From Sphingomonadales bacterium 39-57-19 (GTDB lineage: Bacteria; Pseudomonadota; Alphaproteobacteria; Sphingomonadales; Sphingomonadaceae), in the NCBI GenBank assembly GCA_002282385.1, contig NCJG01000002.1, positions 186,001-250,000 of the forward strand: a stretch of DNA of 64,000 bases, in the 5' to 3' direction. Below, piece after piece: positions 1 through 64,000 of this stretch (position 1 is the stretch's first letter; every line of letters starts with the position of its first letter). The notes beneath the pieces are model-generated. The model saw nothing but the letters and a program-made list of their open reading frames with translations. It searched no databases and had not been told where the DNA came from. Both the position numbers and the translations under genes were made by a program.

Positions 1-1
1 T

Positions 2-190
2 GGAGATGGCCGTGAGACTTACGGGCATTCGCTTGTGGTCGATCCTTGGGGAGAGGTCGTCCTTGATATGGGAACCACCCCCGGACTCGCTTTTGTTGAT
101 TTGAATCTCGATAAGATCGCGGAAGTTCGGCGGCAAATTCCCGTGCATCAAAACCGCCGCGCAATCGGCGAACCCAGATTTTGTGAATAG
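2..190 (+). CDS. Carbon-nitrogen hydrolase (nitrilase family), C-terminal fragment
   Basis: Only the last 62 codons lie in the window. The frame is open from base 2 and ends in TAG at 188-190. The visible part reads GRETYGHSLVVDPWGEVV, then an acidic stretch DLNLDKIAEVRRQIPVHQNR. This is the typical C-terminal pattern of nitrilase/amidase-superfamily hydrolases: a GHS-x-VVDPWG strand followed by the 'vR..iPv..hrR' tail. These enzymes cleave carbon-nitrogen bonds with a Glu-Lys-Cys triad, which lies upstream and cannot be seen. Family membership is fairly secure; the substrate cannot be told from this fragment. The next gene starts 21 bases downstream in the same direction. Confidence 0.8.
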   Translation, partial: GDGRETYGHSLVVDPWGEVVLDMGTTPGLAFVDLNLDKIAEVRRQIPVHQNRRAIGEPRFCE

Positions 191-211
191 AATGACCGCG
201 AGCATTTCGGA

Positions 212-427
212 ATGAGCAGCTTTACCCTGATGAATTGGCAAGACCATTTTTGGACTTCTTTGTCCGCGGCGTCGGCATTACTGGTGCTGATTAGCAGTGT
301 TGCGGACCGGCGGCGCCATAAACGCACTAAACTCGATCAGGTCGGTATAATGCCGTGGACCGGAATCACCGTATTTTCTGTGCTTATTACTGTATTGGCA
401 GCTGCGTTGGCGATTAAAGGGCTTTAG
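212..427 (+). CDS. Small two-helix membrane protein of unknown function
   Basis: A 71-residue protein with two hydrophobic segments, at about residues 13-31 and 49-68, separated by a strongly basic loop (RRRHKRTK at about 33-40). By the positive-inside rule the loop should be cytoplasmic and both ends periplasmic. I do not recognise the family. It lies 21 bases behind the nitrilase-family gene and may be co-transcribed with it. No good Shine-Dalgarno sequence precedes the ATG. Its TAG stop is the first three bases of a perfect inverted repeat shared with the converging cpaF. Composition looks more AT-rich than neighbouring genes. Coding status is plausible but not certain. Confidence 0.55.
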   Translation: MSSFTLMNWQDHFWTSLSAASALLVLISSVADRRRHKRTKLDQVGIMPWTGITVFSVLITVLAAALAIKGL

Positions 428-468
428 GGTCAGGACCTATTAAATGCACCTAATAGGTCCTGACCCTA
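425..468. terminator. Perfect 18-bp inverted repeat between converging genes
   Basis: Bases 425-442 are exactly complementary to 451-468, with an 8-base loop at 443-450. The outermost three bases on each side are the TAG stop codons of the small membrane protein (+) and cpaF (-). It should act as a bidirectional transcription terminator even though no long U-tract follows either arm. The core 'gggtcaggacctatta' resembles a repeated palindromic element rather than an ordinary terminator. Confidence 0.75.
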
Positions 469-1998
469 GCCGAGGCACGCCTCAAGGAACGGCTGGTCAA
501 ATCCGAACTGCCGCGCCTTTTCCAGAGTATAGGGACGAACGCCACCCGCGACCCATTCACCGTGGATTTTGCCGTCAGAATCTTCATCGCGATATTCAAA
601 TTTGAACAGATCCTGCGTAACAATGACGTCGCCTTCCATCCCGATTACCTCGGTAATCTGGGTGGTGCGACGTGAACCATCGCGCAAACGCTTCACCTGA
701 ACGATAAGGTCGACCGATTCCGCGATCTGTCGCGAAATGGCTTCTTTGGGTATTTTGATATCGCCCATCATGATCATGTTTTCCATACGACCCAAGCACT
801 CGCGCGGGTTGTTGGCGTGGAGCGTACACATGGATCCATCATGACCGGTGTTCATTGCGGCGAGGAGGTCGAAACATTCCGCGCCACGAATTTCGCCCAA
901 GATGATCCGGTCAGGGCGCATACGCAATGCGTTCTTCACAAGGTCACCGATCGTGATCGCGCCATCGCCTTCCAAGTTGGGAGGGCGCGTTTCAAGCGGG
1001 AGCCAATGCGGCTGTTGAAGACGAAGTTCGGCAGCATCTTCAATCGTCAGAACGCGCTCGCCGGGGTCAATCATTTTGGACAAAGCGTTCAGCATTGTCG
1101 TTTTGCCGGAACCCGTACCGCCTGAAATGACGATATTCATCCGGCTGGCCCCGGCAATCTTTAATGCCGTTGCCATGGGTTCGCTCATCGAACCAAAGCC
1201 CTTCAACATGTCGATTGTGATTGGCTTTTCGGAAAATTTACGAATGGAGATGGCAGTGCCGCGCAACGATAACGGCGGAACAATGACGTTCACGCGGCTA
1301 CCATCTTTCAGTCGGGCGTCAGCCAAAGGTGTGGTCTGGTCGACGCGGCGACCGACTTGGTTCACGATGCGCTGCGCGATCTGGAACAAATGCTCTTCGT
1401 CACGAAACTGGATCGGCGCAATCTGCAGCTTCCCCTTTTTTTCGATATAGGTCTGCAACGGGCCATTGACCATGATATCGGTAATGTCCGGATCGCTGAG
1501 CAACTCTTCAAGCGGACCGAAGCCGAGCAGTTCGTCGACGAGCACTTTTTCCAAAGCAAATTGTTCGCGGCGGTTAAGCGTCAGCTTGAGTTCGGCCAGC
1601 ACTTCAAGAATGATGGGGCGGAACTCTTCAGTCAGCTCTTCTTTATTCAGCGATGCCGCCGCTTCGGGGTCCACACGCTCCAAAAGACGCGGGAGAACCT
1701 GTTCTTTGATTTTATGTACCGACGCTTCAAATCCTTGGGGACCTTCATCGACTGGTGCCGCGTTGTTTGCACGGTCTGACAAGCGCGACATCGCTTCCTG
1801 CATGGCGGTCTGTGGACCGCCGTTGCTGCCGCCGGGTAAGTTTGCCGATTCAATGGGTGGAAATTGTTCGCCACCGCCCGTCGTTTGCGGGTACTCTGGC
1901 TGTTGCGCAATCGAGGGCCCACTGCCGGTCATGGGGCGCGCCACGCCAAATGATGAGCGCCCTACAGACAAGCCTGGTTTCTTCCCAAATGCGCTCAC
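466..1998 (-). CDS. cpaF: CpaF-type secretion ATPase (Flp/Tad pilus family)
   Basis: A 510-residue member of the VirB11/GspE AAA+ ATPases, close in length to CpaF of other alphaproteobacteria. A Walker A motif (SGGTGSGKTT, about residues 292-301), the conserved ILGEIRGAE segment and the TLHAN segment are all present. The N-terminal 80 residues are Gly/Pro/Gln-rich, followed by the helical CpaF N-domain. CpaF powers assembly of Flp pili at the inner membrane. I place the start at the GTG at 1998, where GGAG precedes it at suitable spacing and the protein begins with the familiar SAFGKK segment; the frame stays open upstream to 2247 but that would run into the divergent gene. No cpaB/C/E or tadB/C genes are adjacent, so this copy is an orphan. 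Confidence 0.9.
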   Translation of the reverse strand: MSAFGKKPGLSVGRSSFGVARPMTGSGPSIAQQPEYPQTTGGGEQFPPIESANLPGGSNGGPQTAMQEAMSRLSDRANNAAPVDEGPQGFEASVHKIKEQVLPRLLERVDPEAAASLNKEELTEEFRPIILEVLAELKLTLNRREQFALEKVLVDELLGFGPLEELLSDPDITDIMVNGPLQTYIEKKGKLQIAPIQFRDEEHLFQIAQRIVNQVGRRVDQTTPLADARLKDGSRVNVIVPPLSLRGTAISIRKFSEKPITIDMLKGFGSMSEPMATALKIAGASRMNIVISGGTGSGKTTMLNALSKMIDPGERVLTIEDAAELRLQQPHWLPLETRPPNLEGDGAITIGDLVKNALRMRPDRIILGEIRGAECFDLLAAMNTGHDGSMCTLHANNPRECLGRMENMIMMGDIKIPKEAISRQIAESVDLIVQVKRLRDGSRRTTQITEVIGMEGDVIVTQDLFKFEYRDEDSDGKIHGEWVAGGVRPYTLEKARQFGFDQPFLEACLG

Positions 1999-2164
1999 GT
2001 TATCCCGCTCCGATATTCTATGGACTAAGGATTTCTGGCTACCGACAAATGGTAAATAAATCGGTAACAGTTTGCTTTTGTTGGGTTGCCCGACAAAGAT
2101 TTCTGCCGCTTTGCATTCCCGGAAAACACTTTTAAGGGGGGGCGCGGTAATCGAGGGAAATCCA

Positions 2165-3046
2165 GTGCATGCATCGTCGGCCCGATCGGGTCTTTTATAT
2201 GCCGTTTGCGGCTTTGCTCTGTTGTCTTTGGGCGATGCGGTCATCAAATCGATTGCCGGTGCCTGGCCCGGTACTGCCGTGGCGGCGCTGCGCTATTCGA
2301 TCGGTGCGCTGGGCTTGGGGACGTTGTTGTACCTCAAGGAAGGCAGGCAGGGATTTGCTTTGCCCATGCCCAAAGTTCAGATCCTGCGCGGATTTGCCGT
2401 GGCGATGGCAACCATCTGTTTCTTTTTGTCGATCTTCGTCATGCCCTTGGCTGAGGCTACGGCAATTGGTTTTACAAGCCCGATGATCACGGCGGTCTTG
2501 AGTGCTATTTTTCTGCACGAACGGACGAATGTGACCAAATGGATGGCGACATTTATTGCGTTTGGCGGCGTTCTACTCATCATGCGGCCCAATGTTGCCG
2601 AACTGGGTTGGGTTGCTTTGTTGCCGCTCGCAGCGGCCATGTCGATGGCGCTTTTGATGATTGGTAATCGCGCCGTCGCTGGCGCAGGGACACCGATTTT
2701 GATGCAATTTCTGGTCGCGTCGCTTGCGGTGCCATTCATCCTGACCGCAGCGATTTTGGGTCATTTTTCGGGCGTTGCGACATTGCATATCAGCATGCCG
2801 GACTGGACCATCGTGGCGCGCTGTGCCGTCGTTGCGGTCACCGCTAGCTTTGCGCACTGGCTGATTTTTATGGCAACAACCCGTGCGTCGGCGGCGGACA
2901 TCGCGCCGATGACATATGTCCAGTTGTTGATGGCCCTCGCGCTCGGCATATTGGTTTTTGGCGATTGGCCAGACATGACATCGCTTGCCGGGTCCGCGAT
3001 CATTATCGCCAGCGGCCTTCTGTTGTGGCGCAAGTCGCGCGCATAG
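2165..3046 (+). CDS. EamA/DMT-superfamily transporter
   Basis: About 293 residues with ten hydrophobic segments arranged as two repeated EamA halves, the usual plan of drug/metabolite transporter exporters in the inner membrane. Typical features are the glycine-rich first helix ending LGDAVIKS, the ATAIGFTSPM stretch in helix 4, and the APMTYVQLL segment in the second half. Substrates of such carriers vary (amino acids, nucleobases, drugs) and cannot be predicted here. The GTG at 2165 is chosen because GAGGGA lies just upstream and it gives the family's usual length; an in-frame ATG at 2072 would add 31 atypical residues. It is divergent from cpaF and 90 bases before polA. Confidence 0.8.
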   Translation: MHASSARSGLLYAVCGFALLSLGDAVIKSIAGAWPGTAVAALRYSIGALGLGTLLYLKEGRQGFALPMPKVQILRGFAVAMATICFFLSIFVMPLAEATAIGFTSPMITAVLSAIFLHERTNVTKWMATFIAFGGVLLIMRPNVAELGWVALLPLAAAMSMALLMIGNRAVAGAGTPILMQFLVASLAVPFILTAAILGHFSGVATLHISMPDWTIVARCAVVAVTASFAHWLIFMATTRASAADIAPMTYVQLLMALALGILVFGDWPDMTSLAGSAIIIASGLLLWRKSRA

Positions 3047-3136
3047 TTCCACCGCAATCGCCTGCAATATGGGTGCCAATAGCGTCGCTGCAAATTAGGA
3101 AAAGACTTGGCCAAAACGGGCTGCTATCGCTCCGCC

Positions 3137-5953
3137 ATGTCAGACCAAAAGCATCTCTATCTCGTCGATGGCTCCGCCTATATTTTCCGGGCCTATCACC
3201 GGCTGCCCCCGCTCACCAACAAACATGGCGAGCCGGTCGGTGCGGTATATGGCTATACGACCATGCTGTGGAAGCTGGCGGACGACCTCAATCAAGCGGA
3301 TGGTCCAACACATATGGCTGTTGTCCTCGATAAATCGAGCCAGTCATTCCGCAACCGTATCTACGACCAATATAAGGCGCACAGACCCGATCCGCCTGAG
3401 GATTTAAGACCACAATTCCCGATGATCCGGGATGCGACACGGGCATTCTCTTTGCCGTTGGTGGAAGAGGATGATGTCGAGGCCGATGACATGATCGCAA
3501 GCTATGCGCGCGCCGCTTGCGCCGCCGGCTGGCATGTAACCATCGTCAGCAGCGACAAGGACCTGATGCAGTTGGTGGAACCGTGCATCGACATGTTCGA
3601 CACGATGAAAAACGAACGCATTCGCGCCGAGGAAGTATACGAAAAATTTGGTGTTGAACCCGAACGCGTTGGCGATGTGCTGGCGCTGATGGGCGATAGC
3701 GTCGACAATGTGCCGGGTGTCCCCGGCGTCGGGCCAAAGACGGCGACGAAGCTTATTCAGGAATTTGGTGACCTCGAAAGCGTCTTGGCCGCTGCAGCTT
3801 CCATGAAGCCCTCCAAAATGCGCGATAATTTGATTGAGCATGCGGACAAGGCGCGTCTGTCAAAAGTGCTGGTGACTTTGAAAGAAGATTGCCCGCTGCC
3901 CATCGCGATTGAAGACATGGTGTTGGGGACAATCCCCGAAGAGCCGCTCGCCGCATTTTTGGAGCATCACGGGTTCAACTCGCTTTTGAAGCGTATCGGC
4001 CATGTCGCAAATACCGCTGCCGCCAATAAGGCGATTGCAGGCAACCCCAAGGCCGCAAGCAAGGGCGACGCCCCGATATCCGCGCCCACAGCGGGGGCAG
4101 CAGCTTTGCCGCCCGCCATGCCCAAAATTGATGTGTCGACATATGAATGCGTCACGGATGTCGCTCGGCTGGACCATTGGATTTCCCGCGCCCGTGAAAC
4201 AGGAACTTTGGGTTTCGACACCGAAACAGACAGCTTGCAAGCGGCGAGCGCCAATCTTGTGGGCTTCAGCCTGGCGGTCGCACCGGGGGAGGCATGTTAT
4301 GTCCCGTTGGCACATGGCGGCACCGATATGTTCGCGGAAAAGCCTGTTCAGATAGAAATGAACATAGCTTTGCAACGGTTGCGCCCGCTGCTCAGCGATC
4401 CCAGCGTGCTGAAAATTGGCCAAAATCTGAAATATGACATGTCGGTATTGGCGCGGCACGATGTGCACATAACGCCCTATGATGACACGATGGTCATGAG
4501 CTTTGCCTTGGATGCGGGTCGTCAACTGCATGGCATGGATGAACTCGCCAAAACGCATTTGGGGCATGAATGCATCTCTTATAAAAGCGTCACCGGAACG
4601 GGCAAAAGCCAGATTGGTTTTGCCGCCGTCCCGCTGTCGGACGCGACCTGCTATGCGGCGGAAGATGCCGATGTAACCCTGCGGTTGTGGCATCACCTAA
4701 AGTTACGGATGAGCCCTGAAAAGGCGACCAGCGTCTATGAACTGGTAGACCGCCCGCTCGTGCCCGTCCTGTCGCAGATGGAATGCTTAGGCATTAAAGT
4801 CGACCGGGCGGTGCTGGCGCGGTTATCATCCGAGTTCGCGGCGCAAATGGAACGGCTCGAAAAGGAAATTCATGGCCTCGCCGGACAGCCGTTTACGATC
4901 GGCAGCCCACAGCAGCTTGGCGAAATCCTGTTTGGAAAAATGGGATATAAGGGCGGTAAAAAGGGCAAGTCGGGGCAATATTCGACTGATGTAACCGTGC
5001 TGGAGGATCTGGCGGGGCAGGGCATCGATATCGCACGCAAGGTTCTCGATTGGCGGCAACTGGCGAAGCTGAAATCAACCTATACCGACAGCCTGCAACA
5101 GCAGATTGACCCGAAAACCGGCCGTGTGCACACAAGCTACAGCCTTGTTGGCGCGCAAACCGGGCGGCTGTCATCGACCGATCCGAACTTGCAGAATATC
5201 CCCATTCGTACCGAAACCGGTCGCCAGATCCGGGACGCTTTTGTCGCCGAACCCGGCAATGTGATCCTATCTGCCGACTATAGCCAAATCGAGCTGCGGC
5301 TTGCGGCGCATTTTGCGGATGTGGAACCCTTGCGCGATGCCTTTGAAAAGGGCGAAGACATTCATGCGCGCACGGCATTGGAACTGTTCGGCGAAGTAAA
5401 CCGCGACACGCGTGGCCGTGCCAAGACGATCAACTTTTCCATTCTATATGGCATTTCCCGATGGGGTCTTTCAAAGCGTTTGGAATCGACCGCCGACGAA
5501 GCGCAGGCGCTTATCGACGCCTATTTCCAACGTTTCCCAGGCATTTCGAATTATATTCAGGAAACCATGGCGACAGTCCGCGAATGCGGGCACTCGACGA
5601 CGTTGTTTGGCCGGAAAACATGGTTCCCACGCATATCGTCGCCCAATCAGGCAGAACGGCAGGGCAGTGAACGTGCTGCGATCAATGCGCCGATTCAGGG
5701 TACAAGCGCTGACATCATCAAACGCGCGATGGTGCAAATGGGGCCGGTGTTGAAAGCCGCTGGCTTAGGCCATGTGAAGATGCTGCTTCAGGTGCATGAC
5801 GAACTTGTGTTCGAACTGCCCGAGGCGGATGTCGCCGCGGCAAGCGACGTCATCCGCGCGATTATGGCAGGCGCGGCCGAACCTTTGGTAAAGCTCACAG
5901 TCCCGCTCGGTATCGAAATCGGGACGGGGCCAAGCTGGGGCGCCGCGCACTAA
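3137..5953 (+). CDS. polA: DNA polymerase I
   Basis: A 938-residue, three-domain polymerase I that fills gaps and removes primers in replication and excision repair. Residues 1 to about 300 form the 5'-3' exonuclease. A proofreading exonuclease follows: DTETDS, the KIGQNLKYD motif and the AAEDADVTLRLW motif are intact, so 3'-5' activity is expected. The polymerase domain shows motif A DYSQIELR (Asp714), motif B KTINFSILYG (Lys763) and motif C QVHDELVFE (His887-Asp888-Glu889), which match the E. coli positions closely. A low-complexity Ala/Pro linker at about 310-340 joins the first two domains. The ATG at 3137 starts the conserved segment; an in-frame ATG at 3107 adds ten unlikely residues. 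The end converges on the DUF2171 gene. Confidence 0.97.
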   Translation: MSDQKHLYLVDGSAYIFRAYHRLPPLTNKHGEPVGAVYGYTTMLWKLADDLNQADGPTHMAVVLDKSSQSFRNRIYDQYKAHRPDPPEDLRPQFPMIRDATRAFSLPLVEEDDVEADDMIASYARAACAAGWHVTIVSSDKDLMQLVEPCIDMFDTMKNERIRAEEVYEKFGVEPERVGDVLALMGDSVDNVPGVPGVGPKTATKLIQEFGDLESVLAAAASMKPSKMRDNLIEHADKARLSKVLVTLKEDCPLPIAIEDMVLGTIPEEPLAAFLEHHGFNSLLKRIGHVANTAAANKAIAGNPKAASKGDAPISAPTAGAAALPPAMPKIDVSTYECVTDVARLDHWISRARETGTLGFDTETDSLQAASANLVGFSLAVAPGEACYVPLAHGGTDMFAEKPVQIEMNIALQRLRPLLSDPSVLKIGQNLKYDMSVLARHDVHITPYDDTMVMSFALDAGRQLHGMDELAKTHLGHECISYKSVTGTGKSQIGFAAVPLSDATCYAAEDADVTLRLWHHLKLRMSPEKATSVYELVDRPLVPVLSQMECLGIKVDRAVLARLSSEFAAQMERLEKEIHGLAGQPFTIGSPQQLGEILFGKMGYKGGKKGKSGQYSTDVTVLEDLAGQGIDIARKVLDWRQLAKLKSTYTDSLQQQIDPKTGRVHTSYSLVGAQTGRLSSTDPNLQNIPIRTETGRQIRDAFVAEPGNVILSADYSQIELRLAAHFADVEPLRDAFEKGEDIHARTALELFGEVNRDTRGRAKTINFSILYGISRWGLSKRLESTADEAQALIDAYFQRFPGISNYIQETMATVRECGHSTTLFGRKTWFPRISSPNQAERQGSERAAINAPIQGTSADIIKRAMVQMGPVLKAAGLGHVKMLLQVHDELVFELPEADVAAASDVIRAIMAGAAEPLVKLTVPLGIEIGTGPSWGAAH

Positions 5954-5974
5954 GGCACCGTCACCCTGTGCCTT
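5952..5974. terminator. Hairpin between polA and the DUF2171 gene
   Basis: AAGGCAC (5952-5958) pairs perfectly with GTGCCTT (5968-5974) across a nine-base loop. The left arm contains two bases of the polA TAA stop and the right arm ends on the first base of the DUF2171 stop. A short T-rich stretch follows on the + strand (5978-5982). It probably ends transcription in both directions. Confidence 0.55.
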
Positions 5975-6228
5975 CAGCTTTTGTCGTCTTCCTCTTGCTC
6001 AAAGGTGACGGCAACGTCGGCATTGGCCGACAACCGAACTGTGCCGTCTTCAACCATGGCGACCAGTCCGCCATCGATATAATGATGGTGCCCTTTATGG
6101 CTGCCCTGGCCGGAGTCCTTCTTGGTCAGCTTGATGCGGTTGCCATCAATGCCGTCGACAGTGCCAACATGGACGCCATCGGCCCCGATAACTTCGGCAT
6201 GTTCTTTGATCTGCGATAGGTCGGCCAT
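5974..6228 (-). CDS. DUF2171 domain protein
   Basis: An 84-residue protein beginning MADLSQIKEHAEVIGADG, followed by HVGTVDGIDGNRIKLTK and a HHHYID segment, the recognisable DUF2171 pattern. Members are small soluble PRC-barrel-like proteins found in many alphaproteobacteria; their molecular function is not established. The C-terminus is very acidic (EQEEDDKS). There is no signal peptide, so the protein should be cytoplasmic. It stands alone between polA and pheA, and GGAG lies about 5 bases before the ATG. Identification of the domain is good; no role can be inferred from context. Confidence 0.8.
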   Translation of the reverse strand: MADLSQIKEHAEVIGADGVHVGTVDGIDGNRIKLTKKDSGQGSHKGHHHYIDGGLVAMVEDGTVRLSANADVAVTFEQEEDDKS

Positions 6229-6386
6229 GCGTAACTCCTTTTGATTGAGCTAAGCTAACGCGCGAAAACAGTTTTGGGTTCCGGTTGCACGCGACCGGCA
6301 TCATTCCGGCACGAACAGAGATTCAATCAGCGTCCGCTGGATGAAATGGCAGTGACACCAGCGAAGGGCTGGGCGGTTAAGCCCGT

Positions 6387-7280
6387 TCAGCCGCGATTGC
6401 GGGTTTGCACATATGTACCGAGCAAGCGGACCGAGTTGCAATGAAAGCGCAGCTCATCCAGCGCGCGGTCGACGGCGGGGTCACCCGGCGCGCCTTCGAT
6501 ATCCGCAAAAAATTCGGTCGCGGCAAAGCTTGCGCCATTTTGATAGCTTTCCAGCTTCGTCATATTGACGCCATTGGTCGCAAAACCGCCCATCGCCTTG
6601 TATAAAGCTGCAGGGACGTTCTTCACTTCAAAGATGAGCGTTGTCATCAATGTGCCCGTCACCCCGGTGTTGCTAACGGGTTCACGCGACAACACGACAA
6701 ACCGCGTCGTATTGCTCGCATCATCCTGAACCCCGTCGTTGATCGGGACAAGGCCATATAGCTCTGCAGCGATTGGCGGCGCTATGGCGGCGGCCGACGT
6801 GTCATCATTGGCCGCAACAAAAGCCGCCGCAGCGGCCGTGTCTGCATAAGCAACGGGAATGATACCGTGCGAACGCAGATAATGGCGGCATTGGCCAAGC
6901 GCCTGCGGGTGGCTCATGGCTGTTTTCAATTCCGCATCGGCGGATTTCGCCATTAGGCAGTGGCGGATCGGCATGAAATGTTCGGCGATGATGCTAAGGC
7001 CAGATTCCGGCAGAAGAAAATGGATGTCGGCCACGCGGCCGTGCAGTGAATTCTCAATCGGAATAATCGCCCTGGCCGCAGACCCGTCTTTGACGGCGTC
7101 AATGGCATCTTCGAACGAGAAACAGGGCAGGGGCAAGCAATCCGCATCATATTCCAACGCGGCAAGATGGGAATTCGCGCCGGGCGCACCTTGAAAGGCA
7201 ATCGCTTTTGCAGGCTGTTCATGCGCAGCTAAAGCCATGGTTCTGACAAGAGCGAGTGCGGGTGCGGGGTAACTGTTCAT
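6387..7280 (-). CDS. pheA: Prephenate dehydratase
   Basis: A 297-residue monofunctional prephenate dehydratase, which converts prephenate to phenylpyruvate in phenylalanine synthesis. The substrate domain starts at about residue 26 (AIAFQGAPGANS) and carries PIENSLHGRV and the catalytic Thr-Arg-Phe motif at residues 192-194. An ACT domain at about 206-290 includes the LESYQNG loop, corresponding to the Phe-binding ESRP motif, so feedback control by phenylalanine is likely. There is no chorismate mutase domain. The ATG at 7280 has no clear ribosome binding site and a hairpin lies directly upstream; Met15 is an alternative start. It is divergent from the cytochrome c gene. Confidence 0.93.
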   Translation of the reverse strand: MNSYPAPALALVRTMALAAHEQPAKAIAFQGAPGANSHLAALEYDADCLPLPCFSFEDAIDAVKDGSAARAIIPIENSLHGRVADIHFLLPESGLSIIAEHFMPIRHCLMAKSADAELKTAMSHPQALGQCRHYLRSHGIIPVAYADTAAAAAFVAANDDTSAAAIAPPIAAELYGLVPINDGVQDDASNTTRFVVLSREPVSNTGVTGTLMTTLIFEVKNVPAALYKAMGGFATNGVNMTKLESYQNGASFAATEFFADIEGAPGDPAVDRALDELRFHCNSVRLLGTYVQTRNRG

Positions 7281-7282
7281 AT

Positions 7283-7303
7283 GGCTATCGCGATAGGATA
7301 GCC
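7283..7303 (-). promoter_or_regulatory. Hairpin directly before the pheA start codon
   Basis: GGCTATC (7283-7289) pairs with GATAGCC (7297-7303) over a seven-base loop, ending two bases before the pheA ATG at 7280. A 12-base perfect palindrome (CTATCGCGATAG, 7285-7296) lies inside it. In the pheA transcript this would fold over the place where a ribosome binding site is expected; as DNA it could be an operator. Function unproven. Confidence 0.35.
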
Positions 7304-7426
7304 AAACTTATCCGGCAAGTCTGGAATTGGACACTTGCACGGCCTTACTGACACTATTAGAGGGGCTTGAGAATCCGGCAGTCAGACCGACGCCGGCTTA
7401 AAACCGCATTTCAGGGCTGATAACCA

Positions 7427-8050
7427 ATGGATGATCGTAGTAACACAATTGCAGGCTGGGTTTTGGCAGGCGGCATCGTCGCGCTCGGACTAAGCATCGT
7501 ATCGGGCATGTACTTCCACGGTGAAGCGCCTGAAAAAGAAGGTTTTGCAGTTGCAGCGGAAGCTGGCGGCGAAGCTGGTGGTGCTGCGGCTGTGCCGATT
7601 GCAACATTGCTTGCCACTGCGGATATTGCAAAGGGCGAAGCGGTTTTCAAAAAATGCGCAGCTTGCCACACCATTGCGCAAGGCGGACCAAATGGAATTG
7701 GCCCAAATTTGTGGGCTGCGATGGGTAAACCGCACGGCCATGTTGCAGGCTTTTCCTATTCGGACGCGCTGAAAAGCGTTCCCGGCAACTGGGACTTTGA
7801 AGGCATGGACAAGTGGCTTGCCAACCCTAAGAAATATGCGCCCGGCACGAAGATGACTTTCGCTGGCTTGGGTAACCCCGAAGAACGCGCAAATTTGATC
7901 GCGTATCTCAATGCGCAGGGTTCAAACCTGCCGTTGCCACCGCCACCAGCAGCCGACGCCGCAGCACCTGCGGCTGATGCAGCAACCGGTGAAGCAGCTG
8001 CTGCGCCAGCGGCTGATGCAGCAGCGCCAGCGGCACCTGCTGCAAAGTAA
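7427..8050 (+). CDS. Membrane-anchored c-type cytochrome
   Basis: A 207-residue cytochrome c552/CycM-like protein. An uncleaved N-terminal anchor (about residues 9-29) is followed by a short Ala/Gly linker. One heme site, CAACH, lies at 77-81, GPNLW follows, and the distal methionine ligand lies in GTKMTFAGL. It should carry electrons between the bc1 complex and terminal oxidases on the periplasmic face. The last 40 or so residues are an Ala/Pro/Asp low-complexity tail with repeated AADAA units, which is unusual for the family. It is divergent from pheA, a pairing I associate with sphingomonads, and converges on the LOG gene with ten bases between the ends. Confidence 0.9.
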   Translation: MDDRSNTIAGWVLAGGIVALGLSIVSGMYFHGEAPEKEGFAVAAEAGGEAGGAAAVPIATLLATADIAKGEAVFKKCAACHTIAQGGPNGIGPNLWAAMGKPHGHVAGFSYSDALKSVPGNWDFEGMDKWLANPKKYAPGTKMTFAGLGNPEERANLIAYLNAQGSNLPLPPPPAADAAAPAADAATGEAAAAPAADAAAPAAPAAK

Positions 8051-8060
8051 TTATATCAAA

Positions 8061-8927
8061 TCAGTTTGAGACTTCGTAGAAATCGCAGATAGCATTCCAT
8101 GCTTCTTCTGCGGTTTCTACAAACTGGAAAAGTTCCAGATCACGTGGGCTGATGACGCCCTCGAGCATTAGCTCCTCAAAATTCACAACACGGTTCCAGA
8201 ATGCGCGGCCAAATAGCAGGATCGGCATCTTTTTGATCTTGCCGGTTTGGACAAGCGTGAGCAGTTCGAAAAATTCGTCGAACGTACCAAAGCCACCGGG
8301 GAACACCGCCACGGCACGTGCGCGCAGCAAGAAGTGCATTTTGCGCAACGCGAAATAGTGGAACTGGAAACTCAATCGCGGCGTCACAAACAGATTTGGC
8401 GCCTGTTCATGCGGAAGCACGATATTTAGACCAACCGATTCCGCGCCAACGTCATGCGCGCCGCGGTTGGCGGCTTCCATGATGGATGGGCCACCGCCCG
8501 AACATACGACGAAGTGGCGTCGCCCTTCTTCGTCCGTCACATTGGCCTGTCCTGCCAGCTGCGCAAGATGACGGGATTCGTCGTAGAAACGCGCCTTTTC
8601 CTTCATGCGCTCGGCAATGATTTTCGACCGCTCGTCGGTTGCCGCCGCGATCAAGGCATCTGCACCATCGGCTTCGGGAATGCGTGCAGAGCCGTAGATG
8701 ACCAACATCGATCCGATGTTGGCTTCGTCCAGCAGCATTTCGGTTTTAAGCAGTTCCAGCTGGAAACGGACGGGGCGTAAATCCTCACGCAACAGGAAGT
8801 CGGTGTCCTGAAATGCGAGCCGGTATGACTTGCTTTGCGTTTGCGGGGTGGAGAGTTGCTGTTCAGCAAAGTCGGCTTCTTGTTGTGCCTTGTAGAAGCG
8901 GCGATCGTTAATTTTTGTGTCTGTCAT
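8061..8927 (-). CDS. LOG-family (lysine decarboxylase-like) protein
   Basis: A 288-residue Rossmann-fold protein with the LOG signature: the GGGPSIMEAANRGA segment and PGGFGTFDEFFE, which bind nucleotide and catalyse N-glycosidic cleavage in characterised relatives. LOG proteins release adenine-type bases from nucleoside monophosphates (cytokinin activation in plants; nucleotide turnover in bacteria), and older annotations as lysine decarboxylases are wrong. This is the longer bacterial type, with about 100 extra N-terminal residues carrying the YGSARIPEA strand. The start is put at the ATG at 8927; a TTG at 8948 is also in frame. The substrate is not predictable. The end lies ten bases from the cytochrome gene. 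Confidence 0.88.
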   Translation of the reverse strand: MTDTKINDRRFYKAQQEADFAEQQLSTPQTQSKSYRLAFQDTDFLLREDLRPVRFQLELLKTEMLLDEANIGSMLVIYGSARIPEADGADALIAAATDERSKIIAERMKEKARFYDESRHLAQLAGQANVTDEEGRRHFVVCSGGGPSIMEAANRGAHDVGAESVGLNIVLPHEQAPNLFVTPRLSFQFHYFALRKMHFLLRARAVAVFPGGFGTFDEFFELLTLVQTGKIKKMPILLFGRAFWNRVVNFEELMLEGVISPRDLELFQFVETAEEAWNAICDFYEVSN

Positions 8928-8984
8928 TACCCTGTATATAGGGTGCAAGGGCGTGTTCTGCCACCCCTCATCGGCAAAAGCCCC

Positions 8985-9644
8985 TCATCGACAAAAGGAT
9001 GTCCCGTTGCGCATCGATCGGGCCATGTCCAAGTGAAAATGGTTGGCATGCGCAGCGTTATAATCGGGGCCAAGCACAGTGCCGAACCGTTTGCAGGCGG
9101 ACTGGTGCAGGCGGCGCAGGAAAGCGCGTTCTTCGCTGGATCCGTTCCAGCCTGAGAGCACGGACACGCGGCGGCCATCGCGCAAAACGAACGCGGAGAC
9201 ATCGACGGCATTGGCAAAGGCATGTTCGGATAATTTGCCGGAACGCATCCCATAGATGTTCCGGCAATTGAATGTGCCCATTGTCTCGATGCGGACGACC
9301 TCAGCGCCCAAATACTGCTTGGCGGCGGGACGCACGGCATAGCGTGCCCAATCGGTAAAATTGGCGGCCAGCGGGCAAGTCATCGCCCCCAAATTGGTTG
9401 TTGCCGTTCCGAAATCCATGAGCTTGATCGTGTCGATCGTGCGGCACCCGCCGTCAAAGCTTTTGTTGGGCAAGCCGGCAAAGCGGACTGACTTTTTTTT
9501 CAAACTTGCCATGCACTGCCGCGTATTTTTCGTTGTGGCGTTTGCACCCGTGCGTTGCGTTTTCGGGGCCTCACGCGCGCTACAAGACGCCAACAATAGC
9601 GCGCTCGCGACAAGCAGAATTCTTGGAGCAGTGACGACGGCCAT
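8985..9644 (-). CDS. Extensin-like C-terminal domain lipoprotein (putative D,D-carboxypeptidase fold)
   Basis: A 219-residue exported protein. The N-terminus is a lipoprotein signal (lipobox LASC, lipidated Cys21). The rest matches the bacterial extensin-like C-terminal domain, related to peptidase M15/VanY metal peptidases. The zinc-ligand pattern is present: SEHAFANAVDV gives His141 and Asp148, and HANHFH supplies His202/His204. Several cysteines (RQCMA, GGCRT, FNCRN, SACKR, SFCR) may form disulfides. A role in trimming peptidoglycan cross-links in the periplasm follows from the fold; the substrate is inferred, not shown. It is monocistronic between the LOG gene and a divergent YedZ-like gene. 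Confidence 0.85.
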   Translation of the reverse strand: MAVVTAPRILLVASALLLASCSAREAPKTQRTGANATTKNTRQCMASLKKKSVRFAGLPNKSFDGGCRTIDTIKLMDFGTATTNLGAMTCPLAANFTDWARYAVRPAAKQYLGAEVVRIETMGTFNCRNIYGMRSGKLSEHAFANAVDVSAFVLRDGRRVSVLSGWNGSSEERAFLRRLHQSACKRFGTVLGPDYNAAHANHFHLDMARSMRNGTSFCR

Positions 9645-9778
9645 GTACGATGTAATAGCGAAATCTAAGCGGGGTGCAGCCCCAAATCGACCAAATGGAA
9701 GCCGTATCGCAGTAAAGGCGTGGATAATGATACCATTTCTGCGTTGCGCACAGTGGCTGGCGCGATTATCGCGGATGC

Positions 9779-10366
9779 ATGTTGCGAATCATTCTTAATA
9801 AGAAGTGGGTGTTTTGGATATTGCTGTCTTTGCCAGCGATATTGATGATGCGCAGCTTCTATGCGGGTGACCGCATCGCGATGGATATGCTGCATCCAAC
9901 CGGTGAATGGTCTGCGCGTTTTATGATTGTCGCGATGGTTTTAAGTCCATTGTTGTCATTGCTGGGGCCACGCCCGTGGCTCAGCTGGTTGATCCAGCGC
10001 CGCCGTGCGCTGGGTGTCGCTGCGTTCGCTTATGCCGTGCTCCATTTGGCTTTCTACCTCATCGACATGGGCAATATTGACGACATCATTGCCGAATTTC
10101 TGGCGCTGGGTATCTGGACGGGATGGGCGGCCATGCTGTTATTTGTCCCGCTTGCGCTGACGAGCAATGACGCATCGATGCGCGCGCTGAAAGCGGGATG
10201 GAAGCGGCTGCAACGCCTTGTATATCCCGCTGCCGTGCTTGTTCTGGTACACTGGATATTCATCCACAATAATCTAGGTCCAGCGCTCGTTCATTTCGCC
10301 CCATTGGCCTTGCTCGTGGCGGCACGCTTTTTTCTTCCCCGTAAATCTGCATTTAAAGGAGCATGA
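9779..10366 (+). CDS. YedZ/MsrQ-like ferric reductase transmembrane heme protein
   Basis: A 195-residue protein with five to six transmembrane segments and the ferric-reductase-like domain. Candidate heme ligands are His in AVLHLAFYL (about residue 89) and two His in LVHWIFIHNN (about 160-166). MsrQ passes electrons from the quinone pool to the molybdopterin enzyme MsrP, which repairs oxidised methionines in the periplasm. No msrP lies beside this copy; instead a PepSY-domain protein starts two bases after its stop. It may therefore serve another electron acceptor, or msrP may be elsewhere. The fold is well supported, the MsrQ role is not, so no symbol is given. Confidence 0.75.
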   Translation: MLRIILNKKWVFWILLSLPAILMMRSFYAGDRIAMDMLHPTGEWSARFMIVAMVLSPLLSLLGPRPWLSWLIQRRRALGVAAFAYAVLHLAFYLIDMGNIDDIIAEFLALGIWTGWAAMLLFVPLALTSNDASMRALKAGWKRLQRLVYPAAVLVLVHWIFIHNNLGPALVHFAPLALLVAARFFLPRKSAFKGA

Positions 10367-10368
10367 AT

Positions 10369-10683
10369 ATGCGTTTATTGACTTCACTTTCACTCGCCGC
10401 AGCGACCGCAATTGCTTTTGCATCGGTGCCTGCATCGGCAACCGGCGTTATCACCTGTAAGGCTGGACCGGTTTCGGGTTGGAAAAGCCAACAGGCACTT
10501 ACCGATAAACTTACCAAGGAAGGCTGGACCGTCCGCAAGGCAAAGGTTGATGGTGGTTGTTATGAAGTGTACGGCACAACGCCAGAAGGCGACCGTGTCG
10601 AAGCCTATTTCCACCCTGTAACGCTCGAGAAATTATACGTTGGTCGCCGCGGCGAAGTTTTGTTTCGTAAGGCCGGTTACTGA
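10369..10683 (+). CDS. Small secreted PepSY-domain protein
   Basis: A 104-residue protein with a clean Sec signal peptide (cleavage near ASA-TG, about residue 24), followed by a PepSY-like alpha-beta-beta unit. TDKLTKEGWTVRKAKVDGG forms the helix and first strand, then CYEVYGTTPEGDRVEAYFHP, then TLEKLYVGRRGE. PepSY domains are small periplasmic modules often tied to ferric reductases or proteases. Two cysteines (ITCKA, GGCYE) could form a disulfide. The second ATG (10369) is preferred over 10363 because AAAGGA lies eight bases upstream of it and too close to the first. It follows the YedZ-like gene by two bases, which implies a joint role. Confidence 0.8.
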   Translation: MRLLTSLSLAAATAIAFASVPASATGVITCKAGPVSGWKSQQALTDKLTKEGWTVRKAKVDGGCYEVYGTTPEGDRVEAYFHPVTLEKLYVGRRGEVLFRKAGY

Positions 10684-10711
10684 TCACATTTTGCGATAGT
10701 CATTGACAAAG

Positions 10712-10779
10712 CCGGGGCTGCGCTTAAACGCGGCTCCGGGCCACGCGGTCCCAACGCCGCGCTGCTCTCTGCAAGGAGA
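10712..10779 (+). promoter_or_regulatory. serC leader-type RNA element
   Basis: Two hairpins precede serC. The first pairs 10712-10722 with 10729-10739 (eleven pairs, two of them G-U) around a CTTAAA loop. The second pairs TCTCT (10766-10770) with GGAGA (10775-10779) around a GCAA tetraloop and buries the serC Shine-Dalgarno sequence. A conserved serC leader whose last stem overlaps the ribosome binding site is known upstream of serC-serA in alphaproteobacteria. A TTGACA at 10703-10708 with TAAACG 16 bases on would put a transcription start inside the first hairpin, so it is either not the promoter or the first stem is not transcribed. Confidence 0.6.
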
Positions 10780-10786
10780 AGCTTAC

Positions 10787-11911
10787 ATGACTATAGTACC
10801 CCCCGCCGTTAAACCGGCGCGTCCATATTTTTCTTCCGGTCCCTGTGCGAAACCGCCAGGTTGGAGTCCCGAAAAACTTCAAACCGAATCGCTTGGCCGT
10901 TCGCATCGTGCGAAAATCGGCAAAACGCGCCTTCAACTGGCGATCGATCTGATGCGCGAAGTGCTTCAGGTCCCTGACACGCATCGCATTGGTATCGTCC
11001 CCGGTTCGGATACCGGCGCAATCGAAATGGCGATGTGGACCATGCTTGGCGCGCGCCCTGTCACGATGATGGCGTGGGAAAGCTTTGGTGAGGGCTGGGT
11101 CACAGACGTCAATAAGCAGCTCAAGTTGAATGCGACCGTCATGAACGCGCCCTATGGCGAAATTCCTGACCTGAGCGCGGTAGATTTTTCCAACGACGTG
11201 GTTTTCACATGGAACGGCACGACTTCAGGTGCGCGTGTTCCAAATGGTGACTGGATTGCCGACGACCGTGAAGGATTGACCTTCAACGATGCGACGTCGG
11301 CGGTGTTTGCCTATGATATGCCATGGGACAAGCTGGATGTCACAACGTTCAGCTGGCAAAAAGTACTCGGCGGTGAAGGGGCACATGGCGTGCTCATTCT
11401 CGGACCGCGCGCTGTTGAACGGCTTGAAAATTACACCCCGGCATGGCCGCTTCCCAAAGTTTTCCGCTTGATGTCGAAAGGCGCACTCGCCGAAGGCATT
11501 TTCAAAGGCGAGACGATTAACACGCCATCGATGCTTGCGGTGGAAGATGTGATCTTCGCGCTTGAGTGGGCGAAGACCATTGGCGGTTTGCAGGGCCTTA
11601 TGGACCGCAGCAACGCCAATGCCGCTGCGCTCGCAAAAATCGTTGAGACACGTGACTATCTCGGCTTTCTTGCCGCTGATCCTGCTATTCGGTCAACGAC
11701 GTCGGTGTGCTTGACCGTTGAGGGCGCGGACGAAGCCATGATTAAAAAAATGGCGTCACTGCTTGAGGCGGAAGATGCGGCTTATGACATCGCCGGATAT
11801 CGCGATGCCCCTGCGGGCCTTCGTATTTGGTGCGGCGCCACTGTCGATACCGCAGATGTTGAAGCGCTCGGCCCTTGGCTCGATTGGGCTTATAAGAAAG
11901 CCAAAGCTTAA
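10787..11911 (+). CDS. serC: Phosphoserine aminotransferase
   Basis: A 374-residue pyridoxal-phosphate enzyme that makes phosphoserine from phosphohydroxypyruvate, using glutamate. It is of the alphaproteobacterial type, with early [49 protein letters not shown] and the Schiff-base lysine in [14 protein letters not shown] (Lys192). The start at 10787 has AAGGAGA eight bases upstream and follows the serC leader. It is first in the serC-serA unit, 127 bases before serA; that gap holds a two-hairpin repeat. The identification is secure. Confidence 0.95.
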
Positions 11912-11920
11912 ATCCCACCC

Positions 11921-12009
11921 GTGCCATTCCCGCGCATGCGGGAATCCGGGCACGTACATATCCGCGCAAGCCGACATTTCAGTCCATCGATCCCCGATCA
12001 GTCGGGGAT
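11921..12009. repeat. Two-hairpin REP-like element between serC and serA
   Basis: ATTCCCGC (11926-11933) pairs with GCGGGAAT (11938-11945), flanked by GTGCC (11921-11925) and GGCAC (11949-11953). A second perfect hairpin pairs ATCCCCGA (11990-11997) with TCGGGGAT (12002-12009). Paired hairpins of this 'cattcccgc...cggggatgac' kind are common dispersed intergenic repeats in proteobacteria. Lying inside a transcription unit, it may protect the serC message or lower serA expression. Confidence 0.65.
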
Positions 12010-12038
12010 GACGACAAAAGACATATAGGAATTTCAAC

Positions 12039-13622
12039 ATGACCAAACCACGCGTACTTATTTCCGACAAAATGGATCCCAACGCAGCGAAGATTTTCGC
12101 TGAACGCGGCTGTGACGTTGATGTCATTACCGACAAAAGCCCTGAAGAGCTCGCCGCCATCATCGGCGATTATGATGGCCTTGCCATTCGCAGCTCAACC
12201 AAGGTCACGAAAGCCATCCTCGACGCCGCCACCAACCTTAAGGTGATTGGCCGTGCCGGTATCGGCGTCGACAATGTGGATATCCCGAACGCTTCGGCAA
12301 AGGGCGTTGTCGTTATGAACACGCCGTTCGGTAACTCGATCACCACTGCTGAACATGCGATTGCATTGATGTTCGCACTGGCACGCCAATTGCCAGAAGC
12401 AAATGCGCAGACACAAGCTGGCCTCTGGCCGAAAAACGGCTTCATGGGCGTTGAAGTCACCGGCAAGACGCTTGGCCTGATCGGCGCAGGGAATATCGGT
12501 TCCATCGTCGCAAGCCGCGCGCTGGGCCTGCGTATGAAGGTCGTTGCGTTTGACCCGTTCCTGACGGCGGAACGCGCCATTGAAATGGGCGTGGAAAAGG
12601 CGGACTTGGACACGCTGCTGGCCAAGGCTGATTTCATCACCTTGCACACGCCGCTGACCGATCAGACGCGCAATATCCTGTCCAAAGAAAATCTGGCGAA
12701 AACCAAAAAGGGTGTGCGCATCATCAACTGCGCGCGCGGCGGCCTGGTCGATGAAGCCGCGTTGAAAGAAGCGTTGGACAGCGGCCAAGTTGGCGGAGCT
12801 GCATTAGACGTGTTCGCAACGGAGCCTGCGAAGGAATCGCCATTGTTTGGCACACCAAACTTCATCTGCACCCCGCATTTGGGTGCATCAACCAACGAAG
12901 CGCAGGTCAATGTTGCGCTGCAAGTTGCGGAACAGATGGCGGATTATCTCGTCAATGGCGGCGTGACCAATGCGCTCAACATGCCCAGCCTGTCTGCAGA
13001 AGAAGCACCCAAGTTAAAGCCATATATGACCTTGGCGCAAAAGCTGGGTTCGCTGGTTGGCCAGCTTGCGCATGACAATCTCGATAATATCGCGATTGAA
13101 GTTGAAGGCGCTGCAGCCGAATTGAACATCAAGCCCATTACCGCAGCTGTCCTCTCCGGCTTCATGCGGCGTTTTTCGGACGCGGTTAACATGGTCAACG
13201 CACCGTTTTTGGCAAAAGAACGCGGATTTGATATCCGTGAAGTCCGCCATGACAAGGCGGGTGCCTATCACACATTGGTGCGTGTCACGGTGAACACCGC
13301 GCAAGGCCCACGTTCGGTTGCAGGCACATTGTTCGCCAACAGCGAAGCGCGGCTTGTCGAGATTTTCGGCATTAGCCTCGAAGCTGAGCTCGAAGGCAGC
13401 ATGCTGTATATCGTAAACGAAGATGCACCGGGCTTCATTGGCCGTGTCGGTACGACATTGGGCGAAGCTGGCTTGAATATCGGCACGTTCCATTTGGGCC
13501 GCCGAAGTGCAGGCGGCGAGGCGGTTCTGCTGTTGTCGATGGATGCAGCGATTCCAGAGGCTGTTCTTAAGCAGTTGGCGTCGCTTCCAGGCGTAAAGAC
13601 AGTAAAGGCGCTTAAGTTCTAA
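12039..13622 (+). CDS. serA: D-3-phosphoglycerate dehydrogenase
   Basis: A 527-residue enzyme, the long form with an intervening ASB domain and a C-terminal ACT domain. It oxidises 3-phosphoglycerate with NAD as the first step of serine synthesis. The nucleotide-binding LGLIGAGNIGSIVA, the CARGGLVDE segment with the catalytic arginine and the CTPHLGAST segment with the catalytic histidine are present. The ACT part (about residues 455-527, YIVNEDAPGFIGRVG) probably senses serine. TAGGAA lies about ten bases before the ATG. It follows serC and precedes hisZ by 41 bases, so the three are likely one operon. Confidence 0.97.
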   Translation: MTKPRVLISDKMDPNAAKIFAERGCDVDVITDKSPEELAAIIGDYDGLAIRSSTKVTKAILDAATNLKVIGRAGIGVDNVDIPNASAKGVVVMNTPFGNSITTAEHAIALMFALARQLPEANAQTQAGLWPKNGFMGVEVTGKTLGLIGAGNIGSIVASRALGLRMKVVAFDPFLTAERAIEMGVEKADLDTLLAKADFITLHTPLTDQTRNILSKENLAKTKKGVRIINCARGGLVDEAALKEALDSGQVGGAALDVFATEPAKESPLFGTPNFICTPHLGASTNEAQVNVALQVAEQMADYLVNGGVTNALNMPSLSAEEAPKLKPYMTLAQKLGSLVGQLAHDNLDNIAIEVEGAAAELNIKPITAAVLSGFMRRFSDAVNMVNAPFLAKERGFDIREVRHDKAGAYHTLVRVTVNTAQGPRSVAGTLFANSEARLVEIFGISLEAELEGSMLYIVNEDAPGFIGRVGTTLGEAGLNIGTFHLGRRSAGGEAVLLLSMDAAIPEAVLKQLASLPGVKTVKALKF

Positions 13623-13663
13623 GCGGGGCTTCCCCGCCAGAACTTTTCGCGTAAAGAACGCGC

Positions 13664-14776
13664 ATGAAGATTCCGCCCGACTTGCTGCCTGAAGGCTTCC
13701 GCGACCGACTTCCTCCCCAAGCGGAGGTTGCGGCGCGGGTGTCGCGTGCCATGATCGATGTGCTGACACGCTATGGCTATGCCAGAGTGGCGCCAGCCAT
13801 TGCTGAATTTGAAAGCGCGCTTGCCGAACGCAGTGGCGGCGCGGCGCGGAATCAGCATTTGCGTTTTACCGATCCCGTTTCCGGGCATACGCTCGCCTTA
13901 CGTGGCGATATAACCGTGCAGGTCGGGCGCATTGCGACAACGCGGATGCAAGAATCCCCTCGGCCGCTGCGCTTGTGCTATCATGGTCAGGTTCTGCGCC
14001 TGAAGGCAAAGCAACTGCGTCCAGAGCGTGAATTGACGCAGCTGGGCGCGGAATTGATCGGCAATGACAGCGTTGCTGCGGCGTGCGAAATTGTCGGCGT
14101 CGCCATCGATGCGCTGGAGGCCGCAGGCGTTAAAGACATCACCATTGATTTTACGCTCCCTGACTTGGTCGAAAGGCTTGCTGAAAAAGCGTTGCCTTTG
14201 GCTCCCGATAAAATTGATGCCGTGCGTTCCGAACTCGATATGAAGGATGCTGGTGGCCTGAGCGTGTTGGGCGCGGATGCCTATCTGCCATTGCTCGCGG
14301 CTACGGGGCCATTTGACGGGGCGGTTGAAAAATTGCGGGCGATTGATGCTGGCGGTGCACTTGCGTCGCGAATCCAGGCGCTTGAAAGCATCGCCGCAAC
14401 GGTCGCTGGCCGTGCCAATGTGACGCTTGATCCAACCGAACGCCATGGCTTCGAATATCAAAGCTGGTTCGGCTTCACGATCTTCGCGAAAGGCTATAGC
14501 GCGGCGCTCGGTCGTGGCGGCACTTATTATATCGACCGCGCCGATGGTCCATCCGAAGCCGCAACTGGCTTTTCGTTGTATCCCGATCCGTTGATTGACT
14601 TGGCCGAAGAAAGCAATGTGCAGCGCCTGTTCCTGCCGCTGGGCACCGATGCAGCCACCGGCGCGAAATTGCGTGGCGAAGGTTGGGTTACGGTCGCTGC
14701 GTTGGACGAAAATGACAGCGCCGCCGTGCTGGGCTGCACCCATATATGGGCAAACGGGCAGGCGGTTATAGTCTGA
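13664..14776 (+). CDS. hisZ: ATP phosphoribosyltransferase regulatory subunit
   Basis: A 370-residue histidyl-tRNA-synthetase-like protein that lacks the anticodon-binding domain. HisZ pairs with a short HisG to form the first enzyme of histidine synthesis and confers feedback inhibition by histidine. Class II synthetase-like motifs are visible: LPEGFRDRLPP near the start, LRGDITVQVGRIA, the RPLRLCYHGQVLR strand and a glycine-rich ALGRGGTYY near residue 285. No hisG lies nearby. The position between serA and purA matches the arrangement I associate with sphingomonads. No Shine-Dalgarno sequence is obvious beyond AAAGAACGCGC. Confidence 0.9.
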   Translation: MKIPPDLLPEGFRDRLPPQAEVAARVSRAMIDVLTRYGYARVAPAIAEFESALAERSGGAARNQHLRFTDPVSGHTLALRGDITVQVGRIATTRMQESPRPLRLCYHGQVLRLKAKQLRPERELTQLGAELIGNDSVAAACEIVGVAIDALEAAGVKDITIDFTLPDLVERLAEKALPLAPDKIDAVRSELDMKDAGGLSVLGADAYLPLLAATGPFDGAVEKLRAIDAGGALASRIQALESIAATVAGRANVTLDPTERHGFEYQSWFGFTIFAKGYSAALGRGGTYYIDRADGPSEAATGFSLYPDPLIDLAEESNVQRLFLPLGTDAATGAKLRGEGWVTVAALDENDSAAVLGCTHIWANGQAVIV

Positions 14777-14849
14777 AATCGTCCATCACGTTGCTTTAGG
14801 GTGGACGCAGCGCAATCATAATCATAACGGAGCACATGGCGAATCCCTT

Positions 14850-14869
14850 CGCAGGAAAAAGCTCCTGCG
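14850..14869 (+). promoter_or_regulatory. Hairpin in the purA leader
   Basis: CGCAGGA (14850-14856) pairs with TCCTGCG (14863-14869) around AAAAGC, 45 bases before the purA start and followed by AGAAAAAGG. It may be a weak terminator of the hisZ transcript or a leader structure of purA. No purine-box sequence was recognised. Confidence 0.35.
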
Positions 14870-14914
14870 CAGAAAAAGGCCCCAGAGCTATCTGGCTTTG
14901 ACAGGGAATATCTG

Positions 14915-16204
14915 ATGGCAAATGTAACCGTAATTGGCGCTCAATGGGGCGACGAGGGTAAAGGTAAGATTGTCGACTGGTTGGCGGAACGCGCCGACGC
15001 AGTGGTCCGTTTTCAGGGCGGACATAATGCGGGCCACACTTTGGTGGTCGGCGAAAATGTATATAAATTGTCGCTGCTGCCGTCGGGTATCGTGACGGGC
15101 ACGCTGTCGATTATCGGAAACGGCGTTGTTCTGGACCCATGGGCGTTGCGCGACGAAATGACGAAGCTGCGCGGGCAGGGCGTTTCAATTACAACAGAAA
15201 ACTTCGCGCTTGCCGACAATTGCGCACTGATTCTGCCCATTCATCGTGATTTGGATGGCTTGCGTGAAGCCGCTGCCGGTTCGGGCAAGATTGGCACGAC
15301 GGGTCGCGGTATTGGCCCTGCTTATGAAGATAAGGTCGGCCGCCGCGCCATTCGCGTGTGCGATCTTGCACATTTGGATGCGCTTGATGCGCAATTGGAC
15401 CGTTTGTGCGCGCACCATGATGCGCTGCGCGCCGGCTTTGGCGAACCGCCCGTAGACCGTGCCCGCCTGATCGCTGACCTGAAGGAAATTGCGCCATTCG
15501 TTCTCGAATATGCGCAGCCAGTGTGGAAACGGTTGAACCAAGTACGCAAGGCAGGCGCGCGGATATTGTTTGAAGGCGCGCAGGGCGTTTTGCTGGATGT
15601 CGACCATGGCACCTATCCATTTGTGACATCGTCGAACACGGTTTCGGGCACCGCCGCGGCTGGCTCGGGTCTTGGCCCAAGTGCGGCTGGTTTTGTCCTT
15701 GGTATTGTGAAGGCATATACCACACGCGTTGGTTCGGGGCCTTTCCCCACCGAGTTGGAAGATGAAACGGGCCAGCGACTGGGCGAACGTGGTCATGAAT
15801 TTGGAACCGTGACCGGCAGAAAACGCCGTTGTGGCTGGTTCGATGCCGTAATCGTGCGTCAAAGCTGTGCGGTGTCCGGTGTCACGGGAATTGCGCTGAC
15901 GAAGTTGGATGTCTTGGACGGTTTCGACACGATCAAAATCTGCACGGGCTACCGCCTGAACGGCAAGGTATATGATTATCTGCCCGCGCACGCCGCAGAA
16001 CAAGCCGCAGTCGAGCCGATTTACGAAGAAATGCCCGGTTGGCAGGAAACGACCGCCGGCGCGCGCAGCTGGGCTGACCTTCCTGCACAGGCGATTAAAT
16101 ATATCACCCGCGTTCAGGAACTGATCGAAACGCCCGTTGCCTTGGTATCGACATCTCCACAGCGTGAAGACACGATCTTGGTCCGCGATCCGTTTGCGGA
16201 CTAA
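14915..16204 (+). CDS. purA: Adenylosuccinate synthetase
   Basis: A 429-residue GTP-dependent enzyme that joins IMP and aspartate on the route to AMP. The N-terminal loop [11 protein letters not shown] holds the catalytic Asp13, and NAGHT supplies His41, both at canonical positions. The GTP-specificity region ([18 protein letters not shown]) and the late [15 protein letters not shown] segment are intact. An AGGGA lies about seven bases upstream of the ATG. Its TAA overlaps the TAG of the converging MFS gene in the four bases CTAA, leaving no room for an intrinsic terminator. Confidence 0.97.
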
Positions 16205-17505
16205 CCGCTTTTCAACTCTGCGTTCAGCCGCAAGCTAGCGCGCCAGAAGAAGAAAGCGGGGATCAGCCCAAGCCAGGCTGCACCATACAGCACCCAGCGG
16301 ACGCTCTCGTCGCCGGCCATGGGTTGCAGCCAATCGGACAGCATGCCGAACAGCAATGGGCCCATGCCAAGCCCGATGAGATTTTGTCCAAAGACGACAA
16401 GCGATGCGGCAATGGCGCGCGCCTCTGGCCGGACAAGGCCTTGGACGCATCCATAAGCAGGGCCGTAATAAGCCGAATTCAATATGGTCGGCAGAATGAG
16501 CAGGGCGACGGCAATCCGCCAATCTTCGGCCCAATATCCAGCAAACAAAATCGGTGCGGCTATTGCCATGCCGATGGCGGGCAGGGTCAAGATATGCCGC
16601 TTGTCACGCTTGCCAAAAACATCGGCCATTTTCCCGCCGAGCCATGTGCCGATGATGCCGGAAATGCCAAGCGCGACTGCCATAGCAAGCCCCGCCTCGG
16701 TCGTTGATAGGCCGTGGGACCGGATGAAGAAGCTGATCGTCCACAGACCTTTGCCGTAGCTGAGGAAGGCGGTGAATGATGCGGCGATAAAGACGTACAA
16801 ATAGGCCTTGGATGCAAAGACTTCACGCACCGCATCTTTAATCGACAGTTTTGCCTTCACGGGCGAGTCCGCGGTGTTGAAGTGTGCGCTATCGGCGCAT
16901 CGCCGTGGATCGCGGATGATCAATGGCAGTAGAAACGCCAGCAATATCCCCGGCGTACCAACCAGCATCAGCGCGATGCGCCAGCCATATTGGTCGTTGA
17001 CGATCCCGCCAATGATCAGGCCAAGCAGTCCACCAATCGGGATGCCCAACCCAAAAAAGGCGATAGCTGACGACCGTTTTTCGGGTGGCACGCTGTCTGC
17101 GATCAGCGAGTGTGCAGCGGGCGTGCAGCCAGCTTCGCCGATACCCACGCCGATCCGGGCAAGCGCAAGTTGCGCGAAGTTTTGGGCAAAACCGCATATC
17201 GCTGTCATCCCGGACCACACCGCGAGGCATATTGAAATCAGCCAAACCCGGTTGGTCTTTGCATTATCCGCATAGCGGGCGATTGGTATGCCGAGCACAG
17301 CATAAAAAACCGCGAAAGCAGGGCCAGCGAGCAAACCGAGCTGTGTATCGCTCAGCCCAAGCTCGCCCTTGATAGGTTCGGCCAGAATATTGACAATCTG
17401 ACGGTCCAGAAAGTTCAGAATGTACACGAGCAGAAGTGCGAACAGCATTATCTTGGGATTGGTGATCGCCAACCCACCGCTGCGCACAGCCGCTCGATCG
17501 TTCAT
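16201..17505 (-). CDS. MFS transporter (spinster-like family)
   Basis: A 434-residue major facilitator carrier with twelve predicted transmembrane helices. [12 protein letters not shown] in helix 1, [11 protein letters not shown] between helices 2 and 3, and [10 protein letters not shown] with [12 protein letters not shown] in the first half are characteristic of spinster-type MFS proteins, frequent in sphingomonads. [14 protein letters not shown] is the matching loop in the second half. The substrate is unknown; relatives are proposed to move lipids, sugars or organic acids. It is monocistronic with GGAGAAAC before the ATG. It overlaps the purA stop by four bases. Confidence 0.87.
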
Positions 17506-17679
17506 TCCGTTTCTCCTTCTCCAATGCGCAGTTATTCAACTATTTTCGGGATTGTAAAGCATCAGCGACATAATGATGTCGGCAATCGATTGTCCCAACA
17601 TCGCAAAGGGTGCGGAAAATCGGGCAGTCTGAAAAATGCGTGATTGACTGTTGGCGGCACAGCGTCATTGGAGGACCAT

Positions 17680-18417
17680 ATGACCACGCGTGAAACCACG
17701 GCTTTCTTGGCCCTCGACGATCTTGATCTCACATTGTCGTTGAGCGACCGATTTATGGTCATGGCTTATGGCGCCATCCAATGGCCATGGTTGCTGCGCA
17801 GCCTCGATGGGGGCCGCAAGAAGGACAAGGCGAAACTGCTCGCTTATCTTGATTTGCCGCAGGATGCGTTGCCCAATTTGGGCAGCTGGAAAGCAGATAC
17901 GCATTTTTTGTGGCACATCGTTTCTGCAATCGAAGAAATGCGCCCGCAACAGGTGGTTGAGCTGGGTTGCGGGGCATCCACTTTCGTCGCGGCGCGGGCA
18001 CTGCAGCTATTTGGTGGCGGAAAAATTGTCAGCTTTGACCAGCACGGGGATTTTGCGTCGACGACGCAGGATTGGATCCGTGACAACAATATGGATGTAG
18101 ACATCCGTCATGCACCCTTGGGACCGCCACCGGCTGGCTGGCCGGGCCATTGGTATCAACTGAGCGATGTGCCGGCTGAAATCGATCTGCTGATCGTCGA
18201 CGGGCCGCCATGGGCCATTCATCCGCATGTGCGCGGTGCGGCGGCGAGCCTATTTTCGCATTTGCGGTCCGGTGGCCGTGTGCTGCTGGACGATGCCGCG
18301 CGCCCCGGCGAGCGTGTCGTCGCCCGCCGGTGGCGCAAAGAGCATCATGATATGGACTTCACGCTCGATAGCCAAGGCGCCAAAGGCACCTTGCTGGGGC
18401 ACAAGCACCCCGCTTAA
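17680..18417 (+). CDS. Class I SAM-dependent methyltransferase-like protein
   Basis: About 245 residues. A Rossmann-type methyltransferase core is visible: VVELGCGASTFVAARAL (motif I), an acidic end to strand 2 at KIVSFDQ, and DLLIVDGPPWAIHP (motif IV). The DGPP motif resembles methyltransferases acting on small molecules or glycans, but the substrate is not predictable. The 60-residue N-terminal helical part (LSLSDRFMVMAYGAIQ, LLAYLDLPQDALP) is not familiar. GGAGGA five bases before the ATG at 17680 decides the start over 17644. The stop shares TTAA with the converging symporter gene. Confidence 0.78.
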   Translation: MTTRETTAFLALDDLDLTLSLSDRFMVMAYGAIQWPWLLRSLDGGRKKDKAKLLAYLDLPQDALPNLGSWKADTHFLWHIVSAIEEMRPQQVVELGCGASTFVAARALQLFGGGKIVSFDQHGDFASTTQDWIRDNNMDVDIRHAPLGPPPAGWPGHWYQLSDVPAEIDLLIVDGPPWAIHPHVRGAAASLFSHLRSGGRVLLDDAARPGERVVARRWRKEHHDMDFTLDSQGAKGTLLGHKHPA

Positions 18418-19757
18418 AGCTTCGTTTTTCGCTTGTCAGTCACCATGTCGCTGGCAAGGTCCAGCCCGGCTTTGCCGTGCGCTGCCGTATGTGTAGGCGC
18501 ATGCAATGGCTCGACAAACTCGGGCTCTTCGACCTCAAGCATGCCTTCCCATTTGGTGATGACGGACGTTGCCACGGCGTTACCAACGACGTTGGTTGCG
18601 GTCCGGCCCATGTCGAGGAACTGGTCGATCGCGAGGATCAAGGCAACACCTTCGACAGGCAAGTCGAACATCGCCAGCGTGCCGGTAATGACCACCAACG
18701 ATGCGCGGGGCACAGCGGCCACGCCCTTTGATGAAATCATGAGCGTCAGGAGGATCAGGATCTGCGTTCCGATCGGCAAATCAATGCCGTACGCTTGCGC
18801 GATGAAGATGGTCGCGAAGCTCATATACATCATCGAACCATCAAGGTTGAAGCTGTAGCCCAATGGCAGCATGAAGCCCGAGATCCGGCGCGGGACGCCG
18901 AAACGATCAAGCTGTTCAAACAATTTCGGCAAAGCCGCTTCGCTGGACGCGGTCGAAAATGCGATGAGCATCGGCTCGCGGATATAGCGGATGAGTGTCC
19001 AAATGCGTCGGCCGAGGAAAATCGCACCAAGCGACAAAAGGATCGTCCACAACAATGCGAGCGACAGGTAGAATTCACCCACGAGCTCAAGATAGGTCAG
19101 CAAAATCGCTAGGCCGCTCTTGGAAACCACGGCAGCCAGTGCGCCAAAAACCGCAACAGGCGCATAACGCATCACATAATGCGTGATTTGTAGCATCATT
19201 TCAGCAAGGGCTTCTGCGCCACGAACGAGCGGTGCACCTTTTTCGCCCAGAGCGGACAAAGCTATGCCAGCGAACAATGCGAACACCAAAATTTGCAAAA
19301 TATTGTTCGTCGCCATCGCTTCGAACGCATTTTTTGGGAAAATCGACAGGATGAAATCCCAGAAGTCGAGTTTTTTGACCTCGCCAATCGTGGCAGCGGC
19401 ATTGGTGATGGTATCGACCGGCGCACCGATGCCTGGCTGGAGCAGGTTCACCATCAACAGTCCAAGGCCAATCGAGATGAAGCTGGCGACGACGAACCAC
19501 GAGATGGCGCGAAACCCAATTCGGCCCAGCGCACTGCTGTCACCCATGTGCGCAATACCGACGACGATGGTCGACAGGATCAGCGGCGCGACCAAAAGCT
19601 TGATGAGATTAAGGAAAATATCCGAAAGCAGTTTGAACGTCTTGGTGAGATATTCGAACTGCATACTGTCCTGCGCGAAACTGACATGGACCGTGTAACC
19701 CACGGCTACGCCGAGGATCATCCCCACCAAAATCCATAATGTAAGCCGTTTATCCAC
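18414..19757 (-). CDS. Dicarboxylate/amino acid:cation symporter (DAACS family, GltP/DctA-like)
   Basis: About 447 residues with the DAACS fold: eight transmembrane helices and two re-entrant hairpins. The signature stretches SSEAALPKLFEQLDRFGVP, the helix-7 LPLGYSFNLDGSMMY segment and HP2 with SSKGVAAVPRASLVV are clear. Such carriers bring glutamate, aspartate or C4-dicarboxylates across the inner membrane with protons or sodium. A GTG at 19757 is favoured because GGGAGG lies six bases upstream; a TTG six bases earlier would touch it. Divergent NAD-glutamate dehydrogenase 186 bases away suggests glutamate is the substrate. Confidence 0.88.
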   Translation of the reverse strand: MDKRLTLWILVGMILGVAVGYTVHVSFAQDSMQFEYLTKTFKLLSDIFLNLIKLLVAPLILSTIVVGIAHMGDSSALGRIGFRAISWFVVASFISIGLGLLMVNLLQPGIGAPVDTITNAAATIGEVKKLDFWDFILSIFPKNAFEAMATNNILQILVFALFAGIALSALGEKGAPLVRGAEALAEMMLQITHYVMRYAPVAVFGALAAVVSKSGLAILLTYLELVGEFYLSLALLWTILLSLGAIFLGRRIWTLIRYIREPMLIAFSTASSEAALPKLFEQLDRFGVPRRISGFMLPLGYSFNLDGSMMYMSFATIFIAQAYGIDLPIGTQILILLTLMISSKGVAAVPRASLVVITGTLAMFDLPVEGVALILAIDQFLDMGRTATNVVGNAVATSVITKWEGMLEVEEPEFVEPLHAPTHTAAHGKAGLDLASDMVTDKRKTKL

Positions 19758-19865
19758 GCACAACCTCCCATATTCTTAACTTTTGCTTACGCTACACAGG
19801 AGTAATGACTGTCGCAACAAGTTACAAACGCGACTTGTTTAAGCACTCGAACGGCGTCATAAGCC

Positions 19866-19882
19866 TTGTAATAAAATTACAA
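19866..19882. promoter_or_regulatory. Possible operator between the symporter and NAD-GDH genes
   Basis: TTGTAAT (19866-19872) and ATTACAA (19876-19882) form a perfect 7-3-7 inverted repeat in the divergent intergenic region, 61 bases before the dehydrogenase start. Symmetry and position suit a dimeric repressor or an Lrp/AsnC-type regulator. The binding protein is unknown. Confidence 0.4.
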
Positions 19883-19943
19883 CGTATTTTTGTCGTTGAA
19901 CATGGCACTTAACCACATGCTTGCGGGCTCAGGAGATGATTTC

Positions 19944-22900
19944 ATGGCGGCCGCCAAAATTGCAAAAACTACCGGAAAACTGGACAAAAGCCTGCTGAAG
20001 GCAATGATTTCGGCGTTCGCTGAAACGGCGCTGCCCGGCGAAAATGAAGGTTTTGATGCCAAGGCAACGGAAGAGGCCGCCCGGTTCACTATTGAAACGG
20101 GTCTCCATCGCAAAGCTGGCACTGCCGCCATCGCGCTCGATAGCTTCACCGATGCGCAGGGCCGTTTGATGATGCGGATTGCGCTCAACAATGACGACAT
20201 GCCATTTTTGGTGGATTCGGTCTCCGCCGCCGTTGCCGCAAATGGCATATCCGTCAAACGCATCATTCACCCCGTGTTGAGTGTCGTCCGCGATGATGCC
20301 CTGACGCTCACCGATCTCGGCCGGAAGCGTGTGGACGGTCAGGCCCGGGAATCTTTCATCTATCTCGAAACGGAACGGGTCGACGCGCGGGAGCGCCGGC
20401 AGCTTGAAATGCACCTCGCCGCCGTTCTGGCCGATGTGCGTGGTGCGGTTACCGACTGGCGCGATATGCTCGCGGCGTTGTCGGCTGACGCTGACAGCCT
20501 GCCCGAAAGCGAGGGCGCTGCGCTCCTTCGTTGGTTCTCCAAAAATAATATGACGGTTCTGGCGCACGAACAGATCAGCCGTGATGGCACGCGGTCCGAC
20601 CGCCTTGGTCTATCGCGCGTGACCGATGCACCGGTTCTTGCAGAAGACAGCGTTGGCCTTGCGATCAAATGGTTTGAAGACGGCGGCGTCGCACCGCTGG
20701 TGCTTAAATCCAACCGGGTTTCGACGGTGCACCGTAATGTCCAGCTGGATCTAATCGTCATTCCCGTTGTAACCGGCGACCGCATTACGGGCGTAGCGGT
20801 CACTGCAGGGCTTTGGACGAGCGCAGCACTCGCAACTACCCCAGAGGCGATACCCGTGCTGAGAACGCATCTGGCAGCGCTTATGGAGCGGTTTGGCTTT
20901 GACCCTTCGGGGCACGCGGGCAAGGCGATGGCACATGCACTGACGGCGCTGCCCCACGATCTTTTGGTTGCGCTAAAATTGGATGATCTGGAACGAGTCA
21001 CACTGACCGCGATGTCGCTTACCGATCGCCCACGGCCGAAGCTGATTGCGCTGCGGTCGCCGCTTGGCCGCCATCTCTACATTTTCGTCTGGTTGCCCCG
21101 CGATGACGTCTCGACCGGTATTCGCAAGCAGATCCAGAATATGCTCATAGATGCCACAGGCGGTAGCTTGCTCGGCTGGACGATTGGCTTGGAGGATGGC
21201 GGCGTCGCCTTGCTGCGCTACACGCTCGACCTGCCAGATCGCGACCAAAAGGTCGACGAGGCCGTGCTTGATGACAAAGTCGAGCTTATGGTGCGCGGAT
21301 GGGAGCCTGCGGTCGAAGCGGCGCTCGCGTCGCTGACCGACGAAAAGCGCGCGGCCGCCATGCTCGTGCGGTACGGCGCCGGTTTCCCCGCCAATTATCG
21401 CAGCACCTATTCTACCGAAGAAGCCGCCCGTGATATGGTCGGCCTGCTGACCATGGAGCGCGACCACAGTAAAGTCACCCGGCTGTTCGTCGACGGCGAT
21501 AAGCTTCGCCTAAAAATCTACAGCGGCGGCGGCGCGCTTCCGCTCAGTGATGTTGTCCCGGCGCTCGAGAATTTCGGTTTCGACGTTTTGGAAGAATTGC
21601 CCAGCGCATTGGGCGACGGCAATTATATCCATGATTTCCGATTGTCGCTGCGCGGCGGCGATGTGGCAGCGGTGATGAAACGTCCGCACGTCATTGAAGG
21701 CGCGCTGAGCCAGGTTTTGGATGGCAGCTTTGAAAATGATGTCTTTAACCAGTTGGTGACGGTCGGCGGTCTCGATCCGCAGTCGGTTATCTGGCTGCGG
21801 GCATGGTATCGCTATTTGCGTCAAACTGGCGTGACCTACGGCATGCCGACTGTGGTGTCGGCCCTGGCCAAAAACGCCAATGTCACGCGTTCGATCATTG
21901 CCCTGTTCGACGTCCGGCATAACCCGGCCCATTCCGGTGACCGCGAAAAAGAGATCACCAAATATGTGAAGTCGATCAACACAGACTTGGCCGCAGTATC
22001 GGCCATCGACGAAGACCGCATATTGCGCCGTTTCTTGGCGATCGTTTTGGCGACGGTCCGTACCAACGCCTTTTCGGCGGCTGCAGCAGAAGCGCTGGCG
22101 TTTAAGCTTGATTGCGCGAAAGTTCCCGGCCTTCCTGCGCCGCTGCCATGGCGCGAAGTGTTCGTATATTCGCCGCGTGTCGAAGGCATTCACTTACGCG
22201 CTGGCCCCGTGGCGCGTGGCGGTCTGCGCTGGTCAGACCGGCGCGACGATTTCCGCACGGAAGTTCTTGGTTTGATGAAGGCGCAGCGCGTTAAAAACGC
22301 CGTGATCGTGCCGACAGGCGCCAAGGGTGGCTTTTACCCCAAACGGCTACCCGACATGCGCATCGACCGTGATGCGTGGTTTGCCGAAGGCACGGAGGCC
22401 TATAAAATATTCATCCGCACCTTGCTGTCGATTACTGACAACATCGTCAACGACCGTATCGTGCATCCCGACAATGTCGTCATTCATGACGGGGATGATC
22501 CCTATTTCGTTGTTGCCGCTGACAAGGGCACGGCGACATTTTCCGACACCGCAAACGCCATCGCGCTTGAGCGCAATTTCTGGTTGGGCGATGCTTTCGC
22601 CAGCGGCGGCTCGGTTGGATATGACCATAAGGCGATGGGCATCACCGCCAAGGGGGGCTGGCTTTCGGTCCAGCGCCATTTCGCCGAAATGGGTATCGAC
22701 GTGCAAAAGGAACCTGTCACGGTCGCGGGCGTCGGTGACATGTCCGGCGACGTTTTTGGCAACGGCATGCTGCTTTCGAAAACATTGAAGTTGGTCGCCG
22801 CATTCGACCACCGCCACATCTTTTTTGATCCCGATCCCGACCCAGCGGTCAGCTGGAAAGAACGTCAGCGTTTGTTCAATCTGCCGCGTTCGAGCTGGCT

Positions 22901-24593
22901 CGATTATGACAGAAAGCTGATTTCCAAGGGTGGCGGCGTATTCGCGCGCACCGAAAAATCCATCAAAATTTCACCTGAAATCAGGGCATTATTGGGCATT
23001 AATGCGAAAGAGATTGAACCGTCGGCCTTGATGACCGCGATATTGAAGGCGCCAGTGCAGCTGATGTGGTTTGGCGGGATTGGAACCTATATTAAGGACC
23101 GAAGCGAAGGCCATTTGGATGTCGGCGACCCGGGCAATGACGCGATCCGCGTCAATGGTGCGGACGTTCAGGCAAAGGTCATCGGCGAAGGTGCCAACCT
23201 TGGCGTCACACAGGCGGGGCGTATTGGCTACGCATTGCGCGGGGGCCGGATCAACACCGACTTCATCGACAACAGCGCCGGCGTGGACTGTTCGGATAAT
23301 GAGGTGAACATAAAAATCGCGCTGAATGCGCAAATGCGTGCCGGCAAGTTGAAGGAACCTGCGCGCAACGTGCTGCTCGCCGATATGACCGATGCCGTTG
23401 CGCATTTGGTGCTTGAGGACAATCGCCTGCAAACGCTCGCGCTTTCCATTGCCGAAACCGGCGGGGCAGGGGATTTGCCAGCCTATGTCCGGCTCATTGA
23501 AATCTTCGAAGGATCTGGCAAGCTTGACCGTGCGGTTGAGGGGCTCGCCCCGAACGAAGAACTGTTCCGGCGCGCAAGTGAAGGACGTGGTCTGACCCGG
23601 CCTGAATTGGCCGTGCTGCTTTCGACGGCAAAGCTTGCGGCGCAAGGCGGCGTTGAGGACGCGCCTTTGGCACAAGATGCCTCAATGGACAGTGAACTGC
23701 TGGCGGCGTTTCCAGAGGCGATGGTCAAGGCGCACAAAAGCGCGATCTTGTCGCACCGTTTGCGCAAGGAAATCATCGCGACCAAATTGGCAAACCGCAT
23801 GATCAACCGGCTGGGCATGCTGCACCCGTTTGAACTTGCTGAGGAAGAGGGTTGCGGCCTTGGTGATGTTGCGGCGGCGTTCGCCATTGCCGAGCGCATC
23901 TATGATCTGCCTTCGCTGTGGCAGGCCATCGATACGACACCGATGCCGGAAGCAACGCGGCTGATGTTATTCAATCAAGCGGCCGTTGAAATACGTGCGC
24001 AGATGGCGGACATCATTCGCAACGCGCATGAAGGGCGCGATGTCAGTGCCGCCACCGCGGTATATGCCCCCGTCGTGCAGAAATTGTCTGCCGCGCTTGA
24101 AGGGTTGTTGCCCAATGATGTGCGGCTTCAGACGGAACGTTTTGGCACCCGGCTCACGGAAAATGGTGCGCCACGCAAAATTGCCGATCGGCTTGTTGAA
24201 TTGGCGCAGTTGGATGGTGCGATTGGCCTCGCGGCGTTGTCATCGACTCAAAAGGGTGATGTGACCGCGCTTACGCGTGCGTTTACCGCTTTAGGCGATG
24301 CGCTGGGCCTCAGCTGGGCGCAAGGGGCGGCCATGCAGATTGATCCGCATGACCCGTGGGAACGATTGCTGGTTGCGGGTTTGGCGCGCGATTTCCAGAC
24401 GATGCGTTTGGATTTCCTACGCCGCCGTGCCGCGAAGAAGCCGCTCGAGGATGCACAGGATTGGCTGCAAGCCAACGCCGTGCGCGTGCGCGCATTCAAG
24501 GCGATGGTGGACCGCGCCCGCATGGCAGGCATACCAACGCCCGCGATGCTGGCACAGGTTGCCGGTCAGGCAAGGGTGCTATTGGGGCGTTAA
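19944..24593 (+). CDS. gdhB: NAD-specific glutamate dehydrogenase, large type
   Basis: A 1549-residue member of the giant NAD-GDH class (about 180 kDa), which oxidises glutamate to 2-oxoglutarate and ammonium. A long N-terminal part with ACT-like segments is followed by the catalytic core: GGLRWSDRRDDFRTEVLGL, IVPTGAKGGFYPKR and the nucleotide-binding VAGVGDMSGDVFGNGML. The C-terminal 500 residues are the helical region of this class. AGGAGA eight bases before the ATG at 19944 decides the start; an upstream in-frame codon at 19890 has no such site. It is divergent from a glutamate-type symporter, and probably works with it and with PutA in amino-acid catabolism. Confidence 0.93.
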   Translation: MAAAKIAKTTGKLDKSLLKAMISAFAETALPGENEGFDAKATEEAARFTIETGLHRKAGTAAIALDSFTDAQGRLMMRIALNNDDMPFLVDSVSAAVAANGISVKRIIHPVLSVVRDDALTLTDLGRKRVDGQARESFIYLETERVDARERRQLEMHLAAVLADVRGAVTDWRDMLAALSADADSLPESEGAALLRWFSKNNMTVLAHEQISRDGTRSDRLGLSRVTDAPVLAEDSVGLAIKWFEDGGVAPLVLKSNRVSTVHRNVQLDLIVIPVVTGDRITGVAVTAGLWTSAALATTPEAIPVLRTHLAALMERFGFDPSGHAGKAMAHALTALPHDLLVALKLDDLERVTLTAMSLTDRPRPKLIALRSPLGRHLYIFVWLPRDDVSTGIRKQIQNMLIDATGGSLLGWTIGLEDGGVALLRYTLDLPDRDQKVDEAVLDDKVELMVRGWEPAVEAALASLTDEKRAAAMLVRYGAGFPANYRSTYSTEEAARDMVGLLTMERDHSKVTRLFVDGDKLRLKIYSGGGALPLSDVVPALENFGFDVLEELPSALGDGNYIHDFRLSLRGGDVAAVMKRPHVIEGALSQVLDGSFENDVFNQLVTVGGLDPQSVIWLRAWYRYLRQTGVTYGMPTVVSALAKNANVTRSIIALFDVRHNPAHSGDREKEITKYVKSINTDLAAVSAIDEDRILRRFLAIVLATVRTNAFSAAAAEALAFKLDCAKVPGLPAPLPWREVFVYSPRVEGIHLRAGPVARGGLRWSDRRDDFRTEVLGLMKAQRVKNAVIVPTGAKGGFYPKRLPDMRIDRDAWFAEGTEAYKIFIRTLLSITDNIVNDRIVHPDNVVIHDGDDPYFVVAADKGTATFSDTANAIALERNFWLGDAFASGGSVGYDHKAMGITAKGGWLSVQRHFAEMGIDVQKEPVTVAGVGDMSGDVFGNGMLLSKTLKLVAAFDHRHIFFDPDPDPAVSWKERQRLFNLPRSSWLDYDRKLISKGGGVFARTEKSIKISPEIRALLGINAKEIEPSALMTAILKAPVQLMWFGGIGTYIKDRSEGHLDVGDPGNDAIRVNGADVQAKVIGEGANLGVTQAGRIGYALRGGRINTDFIDNSAGVDCSDNEVNIKIALNAQMRAGKLKEPARNVLLADMTDAVAHLVLEDNRLQTLALSIAETGGAGDLPAYVRLIEIFEGSGKLDRAVEGLAPNEELFRRASEGRGLTRPELAVLLSTAKLAAQGGVEDAPLAQDASMDSELLAAFPEAMVKAHKSAILSHRLRKEIIATKLANRMINRLGMLHPFELAEEEGCGLGDVAAAFAIAERIYDLPSLWQAIDTTPMPEATRLMLFNQAAVEIRAQMADIIRNAHEGRDVSAATAVYAPVVQKLSAALEGLLPNDVRLQTERFGTRLTENGAPRKIADRLVELAQLDGAIGLAALSSTQKGDVTALTRAFTALGDALGLSWAQGAAMQIDPHDPWERLLVAGLARDFQTMRLDFLRRRAAKKPLEDAQDWLQANAVRVRAFKAMVDRARMAGIPTPAMLAQVAGQARVLLGR

Positions 24594-24597
24594 GCCT

Positions 24598-24726
24598 CTA
24601 GCTCTTGGATGGAGCCAGCCCGGCGGGGTTGCCTTTGGTTGAGGGGTTCGACGCATTTTGCTTTTTGGGCCCCTCGGCCTTTGGTTTGCGGACTTCGCGG
24701 TTCGATTTCTTTTGGCTCTTTGCCAT
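24598..24726 (-). CDS. 42-residue basic peptide of unknown function
   Basis: A short gene encoding 42 residues, starting MAKSQKKSNREVRKPKAE and ending GLAPSKS. About a quarter of the residues are Lys or Arg, with several Pro and Asn, and there are no hydrophobic segments or cysteines. AAAGGAAAA lies at good spacing before the ATG. Similar tiny Lys-rich 'K-S-N-R-E-x-R-K-P-K' proteins recur in alphaproteobacteria as hypothetical proteins, so I regard it as a real conserved gene, though without a search. Being so basic, it may bind nucleic acid; that is a guess. It converges on NAD-GDH with four bases between the stops. Confidence 0.65.
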   Translation of the reverse strand: MAKSQKKSNREVRKPKAEGPKKQNASNPSTKGNPAGLAPSKS

Positions 24727-24768
24727 GATGTTTTCCTTTCGGGGGTGGAGGGGACAACGCGCAAAGCG

Positions 24769-24793
24769 CCGGATCGTTCACGCGAACGTCCGG
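24769..24793. other. Hairpin upstream of the 42-residue gene
   Basis: CCGGA (24769-24773) and CGTTC (24775-24779) pair with GAACG (24784-24788) and TCCGG (24789-24793), a ten-pair stem with a single bulged T and an ACGC loop. It lies 43 bases before the start of the basic peptide gene, in its leader or promoter, and downstream of nothing on the + strand except NAD-GDH. Confidence 0.4.
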
Positions 24794-24854
24794 TGAGCCT
24801 TATTTATATGCACGAAAGGAACCCGTTATAAGGGCACCCACCGAAATGAGGTGA

Positions 24855-25448
24855 TTAAGCGACTGCCTCTGCGTCACGCTTATAAATGCTGTTGAGCGGA
24901 TGGCGGAACAGCTTCGTCACCATGGGTTCGAAAAACTCCAATGGCAGCGTGTCATATTCGGGATCGAACGATGGGCAGTCATATTTGTCGATGAATTCTT
25001 CGGTGTCAGCAAACCATTCATGACCGCGGAACTTTTCGCGCATGTCCCGATCAAGCCCAAGATAGTGGAAGAAGTTGTGACCTTGGAAAATGCCGTGGTT
25101 TTGGACAATCCAGTGGAGCTTTTCGGAAACGAACGGCTTTAATATGGCCGCAGCAATGTCTGGGTGGTTTGCCGCGCCAAGAGTGTCGCCAATGTCGTGC
25201 AGCAGCGCCATGACGACATAATCCTCGTCGCGTCCATCACGATGGGCCCGCGTCGCGGTTTGCAAGGAATGGGTCAACCGGTCCACCGCGAAGCCACCAA
25301 AATCGCCATCGAGCAGTCGAAGATGGTCCAATATCCGTTGCCCGCCATTTTGCGAGAACGGGATATTGTGCCGCATGATGATTTGCCAATCTTCTTGCGT
25401 GCTCTGTGACATGTCGTGGAAATTTGCGCGGTCTTCGTGGTTGTTCAT
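24855..25448 (-). CDS. HD-domain protein, PhnZ/MIOX-like
   Basis: A 197-residue soluble HD-domain protein. Candidate metal ligands are in DRLTHSLQTATRAH, the HD pair in VMALLHDIGDTLG, His in GAANHPDIAA, and His in WIVQNHGIFQGH. The FFHYLGLDRDMREKFRG and DCPSFDPEYDTLPLEFFEP segments mark a distinct subfamily. HD proteins of this shape include hydrolases and also mixed-valent di-iron oxygenases such as PhnZ and myo-inositol oxygenase, so either chemistry is possible. No phosphonate or inositol genes are nearby to decide. It is monocistronic and divergent from a sensor kinase gene. Confidence 0.75.
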   Translation of the reverse strand: MNNHEDRANFHDMSQSTQEDWQIIMRHNIPFSQNGGQRILDHLRLLDGDFGGFAVDRLTHSLQTATRAHRDGRDEDYVVMALLHDIGDTLGAANHPDIAAAILKPFVSEKLHWIVQNHGIFQGHNFFHYLGLDRDMREKFRGHEWFADTEEFIDKYDCPSFDPEYDTLPLEFFEPMVTKLFRHPLNSIYKRDAEAVA

Positions 25449-25536
25449 GGTCTTTATCCTCTCCCCAAAACCCTATCATGTCCTTGTGATGAAACAAGTG
25501 CTTCATGCGCGCGCAAAATGCGGCTAGACCGAATTT

Positions 25537-26673
25537 ATGGCGGTACTTGAGCTTACAGACAAACCCTTCTTTGCCGATAAAAATCGCGCGTTTTGGAATC
25601 TCCATTCAGCCGGATGGGCAGGCGCAGTCATTTTGCGCGCTGCGTCGGGTATTGCCCAGGGGCAGCCCGTCAGCTTCCTTGTGCCCATCCTGATATCAGC
25701 GGTCACCGGCTATTCGATCACGCTTTTGCTATCGGTTATTTACCGATTTCTGATTGATCAGCGGCCATTTATTACGTGGAGCTTGACGTTCGTCGCGGTG
25801 TCCTTGGCGACCATTGGCTACGCGTATATGGACGTGTGGGTGCTTCAAACCATTCGTGATGGGGTGGATGAAACGCCCTTTGCGCAGTTATGGCTGGCTG
25901 CGATCTATATCAACTCGGTGCTGTTGGCGGCCTGGTCCGCGCTGTATTACGCTATCAATTATTTCGTGCGCGCTGAAGAACAAGCGGACCAGATGATGCG
26001 GCTTGAGGCGCAGGCTACCAGCGCGCAGTTGACGATGTTGCGATATCAATTGAACCCGCATTTCCTGTTCAACACATTGAACAGCATATCGACGCTCGTG
26101 CTGCTGAAGCAGACCGAGCAGGCAAATGCCATGTTGTCGCGGCTATCGTCATTTTTGCGCTTCACCCTCATCAACGAAGCGGCGGCCAAGGTGCCTCTGA
26201 CGCAAGAGATCGAGACGTTGAAGCTCTATCTCGATATTGAAAAGATGCGTTTTGAAGAACGGCTGCGGACATATTTCACGATTGAACCCGCTGTCGAAAA
26301 CGCTCTGGTGCCCTCACTTCTCCTGCAGCCATTGGTGGAAAATGCCATCAAATATGCCGTGACGCCGAAAGAAGAGGGCGCTGACATTTCCGTGACCGCT
26401 CAACTCGTCGGTCAAAGAGTGCGGATTACCGTATCGGATACAGGACCGGGCTTGCAGCCGGGGCAGCAAGATCACAGCCTCTCCACCGGTGTTGGCATGG
26501 CCAACACCCGCGAGCGACTTTCACAAGCTTATGGCGACGATCAACGCTTTGAACATTATGTAAAAGCGGGCGGAGGATTTGAGGTTTTGCTGGAACTACC
26601 ATATCAAAGCCGGATTATAGCAGGGGAAGACAATCAAACGGGGGCTAAGCAGCAAGGACAAATATCCGCATGA
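25537..26673 (+). CDS. LytS-type sensor histidine kinase
   Basis: A 378-residue membrane kinase. Four transmembrane helices (about residues 26-140) form a small sensor without an obvious extracellular domain. The His_kinase (PF06580-type) region follows with RYQLNPHFLFNTLNS, phosphoacceptor His175. The ATPase domain shows LLLQPLVENAIKYAV (N-box), DTGPGLQPG and GVGMANTRERL. It should phosphorylate the LytTR regulator encoded next, with which it overlaps by four bases (ATGA), indicating translational coupling. The signal is unknown. Confidence 0.9.
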   Translation: MAVLELTDKPFFADKNRAFWNLHSAGWAGAVILRAASGIAQGQPVSFLVPILISAVTGYSITLLLSVIYRFLIDQRPFITWSLTFVAVSLATIGYAYMDVWVLQTIRDGVDETPFAQLWLAAIYINSVLLAAWSALYYAINYFVRAEEQADQMMRLEAQATSAQLTMLRYQLNPHFLFNTLNSISTLVLLKQTEQANAMLSRLSSFLRFTLINEAAAKVPLTQEIETLKLYLDIEKMRFEERLRTYFTIEPAVENALVPSLLLQPLVENAIKYAVTPKEEGADISVTAQLVGQRVRITVSDTGPGLQPGQQDHSLSTGVGMANTRERLSQAYGDDQRFEHYVKAGGGFEVLLELPYQSRIIAGEDNQTGAKQQGQISA

Positions 26674-27470
26674 GCATTCGTACAATATTGGTCGACGATG
26701 AAAAGCTGGCGATCCAAGGCCTTGAATTAAGGCTGCAGCCGTTCGACGACATCGAAATCGTCGCGACCTGCCACAATGGCCGTGAAGCCATTCGCAAGAT
26801 TAAAACGCTGAAACCCGATTTGGTGTTTCTCGACATTCAGATGCCGGGATTTGATGGTTTTTCGGTTGTTCAGGGCGTTATGGATATTGATCCGCCGCTG
26901 TTCGTCTTTGTGACGGCCTATTCGGAACATGCGATTAAGGCGTTCGAAGCGCAGGCGATCGATTATCTCATGAAGCCGGTCGAGCCGGAACGTCTTGCCG
27001 ACACCATGGACCGTGTGCGCAGCAGGCTTGCTGACAAGCGCACATCGGATGAGTTGGACAGGCTTCGTACCGTTATCAACGAAGTCGCGCCGGATGCTGC
27101 TGACAATCTGAGTTCGATTGACGATGACTTGGCGTCAACGCGGTTTGAAAAGCTTATCAATATCAAAGATCGCGGCCAGATTTTCCGCGTCGATGTGGAA
27201 AGCATCGAACGCATTGATGCGGCTGGCGATTATATGTGCATCTACACCGCCGACAACTCGCTCATCCTGCGCGAGACCATGAAGGATCTGGAAAAACGCC
27301 TCGATCCACGCACGTTCCAGCGCGTCCACCGTTCGACAATTGTCAATTTGGATCAGGTGCGGCAGGTGAAGCCGCATACGAACGGCGAATGCTTCCTTGT
27401 GCTTGAATCTGGCGCACAGGTGAAAGTCAGCCGTTCATATCGTGACGTCGTAGCCAGGTTTGTGCATTAA
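26670..27470 (+). CDS. LytTR-family response regulator
   Basis: A 266-residue two-domain regulator. The receiver (1 to about 120) has the acidic pair DD at 9-10, phosphoacceptor Asp55 in LVFLDIQMPG, and the conserved lysine in YLMKPVEPER. The LytTR DNA-binding domain occupies about 160-264, with IERIDAAGDYMCIYTADNS and RTFQRVHRSTIVNL. Partner of the upstream kinase by overlap. LytTR regulators usually bind pairs of short direct repeats; I saw no convincing pair in the flanking promoters. The dienelactone-hydrolase-like gene follows 11 bases later and may belong to the same transcript. Confidence 0.93.
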   Translation: MSIRTILVDDEKLAIQGLELRLQPFDDIEIVATCHNGREAIRKIKTLKPDLVFLDIQMPGFDGFSVVQGVMDIDPPLFVFVTAYSEHAIKAFEAQAIDYLMKPVEPERLADTMDRVRSRLADKRTSDELDRLRTVINEVAPDAADNLSSIDDDLASTRFEKLINIKDRGQIFRVDVESIERIDAAGDYMCIYTADNSLILRETMKDLEKRLDPRTFQRVHRSTIVNLDQVRQVKPHTNGECFLVLESGAQVKVSRSYRDVVARFVH

Positions 27471-27481
27471 GGAGAATGAGG

Positions 27482-28387
27482 ATGGCAGACGCCGATACAT
27501 CACCGCGCATGAAGGCCAGTGACTTCCATCCTTATATTCTTGAAATCTTTGATGGCTATGTCCACGGCAAACTGACCAGGCGTGAATTCATTCGCGAAGC
27601 CGCTAAATTCGCGGCTGCGGGCGTAACCGGCCTTATGATACTCAACCAGTTGCAGCCGGATTATGCTTTGGCGCAGCAAGTGAAAGCGGACGATCCCGAA
27701 ATCGTCACGTCGCGGGTGACAGTCCAAAGCCCCGATGGGCATGGCACCATCAGCGGGCTGCTGGCGCGACCAGCCAAGGCAAGCGGCAAGTTGCCCGCGG
27801 TATTGGTGATTCACGAGAATCGCGGGTTGAACCCGTATATCGAAGATGTCGTGCGTCGTCTGGCAAAGGCCGGCTATATGGCGTTTGGCCCCGATGGCCT
27901 GTCATCGCTTGGCGGCTATCCGGGCAATGACGAAAAAGGCCGTGAGCTTCAGGCAAAGCTGAACCCCGGCAAATTATTGGAAGACTTTTTCGCCAGCTTT
28001 GAATTCCTGCGCGATCATGCCGACAGCACAAGCAAGGTTGGCGCGGTGGGTTTTTGTTATGGTGGCGGTGTCTGCAATGCGTTGGCCGTTGCTTATCCGG
28101 AAATGGCTGCGTCCGTGCCATATTATGGTCGGCAGCCAACTGCGGCCGAGGTTCCTTTTATTAAGGCGCCGCTGTTGATCCATTATGCCGAGGCCGACGA
28201 GCGGATCAACGCAGGCTGGCTCCCCTATCAGGCAGGGCTCATTTCGAACCAGAAGGCGTTTCAGGTGCATTTCTATCCGGGTACGCAACATGGCTTCCAC
28301 AATGACAGCACACCCCGTTTTGACAAAGCAGCGGCGGACTTGTCTTGGGCCCGCACGCTCGCGTTTTTCGGGAAAAATCTGCGTTAG
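27482..28387 (+). CDS. Exported dienelactone-hydrolase-family protein
   Basis: A 301-residue alpha/beta hydrolase. Residues 32-37 (TRREFI) followed by a hydrophobic stretch look like a Tat signal, preceded by an unusually long n-region. The hydrolase domain has the nucleophile elbow GFCYGGG with cysteine as nucleophile, as in dienelactone hydrolase, Asp in YAEADERI, and His in GTQHGFHND. Dienelactone hydrolase opens cyclic enol lactones in aromatic breakdown, but exported paralogues of this type have unknown substrates. GGAG lies seven bases before the ATG at 27482. Likely co-transcribed with the kinase/regulator pair. Its stop overlaps that of tadA in TTAG. Confidence 0.85.
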   Translation: MADADTSPRMKASDFHPYILEIFDGYVHGKLTRREFIREAAKFAAAGVTGLMILNQLQPDYALAQQVKADDPEIVTSRVTVQSPDGHGTISGLLARPAKASGKLPAVLVIHENRGLNPYIEDVVRRLAKAGYMAFGPDGLSSLGGYPGNDEKGRELQAKLNPGKLLEDFFASFEFLRDHADSTSKVGAVGFCYGGGVCNALAVAYPEMAASVPYYGRQPTAAEVPFIKAPLLIHYAEADERINAGWLPYQAGLISNQKAFQVHFYPGTQHGFHNDSTPRFDKAAADLSWARTLAFFGKNLR

Positions 28388-28839
28388 CGCCGGTCTTTGA
28401 AAAACGCCTGTAGCAGTTCTGTCGATTCGTCGGCGGATATGCCAGAATATATTTCGGGGCGATGATGCACCGTGGGCTGTTCAAATAAGCGCGGACCATG
28501 CGCCACAGCGCCGCCTTTGGGGTCCTCAGCGCCATAATAGAGGCGGGCGATGCGTGAGTGGGCGATCGCGCCTGCACACATCGCGCAGGGCTCCAGCGTC
28601 ACCCAAAGGTCGCATCCCGTGAGCCGGTCATTGCCAAGATGCGCCGCAGCGGCGCGGATAGCGAGGATTTCGGCGTGGGCAGTGGGGTCGTGATGCTCAA
28701 GCGGACGGTTGGCGCCACGGCCAATAATGACCCCATCCTTGACGACAATCGCGCCAACGGGCACTTCGCCTTGCGCGGCGGCTGCCTGCGCCAAGTTGAG
28801 CGCTTCGTTCATCATTTCGCGGGCTTTGGACAAGGGCAT
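28384..28839 (-). CDS. tadA: tRNA-specific adenosine deaminase
   Basis: A 151-residue zinc deaminase that converts A34 of tRNA-Arg(ACG) to inosine. The zinc and catalytic motifs are intact: HAE (His55, Glu57) and PCAMC (Cys85, Cys88), with ARLYYGAEDPKGGAV following. Family length. The start at 28839 has no strong Shine-Dalgarno sequence; its first residues (MPLSKAREMMNEAL) fit the family. It is the only gene on its strand here and converges on the hydrolase gene with a four-base stop overlap. Confidence 0.94.
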   Translation of the reverse strand: MPLSKAREMMNEALNLAQAAAAQGEVPVGAIVVKDGVIIGRGANRPLEHHDPTAHAEILAIRAAAAHLGNDRLTGCDLWVTLEPCAMCAGAIAHSRIARLYYGAEDPKGGAVAHGPRLFEQPTVHHRPEIYSGISADESTELLQAFFKDRR

Positions 28840-28969
28840 GTTAGTTTGCTAGCGTAGATTACTGCTTTTGACCACACATCGGCTTGACCTTTTCGGTGTG
28901 GAGCGTTAGGGGCAGCGACTTTCGCGGAACAGTGATTCCGCATACACTTTTTTATACAGGACATACATC

Positions 28970-29260
28970 ATGGCGCGCATCTGCGAACTCACCGGTAAAG
29001 GCCGTCTGGTCGGCAACAATGTGAGCCACGCCAACAACAAAACCAAGCGTACATTCCTTCCTAACTTGCAGAATGTCACTTTGTTGTCGGATGCCCTTGA
29101 GCAGGGCTACAAGTTCCGCGTTTCGACCCACGGTCTGCGTTCGGTTGAGCATGTTGGCGGTCTCGACAACTGGTTGTTGAAGACTTCGGACGAGAAGCTC
29201 TCGACCAACGCGCGCAAGGTGAAAAAAGAAATCGCCAAGAAGCAAAAAGCTGCGGCGTAA
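28970..29260 (+). CDS. rpmB: 50S ribosomal protein L28
   Basis: A 96-residue L28 of the alphaproteobacterial type, with [18 protein letters not shown] and [15 protein letters not shown] and a basic C-terminus ([12 protein letters not shown]). It binds 23S rRNA in the large subunit. AGGA precedes the ATG, and a TTGACC at 28884-28889 could be a -35 box, although no good -10 follows. A hairpin lies directly after the stop. Monocistronic, as is common for this gene in the group. Confidence 0.97.
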
Positions 29261-29267
29261 GCCTGAC

Positions 29268-29283
29268 GGCTGCTTTTGCAGCC
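29268..29283 (+). terminator. rpmB terminator hairpin
   Basis: GGCTGC (29268-29273) pairs with GCAGCC (29278-29283) around a TTTT loop, followed by TTTA. It sits between rpmB and the converging esterase gene. The U-tract is short, so efficiency is uncertain. Confidence 0.6.
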
Positions 29284-29288
29284 TTTAG

Positions 29289-30314
29289 CTAAAGCGAATC
29301 AAAGCCGGGGGCAGTCAATGTCTCCGGTTTTTTCTTGTCCGGGTCAGACGGCAACCGGAACTTCATCAATATCGTCCGTTGAAAAATGCTGAAATTATTG
29401 TCGGAAACAAGCCAGAGGTAAATCTGCGGTCCCTGGTTCGTGACAGCAATGCCTTCCATATTGTCGACCAACAACGGAGACGCCAGCGAAGCGATTACCG
29501 TTCCCGCGGCGACCGCGCTCGTGCTGATGTCATTTGGGTTGAACACCGATATTTTCGCGGAAAAACCTTGCGGAAATCCAATCGAACGATTGACCAATGC
29601 GATTCGTCCGTCGGGCAACTGCACGCCGTCCGTGACGCGGTATCCCGCGGGCGGACGAAAGCGGAACTGGGTGATGTCGCTACCCGGCTCCACTGGGTCG
29701 CCGGAAAACAGCAGCGCAGGGTGCGTCCCGTCGTCTACGCTTTCGGCGATAATGATGAACTGGCCGTACTTAAGCCGGATCAGGCTTTCTGCGCCTTTAT
29801 TCTTTGGCCAGTTCTGCATGGCCGCTGGGCGCACAATGCCAGTAGAATGCGCAAAGGAACCGGAATAGCGCCGAATGGCGTGATGCGCCTCAAAGCTTAC
29901 CCAAAACTGATCGCTGTCGGGGTCATAGGCAATGCCTTCGCTGTCGCGATCCTTATAGTTGGTCTCTGGTCCGTTTAAGTTAGGGAGCGGCGCGATAAAC
30001 GGCCGATTTGTGCTGGCATGATTTGTAAGTCCAAATCCAATTATCGTGCCGGCATCGCCTATGCCAACAAAGCTGCCATCCTTGAGTGCCGTCAGCGCGG
30101 ACATTCCGCCGAAGTCACCATTTCGGCTGTGCAGTTCCCATGCCGCTATAAACTCCAGTTCCCCCACCTTGCGCATGGCCGGATTGTCCAGATTGAGCGC
30201 CAGTGGCTTGAGCGTGATATCTTGGCTGTCACTTGGATAAATCGTCCTTACGCCGCCAACAGCGACACATGCGAGACCGATGCCCAGTGCAAGACGCTTA
30301 ATCTTCGGTGACAT
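29289..30314 (-). CDS. Exported esterase-like/phytase-like beta-propeller protein
   Basis: A 341-residue protein with an N-terminal signal (LALGIGLACVAVGG) and the 'esterase-like activity of phytase' domain. GGMSALTALKDGSFVGIGD opens the domain, DRDSEGIAYDPDSDQFWVS follows, and VDNMEGIAVTN comes near the end; these SG/EG-I segments mark propeller blades. The domain is common in alphaproteobacteria, and a phosphoesterase activity is only presumed from the family name. GGGAG lies four bases before the ATG at 30314, chosen over the codon at 30338. It is divergent from the glycine-zipper gene. Confidence 0.8.
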   Translation of the reverse strand: MSPKIKRLALGIGLACVAVGGVRTIYPSDSQDITLKPLALNLDNPAMRKVGELEFIAAWELHSRNGDFGGMSALTALKDGSFVGIGDAGTIIGFGLTNHASTNRPFIAPLPNLNGPETNYKDRDSEGIAYDPDSDQFWVSFEAHHAIRRYSGSFAHSTGIVRPAAMQNWPKNKGAESLIRLKYGQFIIIAESVDDGTHPALLFSGDPVEPGSDITQFRFRPPAGYRVTDGVQLPDGRIALVNRSIGFPQGFSAKISVFNPNDISTSAVAAGTVIASLASPLLVDNMEGIAVTNQGPQIYLWLVSDNNFSIFQRTILMKFRLPSDPDKKKPETLTAPGFDSL

Positions 30315-30477
30315 ACAACTCCCACGCGCGTTCATCATTTACGGGCTGAATATGAACAAGCGATAACAGACACATTCAGCATTCGGTCAATCACGCATGT
30401 TCATAAGGCAATTATTGGCAAAGCAAATCGCCGAATTGCCCAATGTGGGCCAGACCGGAAAATAAGGAGTATCGAAC

Positions 30478-30855
30478 GTGAGAAATTTGAAAAAAAGCAT
30501 CGGTGCGCTGGTACTTGCAGCTACGGCCGTAACCGGATTTTCTGCCACACCAGCTTTGGCCCGTCATGGCAATGATGATGGTTATTACAGCCGCGGTGAC
30601 CGTTATGACCGATATGACCGTCGCGAATATCGTCGTGGTGACCGCTATTATCGCAACAATGCCTATCGCGGCAATGCGCGTTGCGACAAGGGCACAGGCG
30701 GCACCATCATTGGCGTAGTTGCAGGCGGTCTGCTTGGGAACGAAGTTGCCCGCCGTGGCAACAAAACCGAAGGCGGCATCATCGGTGCAGCCGTAGGCGC
30801 CTTGGCCGGCCGTGCAATCGACAAGTCGGACAGCAATTGCCGCCGCTACCGTTAA
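30478..30855 (+). CDS. Secreted glycine-zipper (2TM) protein
   Basis: A 125-residue exported protein. A signal peptide ends near PALA (about residue 28), then an Arg/Tyr/Asp-rich region with repeated DRYDRYDR-type units, then a glycine-zipper membrane hairpin (GGTIIGVVAGGLLGNEVA and GGIIGAAVGALAGRAID). Two cysteines (RCDKG, NCRRY) flank the zipper. Such proteins sit in the outer membrane or envelope and are often stress-linked; the function of this one is unknown. The start is a GTG with AAGGAG at suitable spacing. A strong terminator follows. Confidence 0.8.
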   Translation: MRNLKKSIGALVLAATAVTGFSATPALARHGNDDGYYSRGDRYDRYDRREYRRGDRYYRNNAYRGNARCDKGTGGTIIGVVAGGLLGNEVARRGNKTEGGIIGAAVGALAGRAIDKSDSNCRRYR

Positions 30856-30918
30856 AATAACAGCATTTCATCCGGATGTGATCCCTGAACCTCATTCACA
30901 TCTGGACGGAACGGTCGA

Positions 30919-30934
30919 TCAGGCGATAGCCTGA
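30919..30934 (+). other. Hairpin downstream of the glycine-zipper gene
   Basis: TCAGGC (30919-30924) pairs with GCCTGA (30929-30934) around GATA. It precedes the intrinsic terminator at 30943 and probably belongs to the same 3' end. Confidence 0.35.
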
Positions 30935-30942
30935 CGATCATG

Positions 30943-30972
30943 AGCCAGCCTTCATCCGAGGGCTGGCTTTTT
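30943..30972 (+). terminator. Rho-independent terminator of the glycine-zipper gene
   Basis: AGCCAGCC (30943-30950) pairs with GGCTGGCT (30961-30968) over a ten-base loop and is followed by five T (30968-30972). This is the clearest classical terminator on the + strand of the window. Confidence 0.85.
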
Positions 30973-30973
30973 C

Positions 30974-30987
30974 GTTTCAACTGAAAC
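30974..30987. promoter_or_regulatory. Possible operator before putA
   Basis: GTTTCA (30974-30979) and TGAAAC (30982-30987) form a 6-2-6 inverted repeat between the upstream terminator and putA. PutA here lacks its own DNA-binding domain, so a separate regulator (an Lrp/AsnC-type PutR in other alphaproteobacteria) would be needed. Binding is speculative. Confidence 0.3.
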
Positions 30988-31022
30988 TTGTCTGCATGCG
31001 CTTTATCCGGCAAAGCGCGGCA

Positions 31023-33992
31023 ATGACTTCATCACTCGAATCCGCACGAACTGCCATCCGGCCCTTTCATCGCAAGTCTGAACCAGAAGTGCTCGCCCCA
31101 TTGGTGGTCACTGCTGCTGTTGATGGCACCGCGCGCGCCGAAGTTGTGCGCACCGCGCGGACCCTGCTGGCCGATTTGCGCCAGGTGCAAGCCGACGGTT
31201 GGGTGAACCAGTTTCTGCAGGAATATCGTCTCGGAACGGAGGAGGGCACGGCGCTCCTTTCGCTTGCGGAGGCGTTTTTGCGCGTGCCCGATCCCCAGAC
31301 GGCTGATCTGTTGATTGCCGACAAGCTGACCGAAGCGGAATGGGGCAACCATAAGGGGCAGTCGTCGAGCTTGCTGGTGAACAGCGCGACTTGGGGGCTT
31401 GTTCTCGGCAAAGCGGTTCTGGGTGACAGCACAAGCACGTTGAAACGCCTGATTGCAAAGGCAGGCGAGCCATTTGTGCGTCAGGCCGTTGGCGCGGCGA
31501 TGCGGCTCATGGGCCAAGTTTTCGTAATGGGCCGCGATATTGACGAAGCCATCAAGCGGATGGAATCAAAAGACAATCGTGGGTTTACCGCGAGTTTCGA
31601 TATGCTTGGGGAAGCTGCGCGTACCAAAAATGACGCAGAACGATATTTCGAATCCTACGCCGCGGCCATCGCAGCCGTCGGTCGCAATGCGGCGCGCGGT
31701 CATAGCGTTTCTGTGAAGCTGTCGGCGCTGCACCCGCGATACGAAACTGCGCAGAGTGCAACATGTGTTCCAGAACTGGCCGATATGATCACGCAATTGG
31801 CGCGTTCCGCTGCCTCGCTCGGCGTGCAGCTCACCATTGATGCCGAAGAAGCCGCGCGTCTGGAAATGAGCCTCGACATTATTGAGCGCGTCGCCCGTGA
31901 TCGTGCACTGCGCGGCTGGGATGGCTTAGGCATGGCGGTGCAAGCCTATTCCAAACGCGCCCGTCCCGTCATCGGCTGGGCCAATGCATTGGGCCATGAC
32001 ACGTCCCGCATCATGCAAGTGCGCCTTGTCAAAGGTGCCTATTGGGACAGCGAGATCAAACATGCGCAGGAACGGGGACTGACCGACTTCCCATTGTTTA
32101 CCCGCAAGCCGGCGACGGACGTATCATACCTTGCGTGCGCCAAAGATATGTTTGAAGCCGCCAAAATTCGCCCTGCATTTGCAACGCATAACGCGCTTAC
32201 CGTCGCGACGATTTTGCAGTGGGCCGGGGACAATCGCGATTTTGAATTTCAACGCCTGCATGGAATGGGCGAAGGGCTGTTTGAACGCCTTGTGCGCGAA
32301 GAAGGCTACCAGTGCCGCACCTACGCGCCGGTGGGCGGACATCGCGATTTGCTCGCCTATCTGGTCCGCCGCTTGCTGGAAAATGGCGCCAACAGCAGTT
32401 TCGTCCACCAACTGGCGGACCAATCGATCAGTGAGGACGAACTGCTCGCCGATCCGGTGGAGAAAATCATGTCTGTTGGCGGCACAGGGCATCCAGCGAT
32501 TGCAGCGCCTGCGGATCTGTTTCAGCCAGAACGAACGAATAGCCTTGGCATTGACCTTGATGATGCGGTGATTTTGCAAGAAACTGCAGCGGACATCGCG
32601 CTCCCTGTTCAATTGAGCAACCAGACAACAGCCTCACCAGAAGGTGCTGTCACGGCGGCGCTTGCCGCCTATCCGGCATGGTCAAATACCCCATCGGACG
32701 AACGCGCGGACTGTCTGGAACGACTGGCCGACCTGCTTGAGACAAACCGCAGCCGTTTAATGGCTGTTTTGGTGCAAGAGGCGCGCAAGACGATCCCCGA
32801 CGCGCTCTCCGAAGTACGCGAGGCGATTGATTTTTGCCGTTATTATGCCGCGCGCGCACGTACCGATTTAATGCCCGTTGAATTGCCCGGCCCGACGGGC
32901 GAACGAAATGTTCTGCGGCACGAAGGCAGGGGTGTTTGGGTCGCCATCGCACCGTGGAATTTCCCGCTCGCGATATTTTTGGGACAAGTGGCGGCAGCAT
33001 TGGTCACTGGCAACACCGTGGTCGCGAAGCCTGCTCCGCAAACACCCGCCATTGGGCAATACGCAGTGGCGCTGGCGCATGAAGCCGGCGTTCCTGAAGA
33101 TGTGCTCCAGATTGTTACCGGCGGTGGCGACGTTGGCGCGGCCCTGACGGGCGATGTCCGCATTGCGGGCGTGGTTTTCACTGGGTCCGTTCCGACGGCT
33201 AAGGCTATTGCGCGCAATTTGCTTGCGGACGACGCACGACCATTGGTGCCGCTGATTGCCGAAACGGGTGGCCTCAACGCCATGATTGTCGACTCCACAG
33301 CTTTGTCCGAACAAGTCGTTCGCGATATCATCATTTCTGGCTTTCAATCGGCAGGGCAGCGTTGCTCGGCGTTGCGGTTGTTGCTTCTGCAAGAGGATAT
33401 TGCAGAACATACGCTTGAGATGCTGCGCGGCGCTATGGACATGTTGAACGTTGGCGATCCTGCTGATCCCTCTACCGACATCGGACCTGTCATTGATCAG
33501 GAATCCTATGACAAGCTGATGGCCTATCGGGCCGAGGTGAAGGACAGAATAGTTCATGAGATAGACGTTCCCGCACAAGGCCTGTTTGTGCCCCCGACGG
33601 TTATTCGTCTGGACAATCTCGACGACCTGAACCGCGAATGGTTTGGCCCATTGGTGCATGTTGCAACATGGAAGGCTGGAGAGCTGGAGGCGACAGTCGC
33701 GCGGGTGAATGCCAAGGGCTTTGGTCTGACTATGGGACTGCACAGCCGGATTGCGGGCAGCAGTGCATTGGTCGAAAACCTTGCCCGCGTCGGCAATCTG
33801 TACATTAACCGGTCGATGATTGGCGCGGTTGTGGGCAGTCAGCCATTTGGTGGTGAAGGCTTATCAGGCACTGGTCCCAAAGCAGGCGGACCGCATTATT
33901 TGTTCCGCTTCTGCGCCGAACGGACGACATCTGTCGATACAACAAGCGCGGGCGGCAACGCATCGTTGCTCTCGCTTGAGGATGATAGCTGA
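31023..33992 (+). CDS. putA: Bifunctional proline dehydrogenase / L-glutamate gamma-semialdehyde dehydrogenase
   Basis: About 989 residues. An N-terminal helical segment leads into the FAD-binding proline dehydrogenase barrel (VKLSALHPRYE; RLVKGAYWDSEIKHAQERGL; FATHN). The aldehyde dehydrogenase domain occupies about 555-960, with the catalytic glutamate in IAETGGLNAMIVDS and the catalytic cysteine in SAGQRCSALRL. It converts proline to glutamate in two steps at the inner membrane. No ribbon-helix-helix domain lies at the N-terminus, so it is not its own repressor. The ATG at 31023 is chosen by fit to the family; 30996 is also in frame, and neither has a good ribosome binding site. Confidence 0.95.
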   Translation: MTSSLESARTAIRPFHRKSEPEVLAPLVVTAAVDGTARAEVVRTARTLLADLRQVQADGWVNQFLQEYRLGTEEGTALLSLAEAFLRVPDPQTADLLIADKLTEAEWGNHKGQSSSLLVNSATWGLVLGKAVLGDSTSTLKRLIAKAGEPFVRQAVGAAMRLMGQVFVMGRDIDEAIKRMESKDNRGFTASFDMLGEAARTKNDAERYFESYAAAIAAVGRNAARGHSVSVKLSALHPRYETAQSATCVPELADMITQLARSAASLGVQLTIDAEEAARLEMSLDIIERVARDRALRGWDGLGMAVQAYSKRARPVIGWANALGHDTSRIMQVRLVKGAYWDSEIKHAQERGLTDFPLFTRKPATDVSYLACAKDMFEAAKIRPAFATHNALTVATILQWAGDNRDFEFQRLHGMGEGLFERLVREEGYQCRTYAPVGGHRDLLAYLVRRLLENGANSSFVHQLADQSISEDELLADPVEKIMSVGGTGHPAIAAPADLFQPERTNSLGIDLDDAVILQETAADIALPVQLSNQTTASPEGAVTAALAAYPAWSNTPSDERADCLERLADLLETNRSRLMAVLVQEARKTIPDALSEVREAIDFCRYYAARARTDLMPVELPGPTGERNVLRHEGRGVWVAIAPWNFPLAIFLGQVAAALVTGNTVVAKPAPQTPAIGQYAVALAHEAGVPEDVLQIVTGGGDVGAALTGDVRIAGVVFTGSVPTAKAIARNLLADDARPLVPLIAETGGLNAMIVDSTALSEQVVRDIIISGFQSAGQRCSALRLLLLQEDIAEHTLEMLRGAMDMLNVGDPADPSTDIGPVIDQESYDKLMAYRAEVKDRIVHEIDVPAQGLFVPPTVIRLDNLDDLNREWFGPLVHVATWKAGELEATVARVNAKGFGLTMGLHSRIAGSSALVENLARVGNLYINRSMIGAVVGSQPFGGEGLSGTGPKAGGPHYLFRFCAERTTSVDTTSAGGNASLLSLEDDS

Positions 33993-34000
33993 TTAAAACG

Positions 34001-34210
34001 TCAGTGAATGGTTCCCAAAGTTGTGTTCGCGCTTAGCATGATGATGAGGCGTTCGATCTGGCGCCAGCGGCAGTAATGCAGATGATTGCCAACATTACGG
34101 CTCTTTATCGCGCGTTCGGCGGCTTCGATGCCCGCTTTGGGACCGAATGTGTCCATTAACGTCGTGGCTTCAGCGACGTCCCGCGGTTCGACGTAGAGCG
34201 GCAGATACAT
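34001..34210 (-). CDS. Small conserved-looking protein, unknown function
   Basis: A 69-residue protein with AERAIKSRNVGNHLHYCRWRQIERLI followed by GTIH at its end (split here as AERAIKSRNV and CRWRQIERLI). The 'HxCRWRQIERLI..L' pattern recurs, from memory, in small hypothetical proteins of sphingomonads, which is why I accept it as a gene. No signal peptide or membrane helix. The ATG at 34210 has no Shine-Dalgarno sequence, but an unusual hairpin lies 34 bases upstream. It converges on putA with eight bases between the stops. I do not know its role. Confidence 0.6.
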   Translation of the reverse strand: MYLPLYVEPRDVAEATTLMDTFGPKAGIEAAERAIKSRNVGNHLHYCRWRQIERLIIMLSANTTLGTIH

Positions 34211-34219
34211 AAAGACAGC

Positions 34220-34281
34220 GGCTTTCGATGGTTGTTTTGGGGCGCAGACGGGCCTGGGAGGACTGGCCCATCTGCAAAGCC
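34220..34281. other. Structured intergenic element
   Basis: A long hairpin pairs 34244-34254 with 34265-34275 (ten pairs and one C-A mismatch) around a ten-base loop. GGCTTT at 34220-34225 can pair with AAAGCC at 34276-34281, closing a larger structure. On the + strand the loop contains GGGAGGAC, and on the - strand TCCTCCC, an anti-Shine-Dalgarno-like sequence. On the - strand it would form part of the 5' leader of the 69-residue gene. It could be a cis element or a small RNA; no known family was recognised. Confidence 0.4.
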
Positions 34282-34387
34282 TTATTACAACTTGGGTGTC
34301 GCGTTTCCGTCAAAGCAATTGGTTAGCGCAAATTAAGCATGAACATCGGGCTTGCTAGGCTGCGGCACTTGGTGGCAAAGAGCGATT

Positions 34388-34573
34388 ATGTCTGAAACAC
34401 AAAACAATCAGCCCCGCCTTGCTGGCGGTATTTTCGTCGCTCTCGGTTTGTTAATCGGCGCTATTTTAGGTGTGGCATTGGATCAACCATCCGCCGGATT
34501 GGTTATCGGTATGGCTGTCGGCAGCATGATCGCGGTGGCGATATGGTTGTTTGATCGTAAACGAAGCACATAA
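34388..34573 (+). CDS. Small two-helix membrane protein
   Basis: A 61-residue protein: a polar start (MSETQNNQPRL), then two hydrophobic segments (AGGIFVALGLLIGAILGVAL and AGLVIGMAVGSMIAVAIWLF) joined by a short DQPS turn, then a basic end (DRKRST). Both ends should face the cytoplasm. I do not recognise a family. The start at 34388 (AAAGAG upstream) is preferred over 34352. It lies 11 bases before the sorbosone-dehydrogenase-like gene and is probably co-transcribed with it. Confidence 0.65.
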   Translation: MSETQNNQPRLAGGIFVALGLLIGAILGVALDQPSAGLVIGMAVGSMIAVAIWLFDRKRST

Positions 34574-34584
34574 GGGTCAGAAAA

Positions 34585-35907
34585 ATGTGGAAGCATGTTC
34601 GCAACATTACGTTGATATTCATCGCATTGGCGCTTGCTGGCGTCTGGTACATTACGCGCCCTGACGTCGCGCAATTGCCGTTGGATGCAGTGACCGGGCC
34701 TAAGCCCAATATCACTGAGGGCCGCGAACAGATTTTCCCGACCATTAAGGTTGCCGAGGTTGATCGCTGGAAAGCCGGCGAAGCACCAATTGCTGCGCCG
34801 GGTCTGGTTGTCGAGCGTTTTGCAGAAAGTCTCGACCATCCGCGCAACATGTATGTCTTGCCCAATGGTGATGTTCTGGTCGCCGAAACAAATTCTCCGC
34901 CGCGCGAAGCTGGCGGTATTGAAGGGTTCGTCGAGAAATGGCTGATGGGCAAGGCTGGCGCGGGTGTGCCGTCTGCCAACCGCATCACATTGCTGCGTGA
35001 CGCCGACGGAGATGGCAAGGCGGAGTTGAAAACACCGTTCCTGACGGGCCTGAACTCGCCATTTGGCATGGTGCTGATCGGCGACACTTTGTATGTTGCG
35101 AACACCGATGGATTGATGGCCTTCCCTTACAAGACGGGCGACACCAAGATTACCGCGAAGGGCAAAGAGCTTACAAAGTTTAATGCAAAAGCGCCAAACA
35201 ACCATTGGACGCGCAACTTGGCTGCATCGCCCGATGGTAAGAAGATTTACATATCGGTCGGGTCAAACAGCAACATTGCTGAACATGGGATAGAGTCCGA
35301 AAATGGCCGCGCGATGGTGTTCGAATATGACATCGCCAAGGACAAGAAAATTCCATACGCCATCGGTTTGCGCAACCCCGTTGGCCTCGATTGGGATAGC
35401 CGTGGACGCCTGTGGACGGTTGTCAACGAACGCGACATGCTGGGTTCAGATCTGGTGCCCGACTATCTGGCCCTTGTGGAATTTGGTGCCGATTATGGTT
35501 GGCCGCAGCATTATTGGGGCGGCTTTACCGATCACCGCGTTTCACCACCGAAGCCAGAAAAGCGGGAATATGAACGCCGCCCTGATTACGCCTTGGGTGC
35601 GCATACAGCTCCCTTGGGCCTTGCCTTTGGCTATAAGGGTAAATTGGGTGTCGGACTGACCGATGGTGCGTTTGTTGCGCGCCATGGCTCATGGAACCGC
35701 AAGCCTGTGTCTGGCTATGATGTCATCTTCGTGCCCTTTCCAAAAGGCGAGCCTGCCGGAAAGCCAGTCAACATTTTGACTGGGTTCCTGGACAAAGACG
35801 GCAAAGCGCAGGGTCGTCCAACGATGCTCGTTATCGCCAAGGACGGTTCGCTTTTGGTCAGCGACGATGTGGGCAATATTGTGTGGCGGGTTCGGACGAA
35901 ACGCTAA
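34585..35907 (+). CDS. PQQ-type sorbosone dehydrogenase-like beta-propeller protein
   Basis: A 440-residue protein with an N-terminal anchor (residues about 5-23) and a six-bladed propeller of the soluble glucose/L-sorbosone dehydrogenase family. Family segments include LDHPRNMYVLPNGDVLVAE, HWTRNLAASPDGKKIYISVG, YAIGLRNPVGLDWD and APLGLAFG. Enzymes of this family oxidise sugars or aldoses in the periplasm with PQQ. Whether this one has PQQ and which substrate it uses cannot be told; no PQQ synthesis genes are visible. Its stop shares CTAA with the converging DUF815 gene. Confidence 0.83.
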   Translation: MWKHVRNITLIFIALALAGVWYITRPDVAQLPLDAVTGPKPNITEGREQIFPTIKVAEVDRWKAGEAPIAAPGLVVERFAESLDHPRNMYVLPNGDVLVAETNSPPREAGGIEGFVEKWLMGKAGAGVPSANRITLLRDADGDGKAELKTPFLTGLNSPFGMVLIGDTLYVANTDGLMAFPYKTGDTKITAKGKELTKFNAKAPNNHWTRNLAASPDGKKIYISVGSNSNIAEHGIESENGRAMVFEYDIAKDKKIPYAIGLRNPVGLDWDSRGRLWTVVNERDMLGSDLVPDYLALVEFGADYGWPQHYWGGFTDHRVSPPKPEKREYERRPDYALGAHTAPLGLAFGYKGKLGVGLTDGAFVARHGSWNRKPVSGYDVIFVPFPKGEPAGKPVNILTGFLDKDGKAQGRPTMLVIAKDGSLLVSDDVGNIVWRVRTKR

Positions 35908-36716
35908 ATCCGTCGGCCCGCACGGCCGGCAAGTTCCACTGTGTAATGCCATGCTATGCGGCCCGACCGGCCGCCACGGCTTTGCGCGAAACTTAAGGCA
36001 TCGGCCTCGTCCCAATCGAGGTCGAAATGCGCTGCGTAGCTGCCAACCATTTTCAGATAGGCATCCTGATCGGGATATTGAAAACCGAGCTTAAGGCCAA
36101 ACCGGTCCGCCAGCGCTAAGCTGTCGTCCACGGCGTCACGGCCGCCGGTATCTGGATCCGCGCCATTTTCTCTTTCGACGATGTTCCGGCGGTTCGATGT
36201 CACGCACAAGCGGACATTGTTCGGGCGGGCTTCAACGCCGCCTTCCAGCAGCGAGCGCAACAGACGCGCGCTCTGGTCATTGGGCTCGAAAGAGATATCG
36301 TCCACGAACAACAGATATCGGCGGCCTGATGCGGCCAGCTCGTCGAATAATGCAGGCATGCTGGTGATTTGGTTTGCCGCCGCCTCGACAAGCGCAATAA
36401 AGAAGCCTTCTTCTTGCAACGCCGCGACCACCGATTTGACCAGCGCGGATTTCCCCATGCCGCGCGCGCCCCACAAAAGGACATCATGCGCTGCAGCGCC
36501 CGAAGCATGCCGCCTGCTGTTTTCGATCAGGTCGGCTTTTTGCCGGTCGATACCAACGATAAGGTCGAGCGGCAGTGGCTTGAAATCATGCACCGGCGCC
36601 AATGCCGTTCCGTTCCAATGATAGGCCGGATGGGATGATAGGTCCGTCGGTGGCGCTGGCGGCGGTGATAGCCGCTCCAGCGCCTCAGCAATGCGTTTGA
36701 GCGTGTGGTCGTTCAA
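35904..36716 (-). CDS. DUF815-family AAA ATPase
   Basis: A 270-residue P-loop ATPase. Walker A is GARGMGKS at 83-90, Walker B is in RYLLFVDDISFE (about 131-142), and a sensor-like asparagine is in CVTSNRRNIV. The C-terminal helical part contains the SGRIAWHYTVELAGR segment. DUF815 proteins are standalone AAA-type ATPases with no defined function. The ATG overlaps the stop of the upstream acyl-CoA dehydrogenase gene (ATGA, 36713-36716), so the two are translationally coupled. The far end overlaps the sorbosone-dehydrogenase-like stop by four bases. Confidence 0.85.
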   Translation of the reverse strand: MNDHTLKRIAEALERLSPPPAPPTDLSSHPAYHWNGTALAPVHDFKPLPLDLIVGIDRQKADLIENSRRHASGAAAHDVLLWGARGMGKSALVKSVVAALQEEGFFIALVEAAANQITSMPALFDELAASGRRYLLFVDDISFEPNDQSARLLRSLLEGGVEARPNNVRLCVTSNRRNIVERENGADPDTGGRDAVDDSLALADRFGLKLGFQYPDQDAYLKMVGSYAAHFDLDWDEADALSFAQSRGGRSGRIAWHYTVELAGRAGRRI

Positions 36717-38449
36717 GCCGCCAAATCCTCGGCATCCAATGCATAGAGCAAATCGGCACCGGCCATTGCGCTGCCTTTGAAGGCAAAGGCTTCAGGAACC
36801 ATGACGTCCAGATAATAACGGCAGGCGACAATCTTCGCCTTCAAGAACGGGCTTGTATCTCCGGCGTCAATTTCTGTTTGTGCCGCCCGCAACTGCTTCA
36901 GCATTAACCACCCTGCGGTCACGACGGACATCATGTTGGTGTAGGCGTAACTGCCCGCGAGACGGTCATCCACGCTTGCGCTCAACATATATTCAGTCAC
37001 TTCAGCGCAGGCTGCGCTCAATGCCGAAAGGCCCGGTTGGTCGGTGGCGTCTTGGGAAATGGCCGCGAGATGGTTCCGAATGACATCGCCGCCTTGCATC
37101 GCGAGTTTACGCCCCACGAGATCGGCGGCCTGAATGCCGTTGGTTCCTTCATAAATCGCGGCAATGCGTATATCGCGGTAAAACTGGGCTGCGCCCGTTT
37201 CCTCAACAAAGCCCATTCCGCCATGCACCTGAATACCCAGCGAGGCGATCTCGCTGCCCATGTCGGTGCCGTAGGTCTTGGCCAGCGGCGTCAGCAGATC
37301 AACCATCTCCTGCGCTCCAGCTTCGCCCAGCGTGGCGCGGTCAACATAGCCCGATGCCAGATAGAGCAAGGCCCGGATCGCTTGCGTGCCCGCTTTCATA
37401 CGCAGCAGCATGCGGCGGACATCGGGATGCTCGACAATCGCGACGGACTCTCGCGACGGTCCGCTTGCTTTGGCCGATTGAACCCGTTCACGAGCAAACC
37501 AGATGGCTTTTTGCGTTGCGGCTTCGGCAATTTGAACGCCTTGCAATCCTACGTTCAGCCGCGCGTTATTCATCATCGTGAACATCGCACGCATGCCGCC
37601 GAATTCAGGGCCGATCAGTTCGCCAATACATTCACCCTCTTCGCCAAACGCGAGAACGCAGGTTGGGGAGGCATTAATGCCCATCTTATGTTCGATTGAT
37701 ACGACCTTGATATCATTCGCTTTGCTGAAGCTGCCATCTTCGGCCACCTGATATTTCGGGACCAGAAACAGCGAAATGCCCTTGGTTCCAGCCGGGCCAT
37801 CGGGCGTGCGTGCCAGCACGAGATGGACGATGTTTTCGGCCATATCATGATCACCAAAGCTGATATATATTTTGGTGCCTTTGATTTGGTAGGTGCCATC
37901 GCCGCGCGGTGTCGCGGTTGATTTCAGCGCGCCGACATCGGAACCTGCCTGTGGCTCTGTCAGGTTCATCGTGCCAGACCATTCGCCGGTCGACAGTTTG
38001 GGCAGGAACAGTTGTTTTTGCCGGTCTGACCCATGGTGGTTAATGGCTTCGATCGCGCCAACCGACAATATCGGGCACAGGGCAAATGCCATGTTCGCAG
38101 CACCCAAGGAATCCAGCGCAACGGTCGCCATCGAAAATGGCAGGCCCTGGCCACCGAACGCCGACGGAGCGTTTATCGAACCCCAGCCATTGGCCACATA
38201 GGCTTTGTAGGCCGCGACAAAACCTTCGGGCATGACGACTTTGCCATCTTTCAAACGCGCACCAACGGTGTCGCCTATCCGGTTGAGCGGGGCAAATTCG
38301 CCCTCGGCAAAGGCGCCAATGCCTTCCACAATCGCTTGCACCATATCGGGTGTGGCATCGGCGAAGCGGTCATGTTGCGACAAGGCTTCGATACCTACGA
38401 TATGCTTCAGGACAAATGCTTGTTCAGTAACGGGTGCAGAAAAGGCCAT
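36713..38449 (-). CDS. Acyl-CoA dehydrogenase, DmdC-like large type
   Basis: About 578 residues, the longer acyl-CoA dehydrogenase class with a C-terminal extension, which includes DmdC (3-methylmercaptopropionyl-CoA dehydrogenase). Core signatures are GEWSGTMNLTEPQAGSDVGAL (split as GEWSGTMNLTEP and QAGSDVG), YISFGDHDMAENIVHLVLAR, IEHKMGINASPTCVLAF and IQVHGGMGFVEETGAAQFYRD. It binds FAD and forms a 2,3-double bond in an acyl-CoA; the chain specificity is unknown, and the DmdC role should not be assumed. The ATG at 38449 is used; a TTG at 38455 is in frame. Coupled to the DUF815 gene. Confidence 0.9.
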   Translation of the reverse strand: MAFSAPVTEQAFVLKHIVGIEALSQHDRFADATPDMVQAIVEGIGAFAEGEFAPLNRIGDTVGARLKDGKVVMPEGFVAAYKAYVANGWGSINAPSAFGGQGLPFSMATVALDSLGAANMAFALCPILSVGAIEAINHHGSDRQKQLFLPKLSTGEWSGTMNLTEPQAGSDVGALKSTATPRGDGTYQIKGTKIYISFGDHDMAENIVHLVLARTPDGPAGTKGISLFLVPKYQVAEDGSFSKANDIKVVSIEHKMGINASPTCVLAFGEEGECIGELIGPEFGGMRAMFTMMNNARLNVGLQGVQIAEAATQKAIWFARERVQSAKASGPSRESVAIVEHPDVRRMLLRMKAGTQAIRALLYLASGYVDRATLGEAGAQEMVDLLTPLAKTYGTDMGSEIASLGIQVHGGMGFVEETGAAQFYRDIRIAAIYEGTNGIQAADLVGRKLAMQGGDVIRNHLAAISQDATDQPGLSALSAACAEVTEYMLSASVDDRLAGSYAYTNMMSVVTAGWLMLKQLRAAQTEIDAGDTSPFLKAKIVACRYYLDVMVPEAFAFKGSAMAGADLLYALDAEDLAA

Positions 38450-38500
38450 GATCAATAAAAAATCCTGTTAAATCGTGTCGACGAAGGCCTATAGCCGCGA

Positions 38501-39460
38501 ATGATGTTTGGCTCAAATACCTTGGGGAATGGCTGGGTCCTGCCCGCTGATGACGCTGCAATAACGGCGGCGATGGAGCTTTTGCGTTCCGGTCAAATCG
38601 TCGCGATTCCCACCGAGACGGTCTATGGCCTCGCGGCGGATGCCAGCAATGCCGATGCTGTGGCCAAGATCTACGCGGCAAAGGGGCGTCCGGACTTTAA
38701 TCCCTTGATTGTGCATGTTGCCGACCAATCCGCCGCCGAAAACTTAGCTGAATTCAGCCCGATGGCACATCAATTGGCGCAGGCATTTTGGCCGGGGCCA
38801 CTTACGCTTGTGCTGCCGCTCAGAGCCGATGCCGACATCACTGGCGCTGTTACGGCTGGGTTGCCGACCATTGCATTACGCTGCCCCGCGCATCCCGTCA
38901 TGCAGGCGATGCTTAAAAAAACCGGCCTGAACATTGCGGCACCGTCCGCCAATAAAAGCGGGGGCATAAGCCCGACCCGCGCCGAACATGTGCTTGCGGG
39001 GCTTGGCGGTGCGGTTCCGATGATCTTGGATGGAGGGCCTTGTTCTGCAGGACTCGAATCCACCATTGTTGCCGTGCGCGAGCATGGTTGGCAGATATTG
39101 AGACCGGGGCCGGTCACCGCGGCCAATATTGAGCAGGTTCTAGGGATTGGCCCCTTGACGGCATCGGGCGATAACATTGAAGCGCCCGGACAATTGGCGA
39201 GCCATTATGCACCGTCAAAGGCTGTGCGCCTAAACGCGATCCAACCAGAGCCGGGCGAATGGCACATCGGGTTCGGGGCAATGGAGGGCAATGATAATTT
39301 GTCCGCGTCCGGAGACCTAGCACAGGCCGCAGCCAATCTATTTGACGCCCTGCACAGGGCCGATGCCAGCGCCGCATTATCCATATCGGTCGCGCCGATA
39401 CCGCATGAAGGGATTGGCGTTGCGATTAACGACCGGCTGCAGCGGGCATCTATCCGGTGA
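38501..39460 (+). CDS. L-threonylcarbamoyladenylate synthase (Sua5 type)
   Basis: A 319-residue protein with an N-terminal YrdC domain (VAIPTETVYGLAADA, KIYAAKGRPDFNPLIVHV, APSANKSGGISPT) and a C-terminal Sua5 domain (from about residue 215, starting APGQLASHYAP). It makes threonylcarbamoyl-AMP from threonine, bicarbonate and ATP for the t6A37 modification of ANN-decoding tRNAs. The two-domain form distinguishes it from the short TsaC. It is divergent from the acyl-CoA dehydrogenase gene, with 51 bases between. No clear ribosome binding site. Confidence 0.93.
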   Translation: MMFGSNTLGNGWVLPADDAAITAAMELLRSGQIVAIPTETVYGLAADASNADAVAKIYAAKGRPDFNPLIVHVADQSAAENLAEFSPMAHQLAQAFWPGPLTLVLPLRADADITGAVTAGLPTIALRCPAHPVMQAMLKKTGLNIAAPSANKSGGISPTRAEHVLAGLGGAVPMILDGGPCSAGLESTIVAVREHGWQILRPGPVTAANIEQVLGIGPLTASGDNIEAPGQLASHYAPSKAVRLNAIQPEPGEWHIGFGAMEGNDNLSASGDLAQAAANLFDALHRADASAALSISVAPIPHEGIGVAINDRLQRASIR

Positions 39461-39584
39461 AATGGGCTGCGGACATCCTGTTGAGTCCGTCGAACTAGAA
39501 AAATAAGTTGCATATCAAAATGCTATTTCATCCAAGCGCGCTCTCGCCTATCGAGTGATGTATAGCAGTGCAGGGGAGAGCAAA

Positions 39585-40640
39585 TTGCCTACATCGAAGC
39601 GATTTTTGATTGGGCTTTTGCCGATCGTTGCACTTGCCGGCTGTGGTGAGGCATCGGACAGCAAAAAGGCTGCGGTCGAAACAGCACAGGTTGTGCGCGT
39701 GTTCACCGTGGAAAAGGAAAGCCTTCAGCGTGAAATTAGCGCGGTGGGAACGGTGCGGTATCGGCGCGAAACACCGCTGGGCTTCACCACCCCTGGGAAA
39801 GTGGCCGTTGTTCGCTTTGAAGAAGGTGATTTTGTAAAGCGCGGCGCATTATTGTCGGCGTTGGATTCCACGATTGTTGGCGCTGACGTAAGCGTGTCCG
39901 TCGCTGAACGAGACCGTGCGCGGGCAGAGTTTGATCGCGTGCGTTCGCTATATGCCGATGGTTGGATAACCAAAGCGCGTTTCGAAGCGGCAGACGCGGC
40001 TGTCAAAGCCGCCGATGCCCGCGTCCGGCAGGCTGGCTTTGCGCGCAGCACGGCGCAGCTTTATGCACCATCAAGCGGCGTCGTCCTGCAGCGCAACGTC
40101 CAACCAGGGCAAGTTATCGCCGCAGGTATGCCAGCGCTTATTCTGGGTGAAGCAGATGAGGGCTTTGTCTTTCGTGTTCCCATCGTCGACCGTGACGCGT
40201 CAAAATTGCGCGTGGGTATGACGGCGGACATCATGATCGAGTCCGCGGGCGAAGCGCCGGTTTCGGCCACGATTTCAGAAATCGATGGGCGCGCGAATGA
40301 GGCAACGGGCGCATTCACCGTCCAATTCCGGCTGCCGTCGCGCGCAAACTTGCGTTCGGGGCAAATTGGAACGGCCAATATTAAGCTACCTGCATTGGAA
40401 AGCGGCGACCTGCTGCAGATTCCAGCCACCGCATTGTTCGGCGTCCGCACCGGAGAAGGGCTTGTATATGTTGTCGCAAAAAACAATCGCGTCGAAACGC
40501 GCAATGTCGCTATTGAACGTGTCTCTGACACATTCGTGACTGTATCGGGTGGCATAAAGCCGGGGGACAAGATCGTGACGTCGGGGTTGGAAAAACTGCG
40601 AACCGGGTCGCCTGTCCGCATTATTGCGACGCAGCCTTAA
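39585..40640 (+). CDS. RND efflux periplasmic adaptor (lipoprotein)
   Basis: About 351 residues of a membrane-fusion protein. The N-terminus is a lipoprotein signal with lipobox LAGC. The barrel-sandwich (lipoyl) halves (SAVGTVRYRRETPLGF; APSSGVVLQRNVQPGQVI) flank an alpha-hairpin rich in Ala/Arg/Asp. A beta-barrel and membrane-proximal domain follow (GGIKPGDKIVTSGLEKL). The TTG at 39585 is preferred because GGGGAG lies upstream at suitable spacing and the signal peptide then starts cleanly; an ATG at 39555 is in frame. It precedes the RND permease by three bases. No outer-membrane channel is encoded nearby. Confidence 0.9.
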   Translation: MPTSKRFLIGLLPIVALAGCGEASDSKKAAVETAQVVRVFTVEKESLQREISAVGTVRYRRETPLGFTTPGKVAVVRFEEGDFVKRGALLSALDSTIVGADVSVSVAERDRARAEFDRVRSLYADGWITKARFEAADAAVKAADARVRQAGFARSTAQLYAPSSGVVLQRNVQPGQVIAAGMPALILGEADEGFVFRVPIVDRDASKLRVGMTADIMIESAGEAPVSATISEIDGRANEATGAFTVQFRLPSRANLRSGQIGTANIKLPALESGDLLQIPATALFGVRTGEGLVYVVAKNNRVETRNVAIERVSDTFVTVSGGIKPGDKIVTSGLEKLRTGSPVRIIATQP

Positions 40641-40643
40641 CAG

Positions 40644-43600
40644 ATGCATATCGCCGAAATCGCCATCCGCCGGTGGCAACTAACCTTAGTGCTTTTTACG
40701 CTGCTGTGCGCGCTTGGATTCTCTGCATTCCAACAGGTGCCGCGCGCGGTTGATCCGCATTTTTCGATGCCCATCGTGTCCATCGTCGCTGCGCAGCCAG
40801 GGGCTGACGCAGAGGAAATAGAGCAGACGATTACCAAGCCAATCGAAGAGCTGGTTCAGGGTCTGGAAGACGTTCAAAGCGTGAATTCGACGAGCAGCGA
40901 TGGCAACGCCGTCATTCGGGTGGAATTCGACTGGTCCGGCGACCCTGACCAATATTTCAACGACACCGTCCGTGAAGTGACGGCCATCCGCAGCCAACTT
41001 CCGGCTGATCTGCAAAAGCTATTGTTCGAGAAAATTCGAACGACGAATTCATCCATTTTGCAAATCGCGTTGCTCAGCGAGACGGCCAGTTGGTACCGCA
41101 TGGAAAAATATGCGCGGGATATCAGCGAGGCGCTGGGGCGTTACAAAGAAGTCCGGCAGGCCGATATTTATGGACTGCCTCAACCCGAAATAACCGTCGC
41201 CATCAACTCGGGACGTTTGGCCGAGCTGCGCATTCCCGCAAGCGCCGTGGTTGACGCAATCCGTCTTGCTGGCGCCGATGTTCCTGCAGGTGCCGTCACC
41301 AGCGGCGCACGCCGTTTTAACATCGAAGCGGGGGGCGCGTTTCGCGACCTTGATCGCATACGCAATTTGCCCATTCGGACCAATGATGGAACCTTATTGC
41401 GCGTCGACGATGTTGCAGACATTAAAATGGGATCGGCCGAACAGCGCGTAAAGGTCAGCCATAATGGCCAACGCGGGGTATTCATTACGGCCAATCAAAA
41501 ACAGGGCACGGACGCGACCAAGCTTCGCAATCGGTTAATCCAAGAGCTTGAGATACAAAAGAAGCTGCTTCCGCCGGATATAAAGGCGGTCGTTGAATTT
41601 GATCAAAGCCGGGATATTCGCAAGCGTCTTCAGGAACTTGCCCGCGACTTTACCCTTGCGCTGTTTTTGGTGCTGATCACGCTGCTGCCATTGGGCTGGC
41701 GCGCGTCGGTGATTGTGATGATATCGATTCCGCTGTCGGTTGCGTCGGGGCTGCTGGCGATTTCGGCATATGGATTTAACCTGAGCCAGCTCGTGGTCGC
41801 GGGCTTTATCCTCACGCTTGGCTTGTTGGTGGACGACTCGATTGTCGTTGTCGAAAACATCGCCCGGCATTTGCGGATGGGCAAAGGCCGGAACCAAGCG
41901 GCCATCGACGGCACCAAAGAAATCACCATGGCGGTCTTGGGATCAACGGGTGTTCTGGTGTTTGCCTTCCTTCCGCTGTTCTTTTTGCCGGAGGGGGCGG
42001 GTAAATTCACCCAAAGCTTCATCGGCACTATCGTGTCAACGATTACTGCCTCGATGATTGTATCGCTGACTATTGTGCCGTTCCTTGCCAGTCGTATCTT
42101 GAAGCGGGAAGAGCATGAGGGCGGCAATCCGTTACTTCAGTGGCTGATGTTGAAGATCGACAGATTTTATCACCCGATGCTGCATTGGGCGTTGGATAGA
42201 CCGCGGCGTTCGGTGTGGGGTGCCCTTGCGGTCACCTGCGCGGCATTTCTCTTCATCCCATTGCTCGGTTTCAGCCTGTTTCCAAATGCGGACACATCCT
42301 ATTTCCGCGTCACGGTGGAAGCGGAACAAGGTGCGAGCATTGCAGAGACCGGCCGCATCGTTCGGCAAGTTTCGGAGATTTTGAAGACCGAGCCCGCGAT
42401 AAAAATCCGGGCCGAAAATGTTGGCGCATATAATCCGCCTGTCTTTTACAATGTTTTCCAACGCGGCGAAAACCCGACCCATGGCGAAGTGTTGGCTATC
42501 ATGGACAATTGGGAAGGGTCAAAATCCCGGGCAATGGTCGACCGGCTGCGTAAGAAATTCGACGAGATATCCGGCGCGCGTATCAAGCTGGTATTGTTCC
42601 AAAACGGAGCGCCGATAAACGCGCCTGTGGAATTCCGGGTATATGGGCCTGACCAAGACGAGCTTAAACGTGTCGCGGCCAAAATGGAGTTGGCGCTGCG
42701 TGAAACCCCCGGGGCACGAGACATTAACAACCCAGTCGCCTTTGACCGTATTGACCTGGATATCCGGGTCGATGACGCAAAAGCGGCCCTGCTTGAGGTG
42801 CCCGCAGGGGCCGCACGCCGGGCGGTCCGACTGGCCATCAGCGGTGAACGTGCCGGCACATTCAGGGACGAGGAGGGCGACAGCTATCCCATCATTGTGC
42901 GGCACCCGCTTATCGATACCCAGCCCATATCGGCGCTGGAATCGATCTATGTATCCAACCGCAGCGGGCAGGCCGTTTCGTTGGCGGAAATTTCCAATCC
43001 GACCTTGGAATCAACGCCGGCTGCAATTTACCGCTACAATCTGCAACGTAATGTCAGCGTGACGGCGCAGGTATCCGACGGTGCGGTCATTTCAAAGGTG
43101 AACTTGGACGCGCAGAAGAAGATGGATGCTATCCCCCTTAAGCCGGGATACAGCATAGCGGTCGGCGGTGAGGCGGAAAAAATCAATGAGACATTCGCCG
43201 GTTTTGGCCCGGTTGTCATCGTTGCCCTATTTAGCATCTTCGCCATTCTAGTGGCTGAATTTGGCCGGTTCAAAGAGGCATTGGTCGTCGCGGGCGTTAT
43301 CCCGTTGGGTACGTTCGGTGGCCTCATCGCGCTCCTTGTTACCGGCAACAACCTCTCGTTCTTGGCCGTCATTGGTTTTATCGCGCTCATCGGGATCGAA
43401 ATTAAAAATTCGATCTTGCTTGTTGATTTCACCAGCCAATTGCGGGCCAGTGGCTATGCGCTGCGTGAGGCGATTGAAAAGGCGGGAGAGGTGCGTTTCC
43501 TTCCGGTGTTGCTGACATCGGTAACGGCGATTGGCGGACTTATGCCACTCGCGCTTTTTGGCGGTAGTTTGTACGGGCCACTGGCGATCGTATTGATCGG

Positions 43601-43706
43601 GGGGTTGATTTCTTCGACTATGCTATCACGTATCGTTACACCCGCCATGTATCTGTTGGTGGTACGCGGGGACGTCGCGAAGGCGTCAGATTCCATTCAA
43701 GCTTAA
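40644..43706 (+). CDS. RND efflux pump permease
   Basis: A 1020-residue inner-membrane transporter with twelve helices and two large periplasmic loops. The proton-relay pair is present in helix 4 (LGLLVDDSIVVVENIARH), with the matching residues in helix 10 (IGIEIKNSILLVDF). It is an HAE-1/AcrB-like member of a divergent branch, not the heavy-metal type, judging by the lack of Met/His-rich clusters; the substrate is unknown. It follows its adaptor and is followed by msrA after ten bases. It should act with a TolC-type channel encoded elsewhere. Confidence 0.93.
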   Translation: MHIAEIAIRRWQLTLVLFTLLCALGFSAFQQVPRAVDPHFSMPIVSIVAAQPGADAEEIEQTITKPIEELVQGLEDVQSVNSTSSDGNAVIRVEFDWSGDPDQYFNDTVREVTAIRSQLPADLQKLLFEKIRTTNSSILQIALLSETASWYRMEKYARDISEALGRYKEVRQADIYGLPQPEITVAINSGRLAELRIPASAVVDAIRLAGADVPAGAVTSGARRFNIEAGGAFRDLDRIRNLPIRTNDGTLLRVDDVADIKMGSAEQRVKVSHNGQRGVFITANQKQGTDATKLRNRLIQELEIQKKLLPPDIKAVVEFDQSRDIRKRLQELARDFTLALFLVLITLLPLGWRASVIVMISIPLSVASGLLAISAYGFNLSQLVVAGFILTLGLLVDDSIVVVENIARHLRMGKGRNQAAIDGTKEITMAVLGSTGVLVFAFLPLFFLPEGAGKFTQSFIGTIVSTITASMIVSLTIVPFLASRILKREEHEGGNPLLQWLMLKIDRFYHPMLHWALDRPRRSVWGALAVTCAAFLFIPLLGFSLFPNADTSYFRVTVEAEQGASIAETGRIVRQVSEILKTEPAIKIRAENVGAYNPPVFYNVFQRGENPTHGEVLAIMDNWEGSKSRAMVDRLRKKFDEISGARIKLVLFQNGAPINAPVEFRVYGPDQDELKRVAAKMELALRETPGARDINNPVAFDRIDLDIRVDDAKAALLEVPAGAARRAVRLAISGERAGTFRDEEGDSYPIIVRHPLIDTQPISALESIYVSNRSGQAVSLAEISNPTLESTPAAIYRYNLQRNVSVTAQVSDGAVISKVNLDAQKKMDAIPLKPGYSIAVGGEAEKINETFAGFGPVVIVALFSIFAILVAEFGRFKEALVVAGVIPLGTFGGLIALLVTGNNLSFLAVIGFIALIGIEIKNSILLVDFTSQLRASGYALREAIEKAGEVRFLPVLLTSVTAIGGLMPLALFGGSLYGPLAIVLIGGLISSTMLSRIVTPAMYLLVVRGDVAKASDSIQA

Positions 43707-43716
43707 GGATAAGCAG

Positions 43717-44256
43717 ATGTCACATGATGAAGCGATTTTCGCCGGCGGTTGTTTCTGGTGCACCGAAGCTGTTTTTGGCCAGTTGAATGGCGTGCACAGC
43801 GTACAAAGCGGATATATTGGTGGGACGACGGTCGACCCCACATATAAAGAGGTTTGCGGCGGTCAAACCGGGCATGCAGAAGCCATCCGCATTGCCTTTG
43901 ATGCCGAAGTCATCAGCTATGCCGATTTGCTGGAGATATTTTTTGCAACGCATGATCCGACGCAATTAAACCGTCAGGGGAATGACATTGGAACGCAATA
44001 TCGCTCGGCAATTTTCCCGTTGAATGATGATCAACGTGCGACCGCTGAAGCAGGCATTGCCAAAGCCGCGGCGGACTGGCCCGCGCCTATTGTCACTGCG
44101 ATTGAAGGCCCTGCGACTTGGTATCCAGCCGAAGATTATCATCAGGAATATTGGGAGGGTGAAGGTCAGCGGAACGCATATTGCCTGGCCGTCATTCCGC
44201 CCAAGTTGGCAAAGCTGAAAAAGGGATTTGCCCAACGGCTCGCCGACTCCACATAG
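43717..44256 (+). CDS. msrA: Peptide-methionine (S)-S-oxide reductase
   Basis: A 179-residue MsrA that reduces methionine S-sulfoxide in proteins. The active-site GCFWCTEAVF supplies the catalytic Cys12 with a second cysteine at 15. SGYIGGTTVDPTYKEVCGGQTGHAEAI and AEDYHQEYW are family marks. No signal peptide, so it acts in the cytoplasm, and no MsrB domain is fused. AAGGA precedes the ATG. It lies ten bases after the RND permease and may be read from that transcript. Confidence 0.95.
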   Translation: MSHDEAIFAGGCFWCTEAVFGQLNGVHSVQSGYIGGTTVDPTYKEVCGGQTGHAEAIRIAFDAEVISYADLLEIFFATHDPTQLNRQGNDIGTQYRSAIFPLNDDQRATAEAGIAKAAADWPAPIVTAIEGPATWYPAEDYHQEYWEGEGQRNAYCLAVIPPKLAKLKKGFAQRLADST

Positions 44257-44287
44257 ACAATGCAGATTGGCGCGTTAAGTATACGTC

Positions 44288-45157
44288 ATGACACATAAAC
44301 CTGTTCGAAAAGCTATATTCCCGGTCGCTGGTCTCGGCACCCGCTTTTTGCCAGCGACAAAGGCCATTCCGAAAGAAATGCTGCCGATAGTGGACAGTCC
44401 GCTCATCCAATATGCGGTCGATGAGGCGCGTGAAGCGGGTATCGAGCAGATGATATTCGTGACGGGTCGCGGTAAGAGCGCAATTGAAGACCATTTCGAT
44501 ATCGCGTTCGAACTTGAGCACACAATGGCGGTGCGTGACAGAGACACATCGGTGTTGGCGAGCTCACGCCTGACACCCGGCAACTGCGTGTATGTTCGGC
44601 AACAGGAACCACTGGGACTTGGGCACGCAATCTGGTGCGCGCGCGACATCATTGGTGATGAGCCTTTCGCCATATTCCTTCCCGATGAGTTTATGCATGG
44701 CTCGCCGGGATGTATGAAGCAGATGGTCGATGCTTATCAGAACATTGGCGGCAATGTTATCAGCGTGCTCGAAGTGCCGCGCCATGCGGTATCCAGCTAT
44801 GGCGTTATTGCCCCCGGCGCGGCGCGCGGTGCGATTACAGAGGTGCTTGGCCTTGTTGAAAAGCCAAAGGTTGAAGACGCGCCATCGAACCTGATCGTTT
44901 CGGGGCGTTACATCCTTCAGCCCGAAGTGATGCATATTCTGGAAGGCCAAGAAAAAGGCGCTGGTGGTGAGATCCAGTTGACCGATGCTATGGCGCAGAT
45001 GCTTGGTAAGCAGCCGTTCCACGCGGTCACATTTGACGGAAATCGCTATGATTGTGGATCAAAAGTAGGTTACATCGAAGCCAATTTGGCGGTAGCGCTG
45101 CAAAGACCCGATATGGCAGATGAAGTTCGCGCCATTGCGGTCAATTTGTTAAAATAG
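44288..45157 (+). CDS. galU: UTP--glucose-1-phosphate uridylyltransferase
   Basis: A 289-residue nucleotidyltransferase that makes UDP-glucose for polysaccharide, lipopolysaccharide and membrane-glycan synthesis. FPVAGLGTRFLPATKAIPKE is the nucleotide-binding and catalytic segment, and EPLGLGHAIWCAR, IFLPDEFMHG and DCGSKVGYIEANL follow in order. The length is that of the family. It lies 31 bases after msrA in the same direction. Confidence 0.95.
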   Translation: MTHKPVRKAIFPVAGLGTRFLPATKAIPKEMLPIVDSPLIQYAVDEAREAGIEQMIFVTGRGKSAIEDHFDIAFELEHTMAVRDRDTSVLASSRLTPGNCVYVRQQEPLGLGHAIWCARDIIGDEPFAIFLPDEFMHGSPGCMKQMVDAYQNIGGNVISVLEVPRHAVSSYGVIAPGAARGAITEVLGLVEKPKVEDAPSNLIVSGRYILQPEVMHILEGQEKGAGGEIQLTDAMAQMLGKQPFHAVTFDGNRYDCGSKVGYIEANLAVALQRPDMADEVRAIAVNLLK

Positions 45158-45188
45158 GCCTGTTGCGCGAGATATTGGGGGTTTCCAA

Positions 45189-45494
45189 ATGCGTTTGATA
45201 GTTTGTGCTTTGCTGTTTGTGCTCCTCCAAGGTTGCGTTTCTTCTGTGGTGTCCAATGTTGTGACAGCACCGATTAAGGTCGTTTCAAAGACTGCGGATG
45301 TTTTGACTACCAGCCAATCCGAATCTGACGAAAAACGAGGCCGTGAATTGCGGAAACGCGAGGAAGCTATCGGGAAACTCGGCCGTCAACGTGTCAAGGC
45401 GCGCAAACGCTGTGCCAACGGTGATAGAGAGGCCTGCGAAAAGGCAGCGGACCTCAGCGATCAAATTAAACGGGAACAGGATCGCGCACGGTAA
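45189..45494 (+). CDS. Small lipoprotein with a charged coiled region
   Basis: A 101-residue protein. Lipobox LQGC lipidates Cys16, followed by a short hydrophobic/Val-rich stretch and then a very charged helical region (DEKRGRELRKREEAIGKLGR onwards). Two cysteines lie close together in RCANGDREACEK, resembling a small disulfide hairpin. I do not recognise a family. It follows galU by 31 bases. It is likely an envelope protein, of unknown role. Confidence 0.7.
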   Translation: MRLIVCALLFVLLQGCVSSVVSNVVTAPIKVVSKTADVLTTSQSESDEKRGRELRKREEAIGKLGRQRVKARKRCANGDREACEKAADLSDQIKREQDRAR

Positions 45495-45672
45495 GCGCAT
45501 CGGTCTGCCAAACAGCAACTACTGTCGACAAACGGCTGATTTGTCTGAAAATTTTGTATCTCGTCGATTGTTAACCCATTTGGTCGAACGCAGCTTTCGC
45601 CTGAGGCCTGCTGAAGGTTAAGGCGCGTGCATAGACCGATGGGAAGATACCCGCGGGTCTCGTGGAGGGTTA

Positions 45673-47787
45673 ATGCGCGTTTTTGAACTACGTTTGGCAC
45701 TATTGGCGACGGCTATGGCTGTGATGACTGTACCGTCTCAAGCTCTTGCCAATGACAGCGGCGCAAATGCCGAGGCATCTTCAGTCCGGACCGGCAGTCG
45801 GCAATTCACACCCGATTTTTTTACCACCTACGCCCCCGTCACCGCGCTGGACATGGTGAAGCGCATCCCGGGATTTTCCATCAGTGAAGGCGAAGGGCGC
45901 CGCGGCTTTGGCGAAAATGCCGGTAATGTTTTGATCGATGGAGACCGGCCATCCACAAAGTCTGATGACGTGTGGACGATGCTGTCCCGGATTCCGGCAA
46001 GTCAGGTCGAATATATTGAGTTGTCTGAGCAGGCCGGCGCGGACACCGAAACGCAGGGGCAAGGGCAAGTCATAAATATCGTCCGTAAGCGGACTGCAAA
46101 GGTCGGCGGCACCTATGAAGGGACGATCATCGCTGGAACCCGCTATGGGTTCCAGCCATCATTGAACGCATCGGCAACGCTGCGGCGGGGCGAAACAAGC
46201 TATGAACTGAACCTGTCATCTTATTCGGAACGGGTCTACGGATTTGGCCCCGAAGATTTTAAGACGGGATCGGCTGTCTTGCTGGAACGGCGCTTTTACA
46301 ATGGCAAAGGCGGGAATGACCAAGTGGCCCTTGGCGGCGCCATCAAAACCAAATTGGGCGACATCAAGGTCAACCTCAATGGCCAAGTGCGCTGGGATGA
46401 CAGTTTCGACATTCGGGAGGCGGATTATTTCAATGGCTCCGGCGTGGACACCGCTGATGAGCTGTTACTGCGCGGCGGCCCCGTTAGCGACATAAGCTAT
46501 GAAGTCGGCGGTGACATTGAATTTTCCGCCGTACCGAAGACGAATACCAAAATTGTCGCACTCTATCGATCAGGGCACGAAAGCGCCTATAGTAGCATCG
46601 AAATCGCCCGCATGGGGCAGCCAGTGACTTTGTTTGAAACGCGCAGCCGCAACACGCCCACAGAGGCTGTTGTACGCATCCAGAATGACTGGAGTGGGGT
46701 GAGGAGGCACGCAGTCCAATTCGGCGCTGAGATCGCTTACAATCGCCTTGATGCACGTTTCAGCGTCGCCAATTCGGTCGCAGGTGCGGTGACCAGTTTC
46801 CCGGCATCCGATGTCCTCGTTCAAGAAACGCGGTTTGAACCATTTGTCAGTGACGTATGGACGCTTGGCCCATCTTGGAAAGTTGAAGCAGGCGCCATTG
46901 CCGAATTTTCCAAACTGACATTGTCAGGCGACAGTATAGCGGAGCGGCGCTTTCAATTTATCAAGCCCCGTGCCATTGCGACGTGGACAATCAATCCGCA
47001 AACCACTTTGGAATTGCGCGCCGAGCGTCAGGTTGCACAGCTGAACTTCAATGAGTTTGCGACGTCGGTCGATGTGACCGTCGGCAACCAAGTGGATGCT
47101 GGCAATGCAGACCTTGTGCCCGAAAAAACAACGACTTTCTCCGGCCTTATCCGTCACAAGTTTCTGGAACGCGGCAGCATTCAGTTCCGTGGTGATTATC
47201 AGTTGGTCAGCGATACCCAGGATCTTGTGCCCATCACTATCCGTGACAGCAATGGCAACATCACTGCGCAATTTGATGGCACCGGGAACATCGGCAACAG
47301 CAAGCGATGGAATGCCGAGCTGGAGATAACATTGCCACTGGATTGGCTGACACAGCCCATTGGAATCGCGGGCATCGAAGCCAAATATATTGGCCATTAT
47401 CACGGGAGCAAAGTGACTGACCCCGTCACGGGTCTGAACCGTCGCATGTCCCACCGTCCATTGTGGCACCAACAATGGGATATTCGTTATGACATGGCCG
47501 ACCTTGGCCTTGTCTTCGGCGCATCCTTCAGTGTGCAGGAACCGAATTACGCATATTTCTTCAACGAGGTCAGACGCCAGCATGAGGGCACGCGATCGAC
47601 GCTATTCATCGAATATAGCAAGTTCAGCTTAGGAACTCTGCGTTTCCAAGTGATCGACATGGCGGGTTTCCATCGTGACCGGTTTATTTATGCGGGAACG
47701 CGGGCATCGGGAGAGCTCGATCAGATCGTGAACCGGAAACGCAGCCTTGATCCGCTGCTTCAATTGACGTTGTCCGGGAAATTCTGA
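45673..47787 (+). CDS. TonB-receptor-like outer-membrane protein
   Basis: A 704-residue outer-membrane beta-barrel. A signal peptide ends near SQALA (about residue 26). A plug-like domain follows: TALDMVKRIPGFSI, GNVLIDGDRPSTKSDD, ASQVEYIELSEQAG, and GQGQVINIVRKR. The barrel ends in LTLSGKF, with the terminal Phe typical of outer-membrane insertion. No clear TonB box is visible, so energised transport is uncertain; some relatives in this family are annotated simply as plug-domain barrels. GGAGGG lies three bases before the ATG. It ends one base before the stop of the converging MacB-type permease gene. Confidence 0.82.
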   Translation: MRVFELRLALLATAMAVMTVPSQALANDSGANAEASSVRTGSRQFTPDFFTTYAPVTALDMVKRIPGFSISEGEGRRGFGENAGNVLIDGDRPSTKSDDVWTMLSRIPASQVEYIELSEQAGADTETQGQGQVINIVRKRTAKVGGTYEGTIIAGTRYGFQPSLNASATLRRGETSYELNLSSYSERVYGFGPEDFKTGSAVLLERRFYNGKGGNDQVALGGAIKTKLGDIKVNLNGQVRWDDSFDIREADYFNGSGVDTADELLLRGGPVSDISYEVGGDIEFSAVPKTNTKIVALYRSGHESAYSSIEIARMGQPVTLFETRSRNTPTEAVVRIQNDWSGVRRHAVQFGAEIAYNRLDARFSVANSVAGAVTSFPASDVLVQETRFEPFVSDVWTLGPSWKVEAGAIAEFSKLTLSGDSIAERRFQFIKPRAIATWTINPQTTLELRAERQVAQLNFNEFATSVDVTVGNQVDAGNADLVPEKTTTFSGLIRHKFLERGSIQFRGDYQLVSDTQDLVPITIRDSNGNITAQFDGTGNIGNSKRWNAELEITLPLDWLTQPIGIAGIEAKYIGHYHGSKVTDPVTGLNRRMSHRPLWHQQWDIRYDMADLGLVFGASFSVQEPNYAYFFNEVRRQHEGTRSTLFIEYSKFSLGTLRFQVIDMAGFHRDRFIYAGTRASGELDQIVNRKRSLDPLLQLTLSGKF

Positions 47788-49038
47788 TTATTCGCTGCGC
47801 AACGCTTCAATCGGCGAAAGGCGCGATGCCCTGATGGCGGGGTAGCCACCAAATAGGATGCCGATAACTGCGGAAAACGCGACGGACATCAATGCCGTGT
47901 CCAGCCCGACAGGGGCTGGAAAGTCGGCCACTTGCTGAAAAATGGCTGCAGCGAGGATCGCCAATGTTAGGCCGATAGCGCCGCCGATGACGCACAGCAC
48001 AGCGGCCTCAACGAGGAACTGGTTACGGATGTCGCTGCGCTTTGCCCCCAATGCCATGCGAAGGCCAATTTCGCGTGTGCGTTCGGTAACGCTGACCAGC
48101 ATGATGTTCATGATACCGATCCCGCCCACCAGCAACGAGATCGACGCTATCGCGACCAAAACGGCCTGAAATATCTGCGTCACTTGACCGGTCGTCTCGG
48201 CGATTTCCGTTGTTGTGCGCACAGTGAACGGACTAATTCTTCCTTTGGGTACGCGGTAGCGGTCGCGTAACATGCGTTTGATGTCCTGCTGCCCCGCGAG
48301 CAGCGAATCTTCATCCTCGAAACCGACGAACAGCAGTGTCACATCGTCCGGCCCCTGCATCGCCGTCGTCTGCAACCGCTGGCGCAACGTCGTGATGGGC
48401 ACTACAATTTGGTCGTCATTGTCATTACCCAAATTGCTGCCCTTGCTCTCAAGCAAACCGATCACCTTAAAGGGAACGCGATTGATGCGCACGGTTTCGC
48501 CCACAGGATTTGCATCCGCGAACAGCTTGTCAGCAACCGTCTGTCCGATCACAACAACACGTGCCGCCGCACCGACATCGCCATCGGTCAGAAAACGGCC
48601 TTCGGACGCAGTGACGTTGGAGACAATGCCATATTCAGGTGTGGCGCCAGTCGCTTGTGTGGTGGCGCTGCGGCCCGGCGTGACCAGTTGGACGCTGCTG
48701 CGGATTTGGGGTGCGACAGCGCTCACACCAGATACCTGCCGCAAAATGGCGCGGCCATCGCGCTCGGTTAAGCGGCCGCGGTCTGTGGACCGTGGCGGGC
48801 CGCTGCCGCTGTCGGGCTGCGGCACAACAATGGCCATATTCGAACCTAAAGTTGCGATCTGCTGCGTTACGGAGACCTGTGCGCCATTGCCCACCGCCAC
48901 CGCCAAGATGACGGAGAATACTCCGATCATCACGCCAAGTGTGGTGAGGATGGAGCGCATCAGATTGGTGCGCAGCGCCGTCATCGCAATTGCAATATTG
49001 ACGCCCCAGCCAGCGATGGAGTTCAGCAGCTTACTCAT
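47788..49038 (-). CDS. MacB-type ABC transporter permease
   Basis: A 416-residue permease with one N-terminal helix, a large periplasmic MacB-PCD domain (about residues 45-270) and three C-terminal FtsX helices. MRSILTTLGVMIGVFSVILAV (split here as MRSILTTLGV and MIGVFSVILAV) and GIGIMNIMLVSVTERTREIG are characteristic. MacB systems do not carry substrate through the membrane but move it across the periplasm into TolC. The ATPase is encoded separately, directly upstream, with a four-base overlap. Confidence 0.92.
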   Translation of the reverse strand: MSKLLNSIAGWGVNIAIAMTALRTNLMRSILTTLGVMIGVFSVILAVAVGNGAQVSVTQQIATLGSNMAIVVPQPDSGSGPPRSTDRGRLTERDGRAILRQVSGVSAVAPQIRSSVQLVTPGRSATTQATGATPEYGIVSNVTASEGRFLTDGDVGAAARVVVIGQTVADKLFADANPVGETVRINRVPFKVIGLLESKGSNLGNDNDDQIVVPITTLRQRLQTTAMQGPDDVTLLFVGFEDEDSLLAGQQDIKRMLRDRYRVPKGRISPFTVRTTTEIAETTGQVTQIFQAVLVAIASISLLVGGIGIMNIMLVSVTERTREIGLRMALGAKRSDIRNQFLVEAAVLCVIGGAIGLTLAILAAAIFQQVADFPAPVGLDTALMSVAFSAVIGILFGGYPAIRASRLSPIEALRSE

Positions 49039-49748
49039 CCGGCAACCGCGCGGCGTCGCGATTTGACCGCAGCATCCTCAATGACCCGTCCGTCGCGAAA
49101 CACGATGCGCCGTTCGGCATATTCGGCAATGTCCGGTTCGTGCGTGACGACGATGAGCGTGATGCCTTCGTCGTTTAGCTTTTGGAAAATGCCCATGATA
49201 TCGAGCGAAGTTTGGGTATCCAGCGCGCCTGTTGGTTCGTCAGCGAGCAGCATGAGCGGATCGGTAACCAACGCACGGGCGATGGCAACGCGCTGTTGCT
49301 GGCCACCCGACAGCTTGGCAGGGGTGTTCTGCAGGCGGTTGCCAAGCCCCATCGCCTCAAGTTTCGCCTGCGCGCGTTCCCGGCGTTCGGTATAGCCAAG
49401 GCCCGCGTAAATGAGCGGCACCGCCACATTGTCCAGCGCGCTCGTGCGGGCGAGCAGGTTGAACTGTTGAAACACAAAGCCAATTTTGCGGTTGCGGATT
49501 TCAGCCAATGCGTCGCTGTCGAGCGTTTTTGTATCAATGCCGTCGAGTAACAAGGTTCCAGACGTTGGGACATCCAGACAACCGATCATATTCATGAACG
49601 TCGATTTGCCCGAACCGCTGGCACCCATAATCGCAACGAACTCGCCACGCTTTATGGTCAGCGAAACGCCGTTGACGGCGTGCAGAACCTCGCCGCCGAT
49701 CACATAATCTTTGACCAGATCATGCGTTTCAAGAAGCGGCGCTGTCAT
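49035..49748 (-). CDS. ABC transporter ATP-binding protein (MacB/LolD type)
   Basis: About 237 residues with Walker A GASGSGKST, signature LSGGQQQRVAIARAL, Walker B MLLADEPTGALD and the switch histidine in VVTHEPDIAEYA. It energises the permease encoded next; ATG/stop overlap four bases (49035-49038). The start is placed at 49748, where the family-like TAPLLETHDLVKDY begins; an in-frame ATG at 49760 would add four residues. The upstream adaptor gene overlaps its beginning by 20 bases. Confidence 0.93.
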   Translation of the reverse strand: MTAPLLETHDLVKDYVIGGEVLHAVNGVSLTIKRGEFVAIMGASGSGKSTFMNMIGCLDVPTSGTLLLDGIDTKTLDSDALAEIRNRKIGFVFQQFNLLARTSALDNVAVPLIYAGLGYTERRERAQAKLEAMGLGNRLQNTPAKLSGGQQQRVAIARALVTDPLMLLADEPTGALDTQTSLDIMGIFQKLNDEGITLIVVTHEPDIAEYAERRIVFRDGRVIEDAAVKSRRRAVAG

Positions 49749-51021
49749 CTTCGTCCGCATTGTCGTCGGTTTGGGCCTTTGGCTTCAGGGATTTTGTACG
49801 GATGAGAACTTTGTCGCCCGCTTTGATACCCGAAGTCACTTCCGTATAATCATCGCCTTGTAAGCCGATCTGAACCTGTTTCCGTACCGGTCGATACAGA
49901 TCGGTTCCCGCCAGATACAATGTCGGCCGGGGTGTTTCCTTTTTTGCAGGCGCCCTGGGTGTTTCTTCTTTCGGTTCGCCCCGGTCGGCCAATTTGGGAC
50001 GGAAGCGAAGCGCGTTGGTTGGCACGCGCAACACATTGGCCTTTGCGCCAGTGATGATTTCTACATTCGCGGTCATTCCGGGCAGCAATTTGCCATCTTT
50101 ATTGTCCACGTCGATGATGACGAGATAGCTGACGACATTCTGCGTTTCGACGGGCGCTTGGCGGACCTGCCGCACTTTGGCGCGGAATATATCATTGGGG
50201 TAACTGTCGACGGTGAAGGTCACATCTTGGCCTTCGATAATTTGCCCGATGTCTGCTTCGTCAACCGATGCCTCAACCTGCATCTTGGTGGTGTCGGCAG
50301 CGATTTCGAAAAGGTTCGGGGTCTGGAAACTGGCGGCGACGGTGGTGCCGGGTTCAACAAGTTTATTGATGATGACCCCGCTGGCGGGCGCGACAATCAC
50401 GGTGCGGTTCAGATCGAGCCGTGCTGACGAAAGCTCCGCAGTGCCTTGGCTGATCTGCGCATTGCCGCTTTGTGTTTGCGCCAGTGCAACCTGCAAGGCG
50501 TTCCGCGCGCTGTTAAGCTTGCTTTGCGCGATGTCGAGACCTGCCTTCGACACAAATCCGCGCTCGGCCAGCGCCCGTTGTCGCGCAAAATCGCGTTCCT
50601 GTATCTCAAGCTCCGACCGCGCGCGGGCAACATTGGCAACCGTTTGCTGCAAACCGGCGCGGGCAAGCGCAACTTGCGCTTCGGACTGCTGCACGCGGGC
50701 ACGCACGCGCGTTGAGTCGATCTCGGCGAGGACTTGGCCAGCCTTAACCGGCGAATTGAAATCGACGTAAACCTTGGTCACTTGTCCAGACACCTCGGTG
50801 CCGACCTTAATTGTGTTCAGCGCGCGAATTTTGCCGCTGGCCGAAACCTTGCGCAGAACTTCGCCGCGCGTGACGGTCTCGCTGACATATTCATAGTCAT
50901 GCGGGGTAGGGCGAACGATGCGGTAGAGAATGAATAGCAGTACAAGCGCGATAATCGCTGACCAGACGCGGTGCCGTTTCACCCAAGCCCGTATTGTTTC
51001 AAACATCCGACCTGTCCTCAA
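49729..51021 (-). CDS. MacA-type periplasmic adaptor
   Basis: A 430-residue membrane-fusion protein. An N-terminal helix (about residues 17-36) anchors it, then VTRGEVLRKVSASGKIRAL starts the adaptor fold, with lipoyl halves, a long Ala/Arg/Gln coiled hairpin (about 105-195), a barrel, and a Pro/Lys/Glu-rich insertion before the last domain. The very end is acidic (DDNADEDDSAAS). First gene of a three-gene adaptor-ATPase-permease unit. No outer-membrane factor gene is linked. Confidence 0.92.
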   Translation of the reverse strand: MRTGRMFETIRAWVKRHRVWSAIIALVLLFILYRIVRPTPHDYEYVSETVTRGEVLRKVSASGKIRALNTIKVGTEVSGQVTKVYVDFNSPVKAGQVLAEIDSTRVRARVQQSEAQVALARAGLQQTVANVARARSELEIQERDFARQRALAERGFVSKAGLDIAQSKLNSARNALQVALAQTQSGNAQISQGTAELSSARLDLNRTVIVAPASGVIINKLVEPGTTVAASFQTPNLFEIAADTTKMQVEASVDEADIGQIIEGQDVTFTVDSYPNDIFRAKVRQVRQAPVETQNVVSYLVIIDVDNKDGKLLPGMTANVEIITGAKANVLRVPTNALRFRPKLADRGEPKEETPRAPAKKETPRPTLYLAGTDLYRPVRKQVQIGLQGDDYTEVTSGIKAGDKVLIRTKSLKPKAQTDDNADEDDSAAS

Positions 51022-51087
51022 TTGTCTTCTAGCCCTGTATATGTAGTGCGCAATGATTAGGCCAGTGATTTATTCACGTAACACAGC

Positions 51088-51122
51088 AAAAAGCCCGCCG
51101 GAATTGCTTCCAGCGGGCTTTT
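51088..51122. terminator. rpoC terminator
   Basis: AAAAGCCCGC (51089-51098) pairs perfectly with GCGGGCTTTT (51113-51122) over a 14-base loop, and a T-run follows on the - strand. It lies 25 bases after the rpoC stop and is also in a position to end transcripts from the other side. Confidence 0.9.
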
Positions 51123-51146
51123 GTCATTCCTTAAGGGAAGCGAAGC

Positions 51147-55427
<4,281 letters not shown>

Positions 55428-55479
55428 AATCTTTTCCTCATTGGGCTTTTGCCCATGAAAACCTAAGGGCAGGGGCAGG

Positions 55480-55499
55480 GGGCGGACCTAAGTCCGCCC
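55480..55499 (-). other. Hairpin in the rpoB-rpoC spacer
   Basis: GGGCGGAC (55480-55487) pairs perfectly with GTCCGCCC (55492-55499) around CTAA. It lies eight bases after the rpoB stop and 53 bases before rpoC. There is no U-tract, so it is more likely an RNase III/stability or partial attenuation element than a full terminator. Confidence 0.5.
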
Positions 55500-55507
55500 G
55501 GCTCTGC

Positions 55508-58500
55508 TTATTCCGCTGCCTCGGCAAAGCCCTCGTCACCTTCGATCAAGTCATGTGCCTTCAGGTCAACATTCAGACCCAATGAGCGCATTTCCTTAAC
55601 CAGAACGTTGAAGCTTTCGGGGATACCGGCTTCAAAGCTGTCGTCACCCTTGACGATCGCTTCGTAAACCTTGGTACGCCCGATAACGTCATCGGATTTG
55701 ACCGTGAGCATTTCCTGCAAGGTATAGGCCGCGCCATATGCCTGAAGTGCCCAGCATTCCATTTCCCCGAAACGCTGACCACCGAATTGCGCCTTACCAC
55801 CAAGTGGCTGCTGCGTAACAAGGCTGTACGGTCCGATTGAACGGGCGTGGATCTTGTCATCAACAAGGTGATGCAATTTTAGCATGTAGATGATGCCTAC
55901 GGTCACCTTACGGTCGAACTTGTCACCGGTACGGCCGTCGAACAGATCGGATTGACCCGAACCGTCAAGTCCAGCGAGCTGGAGCATAGTGGTAACGTCC
56001 GCTTCACGTGCACCATCGAACACAGGTGTGCCCATTGGAACGCCGGTGACGACATTGCTTGCAAGTTCAATGATGTCCGCGTCGCTGCGGCCCTTGATCT
56101 CGTCGGCATAATCTTCGCCATAGGCTTTCGCCAAACGTTCGCGCACGATCGCTGGCGGCGTCGCGGCTTCGGGGTTCGGGTTATTGTGTCGCCACTCTTC
56201 CAAAGCCTCACCAATTTGCATGCCCAGACCGCGTGCGGCCCAACCAAGGTGGGTTTCGAAAATCTGCCCGACGTTCATACGCGATGGAACGCCCAACGGG
56301 TTAAGAACGATGTCGACAGGTGTACCATCGGCCAGGAACGGCATGTCTTCTTGCGGAAGGATCCGCGAGATAACACCCTTGTTTCCGTGACGTCCGGCCA
56401 TCTTGTCGCCTGGCTGCAGCTTACGCTTAACGGCAACGAATACCTTGACCATCTTGAGTACGCCAGGTGCGAGTTCATCACCGCGCTCCAGCTTCTCACG
56501 ACGATCTTCGAACTTCTCAACGATCAGCTTGACGGCATCATCATACTGAACCTTGACCGCTTCCAGATCGCCCTGGACCTTGTCATCGGCAACCGCGATT
56601 TTCCACCATTCGTGACGCTCAACTTCGCTGAGATTTTCCTCAGTGATCTTGTCGCCCTTCTTGATGCCCTTTGGCGCTGCGGCTGCAGTTTGACCAATGA
56701 GCATGTCTTTCAAGCGGTTGTACGTCGCACGGTTCAAAATCGAACGTTCGTCCTCGCGATCCTTCGCAAGACGTTCGATTTCTTCGCGTTCGATGGCCAT
56801 CGCACGCTCGTCCTTGTCGATGCCGTGGCGGTTAAACACGCGCACTTCAACAACAGTACCAGCGACACCAGGTGACAGACGCAACGATGTGTCGCGCACG
56901 TCGCTTGCCTTTTCACCAAAGATGGCGCGCAGCAGCTTTTCTTCTGGCGTCATGGGGCTTTCGCCCTTTGGCGTGATCTTGCCGACCAGAATGTCACCGG
57001 GGTGCACTTCTGCGCCGATGTACACGATGCCAGCTTCGTCGAGGCTGCGAAGCGCTTCTTCACCTACGTTTGGAATATCGCGGGTGATATCTTCAGGTCC
57101 AAGCTTTGTATCCCGGGCCATAACTTCGAATTCTTCGATATGGACCGATGTGAAGACATCGTCTTTCACGATGCGTTCGGAGATCAAGATCGAGTCTTCG
57201 TAGTTGTAACCGTTCCAAGGCATAAACGCTACGAGGCTGTTTTTGCCCAGTGCGAGTTCGCCCAGTTCGGTCGAAGGACCATCAGCGATGATGTCGCCGG
57301 CTTCGATGACGTCACCAACCTTCACCAATGGCTTTTGGTTGATGCAGGTGTTCTGGTTCGAACGCTGGAACTTTTGCAGCGTGTAGATGTCGACGCCCGA
57401 TTTGCCGGGTTCAACGTCGCCGGTCACGCGGACGACGATACGGGTCGCATCGACTTGGTCGACGATACCGGTACGGCGTGCAGCAATGGCAGCGCCGGAA
57501 TCGCGGGCAACGGTTTCTTCCATGCCGGTGCCGACAAACGGTGCTTCTGCGCGGAGCAAAGGCACGGCCTGACGTTGCATGTTCGAACCCATCAATGCGC
57601 GGTTGGCGTCATCGTTTTCCAGGAACGGGATGAGCGATGCTGCAACGGAAACCAGCTGCTTTGGCGAAACGTCCATCAACGTGATCTGGTCGCGCGGTGC
57701 CATCAGGAATTCGCCAGCTTCACGTGACGAAATCAGGTCTTCGGCAAAGCTGCCATCGGCGTTGAGTTCGGCGTTCGCCTGCGCGATGGTGTTCTTCTGC
57801 TCTTCCATGGCGGAGAGATAGACCACGTCGTCGGTGACTTTGTTGTCGATCACCTTGCGGTAAGGCGTTTCGATAAAGCCATATTTGTTCACGCGGCTGA
57901 ATGATGCCAGCGAGTTGATCAGACCGATGTTCGGGCCTTCTGGCGTTTCAATCGGGCAGATACGGCCATAGTGTGTTGGGTGAACGTCGCGGACTTCAAA
58001 GCCAGCGCGCTCACGCGTTAGACCACCTGGTCCAAGGGCCGAAACGCGGCGCTTGTGGGTGACTTCCGAAAGCGGGTTGGTCTGATCCATAAACTGCGAC
58101 AGCTGCGAGCTGCCGAAGAATTCGCGCACCGCAGCAACCGCTGGCTTTGCGTTGATCAGATCGTTTGGCATCACGGTGGATACGTCAACCGAGCTCATAC
58201 GTTCTTTCACGGCGCGCTCCATACGGAGCAGACCGACGCGATACTGGTTTTCCAGCAATTCGCCGACCGAACGGACACGACGGTTACCGAGGTTATCGAT
58301 ATCGTCGATTTCGCCCTTGCCGTCCTTCAGGTTCACCAGTTCCTTGACCACGGCGAGGATATCCTCTGTCCGCAAGGTGGTGAGCGTGTCTTCAACGTCA
58401 AGCTGCAGACGCATGTTCAACTTCACGCGGCCAACGGCGCTGAGGTCGTAGCGGTCTGGATCGAAGAATAGGCCAGCGAACAATGCTTCGGCGGTTTCGC

Positions 58501-59665
58501 GCGTTGGCGGCTCGCCAGGACGCATGACGCGGTAGATCGCATCAAGGCCCATGTCGCGGTTCTCGGCCTTGTCAGCCTTCAGCGTGTTGCGCATCCATGC
58601 GCCGGTGATGACATGGTCGATGTCGAGCAGCTCAAGGCTGTCGATGCCGGCCTTGTCGAGTGCTTCCAAGTTTTCAGCGGTGATTTCGTCACCAGCTTCA
58701 ACATAAATGCGGCCCGTTTTTTCGTCGATCAGGTCGAATGCCGAATAACGTCCAAAGATTTCTTCGGTCGGGATCAGCAGATGCGTCAGGCCATCCTTGA
58801 CCGCCTTGTTCGCGGCGCGTGGGGTAACCTTGGTGCCCGCAGGGAACACGACTTCGCCGGTCTTTGCATCCACGATGTCGAACATCGGTTTCGACGCACG
58901 CCATTGTTCCGCGTTGAACGGAATTTTCCAGCCACCGGTGCCACGTTCAAATGTCACGCGGTCGTAGAAGTGGCTGAGGATTTCTTCGTCGTTCAAACCC
59001 AGCGAGTAGAGCAAGGTCGTGACCGGCAACTTACGCTTACGGTCGATACGGACGTTGACGATATCCTTGGCATCAAATTCAAAGTCGAGCCACGAACCAC
59101 GGTACGGAATAACGCGCGCGGCGAAGAGATATTTGCCCGAAGAGTGCGTTTTACCGCGGTCATGGTCAAAAAGAACGCCCGGCGAACGGTGCATCTGCGA
59201 AACGATAACGCGCTCTGTACCGTTGACGAAGAAGGTGCCGTTATGCGTCATGAGCGGCATGTCGCCCATGTATACGTCCTGCTCCTTAATATCGAGGACC
59301 GAACGCGCTTCGGTGTCGGGGTCAACCTCAAACACGATGAGGCGCAATGTGACCTTCATCTGTGCGGCATAGGTAATTCCGCGCTGACGGCATTCTTCAA
59401 CGTCATATTTGGGATCTTCGAGTTCGTAATGGACGAAGTCGAGTTCCGACGTTCCGGCAAAATCCTTAATCGGGAAAACGCTGCGCAGCGTTTTTTCGAG
59501 GCCGGATACATAACCAATGGACGGGTCAGAGCGCAGGAACTGCTCATAGCTTTCGCGCTGAACCTCGATCAGGTTGGGCATGTCGATAACTTCGTGGATG
59601 TTACCGAAGATTTTGCGGATACGCTTTTGACGCGAGAGTGTCGCAGGAGCGGTTCGGGTTGCCAT
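55508..59665 (-). CDS. rpoB: RNA polymerase beta subunit
   Basis: About 1385 residues from the ATG at 59665, where the conserved [16 protein letters not shown] segment begins shortly after; a TTG at 59695 is also in frame. The rifampicin region carries [20 protein letters not shown] and [20 protein letters not shown], with Asp, His and Ser at the positions most often mutated in resistant strains, so a susceptible target is expected. Late conserved segments ([20 protein letters not shown] and [20 protein letters not shown]) are intact. It has its own promoter and is not preceded by rplJ-rplL in this window. Confidence 0.98.
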
Positions 59666-59863
59666 AAGGTGCTTTGCCTCAGTTAGAAATGTCAAACGCG
59701 CTAAATTCGTTTTCGCCAGACAAGAAAAGGCCGCATGGCAAAGGTCCGAAGATTCGGGTCCTGCCGTGCAGCCGTTTCGCGTATGTGAAAATCCAGACCC
59801 TTCAATGCTTTAGCCAAGTTGCGCGACGACAAGGCCAATCCCGATGGGGCAGATGTTGGACGT

Positions 59864-59892
59864 CGTATAGGGCCGCAGGCGGTGAGGGTCAA
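59864..59892 (-). promoter_or_regulatory. Predicted sigma-70 promoter of rpoB
   Basis: Read on the - strand, TTGACC (59892-59887) is followed after exactly 17 bases by TATACG (59869-59864). This matches five and four of six consensus positions. It would start transcription near 59857 and leave a 5' leader of about 190 bases before the rpoB ATG. Confidence 0.6.
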
Positions 59893-60142
59893 CCCCGGCC
59901 TGCGCCCATCACAAGCAATTTCGCGGCGGCGCAGCACCCGCAAGAGGGCCGGATTTGGCCCTTAAGGATACAAAAGGCACCAGCGGCGATGAAATGATTG
60001 TCCCCTTTGTCGCTTTAACGATTGAGGCGGCTGTTGTGCGAACCCCGATCAGCCAGAGGGGCAGTTACCGATGACCGCGCCGATGATCGCAGGGCAAATC
60101 CTACATTTCAAGGGGGGGTGGTGGCGGAATGAGGCGAGCATT

Positions 60143-60297
60143 TCATCCTGAACGTGCCAGTCACCGGCGCCCGTCACCCTTCATTCGTCACCCTGAACTT
60201 GTTTCAGGGTCTTACTTTCGACGCCGAGGATAAGAATTAAGATCCTGAAACAAGTTCAGGATGACGGACGGGGGCGGTCAAACAAGTTCAGGATGAC
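60143..60297. repeat. Array of 'gtcatcctgaacttgtttcagg' type palindromic repeats
   Basis: Bases 60187-60214 and 60238-60265 are inverted copies of a 28-base unit, matching at 26 of 28 positions, separated by 23 bases. A third, truncated copy lies at 60280-60297, and an eleven-base piece (TCATCCTGAAC) at 60143-60153. The unit is a dispersed intergenic repeat of the kind common in sphingomonads. The first two copies could form a very stable hairpin in RNA and terminate or insulate transcription between rpoB and the HNH gene. Confidence 0.75.
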
Positions 60298-60394
60298 ATG
60301 GCCAACATACGATAGAATAGTTGCCGTTTACTTCGGCTAACGATACGTCTTGTGCACGCGCGAAACTCGCGCATCGATGGATAGGACCTGAACT

Positions 60395-61300
60395 TTGGCT
60401 AAAGGCGTATTTCTGCACCGCGCGGACTCCATTTACGATGATCGACCAGAAGAACGGTATCAATTCCCAAGCCAGTATCTCTCCAGAGCAAGTCAATTTG
60501 TTGGGGACTGGGTCGTTTACTATGAACCGGTCAAGGCTGGAAAAAAGGGCTATTTCGCCATTGCAAGGGTCGAGGAAATCGTTCCAGACCCGACCATTGC
60601 AAATATGTATCTCGCTCTAATTGAGCCCGGTTCATACTTGCCGATGGAGTATACCGTTCCGTTCAATGATCATGATGGTTTAGTTGAGCGCGGTCTACTC
60701 AACGAATCTGGCAAGATTTCCGGTAGGGCTCAAGCCGCGGTCCGGCCAATCTCCCTAGAAGACTTTAATCGTATTTTGGAACGCGGAATTCCGGATGTGG
60801 ACGATATGCTGCCAAGGACAGACGCATCCGAGCCAAAGGTCGTCGAAAGCCATTTCAGTGAAACAGTAGAGCCATTCATCTTTGACCAAGAGCGGGAACG
60901 CATAAGTTCGATCAGCAACCGCCTTGTTCGTGATCGGGTCTTCCGAAAAATTGTGCTTGATGCGTATGATTGCCGATGCGCGATTACCGGATTTAAGTTC
61001 ATCAACGGTGGCGGGCGTGCCGAAGTTGAGGCCGCCCATATCAAACCCGTCGAAGCAAACGGTCCCGACATCGTCGCTAATGGCATCGCGCTCTCGGGAA
61101 CGGTTCACTGGATGTTCGACCGAGGTCTGGTTAGCTTATCGGATAATCTGGATATCCTCGTTTCAAGGCAGGTGAACGACTCGGATCGTATTTGGAGCTT
61201 AGTCAATCCAAGCCGCAAGGCGGAATTGCCACGCCATCCAACACTGCGACCCCACCCAAGATTTTTGGAGTGGCATCGGCAGAATTGTTTTAAATGCTGA
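60395..61300 (+). CDS. HNH endonuclease with a possible PUA/EVE-like N-terminal domain
   Basis: A 301-residue protein. The C-terminal part (about 180-260) is an HNH_2-type nuclease: CAITG at 195-199, the first catalytic His215 in EAAHIKPVE, Asn229 in VANGIALS, and His238 in TVHWMFDRG. The N-terminal 120 residues (DWVVYYEPVKAGKKGYFAIA and an IVPDPTIANMYLALIEPGSY strand set) resemble, loosely, PUA/EVE-type beta-barrels that read modified bases; that is an inference. The start is a TTG with AGGA upstream. Composition is visibly more AT-rich than the flanking genes. It stands alone with no methyltransferase beside it, which would fit a modification-dependent restriction enzyme. Confidence 0.8.
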   Translation: MAKGVFLHRADSIYDDRPEERYQFPSQYLSRASQFVGDWVVYYEPVKAGKKGYFAIARVEEIVPDPTIANMYLALIEPGSYLPMEYTVPFNDHDGLVERGLLNESGKISGRAQAAVRPISLEDFNRILERGIPDVDDMLPRTDASEPKVVESHFSETVEPFIFDQERERISSISNRLVRDRVFRKIVLDAYDCRCAITGFKFINGGGRAEVEAAHIKPVEANGPDIVANGIALSGTVHWMFDRGLVSLSDNLDILVSRQVNDSDRIWSLVNPSRKAELPRHPTLRPHPRFLEWHRQNCFKC

Positions 61301-61304
61301 TGTT

Positions 61305-61326
61305 CAGCGGCGCCGTTGCGCCGCTG
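61305..61326 (+). terminator. Hairpin after the HNH gene
   Basis: CAGCGGCGC (61305-61313) pairs perfectly with GCGCCGCTG (61318-61326) around CGTT, five bases after the HNH stop. There is no U-tract. The remaining 230 bases before lepA contain no gene that I can support. Confidence 0.5.
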
Positions 61327-61557
61327 GCACCAATCACATTTTACGACCAGATGCAGGAGTGAATTTGATGGCTATGACATCTCGCTTTTTTTATCGAGTG
61401 TGTTGCTAAATCGCTGTGAAACCTGCTTGTCCGACACGAGCCAGCTAAAAAACCACTTTCCCACACACGCCCCCATCCATTATCCCGATTCACCTAGCGT
61501 GATACAGGCGTTCCGCCATGCTTGAAGGGGCGGGGCAGCCCTGCTAGGGGCGGCTGC

Positions 61558-63375
61558 ATGACCGAACTCTCGCTTATCCGTAATTTTTCCATAATCGCGC
61601 ACATTGATCACGGGAAGTCGACCCTTGCGGATCGGCTGATCCAGCAAACGGGCGGCCTGACGGCGCGTGAGATGACGAGCCAAGTCCTTGATAATATGGA
61701 CATTGAAAAAGAACGCGGCATCACGATCAAGGCGCAGACGGTGCGGCTGGATTATACCGCGAAGGACGGCATCACCTATCAGCTGAACCTGATGGACACG
61801 CCGGGCCATGTCGACTTTGCCTATGAAGTCAGCCGCAGCCTCGCCGCGTGCGAAGGCGCGTTGCTGGTCGTCGACGCCGCGCAAGGTGTTGAGGCGCAGA
61901 CGCTGGCCAACGTCTATCAATCGATTGAGCATGACCATGAAATCGTGCCCGTCATCAACAAGATCGATCTGCCCGCGGCAGAGGTGGACAAGGTGAAGGC
62001 CGAGATTGAGGAAATCATTGGCTTGCCCGCCGACAATGCGGTGCTGACTTCGGCGAAGTCGGGCATCGGCATTGATGAGGTGTTGGAGGCCGTGGTCACG
62101 CGCATTCCCCCGCCAAAGGGCGACCGCAACGCGCCGTTGAAGGCGATGTTGGTCGATTCATGGTACGACCCCTATCTGGGCGTCGTCATCCTGATCCGCG
62201 TTATCGACGGCGTCATCAAAAAAGGTCAGGAAATCCAATTCATGGCCGCCGGCACAAAGCATTTGGTCGACCGCGTCGGCTGTATGCGGCCAAAGCTGGA
62301 AATCCTGTCCGAAATCGCGGCGGGCGAAGTCGGCATTATCACCGCGCAGATTAAAGAAGTTGCGCAGACCCGCGTGGGTGACACCATCACCGATGCAAAG
62401 CGCCCCGCCGCCGAACCGCTGCCCGGGTTTAAGGAAGTGCAGCCCGTGGTGTTCTGCGGCCTGTTCCCCACCGACGCCGCGGACTTTGAAAAATTGCGCG
62501 AAAGCATCAGCAAGCTGCGCCTGAACGACGCATCATTCAGTTTTGAAACGGAAAGCAGCGCGGCGTTGGGCTTTGGCTTTCGCTGCGGGTTCTTGGGGCT
62601 GTTGCACCTTGAGATCATCCAGGAGCGCCTGACACGCGAATTTGACCTGGACCTTATCACCACCGCGCCGTCGGTTGTGTACAAGCTGGAGCTGAGCCGG
62701 TCGAAGACCGAAGATGCGCGCAGTATGGAGCTGCACAACCCCGCCGACATGCCCGACATTAACCGCATCGCGGAAATTCAGGAGCCGTGGATTGAGGCGA
62801 CGATTTATTGCCCCGACGAGTATCTGGGCAGCATATTGAAACTGTGTCAGGACCGGCGCGGTATTCAAAAGCAACTGACCTATGTCGGTGGCCGTGCGCA
62901 GATCGTCTATGAACTGCCGCTCAACGAAGTGGTGTTCGATTTTTACGACCGGTTGAAGAGCATTTCGCGCGGCTATGCCTCGTTCGATTACCACCAGATC
63001 GGCCATCGCGAAGGCGACCTTGTGAAAATGAGCGTGCTGGTCAATGGCGACGCGGTCGACGCGCTGAGCATGATCGTCCACCGCGGCACCGCCGAATCCC
63101 GCGGCCGCGGCATGTGCGAGCGCCTAAAAGACCTCATCCCGCGCCATCTGTTCAAAATCCCCATCCAAGCGGCCATCGGCGGCAAAGTGATCGCCCGCGA
63201 AACCATCGCCGCGATGCGCAAGGACGTGACCGCCAAATGCTATGGCGGCGACATCAGCCGCAAGAAAAAGCTGCTGGAAAAGCAGAAAAAGGGCAAGGCG
63301 CGGATGCGGGAATATGGGAACGTAAGTATCCCTCAGGAGGCGTTTATCGCGGCACTGCGTATGGGTGAGGAGTAA
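61558..63375 (+). CDS. lepA: Elongation factor 4
   Basis: A 605-residue translational GTPase that can back-translocate or rescue stalled ribosomes. The G-domain has [17 protein letters not shown] and NKIDLP; EF-G-like domains follow, then the LepA-specific C-terminal domain ([38 protein letters not shown]). The ATG at 61558 with AGGGG upstream matches the family start; an in-frame codon at 61522 would add 12 residues. The next gene begins 98 bases downstream in the same direction. Confidence 0.97.
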
Positions 63376-63473
63376 GGGGGGACGGTTCCGTTCTTCTCGG
63401 TCCTCCGCCCGCCGATATGTGCGATACGGTATGCGGTGACATACGCATCCGCCTCTGCTAGGCGCGCGGCATC

Positions 63474-64000
63474 ATGTTAAACTTAAACGGAATCACCGTG
63501 CGCCTTGGTGGCCGCACCATATTGGACCGCGCGACCGCGACGCTGCCGCCTTATTCGCGCGTCGGCCTTATCGGCCGCAATGGCGCGGGCAAATCCACGC
63601 TGATGAAGGTGATGATCGGCGAGCTGGAAGCCGACGAAGGCAGCATGGATATGCCGAAGAATACGCGCATCGGCTATATCGCGCAGGAAGCGCCATCGGG
63701 CACGGCAACGCCGTTCGAAACCGTGCTGGCGGGCGATGTCGAGCGTGCGGCTTTGATGGAAGAGGCCGAGCATTGCGCCGACCCCGACCGGCTGGGCGAA
63801 CTGCACGAACGGTTGATCGCGATTGATGCCTACACCGCGCCTGCGCGTGCCGCGCGCATCTTGGTCGGGCTTGGTTTCGATGAAGAAATGCAGGGCCGGC
63901 CGCTCGATAGCTATTCCGGTGGTTGGAAAATGCGCGTTGCCTTGGCCGCGCTTTTGTTTTCCGAACCCGATTTGTTGCTGCTCGACGAACCTTCAAACCA
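63474..64000 (+). CDS. ABC-F family ATPase, N-terminal part
   Basis: The frame opens at the ATG at 63474 and runs off the window end with 175 codons visible. Walker A is GRNGAGKST, the ABC signature is SYSGGWKMRVALA, and Walker B is PDLLLLDEPSN. No transmembrane part precedes it, and the signature comes early, as in soluble duplicated ABC-F proteins (Uup/YheS/EttA group) that act on ribosomes. The second ATPase half and the linker lie outside the window, so the subgroup cannot be fixed. Confidence 0.9.
   Translation, partial: MLNLNGITVRLGGRTILDRATATLPPYSRVGLIGRNGAGKSTLMKVMIGELEADEGSMDMPKNTRIGYIAQEAPSGTATPFETVLAGDVERAALMEEAEHCADPDRLGELHERLIAIDAYTAPARAARILVGLGFDEEMQGRPLDSYSGGWKMRVALAALLFSEPDLLLLDEPSN

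Follow-up and report, generated by a model that had tools for sequence, protein, structure and literature searches.

The window, a stretch of 64,000 nucleotides from contig NCJG01000002.1 of Sphingomonadales bacterium 39-57-19, contains near its right end a gene of 301 codons, located between rpoB and lepA, whose product combines a predicted EVE-like N-terminal domain with a C-terminal HNH nuclease domain. The features of this locus are as follows.

55508..59665, minus strand: rpoB, conserved gene flanking the insertion spot
60005..61502, no strand: accessory insert, opposite about 140 unrelated bases in G023, the closest relative with an empty site
60186..60297, no strand: dispersed inverted repeats of the CCTGAAC-TTCAGG type, upstream of the EVE-HNH gene
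60383..60386, plus strand: AGGA, a ribosome-binding-like sequence 8 nt before the TTG (sequence reading)
60395..61300, plus strand: EVE-HNH gene, 301 aa, TTG start (ORF and Pfam)
60395..60787, plus strand: predicted EVE/PUA-like N-terminal sensor domain, residues 1-131 (AlphaFold2 and Foldseek)
60809..60910, plus strand: low-confidence inter-domain linker, residues ~139-172, pLDDT < 50 (predicted model)
60920..61297, plus strand: C-terminal HNH (beta-beta-alpha-metal) nuclease domain, residues 176-301 (Pfam HNH_2 and alignment to the VcaM4I HNH domain)
61037..61039, plus strand: codon of His215, putative general base, equivalent to VcaM4I H224 (alignment; PMC7897488)
61106..61120, plus strand: His238 to Asp242, putative metal ligands, equivalent to VcaM4I D250 and D254 (alignment; PMC7897488)
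61558..63375, plus strand: lepA, conserved gene flanking the insertion spot

The TTG at 60395, which the original prediction had already taken as the start, is the sole possible one, being forced by an in-frame TGA at 60389 with no start codon between the two. Residue 1 of the 301-aa protein is aligned with the starts of its homologues, several of which also begin with TTG or GTG. Because 80 full-length homologues (~55-98% identity, with alphaproteobacterial or unresolved proteobacterial titles) were recovered in one scan, the frame at 60395-61300 is real and far above chance. As had been claimed, the gene is more AT-rich than its neighbours: with a GC content of 50.7%, compared with 55.8% for the whole window, it falls in the lowest 1.1% of 906-bp windows, and its GC3 is also low for the region. 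The repeats said to lie beside the gene between housekeeping loci were located at 60186-60297, and their core, CTGAAACAAGTTCAGGATGAC, has 18 exact copies genome-wide; the flanking loci are rpoB (minus strand) and lepA (plus strand).

The C-terminal half matched Pfam HNH_2 over its cut-off (E = 9e-10). His215, Asn229 and His238 occupy exactly the positions given in the original prediction and, together with Asp242, are invariant in all 57 homologues compared. In the alignment with VcaM4I, an EVE-HNH enzyme of Vibrio campbellii (PDB 6yex), H215 corresponds to H224, N229 to N241, H238 to D250 and D242 to D254, and mutagenesis has shown that H224, D250 and D254 matter in VcaM4I (PMC7897488). The two proteins share the catalytic pattern H-N-(D/H)-D, although the third motif residue is Asp in VcaM4I and His in the window protein, and in both a small residue precedes the first motif His (an invariant Ala in the window family, Ser in VcaM4I), on which grounds D242 is likely to be a substitute metal ligand.

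Among curated family models, the closest HNH half was found in NCBIfam PT-DNA_restrict (NF045808; E = 8e-32), which represents the phosphorothioate-dependent EcoWI/SprMcrA (SBD-HNH) enzymes, and the conserved His-Arg and Tyr/Pro of the N-terminal domain recall the HR and YP signature of the SBD (PMC7461809). However, the match scored 110, below the cut-off of 180, and covered the profile only from position 132 to 284, the SBD half being absent. In addition, the SBD is built of nine helices (PMC7470945), whereas the window protein is modelled as a beta barrel that matches EVE structures, so that the likeness to these enzymes lies in the HNH half and not in the sensor fold. Phosphorothioate sensing by an SBD was rejected on account of the fold and the partial NF045808 match (PMC7470945), and we consider membership of this family very unlikely.

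The sensor domain was modelled with AlphaFold2 (residues 1-136, 56-sequence input) at a pLDDT of 91.8 and a pTM of 0.85. When this N-terminal domain was searched with Foldseek, the EVE protein 2gbs ranked first (E = 5e-4, TM 0.60) and the EVE proteins 1zce (TM 0.62) and PH1033 (TM 0.59) were near the top, while McrB N-domains, DrmA, YTH and ASCH were also among the matches. Lon N-domains, a related barrel, gave a good E-value but a lower TM, and the first SRA structure (SUVH5) appeared as a weak match at rank 44 (E = 0.27). The original prediction had called the N-terminus PUA/EVE-like and had named EVE, ASCH and SRA as the folds for comparison; the confident model, with EVE proteins leading, ASCH also present and SRA weak, agrees with it, and the predicted fold places the domain with EVE in the PUA superfamily. 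For the full chain, the best structural match was VcaM4I (E = 9e-11), followed by TagI, with TM scores that are low because the linker and the domain arrangement are not reliably predicted. TagI (SRA-HNH, PDB 6ghs) resembles the window protein in joining a PUA-superfamily sensor to an HNH nuclease (E = 0.013 for the HNH half), but its sensor is of the SRA type, only weakly matched by the window N-domain; an SRA sensor was rejected on the ranking of SUVH5. The canonical EVE proteins (Rpa0253, 2gbs; Atu2648, 1zce; PH1033) match the fold of residues 1-131, and the GD-strand, the DPT turn and the final strand-helix align, although these proteins stand alone, without a nuclease.

At the sequence level the relationship is more distant. 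Pfam EVE was matched below threshold (E = 0.11 for the window protein; the best-scoring of 57 members reached 0.005), and in hhalign the window family was aligned to the canonical EVEs of the same bacteria with E = 0.0033 and a probability of only ~10%. The crystallographically proven EVE of VcaM4I gave E = 0.0065 against the same canonical EVEs, and by this measure both are remote EVEs, similarly close to the canonical ones. A direct profile comparison of the window N-domain with the VcaM4I EVE detected no similarity, so the two are linked by structure only and the window family forms a separate EVE-HNH lineage; the HNH domains are ~25% identical. The architecture itself, an EVE-like N-domain and a C-terminal HNH domain in about 300 aa, is already known, and the window family is a distinct branch of it. 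Bell et al. (PMC7641849) had predicted such fusions, and TspA15I and CmeDI, likened here by description (PMC7897488), are modification-dependent restriction enzymes (MDREs) of the same architecture. The earlier statement that such fusions act as enzymes of this kind holds for VcaM4I, the best full-chain structural match, and no experimental study of the window's own branch was found in the literature searched.

Based on a weak hhalign register and motif reading, residues of the putative base pocket were mapped to the VcaM4I positions P24, W82, Y130 and Q128. In this weak profile alignment, Q113 (55 of 57 homologues) falls on the wedge residue Q128 and P25 (57 of 57) on P24, so that VcaM4I and the window protein would share the wedge Gln and the pocket Pro. 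Y72 (Tyr or Phe in 54 of 57) falls on W82, a position held by Tyr82 in the Pseudomonas syringae EVE, and A115 (56 of 57) falls on Y130, where the canonical EVEs of the same bacteria have Ser. In VcaM4I, Y130A was the sole single alanine exchange that clearly impaired the enzyme in all three first-round assays (PMC7897488). Plausibly, then, the base-flipping parts are kept in the window family and one pocket wall is altered (Ala115 instead of Tyr130); the specificity may not equal that of VcaM4I.

The gene is accessory, and is neither universal nor vertically fixed in the order. It was matched in 14 of 100 relatives, and close full-length copies occur in ~60 of 399 Sphingomonadales genomes (~15%), with fragments in others. 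Among 397 Pseudomonadota, the N-domain was found in 30, only one of which lies outside the window's class, and nearly all of these matches lie in frames of ~300-350 aa, as long as the fused protein. Copies are carried on megaplasmids of Rhizobium, Sinorhizobium and Agrobacterium, homologues are also present in IMG/VR contigs, and in the gene tree sequences from different bacterial orders are in part intermingled. The presence/absence comparison proposed in the original prediction therefore gave a patchy pattern, and the universal, vertical inheritance that would have spoken against a defence gene was not seen, given the empty sites, the plasmid and prophage copies and the interleaved tree. In one locus (L238, 512-5909), a homologue directly follows genes for a provirus tail and an internal virion protein. 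Broken copies exist in G014, G226 and G395, as would be expected of a decayed or regulatory gene lacking nuclease function, but the window copy is unbroken and retains every catalytic residue, and the G013 copy is full-length and 98% identical, which makes this reading scarcely credible.

The position of the insert gives further information. The rpoB-lepA gap is empty (0.4-0.6 kb) in 11 members of the genus, and it holds the EVE-HNH gene in the source genome, G013 and G014. The same gap contains a 1086-aa LlaBIII/LlaGI-like type ISP enzyme in G024 and an HhaI-like C5-methyltransferase with a 334-aa partner (no PDB match for the partner) in G019. Its occupant in G042 and G039 is an HNH protein with an EcoKMcrA-like nuclease half, the frame being shorter in G039; in G042 there is also a 201-aa partner, which over 61 residues matches leucine-rich-repeat chains. 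Longer inserts, which share genes with one another, are found in G018, G021 and G031. Restriction-type genes filling the gap lie at the following positions.

L242, 14972-15907
L244, 12701-15961
L245, 806-3252

This comparison marks the rpoB-lepA gap as a small hotspot of restriction genes in the genus, newly recognized here. The alternation of restriction-type genes at this position speaks strongly, on contextual grounds, for a role of the EVE-HNH gene in restriction. Because relatives use this chromosomal spot for different restriction systems, the gene almost certainly belongs to a known general type of small, mobile genes that defend against phages. The flanks of lepA look like a recurrent insertion spot: lepA is within 5 kb of homologues in six other named loci (p ~1e-7 under a random-position model, although shared ancestry of position is possible). 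In distant genomes, lepA lies within 5 kb of homologues in L007, L028, L033, L055, L056, L073, L143, L166 and L168, and these homologues are mostly at its 3' end.

The absence of a neighbouring methyltransferase, stated in the original prediction, was confirmed by inspection of the ORFs listed for the final 10 kb of the window. When the ORFs lying up to 5 kb from each of the 80 homologues were searched with two C5-methyltransferases, no match was found, and PF00145 (C5-methyltransferase) had no match in the source genome, where the only methyltransferases are N6/N4 enzymes on other contigs (C1 and C12). In a simple tally, at least one type I methyltransferase was present among 227 neighbours. 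The gene is an orphan without a C5-methyltransferase partner, which bears on whether it could be a conventional type II enzyme, with an EVE-like domain reading unmodified sequence and with its C5-methyltransferase lost or replaced by a protecting host methyltransferase. A sister lineage (~35-40% identity) does stand beside a C5-methyltransferase in two loci: in L171 the HNH gene (4517-5461) is in tandem, on the same strand, with the methyltransferase gene (3343-4383), and in L172 (4696-7659) it accompanies Vsr and a C5-methyltransferase. These neighbours keep the type II explanation alive for the sister lineage. Of 60 close carriers among the 399 Sphingomonadales, 26 also encode a C5-methyltransferase and 34 do not, against 188 of 339 other genomes that do (odds ratio 0.61, p = 0.09, uncorrected for phylogeny); this is a weak trend, and strict incompatibility with 5mC was not seen. 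However, a cutter without its methyltransferase would be lethal, the gene moves between genomes as a single ORF, and no C5-methyltransferase was found near the close homologues or in the window's own genome, so a type II enzyme at this locus is quite unlikely.

In seven sphingomonad-type loci (L011, L012, L014, L015, L020, L021 and L032), hipB-hipA genes adjoin the HNH gene, hipA overlapping its start by 4 nt or directly preceding it, and on two Agrobacterium plasmids hipBA adjoins a homologue, in either gene order (L131, 4340-6912; L136, 776-3216). The 444-aa upstream gene, considered as a methyltransferase, proved to be HipA. These pairings, and the ability of EVE domains to bind modified RNA, could suggest that the protein acts on modified RNA or serves a HipBA module as its cargo effector, instead of restricting DNA. 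Most homologues, including the window gene, nevertheless have no hipBA, the HNH domain is that of DNA-cutting MDRE families, and the rpoB-lepA spot otherwise holds DNA restriction genes; a role of this sort is highly improbable.

Taken together, we judge it probable that the gene encodes a complete single-gene type IV restriction enzyme, which would flip a modified base into its EVE pocket and cut with its HNH domain. By analogy with VcaM4I, the EVE-like domain would scan DNA, wedge Q113 into the base stack and flip the modified base into a pocket whose walls include P25 and the aromatic residue Y72; this base is most likely a cytosine modified at C5, for example 5mC or 5hmC. Base binding would then relieve autoinhibition by freeing the linker-held HNH domain, which, probably as a dimer, would cut the DNA nearby with H215 as base and H238 and D242 as metal ligands; host DNA would be spared because the mark is absent. 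A bolder reading is that this lineage, with Ala in the pocket where VcaM4I needs Tyr130, recognizes a different, perhaps bulkier modification than VcaM4I, and that some of its members have the nuclease coupled to a HipBA kinase module. This is rather doubtful, but if true, restriction of modified phage DNA and HipBA growth arrest would form one defence unit. In any case the conserved Ala makes base specificity a clear question. A 'hypothetical HNH' protein that is common among Alphaproteobacteria, also on symbiosis and Agrobacterium megaplasmids, becomes a concrete candidate restriction enzyme for modified DNA, which could limit transformation with dcm-methylated DNA, and the rpoB-lepA hotspot is a place to seek further systems.

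Genes of the window family and of the VcaM4I family occur within ~10 kb of each other in Agrobacterium F2 (L136, 2410-10945) and S. medicae (L135, 2454-12357). The presence of both families on these two plasmids suggests that they have different targets. A very large helicase gene is also near the paired families on both rhizobial plasmids. The sister EVE-HNH lineage (~40% identity) lies, in many genomes, directly behind a TrwC/TraI relaxase gene and is a conserved cargo of conjugative elements.

L177-L179, L181, L182 and L186-L190: sister lineage with a TrwC/TraI-type ORF of ~970-1020 aa (Pfam basis from L177 only)

A convergent gene for a 211-aa S24/LexA-like protein accompanies this pair.
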